Virus record (IMG/VR): IMGVR_UViG_3300030107_004698
Location: 8,075 to 37,079 of that record
Length of the DNA: 29,005 nucleotides
From: a virus
Strand: one strand, 5' to 3'
Made by a program: the position numbers and the translations under genes. The first letter of the stretch is position 1. Each line of letters starts with the position of its first letter. Under the pieces are notes generated by a model. That model saw only the letters and a program-made list of their open reading frames with translations. It was not told the DNA's origin and made no database searches. This document shows, piece after piece, positions 1-29,005 of this stretch.

Positions 1-333
1 ACTATTGAGACTGCGAAAACAAGAGGTCTAGGACAGGTAGATACCCTTGTTCCTACGTTAGTAGAACTAGATATGGAAACAGGAATGGTTACAAAAGGTT
101 CTACTCTCATTGATAAAAATGTGAAAGATAAAGCAGATGACATTTTAGAGCATATCAAAATATCTGGATCGGTAGAGCAAAAAGACTTGCGAAACTTGGT
201 TGGTGGTTCAGGTTCACTTATATCCAGATCGATTAAACATTTATGTGATGAGCATAAAATTGATCGCACAAGAAAAGATCGATCCTACATTCTTACCTTA
301 CCTAAAAATCGCCTTGAAAGGGATCTGTTTTGA
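1..333 (+). CDS. C-terminal part of a replication-module protein with a winged helix (5' truncated)
   Basis: The reading frame is open from base 1, so this is the last 110 residues of a larger protein whose start lies outside the window. Residues about 35-105 form a clear helix-turn-helix/winged-helix pattern: a first helix around DDILEHIK, a second and third around QKDLRNLV and SLISRSIKHL, then a wing around KDRSYILTL. The segment before it (RGLGQVDTLVPTLVELD) could be the end of a RecA/RepA-like ATPase domain, as in phage helicases that end in a winged helix, but no Walker motif is in the window. It is followed by a TTGA stop/start overlap with the next gene, which makes it the upstream member of the rightward DNA-processing operon. 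A role in replication is inferred from position only. Confidence 0.6.
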   Translation, partial: TIETAKTRGLGQVDTLVPTLVELDMETGMVTKGSTLIDKNVKDKADDILEHIKISGSVEQKDLRNLVGGSGSLISRSIKHLCDEHKIDRTRKDRSYILTLPKNRLERDLF

Positions 334-725
334 ACGGATTTGAATTTCTTAAAGCATTAGAAAAAGAACAGGGTAAGATTCGTATTGAAAACAAACGAAT
401 CAAACTTACCTGTTCTAACCCACATTACAAACAAATGCTGTTAGGTGATCCACCTTTACGAAAACAAATTCAGTTACTTTTAGGTTTAACAATGGTTCGA
501 CCAGCTTGGACAGATACCCCTCTGTTTTTTGTAAATCATATTAATGAAGTGGAAACTTTACAAAACATGGGAATCAAGCAAGGAGAGATTTACACACAAA
601 AAGAAAGAAAAGAACTTTTAAAACTCTCCAAAGAAGATGCCGCAAAAATAGGAGAAATTAAATTATCTCTGAACGGAACAGTGAAACAAGCTATTGCAAA
701 GGATATTGAAGATGAAACCTTTTAA
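330..725 (+). CDS. Unknown protein of the DNA-processing operon
   Basis: A 131-residue soluble protein beginning at a TTG that overlaps the previous stop (TTGA), with a weak ribosome site; AGGGA lies at 318-322. The N-terminal pattern (FEFLKALEKEQGKIRIENKRIKL, then a short helix KQMLL and RKQIQLLLGL) recalls the small TubC-like N-terminal docking domains found in phage and plasmid primase-associated proteins, but the match is by eye and weak. The C-terminal third is charged and helical. It overlaps the nuclease gene that follows by 14 bases, so the two are probably co-translated. The function is not known. Confidence 0.6.
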   Translation: MNGFEFLKALEKEQGKIRIENKRIKLTCSNPHYKQMLLGDPPLRKQIQLLLGLTMVRPAWTDTPLFFVNHINEVETLQNMGIKQGEIYTQKERKELLKLSKEDAAKIGEIKLSLNGTVKQAIAKDIEDETF

Positions 726-1104
726 ACAAAAAAGCCATGACTTTAAAGTAATATCTGTAGATCGTGTCGTAGATGGAGATACGATAGATGCAACTTTAGA
801 CTTGGGTTTTCGTATTCATATACAGCGCAGATTTCGATTAGCTGGATATGATGCTCCTGAAACTTGGCGACCAAAAAGTGAAGCTGAACGAAAAGCTGGA
901 AAAAGAGTTAAACAATTCCTAGAAGAACAAATAGAAGTCCACAAAGAAAATCTTCGGATAACCACGACAAAAGATGCAGGTATTTACGGTAGATATACTG
1001 GAGTCTTATATGACCCCACTAAATCCGAGTCTATCAACACATCAGTTTTTGATTACATCATTGAAAATAAATTAGAGAAGGACAAGTTAGATGGGAAGGA
1101 ATGA
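712..1104 (+). CDS. Thermonuclease (staphylococcal nuclease-like) family protein
   Basis: Predicted Ca2+-dependent SNase-fold nuclease of 130 residues, cutting DNA or RNA phosphodiesters. The hallmark blocks are present in order: VVDGDTIDA (metal-binding Asp), FRLAGYDAPET (the Arg and the Asp-x-Pro-Glu catalytic block) and YGRYTGVLY (second catalytic Arg). The open frame extends back to a TTG at 694. The ATG at 712 is chosen because AAGGA sits 8 bases upstream and because it gives the shorter overlap with the previous gene. The C-terminus is charged and lysine-rich. No signal peptide is visible, so it should act inside the cell, for example in host DNA breakdown or recombination. Its neighbours are a methyltransferase and a second nuclease. 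Confidence 0.88.
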   Translation: MKPFKQKSHDFKVISVDRVVDGDTIDATLDLGFRIHIQRRFRLAGYDAPETWRPKSEAERKAGKRVKQFLEEQIEVHKENLRITTTKDAGIYGRYTGVLYDPTKSESINTSVFDYIIENKLEKDKLDGKE

Positions 1105-1552
1105 TTGGCAAACACCAAAAACATTTTTTGACAAGTGCGAGAAAGCATACGGAACTTTTGATTTAGATGTGGCAGCAGATGCTAAAAATACAAAATGCAA
1201 AGACTACTTTACTGAAGAACAAAATGCACTTTCTTTAAATTGGCATACGCATAAAAACATTTGGTGTAATCCACCATATACAAATCTTATTTCATGGGTA
1301 AAAAAAGCATTAACTGAATCCACACAAGGATGCCAGGTGGTCATGCTTTTGCCCTATGGTAGATGGGCAAAATGGCATGAACTTATCTTACATAAAGCAG
1401 AAGTAGTTCGTGTTATTGGTCGTATTCAATTTGAACTTGACGGAGTGTCTTCAGGAAATGCACCTGCTTGTAACATTCTTGCAGTTATTAGACCGCCTAT
1501 TGATGGATTTACTTACCCATATGGATTTACAGGAGCAGAAATTGAAGCGTAG
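1091..1552 (+). CDS. dam: Phage DNA N6-adenine methyltransferase (Dam, PF05869 type)
   Basis: Predicted to transfer a methyl group from S-adenosylmethionine to adenine N6. The 153 residues show the family signature: DWQTP at residues 5-9, FDLDVAAD at 23-30 (SAM-binding motif I equivalent), the NPPY catalytic motif at 60-63, and an ALSLNW block between them. The length is normal for the compact phage version without a separate target-recognition domain. The ATG lies 14 bases inside the nuclease gene, with AGAAGGA upstream. No cognate restriction endonuclease is adjacent, so protection of phage DNA from host enzymes, or marking of phage DNA, is more likely than a restriction-modification pair. 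The next gene encodes a PD-(D/E)XK-type nuclease, which leaves a functional link open. Confidence 0.93.
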   Translation: MGRNDWQTPKTFFDKCEKAYGTFDLDVAADAKNTKCKDYFTEEQNALSLNWHTHKNIWCNPPYTNLISWVKKALTESTQGCQVVMLLPYGRWAKWHELILHKAEVVRVIGRIQFELDGVSSGNAPACNILAVIRPPIDGFTYPYGFTGAEIEA

Positions 1553-1853
1553 CAGAAGTGCCATTGGAAAAGCGAATAGAGCGAAAGGACATCGAACTAT
1601 GGGATATGTACGAGATTTGTTTATTCACCTATTAGGGTTAAGAGCGTATTTAGTTCACAGAGCAGATGGCGATCCTGAAAATGCAGATCTTATATCTGCC
1701 GATGGAAAAACATTATTAGCTGGAGTACAGATCAAATCCACACAAGAATTTCCTAAATGGATCGAAAACAATTTATCAGATGATGGATTCTGTGTACTCG
1801 TAAATAAAAGACAGGAGTCAGTCTTTATCGGAAGACTGCCAGAACAAAAATGA
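1542..1853 (+). CDS. PD-(D/E)XK-type nuclease, resolvase-like
   Basis: A 103-residue basic protein. The frame is open much further upstream inside the methyltransferase gene, but the TTG at 1542 follows AGGAG by 6 bases and gives the expected domain boundary. A helix starting GYVRDLFIHLLG precedes YLVHRADGDPENADLI, with a candidate metal-binding Asp at residue 49, and then GVQIKST with Gln63-x-Lys65. This order (helix, D, strand, Q/E-x-K) is the core of the PD-(D/E)XK fold seen in Hjc-like Holliday junction resolvases and VRR-NUC-type nucleases. The usual acidic residue before the Lys is Gln here, a known variation. It overlaps the stop of dam and the start of the next gene (ATGA). The role is probably recombination or branch resolution; exact family uncertain. 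Confidence 0.62.
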   Translation: MKRSRSAIGKANRAKGHRTMGYVRDLFIHLLGLRAYLVHRADGDPENADLISADGKTLLAGVQIKSTQEFPKWIENNLSDDGFCVLVNKRQESVFIGRLPEQK

Positions 1854-2038
1854 ATGAATATCAAATTATAGATTCCAGAGATTTGCCAAAGTTTTTGTCA
1901 GAAGGTTGGGAATATTTTTGCCCTTGCCGACAGTACGGAATAGATAAATTAGGTATTTGGGTAAAAAGAATAGAAAACTGCTGTGAACCGCAAAATGACC
2001 CCATTTCTCAGGAAAACGACCTCATAGGACACCCCTAG
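1850..2038 (+). CDS. Small unknown protein at the end of the rightward operon
   Basis: A 62-residue ORF that starts with an ATG overlapping the nuclease stop (ATGA), the usual sign of translational coupling. It contains a CPC pair (residues 25-27) and a later CC pair, which could bind metal, but four clustered cysteines in this spacing do not match a zinc motif I can name. It is the last gene before a hairpin and the convergent late module. The function is unknown. Confidence 0.6.
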   Translation: MNEYQIIDSRDLPKFLSEGWEYFCPCRQYGIDKLGIWVKRIENCCEPQNDPISQENDLIGHP

Positions 2039-2053
2039 ATTAAGAGATCTCCA

Positions 2054-2077
2054 CCTAACCTATACCATAGGGTTAGG
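2054..2077. terminator. Hairpin between convergent operons
   Basis: CCTAACC-TAT pairs with ATA-GGGTTAGG through a 3-base loop, with one extra base in the right arm. It sits exactly between the stop of the rightward operon (2038) and the stop of the leftward late module (2073-2075 is within the right arm). Neither strand has a proper T-run after it, so it may act as an RNA-stability or Rho-assisted end rather than a classical intrinsic terminator. Confidence 0.45.
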
Positions 2078-2972
2078 CTGGAATGATAGGTTCAGGGTTT
2101 AGCTGTATTACCTTCCCTTGCGACTTTACAATTTGTCTATCTCGTTTTGTAGTATTCTCTCTCTCAAGCCATATATCAAACTCTACAAAGCCAAGTGTAG
2201 TCGGTGGCATGAACGCTTTTTCGACATATCCTGCCTTTCCTGCTCGGTAACTATTTACGAAACTCCCAGTAGCACAACTCCAGGAATGTAGTTCGTTAAT
2301 ATTTCCTGTAGGAGAGATAAAAAGTCGTGGTCTTTCTGGAGTCACACTCAATGTATGATCATGTCCTGTGGCAATTATGTTGGCATTAGCAAAGAACGCA
2401 TTTTTTTTAGATCGGTTATTAATAGAACCACCTGGAGTCGATGCACTCGATCTGCCATACCCATGATGGATTACTATATTGAATTGATTTACAGTTTCTC
2501 TTTTTTCGACCGACAACAGCAGAATCAGAATCATCACTCCATCTGCATAATCAGTTTTAAGAATATCTGAGATACGTTCGTCGATCGTAGATCCGTCTGG
2601 AAATTCCCAAGAATGGTTGCCTTGCACAAAACCCCACAGCTTATCTTCAACTGGTCGTATACTTTTTACAAAATCGCCACTCACCATTTTTACATAGTTG
2701 CCTAGAATATCTCTTGCTTCTTCTCCTTGCGTTGAATCATCAAACGCTGCCAATAACTTTTTTCTGGTATTGGTATTAGAAAAAGATAAAACGTCCCCGA
2801 CACAAATCAGTCCTGACTTGTCGGGGTACTTTTTCCACCGTTTTAAACCTTCATTCCATGCTCTTTTAGAAAAGGCGATATCATCCCAATGAATATCGCC
2901 AAAGAGTCCAATGTTAATTTTATGTTTTTCACCGTAATTTTTTAGCGTGACTTTCTTTTTAACAATCTGCAA
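2073..2972 (-). CDS. Calcineurin-like metallophosphoesterase
   Basis: Two-metal phosphoesterase of 299 residues. All motif blocks of the calcineurin-like family are visible in order: GDIH (25-28), GD (59-60), GNHSWE (about 118-123), HHG (about 168) and GHDH (about 203). The substrate cannot be deduced; phage members include phosphodiesterases and polynucleotide phosphatases. The start is a TTG at 2972 that abuts the o-spanin stop, with AAGGA 6 bases upstream. It is the last gene of the leftward late unit, after lysis, so it could be expressed late or only weakly. A hydrophobic run (VMILILLL, around residue 145) replaces a normally mixed segment but does not look like a membrane anchor. Confidence 0.88.
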   Translation of the reverse strand: MQIVKKKVTLKNYGEKHKINIGLFGDIHWDDIAFSKRAWNEGLKRWKKYPDKSGLICVGDVLSFSNTNTRKKLLAAFDDSTQGEEARDILGNYVKMVSGDFVKSIRPVEDKLWGFVQGNHSWEFPDGSTIDERISDILKTDYADGVMILILLLSVEKRETVNQFNIVIHHGYGRSSASTPGGSINNRSKKNAFFANANIIATGHDHTLSVTPERPRLFISPTGNINELHSWSCATGSFVNSYRAGKAGYVEKAFMPPTTLGFVEFDIWLERENTTKRDRQIVKSQGKVIQLNPEPIIPA

Positions 2973-3188
2973 TTACTTCCTTTCACAAAAGGTTTCATAC
3001 AAAGCGTTAAACTTGTCTTGCCATTTCTTTGTTTTCTCTGCGTCTTTCTCCTGGTACTTGGAAGCACCTATATCGCAAAATGGACTAACTGCTATCGTCT
3101 TTGTATTTCTTGCGCAGCCGACGAACAAAATTAGCATGAGCAAGACGATTAACAGCACGATTCCCTTTTTGAATAACATCAAGTTCAT
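2973..3188 (-). CDS. Outer-membrane spanin lipoprotein (Rz1-like)
   Basis: A 71-residue lipoprotein: two lysines, a long hydrophobic stretch and a lipobox ending FVGC, with Cys25 as the lipidated residue, leave a mature protein of about 47 residues ending in a short helix. The frame is open to a TTG at 3224, but the ATG at 3188 puts the signal peptide at the true N-terminus. More than 100 bases lie inside the i-spanin gene in another frame, the classic nested Rz/Rz1 arrangement. With the i-spanin it should fuse inner and outer membranes in the last step of lysis, which implies a Gram-negative host. Confidence 0.75.
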   Translation of the reverse strand: MNLMLFKKGIVLLIVLLMLILFVGCARNTKTIAVSPFCDIGASKYQEKDAEKTKKWQDKFNALYETFCERK

Positions 3189-3321
3189 TTTGTAATCTTT
3201 CGATTTTGTGTTTTGCTCTCTCAACTCTCATAACATCTCTTCGCATTTGCCACTTGTCCATGACAGTTACAAGAGTTGAGAGGATGGATTTAAAAAAAGA
3301 ACCAAGAATTGCAGACCACAT
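3085..3321 (-). CDS. Inner-membrane spanin (Rz-like)
   Basis: A 78-residue protein with a hydrophobic N-terminal segment (about residues 2-20) followed by a strongly charged helical region rich in Arg, Lys and Glu that could form a coiled coil (MRVERAKHKIERLQNELDVI). This is the plan of an i-spanin: an N-terminal anchor and a periplasmic helix that meets the lipoprotein partner. The partner gene starts within it in another frame. It is shorter than lambda Rz (153 residues), and the N-terminal anchor is less hydrophobic than usual, so the assignment leans on the nested lipoprotein. Confidence 0.65.
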   Translation of the reverse strand: MWSAILGSFFKSILSTLVTVMDKWQMRRDVMRVERAKHKIERLQNELDVIQKGNRAVNRLAHANFVRRLRKKYKDDSS

Positions 3322-3322
3322 A

Positions 3323-3508
3323 TTATTCGTTTCGTGCCTTCCCTACGTTAAATCCTAAAAGGTTTACAAGGTCTGCTAACATTTGAGCAGCCCTATTGTC
3401 CGTATCATTGGGTGTCATAGATGCAACAACTGCAAATGCTCCAACTACTTTCAATACTACATCTGTAATTAAACTCCAGTTTTGCATTACATAACTTACG
3501 ATATCCAT
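3323..3508 (-). CDS. Small membrane protein, holin candidate
   Basis: A 61-residue protein with one clear membrane segment (about residues 12-31, LITDVVLKVVGAFAVVASMT) and a polar C-terminal half. It is preceded by GAGGAG, 9 bases before the ATG. It lies between the endolysin and the spanins, where a holin is expected; similar small proteins are common beside phage endolysins. A single membrane segment would make it a class III-like holin or a pinholin-type protein. Two other membrane proteins upstream of the endolysin could equally be the holin. Confidence 0.6.
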   Translation of the reverse strand: MDIVSYVMQNWSLITDVVLKVVGAFAVVASMTPNDTDNRAAQMLADLVNLLGFNVGKARNE

Positions 3509-3521
3509 TTTTACTTCTCCT

Positions 3522-4019
3522 CTATTTATAACTTCTCTTTAACCAACCATTGATATACTTTTTATTTTTTCCTTTTGTCGCAATTCTTCGGTAATACCCT
3601 GCTGCTTCACTTCGTATTGTCGGAAGTAGTTTGTGCTGGAGGGATAGTACATATCCCAATGTCATTTCCCCTATGATTCCGTCTTCATCTAAGTCACTAG
3701 CACCATGCGCTCTACACGCTCTTTGCAAAAATATGTTTGCCATTCCTGATCCGCAGTTGACCCCTAAGTTAAATAATTTTTTAGCAATCGAAGGAACGTG
3801 CTTTGCAAGTTTGTCGTATTTTGTTGCCTTCCAGTAATCTCGGTAATAGATGCCTTTCGCATCTTCTAAAGTTAAATGTTTTAAATCTAAGTGTGGGTAC
3901 TGCGATTTACTGATCCCGTAACAAGTCTCCCCTCCACTATCATCTGGGTCATTTACCCAACCGCCTTCATCTTCCATCAGAGTTTCAAACGCTTCTTCAA
4001 ATACTTTGTCTTCAGACAT
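3522..4019 (-). CDS. Endolysin, glycoside hydrolase family 108
   Basis: A 165-residue muramidase of the GH108 type that cuts peptidoglycan glycan chains. The signature EDEGGWVNDPDDSGGETCYGIS spans residues 16-37, with Glu18 as the expected catalytic acid and GGxTxYGIS following. The C-terminal region around GVNCGSGMANIFLQRACRA and DEDGIIGEMT matches the peptidoglycan-binding half of this family. No signal peptide or membrane anchor is visible, so release needs a holin. It sits inside a cluster of small membrane genes, directly upstream of the holin and spanin candidates. Confidence 0.93.
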   Translation of the reverse strand: MSEDKVFEEAFETLMEDEGGWVNDPDDSGGETCYGISKSQYPHLDLKHLTLEDAKGIYYRDYWKATKYDKLAKHVPSIAKKLFNLGVNCGSGMANIFLQRACRAHGASDLDEDGIIGEMTLGYVLSLQHKLLPTIRSEAAGYYRRIATKGKNKKYINGWLKRSYK

Positions 4020-4027
4020 ACGCTCTC

Positions 4028-4315
4028 TTATTTTTTTGATCCGTTATAAATTTTCTCTGATAACTTTTGGACTTGCATTTCTAACTGACCTATTTTCAAA
4101 TCCTGCCTTACATCCGATGGCAAAGATCCGCTTCCCCACTTTCCTACAGGCCAAAGTTCTACGAAAGAAGAGTTCTTACTAACGTCTTTTGCAATCATCT
4201 GTATTTGAAAATCGTTGTGCTGGACTTTTGCCGACATCGTAGCTAACCACCACACTCCTGCTGCTGCCTGAAGTGCGAGTCCGATAGCTAAAGGAAGTAT
4301 AAACTTCGTGTCCAT
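4028..4315 (-). CDS. Membrane-anchored lysis-region protein, holin candidate
   Basis: A 95-residue protein with one N-terminal hydrophobic segment (FILPLAIGLALQAAAGVWWLATM, about residues 5-27), then a periplasmic or cytoplasmic part ending in a helical, coiled-coil-like stretch (LEMQVQKLSEKI). The frame extends to a TTG at 4333, but the ATG at 4315 has AAGGA 7 bases upstream. The shape is that of the XhlA-like or phage-holin accessory proteins. It lies directly upstream of the endolysin with an 8-base gap. Whether it is the holin, an antiholin or an accessory protein cannot be decided. Confidence 0.6.
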   Translation of the reverse strand: MDTKFILPLAIGLALQAAAGVWWLATMSAKVQHNDFQIQMIAKDVSKNSSFVELWPVGKWGSGSLPSDVRQDLKIGQLEMQVQKLSEKIYNGSKK

Positions 4316-4329
4316 TACTTTTTCCTTTT

Positions 4330-4545
4330 TCAAAACTTTTTAACCATATTCTTTTTTTTTAGTTCCTCGATATATTTACAAGGTTTTATGATCGTTAAAC
4401 GAATTTCATCCCCAATGCGGTCGTTATCGTAATCGATCAAGCTGTACCGTACTTTACAAGGAACAGGCGGTATTAATAGACTTTCTCCTGCTGGAATAAC
4501 TTTCGTAAAAAGAACCGCACTCAAAACTAATAATAAAATGTTCAT
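4330..4545 (-). CDS. Small secreted or membrane-bound protein of the lysis region
   Basis: A 71-residue ORF beginning MNILLLVLSAVLFTKVIPAG, which reads as a signal peptide or N-terminal anchor, followed by a hydrophilic domain with two cysteines (Cys30 and Cys56) that could form a disulphide outside the cytoplasm. The start overlaps the previous gene's stop (ATGA). I do not recognise the family. Its place between two membrane proteins and the endolysin suggests a part in lysis or superinfection exclusion, which is inference. Confidence 0.55.
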   Translation of the reverse strand: MNILLLVLSAVLFTKVIPAGESLLIPPVPCKVRYSLIDYDNDRIGDEIRLTIIKPCKYIEELKKKNMVKKF

Positions 4546-4790
4546 TGTTCTTTTTTCATATTTTTTATATTGGTACTGATCTGAATAAGCATTTTGTAAA
4601 TATCCATTTGCCTGGAGTTCATGTTTTTTTGTGTACTGGAAATCTCTCCGACCTTTTCTTTCAAGGAACTCACTTTACTTTCCAGTTTCTTTCCTTCCGC
4701 TAAAGGAAAGGTAAACTGTGTGATTAAAAACCAAACGGTGCTAAAAACAACAACTACGCTAGACAGTACAAAGGTAAGCCAATTACTCAT
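4542..4790 (-). CDS. Membrane-anchored coiled-coil protein (XhlA-like plan)
   Basis: An 82-residue protein starting MSNWLTFVLSS: one N-terminal membrane segment (about residues 4-27) followed by a coiled coil (LESKVSSLKEKVGEISSTQKNM). The frame is open further upstream to 4862, but this ATG forms an ATGA overlap with the stop of the 33-residue gene at 4787, and the upstream residues are not conserved-looking (Ser/Arg/Cys-rich, as expected from translating another gene's frame). The short start is therefore chosen. The architecture matches lysis accessory proteins. Confidence 0.58.
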   Translation of the reverse strand: MSNWLTFVLSSVVVVFSTVWFLITQFTFPLAEGKKLESKVSSLKEKVGEISSTQKNMNSRQMDIYKMLIQISTNIKNMKKEQ

Positions 4791-4888
4791 TTGACAAACA
4801 GCATAAGAACTGCACCTACTACTGCTCCTATCACTAAGTTCATCCAGCAACACATTTTGCATTTTGGAAAATCACAATCGTGTTTCAT
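4787..4888 (-). CDS. 33-residue cysteine-rich membrane miniprotein
   Basis: A very short gene read from the sequence. It starts with ATG at 4888, sharing one base with the TAA of the upstream gene (TAATG), has GAGG 8 bases before the start, and ends in TGA overlapping the next ATG. The peptide has four cysteines in the first 14 residues (HDC, KCKMCC) and then a membrane helix (MNLVIGAVVGAVLMLFVK). The perfect start/stop coupling on both sides is the main evidence that it is real. The Cys-rich head could bind metal or cross-link. No family is recognised. Confidence 0.6.
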   Translation of the reverse strand: MKHDCDFPKCKMCCWMNLVIGAVVGAVLMLFVK

Positions 4889-5193
4889 TATTCATCCCTC
4901 ATATTTTCATAGTTAAATTCTGGAATAGGTTTAGGTTGATTTTTTTGGTTCTCGATATGCGTGGCTAACTTGCCTTGTATATCCTGCACTTCGTTGACTT
5001 GTTCTGCGATACAATCGACTTCTTTTTTAGTCCATTCTTCTATGGGTTTTAAGTTTCCGTTCTTCATGTTGACTCCGATAGAAGTGGTGGCATATACCCC
5101 GTCATTTTCTGCATTAAAATAAAAATTCCAAAGACAAACATTATTATCGGTATCCACCAACGGTTCTGCTTTCGATAAAGAAAAAACGATCAT
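4888..5193 (-). CDS. Unknown protein downstream of the tail fibre genes
   Basis: A 101-residue soluble protein. The N-terminal half is beta-like (NNVCLWNFYFNAENDGVYATTSIGV), the C-terminal half charged and helical. It follows the fibre-assembly-like gene by 12 bases and is coupled (TAATG) to the 33-residue membrane miniprotein. Its place suggests a tail-fibre accessory protein or the first gene of the lysis group. I do not recognise a family. Confidence 0.55.
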   Translation of the reverse strand: MIVFSLSKAEPLVDTDNNVCLWNFYFNAENDGVYATTSIGVNMKNGNLKPIEEWTKKEVDCIAEQVNEVQDIQGKLATHIENQKNQPKPIPEFNYENMRDE

Positions 5194-5205
5194 ATCTATC
5201 TCCCA

Positions 5206-5520
5206 TTATGTTTTCGGATAGTCGCTTCTAACCTTGTTGTAATCAGAAACGTAGGCATCCCATTTTGAAGAGTCTCCTAAAATTTCTTTTTCGGTGTACG
5301 CTTCCAAAAATTCGTTCATAGGCGGATAGGCTTTTGCACGATCTCGTTGATACTGTAAATTTTCGTGGAGTGTTTCTAACTCTGATTGCTTTTCTAAAAT
5401 CTGTTCTTTGGTGATGTTGGTAGGGTTTCCATCATGCCATTGAATTTGGTCAATATCATTACCCTGCACAGTTACTTCTGCATCCCCTTTTAAAGCTACG
5501 ATAGAATCTAGTATATCCAT
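5206..5520 (-). CDS. Tail-fibre assembly-like protein (XkdW-like)
   Basis: A 104-residue acidic protein. A short N-terminal strand region ending in EVTVQGNDIDQIQWHDGNPTNITKEQI is followed by a long helix (LEKQSELETLHENLQYQRDRAKAYPP) and a terminal helical hairpin with MNEFLEA. Small proteins of this kind, with a valine-rich strand, an I-x-W block and a Tyr-Pro-Pro break, are common directly after phage tail-fibre genes and resemble XkdW-type proteins. Here it lies 9 bases after the fibre gene. A chaperone or cap role on the fibre is inferred from position. Confidence 0.55.
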   Translation of the reverse strand: MDILDSIVALKGDAEVTVQGNDIDQIQWHDGNPTNITKEQILEKQSELETLHENLQYQRDRAKAYPPMNEFLEAYTEKEILGDSSKWDAYVSDYNKVRSDYPKT

Positions 5521-5529
5521 GATATCTCC

Positions 5530-7593
5530 TTACCCTTCAATTTCCATAAGTGTTAATGAACCTGTGCCTGTCTGTATTAGCTTACCTGTACCTGCACTGA
5601 CCCTTAGTCTGATCGTATAGGTTTGTTCAGAAGTTGATGAAGGTGAATCTAAATACGTTCCTGTTGTCAAATTATGAATATCAAAGTTAGCCCCATCTTG
5701 TTCTATGTACGTTCCACCAAAAGTGATGATGTCCGAAGTACCACGCTCTAAACCTACATATACCCAATTTCCCCTAGTTCCCCCGATGTTTAAATTGGCT
5801 GTATACATCACAAGAACTTTATTTGAACTTGATGCAGGTGTGATATCGGCAGTAAGGGAAGTGTCTACAAACGAACTACTAGTTGTTGACGTTTCAGAGG
5901 TGCTATTCATGTTTACGACCTGAAGAACCTTTCCACCACTGCTCGGAGCAGACCAAGATATATCTGTACCATCGGAAGTTAATACATGAGTATTAGATCC
6001 AACTGCTAATGCGGCTGGATCTCCACTTGCATCTCCGTAGATAATTTTTCCTCTTGCCAATCCTGCCATCTTCGCAAGAGTAACTGCGTTGTCTTGAATA
6101 TCTGCGGTTTCAATCGTGTCGTTAGGGAATGTTGGAACTTGGCTAAAGGCAACTACACCGCCAGAGGATATTGCCATTGCATCGGTATCAGATGCACTAC
6201 CAATATTTCCAGCGTTTGGAATAACAATATTCCCCCCTGTGGTCATCAATCCACCACCAGAATACGTTCCTGAGACATCGAGATTAGCGTTCACATCACA
6301 CAATGTGGCGTTAATCTCTACTTCATCTGTTGCGTTAATATCAAGTACTGTTGCACTCGGTGCATTAATATATTGTGATGCGTCATTAAATTGCAGTTGC
6401 ATGGTGCTATTCAGAAGCAAACCAGTATCAGCAACATGAGTTAATGTGACATCCGCATCTTCTCCAAAGTGAATAATTGCCCCATCACTATCTAAATACA
6501 AATCATCTTCGATAGTAAGGTCAGAAGATAAAATAGGACTTTGACTGAATGTAACTACCCCACCAGAACTGATTGCGATAGCATCTGTATCGCCAACAGA
6601 ACCAATATTCCCTGCATTGGGGATGACAATATTGCCACCAGTAGTCATTAAACCACCGCCAGTGTATGTACCCGATACATCTAAATTTGCATTTACATCA
6701 CAGAGAGTTGCATTGATTTCAATTTCGTCAGTGGCGTTGATATCAAGAACCGTAGCACTTGGAGCATTGATGTATTGACTTGCATCATTGAACTGAATTG
6801 CCATAGTGCTATTCAGTAATAACCCTGTGTCTGCGACATGGGTTAATGTGACATCTTGGTCATCTCCAAATTTCAAAACACAAGCATCTGAGTCTAAACT
6901 TAAATCATCGCCAACCGTCAAATCTGTTGACACAGTTGCCGCACCTGTTACAGCTAAAGTAGATCCATCAAAAGTAAGGTTTGCTTCTCCGTTGATTCCT
7001 GCTGTGCCTGTACTTGAAATGACCCTGTTGTCTGTTCCATTAGTATAAGTAGTAACTACTTGCTCAGAATCGGCATTTCCAACCATCTGAAAATTTGTAC
7101 CGTCATAGATGACTGAGATAACCTCGTTCTGACTTATGTCCCCTGATGCTAAAGCGGTATTGACATCTTTTACAATGGTCTTAGCACCTACCGAGTTTAC
7201 GTTCAGTGTAGAAGCACCTGTATTAGCGTTAGCCGCCTTAAAATGAAATACCTGACCCGACGCATACGCCGTGACTGCGGGACTTAGAGAAATAGCATAC
7301 GTGTTTGCTGACCCACTATCAGCTGCATACAAAAAGCTAGAGTCTTGTACCTGTCCTGTCGCTGAATAATCTGTTCTAGCGGCAGCATTGCCTACTCCTG
7401 TATGTCTTTTGGTGTTCATAGGAAGGTTTGCGGTAACGGTCGTTTGCCCATCTTTTGTAATACAAGTACTTAACCCTGTAGCAAATCCATCGTCTTCTGT
7501 ATCATGTCTTGATGCCAGAATCTTCACTCCAGCATTTTTATCATTCGTCCAATTATATACTCGACTGAATACTCCAGAACCATTAAATGCCAT
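5530..7593 (-). CDS. Tail fibre protein with an internal duplication
   Basis: A 687-residue fibre. Residues 1-75 match the podovirus fibre head: FNGSGVFSRVYNWTNDKNAG, then a block with GFATGLSTCITKDGQTT. Residues 95-180 are a beta-rich collar. Residues 224-351 and 358-485 are two copies of one unit (period 134 residues, about 86% identical by hand count), rich in Asp, Asn, Gly and Thr, as expected of a trimeric beta shaft. Residues 560-687 are a separate C-terminal domain, probably the receptor-binding tip. The start ATG follows a dyad with AGAGGA in its centre (7596-7614). It is the only fibre gene in the window and should set host range. Confidence 0.85.
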   Translation of the reverse strand: MAFNGSGVFSRVYNWTNDKNAGVKILASRHDTEDDGFATGLSTCITKDGQTTVTANLPMNTKRHTGVGNAAARTDYSATGQVQDSSFLYAADSGSANTYAISLSPAVTAYASGQVFHFKAANANTGASTLNVNSVGAKTIVKDVNTALASGDISQNEVISVIYDGTNFQMVGNADSEQVVTTYTNGTDNRVISSTGTAGINGEANLTFDGSTLAVTGAATVSTDLTVGDDLSLDSDACVLKFGDDQDVTLTHVADTGLLLNSTMAIQFNDASQYINAPSATVLDINATDEIEINATLCDVNANLDVSGTYTGGGLMTTGGNIVIPNAGNIGSVGDTDAIAISSGGVVTFSQSPILSSDLTIEDDLYLDSDGAIIHFGEDADVTLTHVADTGLLLNSTMQLQFNDASQYINAPSATVLDINATDEVEINATLCDVNANLDVSGTYSGGGLMTTGGNIVIPNAGNIGSASDTDAMAISSGGVVAFSQVPTFPNDTIETADIQDNAVTLAKMAGLARGKIIYGDASGDPAALAVGSNTHVLTSDGTDISWSAPSSGGKVLQVVNMNSTSETSTTSSSFVDTSLTADITPASSSNKVLVMYTANLNIGGTRGNWVYVGLERGTSDIITFGGTYIEQDGANFDIHNLTTGTYLDSPSSTSEQTYTIRLRVSAGTGKLIQTGTGSLTLMEIEG
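6139..6522 (-). repeat. Second copy of the fibre shaft repeat
   Basis: Codes for residues 358-485 of the tail fibre and matches the unit at 6541-6924 almost residue for residue in its centre (ASQYINAPSATVLDINATDE and on to the GNI block). The DNA differs at many third codon positions, so the two copies are far less alike as DNA than as protein. Confidence 0.85.
6541..6924 (-). repeat. First copy of the fibre shaft repeat
   Basis: Codes for residues 224-351 of the tail fibre. An 18-base spacer separates it from the second copy. Most differences between the protein copies lie in the first 35 residues; the last two thirds are nearly the same. Confidence 0.85.
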
Positions 7594-7595
7594 AT

Positions 7596-7614
7596 CATAT
7601 CCTCTGCGATATAT
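7596..7614 (-). promoter_or_regulatory. Dyad with Shine-Dalgarno core before the fibre gene (variant copy)
   Basis: On the minus strand ATATATCGCAGAGGATATG, 16 of 19 bases as in the copies before the scaffold gene and terS. The AGAGGA core is placed to act as the ribosome site for the ATG at 7593. The dyad arms are ATATATC and GATATG. Confidence 0.5.
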
Positions 7615-7630
7615 TTCTAGTTAAATTTTT

Positions 7631-10258
7631 TTATCTTGTACCAATTCCCATTGGTGTATTTAATAATCTTCTTTTCATTTGATTCATTCTTTGCACATAC
7701 CTTTTTGATTCACGATTTGTTTCTAATCCTCTTGGCACTACCGTAAACGCTTCAATGTATTTTTTTACACTTAGCGCATCTTCTAAATCATCTCTATTAA
7801 CAGTTTTTACTAAACGACCTAAATGTGCAGCCAATTTATTTGGCTCTATTTCTAATGCTTTTGTTAGCCACTTTACCCTTTCGGGATTAGTCATCCAACG
7901 TGCAGCTCCTTTTGCCCCAAGTATCGTTACCAATGTTCCGCTTAATATACTTGTAGCATCCATTAAAACACCTTGTAATCCCTCTTGTCGTGGATTAGAA
8001 AAATCGTATCCAGACGCATATAATAAACCAGTCACGCCACCACCAATTTTCATAGCACCACCTAAATACAAACCTTTACCGACTAAATCACCTGCTGTTC
8101 CAGAAGGGTTTTGATAAACTTTTCCAACTTCCCTAACTCTACTTGCTGCCCTACCCAAAGCGTCTAAAGATTTTCTTAAATTTCCCATTTCCTTTCCAGA
8201 GAAAAGAACATCTTTTGCCCCTTTGGTTATTTTATTATAGTCAGTTAAAAATCTACCTATAGAAAAAGTGAAATCTAATGCTTCTTCTCCTGTTTCGGAT
8301 TTTACTCCAGGTAAAGCCATACCCATTCTATCCAAAACAGTGCCAACTACTACTTTCCATTCTTCAGGTTTCATGGTTGCTTTTAAATCTTTTAAATAAG
8401 TAGAACCTACCTTAGATTTACTTTCTATCATTTGAAATACTTTTTCTGGTTCAAATTTTTTAGATACAGACTCAAGGATATTGTCTATTCTAGTTATCAT
8501 TTCTTTGTATTGCTTATTTGCTTTTTGAAATAATTTAAGTGCTTCAGGACCTTTTCTTTCTGCGGCAACTTTCATTTCTTTGCTAATTGCCCCATACAAA
8601 CTTTTAAGTTCTCCCCTAGAAATTTTAGGCATCATAGTATAGTTGCCTAGCAAATTTCCTACTTCGCTTCGCATAGATTTTAAAGTTTCCCAAGAAAGTC
8701 CTTCTTTCTTTACCATTATGTTTTCTATATTTAACATACCTTCCATTCCTGGAGGTAATTTTCCAGTTTTAGCAAGAATTTCTTTTGCATATTTTAAATC
8801 TAAACCTCTTTCCGTAAACTCCCTTGCAGCATTATCGTTAACAATGTGTTTCGTAATAATTTCCATAACATCTAATTTATATGCTTTCGCTAAATTTGAT
8901 ATCTCAGGATTGGCAAAATATTCACTAAGATTCTTAGCAGTTTTTATAGGCATTAAAAGACCGTTTAAAGTTCTTGTTATTGTCGGAGTGTTAATCATTT
9001 CATTTTCATCAAAATAAGCAGACAATTCATCAAACATTTTTCCTGCTCTTTTTTTTCTGTACTCAACCCAACTTTCACTTGCTTTTTTAATAAGACTTCC
9101 TGTTTTTTCAGGCGTTAATCCTTTTCCACCTATTTCAACAGACTTTTTTTTCAAGAACGATTGCATTGCTTTATTTGCTTCCGATGCTTTTCTTGCAAAA
9201 ACTGCCGCACCACCTGGAAACCCTTCTAAAATTCCCTGCAATCCTGTCCAAAACCTTCTTCCTGTAGCCATTCCTATCGAAGGATATAATTTATCTACCG
9301 TTTGAAAATCTGCCCATGCCCTTTTAGTTCTTTCAATTCCTTTTTTACCACCAGCGATTGCCTTTTGATAACCTCGTCTAGCAATTCTTCCTACCAACGG
9401 GGAAACTGCCTGACTGCCCATAGCCAATACAGAGTTCAGAGCCATACTTCTAGCTTTTTCTTCTTTGTTATCAATATTCATACCAGAAAAATATTCTAAC
9501 GCTTTTATGTATGCTTGTTCAAAATTGCTTCCTAACCCTGCTCCAACTATTGCACCAGGAGGTCCGCCAAGCGCACCACCTGCTGCTGCTCCAGCTGTTT
9601 CTCCAGCAATTCCTGCAACAGTTCTTCCTTCGTCTACTAAAATGTCCATAAAAGGTTCAAAATTATCGGGATCAAATCTTGTCCACATTTGGGTTTCAGG
9701 ATGTAAAAATTCAAAGTCAATAAGTTCTCCGCTTCTATCTTTTCTCATTCTTAGATGTGGATATACTTTTCTTAACTCATCAAATTTTTCATATATGTTG
9801 TCTGTTGATTTTGCATTTATGACAGCACGGGACATTATCGATCCGCCTGTTTCTTGATCTACAATTACCTTTCCTTCAGAATCAGTTTTTCCCATCATTT
9901 TAATTAAGTCTTCTGAAATTGGCTCTCTAATGCCTGAATCATCTTCTGCTTGTGCCATTTCAAGTTTATCGTAATCTTTCTTTGCTAATGCTTCCTGATT
10001 TCTCAACGAACGATAAAAGTTTATATCATCATCTTCTAAATCATACTCAAAAGACTTCGGGTTAGTGACTTCAATTTTCATATACTCTGCTTTGTCAGGA
10101 TCAGTCAAAAGTAAATTTTCATAATCTTTACTATCAGAAATTTTTTTCCAAATTTCTGAATTTACTTCTTCCTGATCAGCTGGTAACAAACTAGAATACC
10201 CTCTCTCAGGGTCTTCTCTTTTCTTTATAAAATCGTCAAATAAACTAATTCCCGACAT
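7631..10258 (-). CDS. Large internal virion / DNA-ejection protein
   Basis: An 875-residue protein, the largest in the window. Residues 1-205 are acidic and mixed. Residues 212-243 form a Gly/Ala-rich segment (VAGIAGETAGAAAGGALGG and onward) of the type that inserts into membranes. Residues 300-760 are Lys-rich and mostly helical. A second Gly-rich hydrophobic stretch follows (VGKGLYLGGAMKIGGGVTGLLYASG, about 735-760), then LSGTLVTILGAKGAARW. Podovirus ejection proteins (the P22 gp16/gp20 or T7 gp15/gp16 role) have this mix of helices and amphipathic Gly-rich stretches, and it lies between the other internal proteins and the fibre. No transglycosylase motif is evident. The role is inferred from order and composition. 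Confidence 0.6.
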   Translation of the reverse strand: MSGISLFDDFIKKREDPERGYSSLLPADQEEVNSEIWKKISDSKDYENLLLTDPDKAEYMKIEVTNPKSFEYDLEDDDINFYRSLRNQEALAKKDYDKLEMAQAEDDSGIREPISEDLIKMMGKTDSEGKVIVDQETGGSIMSRAVINAKSTDNIYEKFDELRKVYPHLRMRKDRSGELIDFEFLHPETQMWTRFDPDNFEPFMDILVDEGRTVAGIAGETAGAAAGGALGGPPGAIVGAGLGSNFEQAYIKALEYFSGMNIDNKEEKARSMALNSVLAMGSQAVSPLVGRIARRGYQKAIAGGKKGIERTKRAWADFQTVDKLYPSIGMATGRRFWTGLQGILEGFPGGAAVFARKASEANKAMQSFLKKKSVEIGGKGLTPEKTGSLIKKASESWVEYRKKRAGKMFDELSAYFDENEMINTPTITRTLNGLLMPIKTAKNLSEYFANPEISNLAKAYKLDVMEIITKHIVNDNAAREFTERGLDLKYAKEILAKTGKLPPGMEGMLNIENIMVKKEGLSWETLKSMRSEVGNLLGNYTMMPKISRGELKSLYGAISKEMKVAAERKGPEALKLFQKANKQYKEMITRIDNILESVSKKFEPEKVFQMIESKSKVGSTYLKDLKATMKPEEWKVVVGTVLDRMGMALPGVKSETGEEALDFTFSIGRFLTDYNKITKGAKDVLFSGKEMGNLRKSLDALGRAASRVREVGKVYQNPSGTAGDLVGKGLYLGGAMKIGGGVTGLLYASGYDFSNPRQEGLQGVLMDATSILSGTLVTILGAKGAARWMTNPERVKWLTKALEIEPNKLAAHLGRLVKTVNRDDLEDALSVKKYIEAFTVVPRGLETNRESKRYVQRMNQMKRRLLNTPMGIGTR

Positions 10259-10269
10259 CTCTATTTCCT

Positions 10270-12126
10270 TTAATTATTTAAATGTTTTTTCATCCAATTT
10301 TGAGCATTATTTTTTTCTTTATTTTGAGTATTATTTTTTTTATTCAACCCACCTGTCATATTTTCTAAAAAAGGAGTACTAACATTTCCGTCCTTATCTA
10401 TAATTACATTTCCTTTTTTGCTTGTTCTAATTTTATTTATAATAATATTTCTATATGTTCTTACTTTTTCTAAAGCTACCTTTTCACTATCTGGCAACCC
10501 TAAAAATCCCCACATTTTAGGCAGTAATTTTTTAACGGAACTTATATCTAATTCTGTTAAAACACCTGTATGCCCAAGAGTTCTAGCTAAACCAGGACCT
10601 ACCGCATCTATAAGCCCTTGCAATATAACCATATCATTGTTGGACTGCGTAATTTTATTTATGCCCTGCACAGTTGCTTGTTTTATTCTTCCCATTAAAT
10701 TCTTATTTCTAAAGATTCTCTGTACCATTTGTTCAATCATATCAAGATCAACTAAAGTGCTTCTAACTGCATTGACCTTTTTCATTGATTCCCCACCAGC
10801 ACCTTTGATAGCACTAACCATAATATTGTTTTTTTGAACTTTTCTCATTGCTCTTCTAATTAATCTAGATCTGTTTCCGTCGTTTAAATTTTCTCCTGAA
10901 GCTAAAAGTTCTGCTGCCACGCCAGAAGGCATTTTTGATATTAACTTTTTAGTAAAATTCTCTTTTGAAACAAGATTGTAAGCATTGATTTTTTGTTTTT
11001 CTGTCGCTTTTGTAGGATCTATGTTAAGTTTTCTTAACTTGTCTTCAATTTGTTTTTCTTCTTTAGATCGATGTCGAACCATGACAGACAAATCAGTTTC
11101 TTTTAAGGTGTATTTTCCATCTTTTCCTTTTACTAACTCTTTACCGTACCTTTCCATCATGTTTTGGTTTTGTTTTTCAAAATTTTTGTAGTCTATAATT
11201 TTAATTCTATTAACTTGTTTTAATGATTCTATTTCTTTTTTGTTCAAAAACATTTTTTCCTGTTTTTGAACTTTTCCAAATTCGGTAATCAAACTTTCTA
11301 TTTTTTCAGACATAAATGGCATATCTGCTTCTTGCACATTGTTTTTTATCCATTCATATAAAGCATTCACCCCTTTTGGATGAGATTCTTGTATTTTATT
11401 TCCAGATTCGTTAAAGATTACTGGTGTTCCATTATATAGAGCATTTCTAGCACCAGCCATAAGATCGATTCTGCCTTTGGTCAGACTTTTTTGTTGTAGA
11501 TCTCTTTCTAATTTTCTAGTTACTTTTTCAGAATCTAATTTAGCATCAAATTCTTTTTTCGTTATATAATCTTCTAAATTAAGCGCACGTTTTCTATCTT
11601 CATCCTCAGTTTTTCTTTGTTCTTTCCGTAAGCCCATCAAATAATTTAAACCTGTAGAACTTAAATCTCTTTCACCTAAAGCACCTATTGTGCCTAACCT
11701 TCCTTTAGGTAATTCTCTGGAAATTTCTCCTGTATCGGGATCTGTCCATTTCTTTCTACCTGTTCTGGAAATTAAGTCTCCGTACTCTATATCTGCTTTT
11801 GTTTGTTGCATTTCTTTAAATAAATTTTCTTTTGCTATTCTTTCTTTTTCTCGAACATCTTCTAGCCCTTCCCTCATTGCCAAAGCACCAAATATCGCAT
11901 CTGCTGCTTTGGAAATTCCTTCTCCAACATTTTTAGGAGTTCTACCAGCGGCAGATTTCATAAGACCTCTGCCATACAAAAGTCGAGGATCGGTTTTGTA
12001 TAGTTTGTCCATATCTGTTGCATCTTTATATGCAAGAGCAGCACTTGAAGGAGTGGCAAACAACCCTTTCTTCTTCTTTTTTTGTCCTAACAACATTGCT
12101 AATATTTCTTTGTTACTTCTTGCCAT
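10270..12126 (-). CDS. Probable internal virion protein
   Basis: A 618-residue, strongly basic, mostly helical protein with many Lys and Glu. It starts MARSNKEILAMLLGQKKKKKG. A coiled-coil-like region covers about residues 160-330. A more hydrophobic patch (VILQGLIDAVGPGLARTLGHTGVLTELDISSVKKLLPKMWGFLGLP) lies near residues 500-550. It ends in an Asn/Lys-rich tail. No catalytic motif is seen. It is flanked by the Ala/Gln-rich 490-residue protein and the 875-residue protein, with only 3 and 11 bases between genes, and the three probably form the ejected core. The exact role is unknown. Confidence 0.55.
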   Translation of the reverse strand: MARSNKEILAMLLGQKKKKKGLFATPSSAALAYKDATDMDKLYKTDPRLLYGRGLMKSAAGRTPKNVGEGISKAADAIFGALAMREGLEDVREKERIAKENLFKEMQQTKADIEYGDLISRTGRKKWTDPDTGEISRELPKGRLGTIGALGERDLSSTGLNYLMGLRKEQRKTEDEDRKRALNLEDYITKKEFDAKLDSEKVTRKLERDLQQKSLTKGRIDLMAGARNALYNGTPVIFNESGNKIQESHPKGVNALYEWIKNNVQEADMPFMSEKIESLITEFGKVQKQEKMFLNKKEIESLKQVNRIKIIDYKNFEKQNQNMMERYGKELVKGKDGKYTLKETDLSVMVRHRSKEEKQIEDKLRKLNIDPTKATEKQKINAYNLVSKENFTKKLISKMPSGVAAELLASGENLNDGNRSRLIRRAMRKVQKNNIMVSAIKGAGGESMKKVNAVRSTLVDLDMIEQMVQRIFRNKNLMGRIKQATVQGINKITQSNNDMVILQGLIDAVGPGLARTLGHTGVLTELDISSVKKLLPKMWGFLGLPDSEKVALEKVRTYRNIIINKIRTSKKGNVIIDKDGNVSTPFLENMTGGLNKKNNTQNKEKNNAQNWMKKHLNN

Positions 12127-12129
12127 TAT

Positions 12130-13602
12130 TTATCTCCTTAACAATCCATAACCACCAGCAGTTCCAGCAGCCCCTAACAATCCACCCATGAGTGCTTGTT
12201 GATACGCTGTTTGACCTTGCCATCCCTGCATTGCTGCGTTGGTTGCCAATGCTTGTGCGCCAACAACATCAGTTGGTGCTACTGCGGTTGGAGTGTATCC
12301 TGTGAACTGACCTGTTTGTACTCCAGGTGCAGTACCCATAAGAACTGCAAGTTCATTCAATGGTGCGTTCCTTGCCTGTAAACGCTCTCCTATCATTTGT
12401 TGACGGATAGCGGAAGATGCCTGTAGCTGTGCCTGTCTTTCCTGAATTGCTCTTGCTCTTGCTTCGTTGGCAAGGTTTGCTAACTGCATACGTTGTCCAA
12501 ACCCTTCTGTTCCAAACTGGTTAATCAAACCTGCGTTTGCCATTCTTTGTGCAAACTCTGCTTGTCCCATTTCATTTTGTAGTTGTCTTGATGCCATCTC
12601 CTGACCGAATCGTTGTTGGTTTGCTCTGTTGGCTAGTTCTGCCTGACTGACGTTCATGCCAAACATTTGATTTGCCCTAGCACGATCTGCTTCAGCAGAC
12701 ATCAACCGTTGAGACAAGTTTCCTTGTACCGCTTGATTGGCTAAAGATGCTCTTGCCATTGCTTCTTGTTCTTGTTGCTGTCTTCCAGCCATACCCATAC
12801 CAAAAGCACGTTCTGCTTCTTGTCCCCCTTGCATTACCGATTGGAATGCAAGATTGGAATATGCTTCATCTGATCTTCGGTTAAATTCTTTTTCTGCTGC
12901 GTTGTACGCTTCTGATCCAGCAGGAATACCCTGTATCGCAAGTCTGTCTTCTAACGCTCTTCGTTCAGAAGCAAACCTGTCATCCATCATACGTTTTTGA
13001 CGGTTATAAAAAGCGTTCTCTACATTAGTTCTTAATGTTCCATACCCACCTGCGGTTGGAATATCTATCGTTGGTGAACCAAGTGTGGATTGAAATTGTT
13101 CGGTTACTTGTGGAGTTGCTCCAAGAGTAGGTGCAGAAACTTGTGTTTGAATGTCTCTTGCACTAGGAGCAATACCAAATACTGTTGGAGATACTCCTGT
13201 TGCAAATTCACCCCCTGCCACACTTCCTACAGCTTGTGGTGCGCCAGTAGTAATAGCTGACTCTCCTGTAATATCAGGAAGTCCGCCATATACATCAGAC
13301 ACATCCCCACTTAGACCCGAACGGATTCTTCCAGCCTGTTCTAATCCAGTTTGATATGCCGATCCTGTTAGCTGTCTTTGCAGATTTAGATTTGCCTGTC
13401 CTTGCGGAGTCAGGGAAGTAGTTCGAGTAATATTGCCTTCTGGATCAATGACATTTTGTAAAGTTCCATAGGGAGTAGTCTCTAGTACGGGATTAGCAAG
13501 TCTCCCTTGCAATAAAGCAGTTTCTTGGTTTGCTGCCGCTTGTGCCTGTGCCACTACTTGTGGATTAGGTGGTTCAGGCGGTTTAGGTGCGGAAAAACTC
13601 AT
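12130..13602 (-). CDS. Ala/Gln-rich internal virion protein
   Basis: A 490-residue protein with a proline-rich start (MSFSAPKPPEPPNPQVVAQ), a middle part rich in Gly, Thr and Ser, and a long helical region (about residues 200-410) dominated by Ala, Gln, Arg and Met. This is typical of internal or ejection proteins of podoviruses in uncultured phage collections. The C-terminus is Gly/Ala-rich and mildly hydrophobic (LMGGLLGAAGTAGGYGLL). It follows the acetyltransferase by 9 bases. DNA ejection or internal core is inferred; no enzyme motif is seen. Confidence 0.55.
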   Translation of the reverse strand: MSFSAPKPPEPPNPQVVAQAQAAANQETALLQGRLANPVLETTPYGTLQNVIDPEGNITRTTSLTPQGQANLNLQRQLTGSAYQTGLEQAGRIRSGLSGDVSDVYGGLPDITGESAITTGAPQAVGSVAGGEFATGVSPTVFGIAPSARDIQTQVSAPTLGATPQVTEQFQSTLGSPTIDIPTAGGYGTLRTNVENAFYNRQKRMMDDRFASERRALEDRLAIQGIPAGSEAYNAAEKEFNRRSDEAYSNLAFQSVMQGGQEAERAFGMGMAGRQQQEQEAMARASLANQAVQGNLSQRLMSAEADRARANQMFGMNVSQAELANRANQQRFGQEMASRQLQNEMGQAEFAQRMANAGLINQFGTEGFGQRMQLANLANEARARAIQERQAQLQASSAIRQQMIGERLQARNAPLNELAVLMGTAPGVQTGQFTGYTPTAVAPTDVVGAQALATNAAMQGWQGQTAYQQALMGGLLGAAGTAGGYGLLRR

Positions 13603-13611
13603 AACGATCTC

Positions 13612-14034
13612 CTATAACCATTTTTCGATATCCTTTTTAATTGCTCCAAATAAAAATCCATTTTTTGATCCATCAAATCCTTTTCGTATAATTCCTTCTA
13701 ACTGAAATCCTAGTCTTCTCAATACACTTTGCGCTCTGGTATTTTCGTGAGAAGTGATAGCAGTTACCCTATCTACTTTTAATTGTTTAAACGGGTATGC
13801 AAACATAGATTGCATTACCCCTCTTGTAGCCCATTGCACATTTGGTTCGGCAGCAAAAGAGAATTTCATATCAAACCCTGAATATTCGTAATAGATACAC
13901 GCTGCGACCAATTCATCATTTTTCATAACTCCTAATGTCATATATGCGCCAAACAGGGCAGGAGATACTTCTGGCAACCTGTCCTTAATCCAATTCATAA
14001 TCTGTTCAGAATTAGACTGGTCACATACAATCAC
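13612..14034 (-). CDS. GNAT-family acetyltransferase in the virion module
   Basis: A 140-residue Gcn5-related acetyltransferase that would use acetyl-CoA to acetylate an amine. The acyl-CoA-binding part reads RGVMQSMFAYPFKQLKVDRVTAIT, followed by HENTRAQSVLRRLGFQLEG, the usual N-x-x-x-x-x-VLRRLGF-x-x-EG block of the RimJ/RimL-like branch. The frame is open to 14076, but a GTG at 14034 lies 6 bases after a perfect AGGAGG and overlaps the tail-hub stop (GTGA), so this start is preferred. GNAT genes occur at this place in many podovirus tail modules. The substrate is unknown: a virion protein or a host factor. Confidence 0.85.
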   Translation of the reverse strand: MIVCDQSNSEQIMNWIKDRLPEVSPALFGAYMTLGVMKNDELVAACIYYEYSGFDMKFSFAAEPNVQWATRGVMQSMFAYPFKQLKVDRVTAITSHENTRAQSVLRRLGFQLEGIIRKGFDGSKNGFLFGAIKKDIEKWL

Positions 14035-15593
14035 ATAAGACCTCCTGGTTGATATACAAAGTGATTCTCTGCCCAACGTATTTCCGCTATTTTAGTAGCG
14101 ACTTTAATTCGTAGGGCAGCAACGTATCCTTGTCCTGTCACGACTTTCCATGTTCTTGACATTTGTGCGCTATCTGCCCATGAAGATGTATCCCAACTTG
14201 CAGTATCCCAAGCAGCCCCTGATGTAGTAGAAGAGGATGCCGAAACTGTTGCATCTTTTGTTTCGTAATCTACTTGTATCGCAACAGCAGGACTTACATC
14301 GGAATCAGAAAGTAAAATGGGACGCACCATCTTGAATGACTTTAATTGTCCTTGCGGTGGAAAGTCTTGATAGGAAGTACGACCATCTGCTTCGATATTA
14401 CTTCCATCGTCGTCTGTTCCAGTATCTGCTTTATATACTTTTGTGTCTCCGCCAAAATACAGTTCGTCTTTGAATACTGCCCAACAGTTTGCGTTCATAT
14501 TCGTAAATTTACACCAAGCACCTGTAGTCAAATTCATAACGTGCTGGATAATGACATCGTTTGCAGTATGCGGAACATTGACGATAAACATAGATCCTTT
14601 GGCATAAACAATCGGTTGCCATCCATAAATACTTCCGTATGCTCTAGCTTCGGAAGTAACTGCTCCTGTAATTTTATCGGATAAAGAAAATTTCTGAACA
14701 GTTCGGTCAGTGCCGATTACTTGAGAAAGTGGCATATAACCGTCTGTAGTGATTACTACTAAATCTGCTCCTAATTTTGTAAGACACCTTCTTCCTATAG
14801 GCGGTGCAATACGATAAATACCGATCAAAGACCAGGTATCAGCGGAAGCTGGATTTGTGCCATCGTAAATTAATACTTCTCCTTGTGAAGTAATAAAGAC
14901 TGCGTAATCGTCCATACCCGATCCACCATCTCTACTCCACGTTCCCATTGCCTGTAAATATCCCCCTAATTTGCATAGGGAAGATAAATTGAATTTAGAA
15001 TATGTTCCTGCAACTGCATTGACTGTTCCGTTGTACCAAAAATTCAATGAATTTTTTTCTACAAAAAACAGTCGTTCTTTAAAATCGTTTACATGAGTCA
15101 GGTTTGCTGCGGTTAATCCTGTACCTGCAACGGATGGGGTTGACCATGCAGATCCATTATATTGTCTAGGAGCATCTTCCCCATTACAAATTACAAGATT
15201 GTTATTAGATGCGTCACCAAAGTTCACGTGCTGGAAGCGGTTATTTGAAAGACTCGATACAACAGCAGAACCTACTGAACCAGAAGAACTGACATCATAG
15301 ATTGCACTATTGGCTGCCGCAAAGAGTTTATCTGTAGAAGGAGAAGAGTATTCCATGAGAGTTTCCACCGCACCAGTTATTCCTGTTACATGAGAGGTAT
15401 GACCTCTACGAAGTCGTACATTGGTGGTTTCTGGAAACCAATTTTCTAGGATAGTTGCGTCTTGCGGAGACATTCCTGAAAGTGCATCACGTTCATTCCA
15501 CCCACCCACAGGCGGTGGCATCGCAGCACTTGCAGATGTCTTTTGTTTAGACTGGTTTACTTTCAAAGGCGTTAAAATTGTCATAACGACCAT
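14031..15593 (-). CDS. Beta-rich tail hub / stabilisation protein (P22 gp10-like role)
   Basis: A 520-residue protein rich in Ser, Thr, Asp and Gly with repeated short beta blades (for example FAAANSAIYDVSSSG, DYAVFITSQGEVLIYDGTNP, DELYFGGDTKVYKAD), consistent with a beta-propeller-like hub. The N-terminal PPPVGGWNERDALSGMSPQDATILENWFP block is the recognisable opening of this family in podoviruses; W-N-x-R-D followed by LENWFP is highly typical. An ATG at 15584 overlapping the upstream stop is an alternative start 3 residues in. It follows the adaptor gene directly, which fits a nozzle or hub between portal-adaptor ring and fibres. Confidence 0.75.
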   Translation of the reverse strand: MVVMTILTPLKVNQSKQKTSASAAMPPPVGGWNERDALSGMSPQDATILENWFPETTNVRLRRGHTSHVTGITGAVETLMEYSSPSTDKLFAAANSAIYDVSSSGSVGSAVVSSLSNNRFQHVNFGDASNNNLVICNGEDAPRQYNGSAWSTPSVAGTGLTAANLTHVNDFKERLFFVEKNSLNFWYNGTVNAVAGTYSKFNLSSLCKLGGYLQAMGTWSRDGGSGMDDYAVFITSQGEVLIYDGTNPASADTWSLIGIYRIAPPIGRRCLTKLGADLVVITTDGYMPLSQVIGTDRTVQKFSLSDKITGAVTSEARAYGSIYGWQPIVYAKGSMFIVNVPHTANDVIIQHVMNLTTGAWCKFTNMNANCWAVFKDELYFGGDTKVYKADTGTDDDGSNIEADGRTSYQDFPPQGQLKSFKMVRPILLSDSDVSPAVAIQVDYETKDATVSASSSTTSGAAWDTASWDTSSWADSAQMSRTWKVVTGQGYVAALRIKVATKIAEIRWAENHFVYQPGGLM

Positions 15594-16282
15594 GACCCTT
15601 CTGGCACATGAACTCTAGGATACATTGCACCTGTAGATGAATCTAAATATTGTAAACTTCGACCGCCATCTTGGTTTGTGGCTCTCGAAACTGCTATTTC
15701 ATAATTTTGAAAATCTTCTGAATAATCCAATCCCTGTGACTGCTTAAATCTCCACACTATGCCTAAACTCATCAGGTATTCATCTAACACACCTGTATCC
15801 GCATCAGCTGCCCAAGCAGACTGTCCTGTTCCTGAAGAACTTTGACACCAGTTGGAAGAGATATATTCAAATGCTCCTGTTTTTCCTGCTGCTGGAGAAG
15901 GAATAAGCAATAATTTTTTTTCTTTAATTCTGTAATAAGGATAAGGACCGCTAGTAGTGCTGGATTTTAAAAGATTCCATTGCACAGCATTAACAGGATC
16001 TATACGGTCTTCTAAGGATCGATTCCATATCGTGTCATTCACGATATGATCTATGTCTGTCGCTATCGCACTTAACAGTCCTTGCGACTCTTGTGCTGCG
16101 GTTGTCCATGTTGCTTCCTTGCTAAGTTCCGACCAGTCGTGCCTTTTTGACAAAGACTTTCCTTCTACATTTGCTAATGCAAGTAAAGTTCGCATTTGCT
16201 GATCAGTAGATCCAACTACTTCACCTGGTCGATTCAATCCTACAATATCGGATATGTCTTGCATCATTGTTAATAAACTCAT
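15581..16282 (-). CDS. Head-to-tail adaptor (P22 gp4-like role)
   Basis: A 233-residue protein. It opens with a helix (SLLTMMQDISDIVGLNRP) and continues LANVEGKSLSKRHDWSELSKEATW, then YPYYRIKEKKLLLIPSPAAGKTGAFEYISSNWC and a helical C-terminal part (DEYLMSLGIVWRFKQSQGLDYSEDFQNYE). This R-H-D-W and W-R-F-K pattern is common in the adaptor proteins that bind under the portal of P22-like and other podoviruses. Gene order (coat, decoration, helical protein, adaptor, hub) agrees. It abuts the upstream gene and overlaps the next by 13 bases. Confidence 0.72.
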   Translation of the reverse strand: MSLLTMMQDISDIVGLNRPGEVVGSTDQQMRTLLALANVEGKSLSKRHDWSELSKEATWTTAAQESQGLLSAIATDIDHIVNDTIWNRSLEDRIDPVNAVQWNLLKSSTTSGPYPYYRIKEKKLLLIPSPAAGKTGAFEYISSNWCQSSSGTGQSAWAADADTGVLDEYLMSLGIVWRFKQSQGLDYSEDFQNYEIAVSRATNQDGGRSLQYLDSSTGAMYPRVHVPEGSWSL

Positions 16283-16903
16283 TTACTCAATCTCAAATGA
16301 AGGTTTTGTAGTTTTGGTTGCCTTTTTTTTAGGTGCTGGTTTTGCATCTTTTTCCAAAATTTCTCGCAACCGTTCGATTTCTTTTTTCATATCTTCTACA
16401 TTTGCTTTTAAAGCAGAATTTTCTTCTACTATTTTTCCGCTAGATTCAGATGCCAACAAATATGCTCTTGCTTTTTCCTGTAACGACCTTGCCCCTGTTC
16501 CAATCTTGGACAATGCCCCTTCATTTGCAGCAGCTAAATCTTCTACGGTACGGATACTTGCACTCAATATATTTTTCTTTTGTGCTTCTGTAACATTTCC
16601 CCAATGTCTAATCGGAGTTCCTTCTTCTGGAATTTCTTCGTTCTTTTTCCATGCGTTGTATTGTTTCATGTATAATTCGATAAACGGATCGTTGTTCATT
16701 TTTAATGTCTCGATCCATATTTCTACAATTTTGGGAACAATTAAATTTCCGTTACCCCCTGTGGGAGTGACATCCACCATTTCAATATCTTTATAAACCA
16801 CTCTTCCTTGCTTGATCGTTTCTTCTCGGTCTTCTTGTGGCTCATGGTAAAATCGTAGTAGTGAAGGTCTTTCCTGTTGTTCGTAACTTGTTCCTATGCT
16901 CAT
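16283..16903 (-). CDS. Helix-hairpin-helix and coiled-coil protein of the head module
   Basis: A 206-residue protein. Residues 1-95 are a mixed domain with PTGGNGNLIVPKIVEIWIE. Residues about 95-145 contain a helix-hairpin-helix-like unit (SIRTVEDLAAANEGALSKIGTGARSLQEKARAYL), a fold that often contacts DNA. Residues 155-185 are a coiled coil (ENSALKANVEDMKKEIERLREIL), and the tail is very basic (KPAPKKKATKTTKPS). Proteins with this plan occur between capsid and adaptor genes of marine phages; their job is not settled. DNA contact in the head is a reasonable guess. Confidence 0.55.
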   Translation of the reverse strand: MSIGTSYEQQERPSLLRFYHEPQEDREETIKQGRVVYKDIEMVDVTPTGGNGNLIVPKIVEIWIETLKMNNDPFIELYMKQYNAWKKNEEIPEEGTPIRHWGNVTEAQKKNILSASIRTVEDLAAANEGALSKIGTGARSLQEKARAYLLASESSGKIVEENSALKANVEDMKKEIERLREILEKDAKPAPKKKATKTTKPSFEIE

Positions 16904-16929
16904 ACATTCCCTTTCAAGGCGGAAATGAT

Positions 16930-16953
16930 GGGGAAGAGATTTCTCCCTTCCCC
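16930..16953 (-). terminator. G/C hairpin after the capsid genes
   Basis: GGGGAAG and CTTCCCC can pair through a 10-base loop. It lies in the 59-base gap between the decoration-like gene and the HhH gene. There is no run of T after it on the minus strand, so at most it is a leaky terminator or an mRNA 3'-end stabiliser that would set a high capsid-to-tail ratio. Confidence 0.4.
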
Positions 16954-16962
16954 AAAATTAGA

Positions 16963-17436
16963 TTAGAAAGTAGTGGACTTCGGATAAGTCGCAATACACT
17001 CTATTGCACTTCCACTTCCACCATCGGCAGTTACAATGACTATTCCATCAATCTTTGTTTGCGATGAACTTGCATCATCTAAACTACCAGCAGTTGCAGA
17101 GGTGTATAACGGGACATCCGCTGCGCAGGAAGCCAAAACTTTGACACTAAAATTACTTCCTCTTGTTCTAGCCCAACCATACTCACCAGACCCTATGCCA
17201 ACATCAGCGCACACCCCAAAATTAAAACCGTCATCAGCCATTGCTTTAGTGAGAGGCGCACCAGCGAAATTTTCGTCGATACCCACCGCATCATTTACAG
17301 CGATTGCTGAACTAGCAGAAATATATACTGCTTCTCCGCCATCAGGCAGAACACCTTTTGTGCCAACAGCAAAAGTTGGTGTAGAATCACTTCTATCTAG
17401 TTTTGCTCCTATTGGAGACTGTATGTTACTTGCCAT
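16963..17436 (-). CDS. Capsid decoration-like protein
   Basis: A 157-residue small-residue-rich (Ala, Gly, Ser, Val) beta protein, beginning MASNIQSPIGAKLDRSDSTPTF. It contains GGEAVYISASSAIAVNDAVGIDENFAG and later VLASCAADVPLYTSATAGSLDDAS. Similar proteins, with this valine/alanine strand pattern and a stop just after the major capsid gene, decorate phage heads or form head spikes. It starts 13 bases after the coat gene with AAGGAGATTAAATT before the ATG. No enzymatic motif. Confidence 0.6.
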   Translation of the reverse strand: MASNIQSPIGAKLDRSDSTPTFAVGTKGVLPDGGEAVYISASSAIAVNDAVGIDENFAGAPLTKAMADDGFNFGVCADVGIGSGEYGWARTRGSNFSVKVLASCAADVPLYTSATAGSLDDASSSQTKIDGIVIVTADGGSGSAIECIATYPKSTTF

Positions 17437-17449
17437 AATTTAATCTCCT

Positions 17450-18421
17450 TTACGCTTTCACCAAGCCTTGTAGAGAACGGTTACTAACTGTCAAGTTTCC
17501 TTGCCAAATAACAGGAATAACAACCGCATCTTGGTTAATAGATGTTTTCTCAGAAACTTCAGTCATGTTGGCATCTCTGTGGACAACCAATTTTAAGAAG
17601 TCTGAATTTACGAAGTACATATGTGCTGCTGGAATACCTGACCCACCATCAAAAATGACATCAGCATTTTTGTATTTGAGAGAGATAAATCCACCAGTTG
17701 CGTCGTTGACATCAGTGTATCGTTTGATGTCTGTTAAGGACTCTTCATAAAATGTGAAGTAGTCGTTAGAAGATACAACTAAATCAGGTTGATCATTTCC
17801 TCTGGACAATTCTAAGTACAAAGGAAGCATCAAAGACTGAATAGTTGATTTACTCGGTGTGATTGCACCACCACCTTGAAGTGGGGAAGCAGCACTTTGT
17901 AATGTTGATTTCCAGAATGTGTAAGTTCCTGAGTTGATACCACCAACTGTTCCTGTACCAGCATCGGAAATTACAGCTTGGAGTCCACCCATTTGATTGG
18001 ATGTTGTACCATCTGAATACATATCAGATGATAGGTTGTTTGCAAAAGTACGCATAGCGTTGGTAATTCTAGCTTTTGCAAGATTGATAATTTGGTTCTT
18101 TCCAGCATTTTGACGAAGTTCTAAACCACTCGCTGTTACATGAACAGCTGACTGTTTCCAGTCAAATTTCGCAGCCGAGATCACATCTGATGCTGATACG
18201 TTGAGTACATCGTAGCCAGAGTAGCGTTGATATGTGCTATTCTCGGCATAGTCGAGTGGCTCTACGATTTCGTATCCACCATCAAGAACTTGGATACGTC
18301 CTTTCTCGCTGATTCTTCTCCACAAAGCATTATTATTGCTTACATTGTCTGCAAGTGATTTCTTATGCTCACGCAATGTGGTGGAGACAATCTCTGTAAA
18401 CGTACTATTTGGAGATGCCAT
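17450..18421 (-). CDS. Major capsid protein
   Basis: A 323-residue protein directly downstream of the scaffold gene, the canonical coat position. The sequence has the expected traits: an N-terminal amphipathic helix (FTEIVSTTLREHKKSLADNVSNNNALWRRISEKG), a beta-rich P-domain-like middle (IVEPLDYAENSTYQRYSGYDVL, then FDWKQSAVHVTASGLELRQNAG), a long spine-like helix (INLAKARITNAMRTFANNLSSDMYSDG), and DLVVSSNDYFTFYEESLTDIKRYTD toward the end. These features fit an HK97-fold coat. The size and neighbours fit podoviruses. It has AAGGA before the start and a 3-base gap to the scaffold gene, and must be the most strongly expressed gene of the module. Confidence 0.85.
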   Translation of the reverse strand: MASPNSTFTEIVSTTLREHKKSLADNVSNNNALWRRISEKGRIQVLDGGYEIVEPLDYAENSTYQRYSGYDVLNVSASDVISAAKFDWKQSAVHVTASGLELRQNAGKNQIINLAKARITNAMRTFANNLSSDMYSDGTTSNQMGGLQAVISDAGTGTVGGINSGTYTFWKSTLQSAASPLQGGGAITPSKSTIQSLMLPLYLELSRGNDQPDLVVSSNDYFTFYEESLTDIKRYTDVNDATGGFISLKYKNADVIFDGGSGIPAAHMYFVNSDFLKLVVHRDANMTEVSEKTSINQDAVVIPVIWQGNLTVSNRSLQGLVKA

Positions 18422-18424
18422 TAC

Positions 18425-19510
18425 TTATCCTTTCATTGCTCGGTCATACGCTTTGGACATCGTTTCTTCCATTGTCAGTTTTGCTTCTCCTTCAACGGAG
18501 TTTGTCGCACTTGCTTTGACATTGGATTTTGCGGCACGTTTTGCTTTAGCAACATCGCTTTGATTGGTTTTGATTCTTTTTTCCGAAGATGCTTTTTCCC
18601 AAACTTTATCGTTCATACGAATTGCTTTTTCATAAGCGTCAGGTAAATCCTTTGCAATGTTCGATCCAATGAGTTGCCCCATTGTCTCTCGCACTTCTTC
18701 AAAGTATTTATATTCCTTGTTATTCGAAAACTCTTCGATTTGGTTTTGCACTTCATTCTTCAATTCCGAATCTCTTGCTTGTTGCTGTTGAGCAATCTGT
18801 GCTTCCAACTGCGCTAACCTGGTTTGTGTTTGTTGATCGACAGGAGCAGGAGTGTTCATTGATTCACTTCCCCAATCCTCATCGTCATAGTTAGTTTCCA
18901 TATCCATTAAATCTATTCCTCTCTGTTTGGCGAAAAATTTTATAAATCCCACAGGATCGTTGGCGGCATAATCAGAATATTTGAAGAGATCAGCGATTGC
19001 TTGAGCATCAGATAATCCGTTTGACTGCAACCCTTCACGACGTGGCTGTAAAATTGTTTCCAAACTTTCGTAATACTTCCTTGCTTCTGCTACTTGTTGG
19101 GATTTTTGAGTTAGGTATTTTTCAACATCTTTCTCTCGTTTCAGCACCAATTTCTGTGCTTCTGCGGAAAGAGCGTTGAACTCTTCCTTATCCTCAGAAG
19201 ACCAACGATCAGGTGGTGTTAACCCCTCATCTTCAGAATCTTCTTCCTGAAGATCGTCAGGCGATTCCTCATCGTCCCCCATGTCTTCTTCTTCAGATGC
19301 TTCGTCTTCTACTTCTGGAGCGTTGTCTTCGATTTCTTCTTGCTCTACTTCCTCTTCGACAACTTCCGCAGTTTCTTCAACTTCTACATCTGTTCCTTGA
19401 TCAGTTTCTTCGAGTGATGTGTCGGAGTCCTCAAGACCTTGCGCTCGGTCGTAAGCAGCCGACATAGTATCTTCGATGGTTGACTGATTATCTGTATTTT
19501 CTTCGTTCAT
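18425..19510 (-). CDS. Capsid scaffolding protein
   Basis: A 361-residue, very acidic protein: residues 25-100 are dominated by Glu and Asp; residues 100-180 are charged helix; residues 215-260 are Gln-rich; the C-terminal 60 residues turn basic (KRAAKSNVKASATNSVEG), as in P22-type scaffolds whose basic end binds the coat. It lies immediately before the coat gene. Residues 11-25 (TIEDTMSAAYDRAQG) and the last 16 residues (TMEETMSKAYDRAMKG) are copies of one motif. The start is 1 base after the dyad at 19511-19530, whose AAAGGA serves as ribosome site. Confidence 0.82.
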   Translation of the reverse strand: MNEENTDNQSTIEDTMSAAYDRAQGLEDSDTSLEETDQGTDVEVEETAEVVEEEVEQEEIEDNAPEVEDEASEEEDMGDDEESPDDLQEEDSEDEGLTPPDRWSSEDKEEFNALSAEAQKLVLKREKDVEKYLTQKSQQVAEARKYYESLETILQPRREGLQSNGLSDAQAIADLFKYSDYAANDPVGFIKFFAKQRGIDLMDMETNYDDEDWGSESMNTPAPVDQQTQTRLAQLEAQIAQQQQARDSELKNEVQNQIEEFSNNKEYKYFEEVRETMGQLIGSNIAKDLPDAYEKAIRMNDKVWEKASSEKRIKTNQSDVAKAKRAAKSNVKASATNSVEGEAKLTMEETMSKAYDRAMKG

Positions 19511-19530
19511 GTATATCCTTTACGATATAT
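19511..19530 (-). promoter_or_regulatory. Dyad with Shine-Dalgarno core before the scaffold gene
   Basis: The minus strand reads ATATATCGTAAAGGATATAC, 19 bases identical to the copy before terS. Arms ATATAT-C and G-ATATA flank GTAAAG, and AAAGGA is correctly placed 6 bases before the ATG at 19510. It could be a phage-specific promoter or a translational control hairpin. Confidence 0.6.
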
Positions 19531-19546
19531 GGGCGATTAAAAAAAC

Positions 19547-19834
19547 CTACACAGGTAGTATGCGATCCACTAAGTTTCGCAATGACTGGTCACGTTCTTT
19601 TTGAAAATTATTTCTGTAATTATCACTTTCGCCTTTTTCAAAAATTCTACAATTATGTTTCTTTAAATTTTCTTTATGTCCGTACCTGGAAGTCACCATT
19701 TTTCCAGTAATGGGACAATCGTATTCGTAATGCGAGTCAGTATTGATTTGAAGTCGTGGAGTTGCATCGAGATTATCCACATCTCCTAAATATTCGAGTT
19801 TGCCATTACGCATAACATATCTATGTCTAGGCAT
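19547..19834 (-). CDS. Small basic protein with a possible zinc-knuckle-like motif
   Basis: A 95-residue protein. The frame is open to 19867, but the ATG at 19834 has AAGGAAA 8 bases upstream and gives MPRHRYVMRNGKLEYLGD. The centre (YDCPITGKMVTSRYGHKENLKKHNC) has Cys, His, His and Cys in a spacing that could hold one zinc ion, and resembles small proteins found beside the portal genes of many uncultured marine phages. It overlaps the 47-residue gene upstream by 8 bases. A head-assembly or DNA-binding role is possible but not shown. Confidence 0.6.
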   Translation of the reverse strand: MPRHRYVMRNGKLEYLGDVDNLDATPRLQINTDSHYEYDCPITGKMVTSRYGHKENLKKHNCRIFEKGESDNYRNNFQKERDQSLRNLVDRILPV

Positions 19835-19970
19835 AAGACTTTCCTTTCGGTTTTTTGGCAAAATCACGAAGCTGTTTGGTAGACATCTTCGTTTTTGTCT
19901 TTTTTCCTTTACGCTTTTTGCTTAACTCGATTGCCATAAACTTTCTTTGCTTTTCAGATAACGGTGGCAT
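19827..19970 (-). CDS. 47-residue DUF3008-like miniprotein
   Basis: A short gene read from the sequence between two annotated frames. The ATG shares one base with the TAA of the upstream gene (TAATG) and the TAG lies inside the start of the next. The peptide begins MPPLSEKQRKFMAIELSKKR and contains MSTKQLRDFAKK, closely following the plan of the small DUF3008-type phage proteins (MP-x-x-S-x-x-Q-x-x-FM near the start, a Ser-x-x-x-x-x-DFA motif near the end). It is very basic. The function of that family is unknown; they often lie in head modules. Confidence 0.68.
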   Translation of the reverse strand: MPPLSEKQRKFMAIELSKKRKGKKTKTKMSTKQLRDFAKKPKGKSYA

Positions 19971-20197
19971 TAAAATCTCCACCAATCTGACTTATTATCA
20001 GCTGCCATAAATCCTTCTTCTGGATCTTCTGTACTTGAAAACATATTAATAACTTTATTCATCAACATATCTGCGATCATTTTTTTCTTTCTTCGTTCTT
20101 TTTGTGTCTTGGGAGTTAAATCTAAAAAAGAACTTTTGTATGAACTTTTAATAGGACTAATTTCTCTATGCACACGATAATAATCATCCCAAGCCAT
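19970..20197 (-). CDS. Small unknown protein, head module
   Basis: A 75-residue ORF whose start and stop both overlap its neighbours by one base (it starts on the last base of the upstream gene and shares its TAA with the next ATG). Lys/Arg-rich centre (TPKTQKERRKKKMIADML) and a C-terminus with two Trp (SDWWRF). No family recognised. The overlaps are the evidence for a real gene. Confidence 0.55.
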   Translation of the reverse strand: MAWDDYYRVHREISPIKSSYKSSFLDLTPKTQKERRKKKMIADMLMNKVINMFSSTEDPEEGFMAADNKSDWWRF

Positions 20198-20835
20198 TAG
20201 ACATCCCTCAATACGTCAAAATATGCTCTTTTTCGTCTTTCTTCTTCTTCCATTTCTTCAGGAGAAGGTGTATATACTGCATCCATATCCATCAAAGGCA
20301 CTTCTCTTAATCGAGGATCGTTTAATCCATAATCTACATTCATATTAGGATTTCCGTATTCGTCATAACCACCTTCTACTAATTCTTTTTCTATGTCTTT
20401 TTTCATTAACATCAATTCCATAAATCTGTTTTTGTCCATATCTGGCATTTTACTATTCCTTTCTGAATTATCCCTAAATCCCATCATTCCTTCTTCTACG
20501 TCTTCAGGTATGTTTCTTAGACTCATTAAATATTCTGAAATATATTTTTCTTTATTTTTTGGTATGAGTTTTTTATGCTCATGCTTAATATCAGTTTCCT
20601 CTGACCTTTTTATTGCCGCATTTACAGCTTCATCAACAGTGCCGAACTTTTTGTTCCCTAGAGGTTTTAATGCTTTTTCTAAATATGCGTTTAAAACTGC
20701 TCCCTGAATTTCCGTTTCTGAAGGATTGTTTGCTAAACGAACATCACTTTCATCTGCCAAAAGCCATGAAGAAGGAAGATTAATATATTTTTTGTCTCTT
20801 GGGTCTTGTAAAGTAATGCTTAATTCATGTCCCAT
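20197..20835 (-). CDS. Unknown protein following the portal gene
   Basis: A 212-residue soluble, acidic and helical protein. It starts MGHELSITLQDPRDKKYINLPSSWLL, which reads like a structured N-terminal domain, then a long Lys/Glu-rich region, and ends MEEEERRKRAYFDVLRDV. It starts 1 base after the portal stop, so it belongs to the packaging/head operon. No motif recognised. A head-assembly role is inferred from position. Confidence 0.55.
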   Translation of the reverse strand: MGHELSITLQDPRDKKYINLPSSWLLADESDVRLANNPSETEIQGAVLNAYLEKALKPLGNKKFGTVDEAVNAAIKRSEETDIKHEHKKLIPKNKEKYISEYLMSLRNIPEDVEEGMMGFRDNSERNSKMPDMDKNRFMELMLMKKDIEKELVEGGYDEYGNPNMNVDYGLNDPRLREVPLMDMDAVYTPSPEEMEEEERRKRAYFDVLRDV

Positions 20836-20836
20836 A

Positions 20837-22852
20837 CTATCTGTTACCTCTATTCATAGCGGCTATTTCCGCTTTTTCTAAATCCGTTTCTGACTTTTCA
20901 CGTTGTATGCGTAACCTTGTTTCCATCTCTTGTGTTTCAAGGTCTTGTTCCTGCTGTAATTTTTGTTGTTCTAACTGCATATTCATTTGCAATTTCATTT
21001 TCTCGATTTCAATACGTTGCGCTTCTAGTTGCAGTCTCATTTGTTCGTTTTGTTGTTTTGCCTGTACTTCCATTGCTTTTGCCTGTTCCGCAGGATCTTG
21101 CTGTTGCTGTTGTGGTTGCTGTTGTTGTTGCATCTCTCCCTGATCCAATGCTTCTTCAACCATGCGACCCATTTTGAATTTTCTAAGAGCCGCCATAATA
21201 ATTGCCTTTGCAGAATCCATTGGCAAAATTCCTGCCTGTACCGCAGGAGTGATTGCAGTTACGCTAGAAGCAATTCCTTGCAGCAAATCGTTCAATGCTC
21301 TTTTATCTTCGGCAACTTCTGGTGCAATCGTAGAGTTGGTTTCAATATCTATTCTGAACGATCTTGCTCCTTCATCTCTCATTAGTTGCATCATTTCAGG
21401 TGTCACCTGGACACCTGTCATTGCCTGAATACTTTCTGGACTAAAATGTTCTGCAATAATTTCTGCTTTTAATCGAAGCAGATTCCTTGCAAACTTTTCG
21501 ACATCTTTCATTCTGCGAGACATTCGTTGTGAACCGTATTGTGCTTTGATACTTTGTGCCTGTGCAGTTTCCGATGCTTTAGAAGAACCTCTCATAATGT
21601 CGGCAATACCCATCACTTCAAATATAATCTGTTTTACCTGATCTCGTTGGATATACAGGTTTTGCAGAATTTGAGCGTGTTGACCGATTGGCAACATCCA
21701 GATTGCTTTGTCCATACCACCGTTCTGAAGTGCAATACCTCCATTTTGCGAAGGTATCATGGCGTTGTCATCTTCTCCGAACAATCGGTCAAATTCAGGT
21801 ACGCTGGAATCAAAAACTCCTCTCAATTTCATACCGCCAATGATTCGGTTAATACGGTGGGTAATTAAATCCAACTCTTCCGCCTGATCTTTATACATAT
21901 TGTATTCGGGAACAGGAATTAGACTGTTGGTCGTACTGATAGACATAATTGGTTCTGGAATAGGGAAAAATCCTTCTAAACCCAACGGATCTTCATCCAT
22001 GCGTAATGCTTCTTCGTTAAACGAAGGAGCAATCCAGCAAACTACACGATCTACTTTATCCCACACTTCCCAAACGACCCCACGTTTCATAGCGTCACCA
22101 TCATCATCGCCATATTCGTCGGATTCGTAGTTCATGTTTACTTTTTCTGCTCTAGTAGCACCAAACTCTTCGATTAAATCGTCTTTTGTCATCAGATGGC
22201 GGAACGCAATCCATTCCACCTCATCCCATGCACGACCTGCTCCCCTTCGGAAATCTTCCCAATGGACGTGTTCACAAACGACTTCTTCATAATATTTTTC
22301 TTCTTCTTCGGTGTAATATCCTTCGTCATCTTCCAGCGCATTTTCAGGAATTTCCAATTCTTCTCCCATAGGAGAAAATAAAGATACTTCCTGTCTTCTA
22401 CTTCTAAATTCTGGAACATATCGAACTCTGGTTACTCCCCTTCCTGGTAATAAATAATCTTGCGTTGCTTTGACCATACGAGAATCAAAATCGTAAGCGT
22501 CGATAACATATTTCAACGCTCTTTCCAGAACTTCCGCTGTTTGTCTGCCCACAGGGTCGGCATCACCGTATCTTCTTCTCACTTCAGGAATAGGAGTGCT
22601 TCCATAAATGGCTGGTAACATAATTTCGGTGTTTGCCCATAGGATATTAAATCTTGAAGAGAATCCGCTTGTCGATCTGTCTACCTGTGCTGCCCTTCTA
22701 TCTTCATCTCTATATCTTTGGACAATTTCTTTCCCTTGCTGTCTCCAGTCCTTTTCTATTTTCCCTGCCAGATCAAGTTGTTTAATCCAAAACTGCGCTT
22801 TCTCTGATCTCGGAATTAAATCCCTCGATTCTATAGTCTCGTAATCAGCCAT
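20837..22852 (-). CDS. Portal protein
   Basis: A 671-residue portal forming the dodecameric DNA channel at one capsid vertex. It follows the large terminase by 9 bases. Recognisable parts: the N-terminal helix QFWIKQLDLAGKIEKDWRQQGKEIVQRYRDED, then RFNILWANTEIMLPAIYGSTPIPEVRRRYGDADP, the wing region with YEEVVCEHVHWEDFRRG, and DQAEELDLITHRINRIIGGMKLRGVFD followed by QVKQIIFEVMGIADIMRG, the stem/crown part of large podovirus portals. Residues about 575-650 are a Gln-rich coiled coil (barrel). The size is close to the P22-type portal. AGGGG precedes the ATG. Confidence 0.88.
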   Translation of the reverse strand: MADYETIESRDLIPRSEKAQFWIKQLDLAGKIEKDWRQQGKEIVQRYRDEDRRAAQVDRSTSGFSSRFNILWANTEIMLPAIYGSTPIPEVRRRYGDADPVGRQTAEVLERALKYVIDAYDFDSRMVKATQDYLLPGRGVTRVRYVPEFRSRRQEVSLFSPMGEELEIPENALEDDEGYYTEEEEKYYEEVVCEHVHWEDFRRGAGRAWDEVEWIAFRHLMTKDDLIEEFGATRAEKVNMNYESDEYGDDDGDAMKRGVVWEVWDKVDRVVCWIAPSFNEEALRMDEDPLGLEGFFPIPEPIMSISTTNSLIPVPEYNMYKDQAEELDLITHRINRIIGGMKLRGVFDSSVPEFDRLFGEDDNAMIPSQNGGIALQNGGMDKAIWMLPIGQHAQILQNLYIQRDQVKQIIFEVMGIADIMRGSSKASETAQAQSIKAQYGSQRMSRRMKDVEKFARNLLRLKAEIIAEHFSPESIQAMTGVQVTPEMMQLMRDEGARSFRIDIETNSTIAPEVAEDKRALNDLLQGIASSVTAITPAVQAGILPMDSAKAIIMAALRKFKMGRMVEEALDQGEMQQQQQPQQQQQDPAEQAKAMEVQAKQQNEQMRLQLEAQRIEIEKMKLQMNMQLEQQKLQQEQDLETQEMETRLRIQREKSETDLEKAEIAAMNRGNR

Positions 22853-22861
22853 GTATTACCC

Positions 22862-24373
22862 CTATAAGTACCGCACCAGCTCTGGTCGGTTCGATTCTCT
22901 CAATTCATTAAATGTCGGCATCCTAAATTCAGGAACAGCATCTTCTTTCGGAAGATCCGCAGGAGATACATCGTTTAACATTCTTCCGCATAAACTCAGT
23001 ACATCTACCTGATCGTCGTATTTGCTGACAGGAAATTTCAACATTTCCGCAATCAGCGGAGATACCCAATATAAGTTTTTTGGAAACAAAATCATTCCCT
23101 GCGCCATACGACCTGCAAAAGAGTGGCATCGCTGTACTTTATCGGTAGAGGATGCAAATTGTTTGCGGTACACAAACGCTTTTTCTTCTCTTTGCCTTTT
23201 TTCTATCAATGACCCAATCGAACGGATAATCTGTCCCTTTTCCTCCGCCCATTGAATAGGTTTCCATTTTTTTACCAGATTCACGAAATGTTCTATCCAT
23301 GTTAAAGGGTCAGTGCGTAATCTCATCCAGTCTAATATATAAATTTGGTCGAGGTGATCTACGCCAAAGACTCCATGCACGGTATAATCTCCTTTTTCGG
23401 AAACTGCATAATCGGATGCTCCAAAAATCTTCAAGTTGGAAGGAACTTCGTCGTAATACCGAATCCATTCCCTCTTGAAAATCTCTCCTGATTCTGGAGT
23501 GGGTCGTTGCTGGTACAAAGCCGACCAGTTCCGTTCTCCCTGTGCCTTTCTCTCCTGCTCTAATATCTCTAGCGAATACCAATCAGCCCAAAGCGGCTCT
23601 CCCACCTCTCTTCCCATCGGGTCGTTTTCTTCGGCTAGTGCAGGAAGATTCAGGATTTCCCAAATCTCCCCATCACTTGCCTTTATCCGACCTGACTCGC
23701 CAGAGTAATTCGGTGGCAGTATACGACCTGCCAAATCATCTTCATGCCATCTCGTCTGAATCAGTATCATTGCCGAATCTGGTTTCAAACGAGTTCTAAA
23801 ATCCGATAAAAACCATTCCCAGTTCTTGTTTCGGTAGGTATCGGAATCGGCTTCTTCTCTTCCTTTCACAGGATCGTCGATAATCCCTAAATCGGCTCTA
23901 CGACCTGTTACCGCACCGCCTACTCCTACTGCGTAGTATTCTCCCCCTTTGGCATTTTCCCATCTTCCTGCCGCCTGAGAATCAGGACTCAATCCAAAAC
24001 CGTAAATGTCCTTGTATTCAGGGGAATCCACTATGTTCCGTATCTTTCTACCAAAGCGTTCCGCCAATGCTTCGGTATGCGATGCGTGGATAATATTTTT
24101 TCTCTCGTTTCTGCCCATCCAATAAGGCGGAAACAATACCGAGCAGTATGTTGATTTTGCGTGTCCTGGTGGCATAAACACCATTAACCGCTTTATTTCT
24201 CCTGTCTCGATCTTCTGCAATTTGTCCAGTAAAAGCAGGTGATGTTTTGCAGGAGGTGGTTCGTAACTGACCATTTTCACAAAATGTTCCAATTCCCTAG
24301 AAGCAAGTTCCTGCTGTATCCACTTTTGCTTCGTCACTAAAAGTTCGGGGCTAATTGGTTTCTTTTTATGCAA
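22862..24373 (-). CDS. terL: Terminase large subunit
   Basis: A 503-residue packaging motor. ATPase domain: Walker A PPGHAKST at residues 68-75 (a form lacking the usual GKT but with the conserved Lys), Walker B LGIIDDP at 162-168, and the coupling motif TRWHEDDL at 207-214. Nuclease domain: Asp321 in FGASDYAV and the DDQVD block near the C-terminus are candidate metal ligands of the RNase H-like fold that cuts concatemeric DNA. It overlaps terS by 8 bases. The WHEDDLAGR and GRRADLGIIDDPVKGREEADS stretches are very typical of this terminase clade in uncultured marine podoviruses. Confidence 0.93.
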   Translation of the reverse strand: MHKKKPISPELLVTKQKWIQQELASRELEHFVKMVSYEPPPAKHHLLLLDKLQKIETGEIKRLMVFMPPGHAKSTYCSVLFPPYWMGRNERKNIIHASHTEALAERFGRKIRNIVDSPEYKDIYGFGLSPDSQAAGRWENAKGGEYYAVGVGGAVTGRRADLGIIDDPVKGREEADSDTYRNKNWEWFLSDFRTRLKPDSAMILIQTRWHEDDLAGRILPPNYSGESGRIKASDGEIWEILNLPALAEENDPMGREVGEPLWADWYSLEILEQERKAQGERNWSALYQQRPTPESGEIFKREWIRYYDEVPSNLKIFGASDYAVSEKGDYTVHGVFGVDHLDQIYILDWMRLRTDPLTWIEHFVNLVKKWKPIQWAEEKGQIIRSIGSLIEKRQREEKAFVYRKQFASSTDKVQRCHSFAGRMAQGMILFPKNLYWVSPLIAEMLKFPVSKYDDQVDVLSLCGRMLNDVSPADLPKEDAVPEFRMPTFNELRESNRPELVRYL

Positions 24374-24803
24374 TCACTTCCCCCTCAACAACATCTTCTG
24401 CTGGTTTTGCCACTAACCGTTTTCCTATGTTTTGCAGTTCGGTCAGTTCTTTTGTACTCAACTGCGATAAATCAGGTCGGTGGCTAACATCAATCTGTCC
24501 CTTTACCGTTACCTGATAATTGTCCCTGTAAATCTCAGGTCTTCTGCTTTTAAGCAGAAACATGAGCAAAACATCTGATTTCTTTGCTCTCACCATCAGT
24601 TCATCTTCAAGCTGACAAGTCCCTATCTCAAATGCCACCCTATACTTCTCGTTCCAGTCAGGGTTTGCCTTCCGAAAATAATGCACTGTCCTTGTCGTTA
24701 TTCCCACCTTCTTGGCAGCGTCGGTTACTGTCTCTCCGTTCGCTAATAATTTCAAGAAGGTTTCCTGATGCGCTTTCTTGAACTTAGTATGCGAAGTACC
24801 CAA
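24366..24803 (-). CDS. terS: Terminase small subunit
   Basis: A 145-residue DNA-binding protein that recognises the packaging start. A helix-turn-helix lies in residues about 20-48 (ANGETVTDAAKKVGITTRTVHYFRKANPDW), followed by LEDELMVRAKKSDVLLMFLLKSRRPEIYRDNY, the common oligomerisation part of this family, and a terL-binding-like C-terminus. The start is a TTG at 24803 with AAGGAG 5 bases upstream. The conserved dyad 24821-24840 lies 17 bases before the start. Confidence 0.87.
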   Translation of the reverse strand: MGTSHTKFKKAHQETFLKLLANGETVTDAAKKVGITTRTVHYFRKANPDWNEKYRVAFEIGTCQLEDELMVRAKKSDVLLMFLLKSRRPEIYRDNYQVTVKGQIDVSHRPDLSQLSTKELTELQNIGKRLVAKPAEDVVEGEVIA

Positions 24804-24820
24804 TGTAACTCCTTGTAATT

Positions 24821-24840
24821 ATATATCCTTTACGATATAT
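24821..24840 (-). promoter_or_regulatory. Dyad upstream of the terminase genes
   Basis: Minus strand ATATATCGTAAAGGATATAT, a perfect 7-base inverted repeat around GTAAAG. It matches 19 bases of the element before the scaffold gene. Here it is not the ribosome site (AAGGAG nearer the TTG is), which favours a promoter or protein-binding role rather than only translation. Confidence 0.6.
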
Positions 24841-24853
24841 TACTAATGATATC

Positions 24854-24894
24854 CATACACCAAAAATCATACAAAGTCAATGATTTTGTGTATG
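24854..24894. promoter_or_regulatory. Inverted repeat in the divergent control region
   Basis: CATACAC-CA-AAAATCAT pairs with ATGATTTTGTGTATG across a 9-base loop, a 15-bp arm with a 2-base bulge. It lies between the leftward terS and the rightward 24935 gene, so it may be an operator for a divergent regulator or a cruciform. Confidence 0.45.
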
Positions 24895-24917
24895 TACCCT
24901 TCTTGACCCACTATATA
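24886..24917 (+). promoter_or_regulatory. Possible promoter of the two small rightward genes
   Basis: A TTGTGT box at 24886-24891 and TATATA at 24912-24917, with spacing 20, longer than the usual 17. The leader to the ATG at 24935 is then only about 10 bases and has no Shine-Dalgarno sequence. The stretch GACCCACTATATATAGGGG also resembles a T7-class promoter with four extra bases. Weak evidence. Confidence 0.3.
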
Positions 24918-24934
24918 TAGGGGTTACAGCCAGA

Positions 24935-25144
24935 ATGATTATTCACCTTCTTGGCGGCTATTTAGACGGAAGTATTACCAGTACCGAAGATCACCTGGAG
25001 CAGTATCATTACCACAATACAGAACTAAACTCGATGCACATCTATACCCTCGTTACCGCAGCAGATGAAGTTCTCTGCTTTCCCGAAACCGAATATCTCG
25101 GAACTCCCTTTTTGTGCAGGGAAATAAAACGGATAGATCCGTAG
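24935..25144 (+). CDS. Small unknown protein, divergent from terS
   Basis: A 69-residue acidic ORF. It starts with ATG at 24935 without an obvious ribosome site (short or leaderless mRNA is possible). The protein (DGSITSTEDHLEQYHYHNTELNSMHIYTLV) has several His in a row and a C-terminal KRIDP. No family recognised. It is followed at 12 bases by a second small gene with a strong ribosome site. Confidence 0.5.
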   Translation: MIIHLLGGYLDGSITSTEDHLEQYHYHNTELNSMHIYTLVTAADEVLCFPETEYLGTPFLCREIKRIDP

Positions 25145-25156
25145 AAGGAGAAGAAA

Positions 25157-25360
25157 ATGTCATTTGAAGAAATGCTCAAAGAAAAGAACCTGAAAAAAGA
25201 TTATATGAAATACAAACAATCAGGAGTCGTTACCTATAAACTCGAATGTGCGGTTACGGAAATTTTACTCGATGATGGAGATATGAATATGTGGTTAGAA
25301 CTGAACAACAATGGAGAACCATCAGAACTCATTACAAACTATCTCTCTAACCTAGAATAA
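25157..25360 (+). CDS. Small unknown protein preceding the non-coding interval
   Basis: A 67-residue ORF with a strong ribosome site (AGAAGGAG 8 bases upstream). It starts MSFEEMLKEKNLKKDYMKYK and ends in a helical part. The size, charge and neighbours fit an early anti-host protein, but nothing identifies it. A long hairpin follows its stop by 12 bases. Confidence 0.55.
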   Translation: MSFEEMLKEKNLKKDYMKYKQSGVVTYKLECAVTEILLDDGDMNMWLELNNNGEPSELITNYLSNLE

Positions 25361-25372
25361 AGTCTTTCAAAT

Positions 25373-25426
25373 ACCCTATTACATATATTATATTATATTA
25401 AATATAATATAATATATTAATAGGGT
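25373..25426. repeat. Long A+T inverted repeat after the rightward genes
   Basis: ACCCTATTA ... TAATAGGGT at the outer ends and about 26 paired bases in total, nearly all A-T, with one bulged C in the left arm. It could be a cruciform or replication/termination element. As an intrinsic terminator it is unlikely, since no T-run follows (TAAAAACAG). Confidence 0.6.
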
Positions 25427-25443
25427 AAAAACAGTTTGTCCCT

Positions 25444-25463
25444 GTAATACCCTCTAGTATTAC
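25444..25463 (+). ncRNA. Hairpin GTAATAC/GTATTAC with CCTCTA loop
   Basis: Perfect 7-bp inverted repeat with a 6-base loop CCTCTA. The loop is close to complementary to a Shine-Dalgarno sequence. TACCCTCT-N-GTA recurs at 25553-25564 inside the next hairpin. Transcription is not shown. Confidence 0.35.
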
Positions 25464-25543
25464 TTTAACTTTTTAAGGTATGCCACAAACGATATAACCT
25501 CCATGTAAACAATCTATTAACGAATCAAAGTTAAGAAAAAGGT

Positions 25544-25570
25544 ACAGGGTATTACCCTCTTGTACCCTGT
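25544..25570 (+). ncRNA. Hairpin ACAGGGTA/TACCCTGT with CCCTCT loop
   Basis: An 8-bp stem with an 11-base loop TTACCCTCTTG. Together with 25444-25463 it gives two hairpins that both show the string TACCCTCT in or at the loop, as an RNA with a repeated exposed motif would. Confidence 0.35.
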
Positions 25571-25690
25571 TCGTCCCTGATAGCCACTATTTTTGTAAGA
25601 CAAAAAATATAATTGCCTTGAAATATGGTATGGTTTTTTTTGAAAAAAATTTTAAAAATTATTTGAAAAATCATTATCGGTTGAGAGTAG

Positions 25691-25828
25691 TCTGACCACG
25701 ATCACGACCCCAACCCGCCGACCGCCCCCCCCATCAAGAAAATTCAAGAAATTCTTGAAAGTACGGAAAAACTAGATGTCCACGTTGCAAGATATAATGT
25801 TGCCATTCCTTTAAAAACAAAGACTTAG
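25691..25828 (+). pseudogene. GC-rich open remnant with run of eight C
   Basis: The frame is open for 45 codons (from TCT at 25691 to TAG at 25826-25828), flanked upstream by in-frame TAG and TGA, with no ATG, GTG or TTG start. It reads SDHDHDPNPPTAPP, then IKKIQEILESTEKLDVHVARYNVAI and a Lys-rich end: a His/Asp/Pro-rich linker followed by a plausible helix. The first 45 bases are strongly GC-rich (with C at 25725-25732), unlike anything around. It looks like the end of a degraded or transferred gene, or an attachment site. Translation today is unlikely. Confidence 0.35.
25743..25759. repeat. 17-base palindrome TTCAAGAA-A-TTCTTGAA
   Basis: Perfect 8-bp dyad around a single A, overlapping the open remnant. 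It could bind a dimeric regulator. It may also be a chance product of a helix-coding region (KKIQEILE). Confidence 0.4.
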
Positions 25829-25870
25829 CAATAAAAATATGCCTAGTGTTCACAATATGAGAACAAAATG

Positions 25871-25924
25871 ACCTGTTAGCAGCTGCGATTGCTGCGATTT
25901 GTTTACCTTGAAGCTGTAACAGGT
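25871..25924 (+). ncRNA. Two-level stem-loop candidate
   Basis: ACCTGTTA (25871-25878) pairs exactly with TAACAGGT (25917-25924). Inside, GCAGC (25879-25883) pairs with GCTGC (25891-25895). The result is a closed domain with an internal hairpin and a single-stranded tail. No tRNA T-loop is present, so it is not a tRNA. Confidence 0.4.
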
Positions 25925-25960
25925 GAGATATTGGATCTTCAAATAACCCTTTTTTATATT

Positions 25961-25992
25961 AAGGGAAGCGCTCCAATAACGAAACTTCCCTT
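25961..25992 (+). ncRNA. Stem-loop AAGGGAAG/CTTCCCTT with a competing partner
   Basis: A perfect 8-bp stem with a 16-base loop. The left arm AAGGG can instead pair with CCCTT at 25948-25952 just upstream. Two exclusive foldings are possible, as in attenuators. No leader peptide or target gene downstream supports attenuation. Confidence 0.35.
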
Positions 25993-25995
25993 ATC

Positions 25996-26230
25996 CCTTC
26001 TTAATCTCTCATAACCTACCATTCAAAACCCACCATTAAACCACGATATAAACCATTCAAAGCAATCCAAAAAACGCTTAAAACGTCCTATAACGCTTTA
26101 AAAAACATTAAAAAAAGCAATTTAACGTTATTTTATGATTATTTAATGTATTTATTGAATGGACATTAAATAGAGATAAAAGAAGACATCAATAGAGAGC
26201 ATTTAAGAGCATTTAAAAGACGTTAACTTT
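25996..26230. repeat. A+T-rich repeat tract
   Basis: Short motifs recur: ACCATTCAAA twice (26018 and 26051), AGAGCATTTAA twice in tandem (near 26197-26217), ACATTAAA and ATTTAA several times, and CGTTAA/TTAACG at several points. It has the look of an unwinding region or protein-binding repeats rather than coding DNA. Confidence 0.45.
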
Positions 26231-26274
26231 AAGCACTGGTGATAACTGATATCATTTATTAAAAGACAATAAAA

Positions 26275-26301
26275 AACCCGTCTAAACGAATTAGACGGGT
26301 T
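26275..26301. terminator. Bidirectional intrinsic terminator
   Basis: AACCCGTCTAA and TTAGACGGGTT form an 11-bp perfect stem around ACGAA. On the plus strand it is followed by TTCTTATTTT, on the minus strand by TTTTATTG, so both directions are covered. It ends the leftward small-gene operon (last gene stops at 26329) and probably any rightward transcript from the non-coding interval. Confidence 0.9.
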
Positions 26302-26328
26302 CTTATTTTGTAACTAGTAACTAGTTTA

Positions 26329-26460
26329 TTAGTATTTAATCTTAGAAAGTATTTTAGCCACCTTTTTTAATTGTGATGTACTCAACTTATCAATAGCACT
26401 TACATTTACAGCATTTTTAAAAGGATCGTTTATTTTGTTTTTAATCGCTTTTTTAACCAT
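26329..26460 (-). CDS. 43-residue basic protein at the end of the leftward operon
   Basis: A short gene read from the sequence. ATG at 26460 with AGGAG 8 bases upstream, 43 codons to TAA, directly before the terminator. The peptide is Lys-rich and helical (MVKKAIKNKINDPFKN at the start, LSTSQLKKVAKILSKIKY at the end). No family recognised. It could be a nucleic-acid-binding or antimicrobial-type peptide by charge; this is a guess. Confidence 0.6.
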   Translation of the reverse strand: MVKKAIKNKINDPFKNAVNVSAIDKLSTSQLKKVAKILSKIKY

Positions 26461-26483
26461 TGTTTTAATCTCCTGTTTTAACA

Positions 26484-26702
26484 TTATATCTCAGTTATTT
26501 TGTAAGAAGTGTTGTCAGTATCATATAGATCGAGATCATCTTTAAACTGATGTAGATTATCCCATGAATCACCACGAAGATCAGTAACTAAACCATTACA
26601 TAACTCATAAAAAATATAACCGCCATCCACTTGAATTACCTTTTTAATCCCTAGCTTTTGCAATGTGAACTTGTCTAGTTGATCAATATAATTTTTAGCC
26701 AT
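26484..26702 (-). CDS. Small acidic unknown protein
   Basis: A 72-residue ORF with an excellent ribosome site (AAGGAGA 8 bases upstream). The C-terminal half is acidic (DSWDNLHQFKDDLDLYDTDN). The combination VDGGYIFYELCNGLVTDLRGD is a beta-like core. Unknown function; part of the leftward operon of small genes that resembles early host-takeover operons. Confidence 0.65.
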   Translation of the reverse strand: MAKNYIDQLDKFTLQKLGIKKVIQVDGGYIFYELCNGLVTDLRGDSWDNLHQFKDDLDLYDTDNTSYKITEI

Positions 26703-26768
26703 TATCTAAGTCTCCTTTTTTTTGTTCGTATCTCCTTGATACTTATCTTTAGTATATCGCTGGTTATC

Positions 26769-27059
26769 TCATCTACTACGAAATTCTATATTGTGAGAAT
26801 AAAGAACCTGTTCTATCTTAGGCAAAATTTCTTCATCAAAAAATTCCTGCCCTAACTCCGTAAATTCAGTACCTCCGTCTTTTAAAGTTTTGAATAAAAG
26901 ATCGTGAACTTTTTTAGAATTTTCCTGTTCTGAATATTTTTTACCTTCTTTTATATTTACGGTTAAAGCATCCATTGCAATATCTGCAAGTTCACAAGTG
27001 AGACCGATCCAAGTAGAAGGATCAAGATATATTTTTTCTGGTTCAATTTTAAAGTTCAT
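26769..27059 (-). CDS. Unknown protein of the leftward operon
   Basis: A 96-residue acidic helical protein, start ATG at 27059 inside the end of the upstream gene (11-base overlap). It contains STWIGLTCELADIAMDALTVNI, then a Lys/Glu-rich region and LGQEFFDEEILPKIEQVL. No motif recognised. The overlap argues for co-translation with the 163-residue gene. Confidence 0.6.
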   Translation of the reverse strand: MNFKIEPEKIYLDPSTWIGLTCELADIAMDALTVNIKEGKKYSEQENSKKVHDLLFKTLKDGGTEFTELGQEFFDEEILPKIEQVLYSHNIEFRSR

Positions 27060-27540
27060 TAGTAACCCTTTCTAATTTGACAAGTTTTAAAATAGTGTCA
27101 TTCGTTTTTCTACTTAGTAAATGAAGTTCAAACCCTATTTCTTTTAAAATCGTAGTTACAGAAGAAAAACCACAAGCACCGTCAATTATAGGTATCGTAT
27201 GTTTTTCTGTTGGTAGTTTAGAAGATTGCTTATAAACATCCTGTAACCTTGCAAGACCTGTTAATTTTGTTAACTCGTCTTTTTCTTCTTTTTCCAAACA
27301 TTCTTGAGAAGGTTTATAGTTGGGATCGTTAAAAGTTAAACCGTAAAAAGTTTTATCAAGTTTCAATAATTCCTTTTCAAATTTCATTGCTACCCAGTCA
27401 CCCAAACAAGTACCTTCCATGTCATAACCACCACCATTACATCTAGATACTTTTTTTGTATCTACATATAAAGTACAAACATTGTATCCGTAGCTATTTC
27501 TTGCTTTGCTAGTTGTCCATTTAAAATGTAAAGAATTCAT
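27049..27540 (-). CDS. Unknown protein of the leftward operon
   Basis: A 163-residue soluble protein, the largest gene of this operon. The N-terminal half is beta-like (FKWTTSKARNSYGYNVCTLYVDTKKVSRCNGGGYDMEGTCLGDWVAMKF) with three cysteines; the C-terminal half contains IIDGACGFSSVTTILKEIGFELHLLSRK. Proteins with a GYD-x-x-G-x-x-LGxW-type N-terminal domain are known from phage early regions, but without function. The start is preceded by AAGGATATAAA. Confidence 0.62.
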   Translation of the reverse strand: MNSLHFKWTTSKARNSYGYNVCTLYVDTKKVSRCNGGGYDMEGTCLGDWVAMKFEKELLKLDKTFYGLTFNDPNYKPSQECLEKEEKDELTKLTGLARLQDVYKQSSKLPTEKHTIPIIDGACGFSSVTTILKEIGFELHLLSRKTNDTILKLVKLERVTNEL

Positions 27541-27541
27541 T

Positions 27542-27748
27542 TTATATCCTTTCCATTTTAGAGATTTGGGAAGGACTAAAATTATATTTATCTCTCAAGA
27601 TTTTACTGGCGTAGTCTGAAACTTCTTTATAATTTTTTAAGAAAGTCCAGCCATTCAAAAAATACGCTTCTATCGGATTTTTTACAGCATTAATTAAAAT
27701 CTTCTTATGATGTTCTTCTATTGGATTTTTTGATCTACAATATGACAT
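27542..27748 (-). CDS. Small basic unknown protein
   Basis: A 68-residue ORF starting MSYCRSKNPIEEHHKKILIN, with AAAGGA upstream and 1 base before the next gene. The sequence has NPIEAYFLNGWTFLKNYKEVSDYASKILRDKYNFSPSQISKM: basic, helical, resembling a DNA-binding helix bundle but not classifiable. Upstream on the minus strand is CCCTAACCCTAA, a short tandem. Confidence 0.58.
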   Translation of the reverse strand: MSYCRSKNPIEEHHKKILINAVKNPIEAYFLNGWTFLKNYKEVSDYASKILRDKYNFSPSQISKMERI

Positions 27749-27784
27749 TCGTTTTTTCCTTTCGTTAGGGTTAGGGATACGATA

Positions 27785-27813
27785 GGTGTAGAAGTTGTTC
27801 GGACTTCTACACC
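27785..27813. terminator. Perfect 11-bp hairpin between small genes
   Basis: GGTGTAGAAGT and ACTTCTACACC pair perfectly around a 7-base loop and include the stop codon of the 32-residue gene. No T-run follows on the minus strand, so it may be a processing or stability hairpin that separates the miniproteins from the next genes. Confidence 0.5.
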
Positions 27814-27905
27814 GACTTTAAAAAAGTAACTAATAATTTATTTTCATGCTTCGGATTAAAAACCAATTTAAATCCATTCTTTAAAGTTCTTTTTTCTTTT
27901 TGCAT
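27807..27905 (-). CDS. 32-residue basic miniprotein
   Basis: A short gene read from the sequence. ATG at 27905 with GGAGA 7 bases upstream, TAG at 27807 inside a hairpin. The peptide starts MQKEKRTLKNGFKLVF and is Lys-rich. Its leader and first codons (GGAGATCAAAAAATGCAAA) are nearly the same as those of the gene upstream. No family recognised. Confidence 0.5.
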   Translation of the reverse strand: MQKEKRTLKNGFKLVFNPKHENKLLVTFLKSV

Positions 27906-27932
27906 TTTTTGATCTCCTATAATTTTTTCGGG

Positions 27933-28109
27933 TTAAATATTCAATACATTAATTTGATAATTCACTTCCTTCAAATCCACCTTATTCGCTTCCTTGCTTA
28001 AATTGAAATCTTCATTGGATTCAATAACAATCAGTTTTTTTTCAAATTGATTAATTGCATCCATTAAAACTTCTTTTGTTGCTACAAAGTAATGTTTTTT
28101 AGTTTGCAT
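27933..28109 (-). CDS. 58-residue unknown protein, first gene of the leftward operon
   Basis: A short gene read from the sequence. ATG at 28109 with AGGAGA 7 bases upstream, TAA at 27933. It begins MQTKKHYFVATKEVLMDAIN, continues with a strand LIVIES and ends YQINVLNI, a compact alpha/beta shape. It lies about 40 bases after a predicted start site of the leftward promoter. Small size and early position fit a host-takeover protein; function unknown. Confidence 0.6.
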   Translation of the reverse strand: MQTKKHYFVATKEVLMDAINQFEKKLIVIESNEDFNLSKEANKVDLKEVNYQINVLNI

Positions 28110-28158
28110 TGTTTGATCTCCTGTCTATGAATAAAAAAATATATATCTTATAAGAGAT

Positions 28159-28187
28159 ATTATCTATTTTATTTATTAATAAGTAAA
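28159..28187 (-). promoter_or_regulatory. Leftward sigma-70-type promoter
   Basis: On the minus strand TTTACT (28187-28182), 17-base spacer, GATAAT (28164-28159). It would start transcription near 28152, 43 bases before the first gene of the leftward operon. The spacing is ideal. Confidence 0.6.
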
Positions 28188-28233
28188 GCACTTTTTGTCA
28201 TACATTAATTATAAATATTAATAGGGTTCTATT

Positions 28234-28256
28234 CTGGAAGCTGGAAGCTGGAAGCT
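28234..28256 (+). repeat. 7-bp tandem repeat CTGGAAG x3
   Basis: Three exact copies of CTGGAAG followed by CT. Three TGCG tetramers with 9-10 base spacing follow (28258, 28267, 28277). It lies in the control region between the divergent promoters. Confidence 0.7.
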
Positions 28257-28290
28257 TTGCGATCACTGCGAATTTTTGCGGCTAAAAATT

Positions 28291-28400
28291 AGTTTTTTTC
28301 TAGTCTGTTTTCTTAGTCTGTTTTGTTCTGTTTTTTGTTCTGTTTTTCTTGTGTTTTTTCTTGTATTTTTTTGTTCTGTTTTTTCTTGTTTTTTCTTGGT
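28291..28400 (+). other. Strand-asymmetric T-rich tract
   Basis: About 110 bases almost without A on the plus strand. TCTGTTTT occurs five times (28304, 28317, 28327, 28339, 28375), and TCTTG followed by T-runs several times. Next to it comes ATATCTATATATATAGC and then the iterons. In lambda-type origins an asymmetric A/T tract lies beside the iterons; this is the same order. Confidence 0.6.
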
Positions 28401-28427
28401 TTATATCTATATATATAGCTATTTTTT

Positions 28428-28555
28428 AACGTAAACAAACGTAACGTAAGTAAAATTGAACGTAAACAAAATCAACGTAACGTAATTCAACGTACTGAAA
28501 TTCAACGTAAACATATTCCAGGAGAATTGAACGTATACAAAATCAACGTATAGTC
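28428..28555 (+). repeat. Array of 15-bp AACGTA iterons
   Basis: AACGTA occurs ten times in 124 bases. Four head-to-tail 15-bp units with consensus A(A/T)T(C/G)AACGTAAACAA run from 28455 to 28514. After an 11-base gap two more follow (28526-28555); two degenerate units precede. It is not a CRISPR array (no spacers). It fits an initiator-binding iteron array or an operator array. Confidence 0.7.
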
Positions 28556-28582
28556 CTTACTTTATTATAGGTTTAATATTAG

Positions 28583-28611
28583 TTGTATGACAATTAAAAG
28601 TATGTTACTAT
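28583..28611 (+). promoter_or_regulatory. Rightward sigma-70-type promoter
   Basis: TTGTAT (28583-28588), 17-base spacer, TACTAT (28606-28611). Transcription would start near 28618, giving a leader of about 25 bases that includes AAGGAG before the ATG at 28642. It lies 28 bases after the last iteron. Confidence 0.55.
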
Positions 28612-28641
28612 CGTTTTTTTACCTAACCCTATAAGGAGAGA

Positions 28642-28857
28642 ATGATGGAGTATATGTTTGAAGAAGATATGAGTGTAATGAATAGATATTGGATTACTGC
28701 CGATTCAAAAGAAGAAGCTGAACGCAAGTTTGAAAATGGTGAACACGATAACCATGATTCTAAGTATGACCAAGTTTTAGATTTAAGAAAATATGTATTT
28801 AAAGGTACATCTTGGGTAGAACTACAGGAGAACAAATTAAAGGAGACAAATGAATAA
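28642..28857 (+). CDS. Small acidic early protein
   Basis: A 71-residue ORF starting at ATG 28642 (a second ATG follows at 28645), with AAGGAG upstream. It reads MSVMNRYWITADSKEEAERKFENGEHD and ends GTSWVELQENKLKETNE; the part ITADSKEEAERKFENGE resembles small proteins with a PepSY- or DpnD-like shape, where a short strand is followed by an A-x-x-K-F helix. It overlaps the next gene by 8 bases. Function unknown; first gene of the rightward unit. Confidence 0.65.
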   Translation: MMEYMFEEDMSVMNRYWITADSKEEAERKFENGEHDNHDSKYDQVLDLRKYVFKGTSWVELQENKLKETNE

Positions 28858-29005
28858 GGATAGATTTTACGAGTTATTAGACACTATGAAGATTTTACAT
28901 GACGCTAAAAGACACGACTATGGCAATGAAGACGTACTGGCAAATTTTAAACTATCCGAACTCGCTGGTATTCCAGCGTGGAAAGGTTGTGTAGTACGAA
29001 TGGGC
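28850..29005 (+). CDS. DUF1599 / nucleotide-modification-associated domain protein (3' truncated)
   Basis: The first 52 residues of a gene cut by the window end. ATG at 28850 after AAAGGAG. It begins MNKDRFYELLDTMKILHDAK, then RHDYGNEDVLANFKLSELAGIPAWKGCVVRMG. The block H-x-x-K-x-x-DYG-x-x-x-D-x-L-x-NF, followed by G-I-P-A-W-K-G-x-x-VRM, matches the DUF1599-type domain (Nmad1), found in phages with modified or salvaged nucleotides, and an all-alpha MazG-like fold is likely. A role in nucleotide metabolism is inferred from family association. Confidence 0.75.
   Translation, partial: MNKDRFYELLDTMKILHDAKRHDYGNEDVLANFKLSELAGIPAWKGCVVRMG

Follow-up and report, generated by a model that had tools for sequence, protein, structure and literature searches.

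An AACGTA repeat array beside a T-rich tract in the early region of a marine temperate phage: a candidate replication origin

Iterons usually adjoin the gene of their own initiator. The ori of lambda and the Stx phages is composed of O iterons plus an AT-rich tract (PMC7466680). In the SaPI/PICI Rep-ori and in the putative SCCmec Cch2 origin (PMC6092414, PMC7581432) short iterons adjoin AT-rich DNA, and both SaPI Rep and SCCmec Cch2 are helicases that read short iterons with their C-terminal domain (PMC7581432). The RK2 oriV contains iterons plus a DUE of 13-mers (PMC4081077). In plasmid origins, T-rich repeats of this kind make up the DUE, and initiators bind one of its strands (PMC4081077). 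For uncultured marine temperate phages, few origins have been proposed on evidence beyond repeats.

The window analysed here (the whole stretch of 29,005 nucleotides) spans positions 8075-37079 of virus record IMGVR_UViG_3300030107_004698, which is 37,079 bases long. The source is a temperate marine bacteriophage, a P22-like podovirus. Its TerL shows 44-45% identity to those of phages CBW1004C-Prop1 and Pam1, and CBW1004C-Prop1 carries P22-like genes, including those for the DNA-stabilizing protein and the DNA transfer protein. The virion genes (terminase, portal, coat) are oriented leftward. The repeat array described below lies in the intergenic region 28110-28641, which separates the leftward genes from the early operon running rightward. 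Rightward of the array, a DUF1599 protein, a ribbon-helix-helix (RHH) protein and a DUF7699 protein are encoded, followed by a leftward C1-like repressor. Beyond the repressor come a Cro-like protein, a tyrosine integrase, ERF, a CHC2 plus TOPRIM/AAA_25 primase-helicase and a Dam-type methylase. The integrase gene is adjoined by a fragment from the 3' end of a tRNA-Gly(GCC) gene, which is therefore probably the attP of a temperate phage. An exact counterpart of this sequence was absent from the genome collection, and no prophage or host was found. At the repressor/Cro junction a 25-bp repeat (ATCAGACnTGAGnATwTC) occurs twice, at record positions 2828-2852 and 2940-2964; the two copies are likely to be the lysogeny operators.

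Table 1. Features of the array region and of related loci (window positions, unless the record is named)
Feature	Position	Strand	Remark
First leftward gene, 58 aa	27933..28109	-	without family
Least stable 100 bp in the 29-kb window	28125..28224		candidate melting region
TGTATGACAA	28195..28204 and 28584-28593	- and +	outward-facing, flanking the region
T-rich, A-poor tract	28291..28400	+	candidate single-strand or unwinding element
AT-rich link TTTATATCTATATATATAGCTATTTTTT, TATATA block	28401..28427		between tract and array; same in both haplotypes
AACGTA array	28428..28550	+	unit AACGTAnnnAAAwTS, 15-bp pitch
AACGTA starts	28428, 28438, 28443, 28459, 28474, 28479, 28489, 28504, 28530, 28545	+	
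Break of the 15-bp pitch, 11 bp	28519..28529	+	inside CATATTCCAGGAGAAWTG, near-identical in both haplotypes
Promoter-like TTGTCA-18-TATAAT (11/12)	28564..28593	-	leftward, through array and T-rich tract
Candidate early rightward promoter TTGTAT-17-TACTAT	28583..28611	+	read from sequence
First rightward gene, 71 aa	28642..28857	+	other haplotype: different 66-aa gene
Primase-helicase C-terminal winged-helix-like segment	73..333	+	TOPRIM/AAA_25; gene begins at record 6839, before the window
tRNA-Gly(GCC) gene, 3' piece	record 4530-4600		just past integrase gene; read from sequence

The array contains ten copies of AACGTA, all on the plus strand, whose starts are separated by 10, 5, 16, 15, 5, 10, 15, 26 and 15 bases. 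Four 15-bp units are arranged head to tail; two further units come after a gap of 11 bp. This count, the spacings and the unit structure had been given by the first-pass annotation and proved exact on recount. The interval proposed there, 28291-28555, covers both the T-rich tract and the array, and only the narrower 28428-28550 is the array itself. At 28438-28448 and at 28474-28484 two hexamers share one base, being offset by 5 bp. The number of copies far exceeds chance: in 28110-28641 ten are observed, whereas 2,000 dinucleotide shuffles yielded 0.27 on average and never more than 4. No second hexamer array of this density is present within the window, and the AACGTA array is the sole such cluster in the whole record, as expected for an origin.

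The annotated 110-base T-rich, A-poor tract and the ATATAT stretch indeed adjoin the array, the latter as the TATATA block. The tract comprises 78 T, 17 G, 11 C and 4 A. When the T-A excess was calculated in 110-nt windows over the whole 29 kb, the highest value was 77 (start 28293) and the runner-up 47. The tract is made up of imperfect repeats of about 12 bp that resemble TTTTGTTCTGTT; TRF reports a period of 12 with 5.3 copies at 28321-28384. Three perfect tandem copies of CTGGAAG (28234-28256) are found at its left edge. Directly to the left of the tract, nearest-neighbour energies place the stability minima of the window, not only for 100 bp (Table 1) but also for 150 bp (28083-28232) and 300 bp (27933-28232). 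The easily melted, strand-asymmetric AT-rich neighbour expected of an iteron origin is found in the intergenic region. An Rfam search gave no matches to RNA families.

The GC skew had been put forward as a check on the origin, and its cumulative minimum does lie close to the array, at window 28073. The maximum, at record 10059, does not lie across the genome from the array; the AT-skew maximum falls at the array start. However, the extremes fall at switches in gene orientation. Within the right arm, the minus-strand repressor gene, the one long reversed gene, follows its coding strand in skew. The turning points lie near the array because gene orientation switches there; GC skew is confounded in this way, speaks neither for nor against an origin, and was dropped as origin evidence.

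The record offers an internal comparison. Its first 629 bases align with the last 648 (window 28358-29005) at 82%. This is most simply explained if the genome is circular or circularly permuted and its ends were left unjoined by two coexisting variants of the locus. The left haplotype contains eight AACGTA copies and the right one ten, and the 70 bases before the array (tract and TATATA block) are identical in both. Within the eight shared registers, none of the 48 hexamer columns differ, versus 14 of the 70 comparable spacer positions (Fisher p = 0.0007). As the hexamers are invariant and the spacers variable, it is very probable that a protein reads the AACGTA hexamer in a sequence-specific manner. 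Exchange between repeats could also give rise to this pattern, although it is most plainly accounted for by selection for a protein-binding core. The several direct copies of a short sequence that characterize an iteron origin are thus present (10 and 8 copies with a conserved core), with an initiator as the candidate binder.

Among the described origins, the lambda/Stx-phage ori resembles the locus in its direct iterons, its adjoining asymmetric AT-rich tract and its proximity to an early promoter. In lambda, however, the iterons lie inside the O gene, whereas here the array is non-coding, with a hexamer core and a 15-bp pitch, and a search of the record for an HTH_36- or O-like initiator gave no match. 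In the strict sense, the original comparison with lambda-type origins consequently does not hold. With the SaPI/PICI and SCCmec Cch2 systems the locus has in common the short iterons next to AT-rich DNA, which could be read by an initiator helicase through a DNA-binding domain at its C-terminus. In contrast, the SaPI/PICI ori directly follows the 3' end of rep, and in PICIs the AT region has an iteron set on either side, while here one set is found on one side only, about 7.3 kb from a primase-helicase of the RecA-fold AAA_25 type; the two flanking sets 3' of rep are lacking. As in RK2 oriV, iterons are followed by a strand-asymmetric AT-rich tract of T-rich repeats, but neither DnaA boxes nor a Rep protein were identified here, and the iterons differ in length and pitch. 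The array would thus join the known iteron-plus-DUE kind and not the strict lambda type.

Conservation of the array in related phages, which had been proposed as a check, was not observed: apart from the second haplotype, no carrier of it was found in IMG/VR, as searched here with records very close to this genome possibly left out. A search with a two-unit pattern returned 13 chance matches only, and the invariant gap segment had no match elsewhere. None of the relatives identified by integrase, primase-helicase or terminase has the array, and none of the 80 loci that encode the DUF1599 neighbor is adjoined by an array. Likewise, a phage-wide DNA similarity search yielded no match, and no comparable array is present in the annotated podovirus relatives CBW1004C-Prop1 and Pam1, which have virion genes in common with this phage. 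In the literature, the combination of AACGTA, direct repeats and phage matched a single L. lactis genome study.

The AACGTA word itself does recur in other phages. Three copies at an exact 15-bp pitch are found at 50 IMG/VR loci, the present array not being among them. Eighteen of these (about 12 distinct lineages) are located inside genes with an HTH_36 winged helix at the N-terminus, as assigned by a Pfam match in six tested genes and, for the rest, by a single profile derived from these six. With AAGCTA as control hexamer, only 1 of 80 loci lay inside such a gene. The remaining loci are pentapeptide-repeat, tail and other coding repeats. In the HTH_36 genes the repeat is coded in either orientation, giving NVGKS- or EKPTL-type peptides, and therefore it is the DNA word that is kept and not the peptide. 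Judging from the family and from lambda O, these in-gene repeats are probably the origin iterons of phage initiators, which renders an initiator-binding role of the present array more credible. Both share the AACGTA core, the 15-bp pitch and the direct orientation. They differ in that the HTH_36 phages usually have AACGTAGGnnnnTCC inside the initiator gene, whereas here the unit is AACGTAnnnAAAwTS, in non-coding DNA and with no HTH_36 gene.

The sole recognised replisome protein is the primase-helicase (PF13481 and PF13155 over cut-off; phrog_239). Its C-terminus has a weak match to the DUF7343 winged helix (E=3e-5, below the cut-off of that family), and the tail is modeled as H-H-H-E-E at low confidence (pLDDT 45). 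By analogy with SaPI Rep and SCCmec Cch2, we infer that this winged-helix tail is the best candidate for binding the array. Among phages with a related AAA_25 protein, two of nine checked have a repeat array at that gene. In Rhizobium phage RHph_Y3_56_1 a GTTCCCA/TGGGAAC array (12938-13086) immediately 3' of the primase/helicase gene is a candidate origin. Phage ctyzp037 contains TGTCCC repeats between divergent genes, at a 10-12-bp pitch with one gap of 31, and six GAACGT-type repeats at a pitch of about 15 bp inside repA (31806-31886 and 34598-34702). Gordonia phage Mayweather has eight copies of TAGTAT (8873-9021) in a non-coding stretch of about 600 bp near the genome end.

Alternatively, the binder may be the RHH protein or one of the small HTH proteins, in which case the array would be an operator. 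This is the main rival explanation and a tenable one, if less probable than an origin: a phage regulator would bind AACGTA cooperatively, as an operator or enhancer array, and repress or activate the rightward (and leftward) promoters. Such a regulator may be a small Cro-like protein or the 55-aa RHH protein encoded third in the early operon beside the array (record 763-930), which is NikA-like (PF21983, E=3.6e-7). RHH proteins commonly bind tandem sites, and both the site pitch of 5/10/15 bp and the overlapping copies suit cooperative small dimers. The position is also that of an operator, as the array lies just upstream of the apparent early promoter. This conserved promoter-like element starts 33 bp past the last AACGTA and has the same hexamers in both haplotypes; a consensus scan over it also gives an overlapping weak site, ATGACA-16-TATCGT. 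For the leftward promoter-like site, which looks strong, the -35 reads ATGTCA in the other haplotype. Two outward-facing copies of TGTATGACAA, the only exact ones in the record, flank the region, which suggests divergent promoter elements. Overall, promoter-like matches in the region show no excess over chance (7 vs 5.7 in shuffles). The conservation of the hexamers fits any binder and hence an operator too. On the other hand, an operator leaves the extreme T-rich tract and the adjacent melting minimum unexplained. Furthermore, the presumed C1/Cro operators (record 2828-2964) have a different sequence and the repressor/Cro region contains no AACGTA cluster, nor is a second one found at other promoters of the record.

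A packaging site (pac/cos-type), in which the small terminase would bind the direct repeats, is improbable. Repeat arrays are TerS targets in some phages and this phage is likely a headful packager (P22-like, with overlapping record ends), but the array is separated from the downstream terS (24366-24803) by 3.6 kb that contain several other genes on both strands, and the record ends represent two haplotypes and not physical ends. Likewise improbable is a partition centromere, at which an RHH or winged-helix adaptor would bind the repeats as parC/parS-like iterons: the tandem array does adjoin an operon encoding an RHH protein, yet no ParA/ParM/TubZ-like motor was seen among the scanned early genes, and the integrase and tRNA-Gly attP indicate that the phage integrates.

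The best-supported reading is that the intergenic region 28110-28641 is the phage replication origin, for which we consider the chances about even. It is favored by the conservation of the hexamers between haplotypes, the T/A asymmetry with the melting minimum, the AACGTA iterons elsewhere and the site between divergent operons. The two distant AAA_25 phages with arrays at the gene and the SaPI Rep and SCCmec Cch2 precedent point, by analogy, in the same direction. Against it stand the distance to the primase-helicase gene, the absence from the record of an HTH_36- or O-like initiator and the lack of an array-bearing relative. In addition, a 15-bp pitch does not correspond to an integral number of turns of the helix, and overlaps at a 5-bp offset are unusual among iterons. 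The initial origin proposal is thus supported in part, by the anatomy, the conserved hexamers, the unstable flank and the presence of AACGTA in initiator genes; a replication start at this position is putative.

At such an origin, a phage initiator would bind the AACGTA iterons and form a nucleoprotein complex that opens the adjacent AT-rich/T-rich DNA. The T-rich strand would be kept single-stranded for loading of the phage primase-helicase, and early transcription from the flanking divergent promoters may assist. The same complex may control the early promoter too. A more elaborate version, which we regard as unlikely, has the primase-helicase fusion itself reading AACGTA on a 5/10/15-bp grid in a non-coding origin, with neighboring or overlapping copies on opposite sides of the helix. 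The array would then double as the shared control of the divergent early promoters, and AACGTA would be a convergent iteron word of unrelated winged-helix initiators. If the origin reading is true, the locus is a compact replicator of 550 bp that connects short iterons with a TOPRIM/AAA_25 primase-helicase whose tail is a winged helix. AACGTA at a 15-bp pitch would then be a recurring iteron word, usable for finding origins in phage genomes. At the right border of the region, the first early gene forms a hypervariable slot, in which a small protein of 66 aa in one haplotype is replaced by one of 71 aa in the other, between flanks that are otherwise near-identical.
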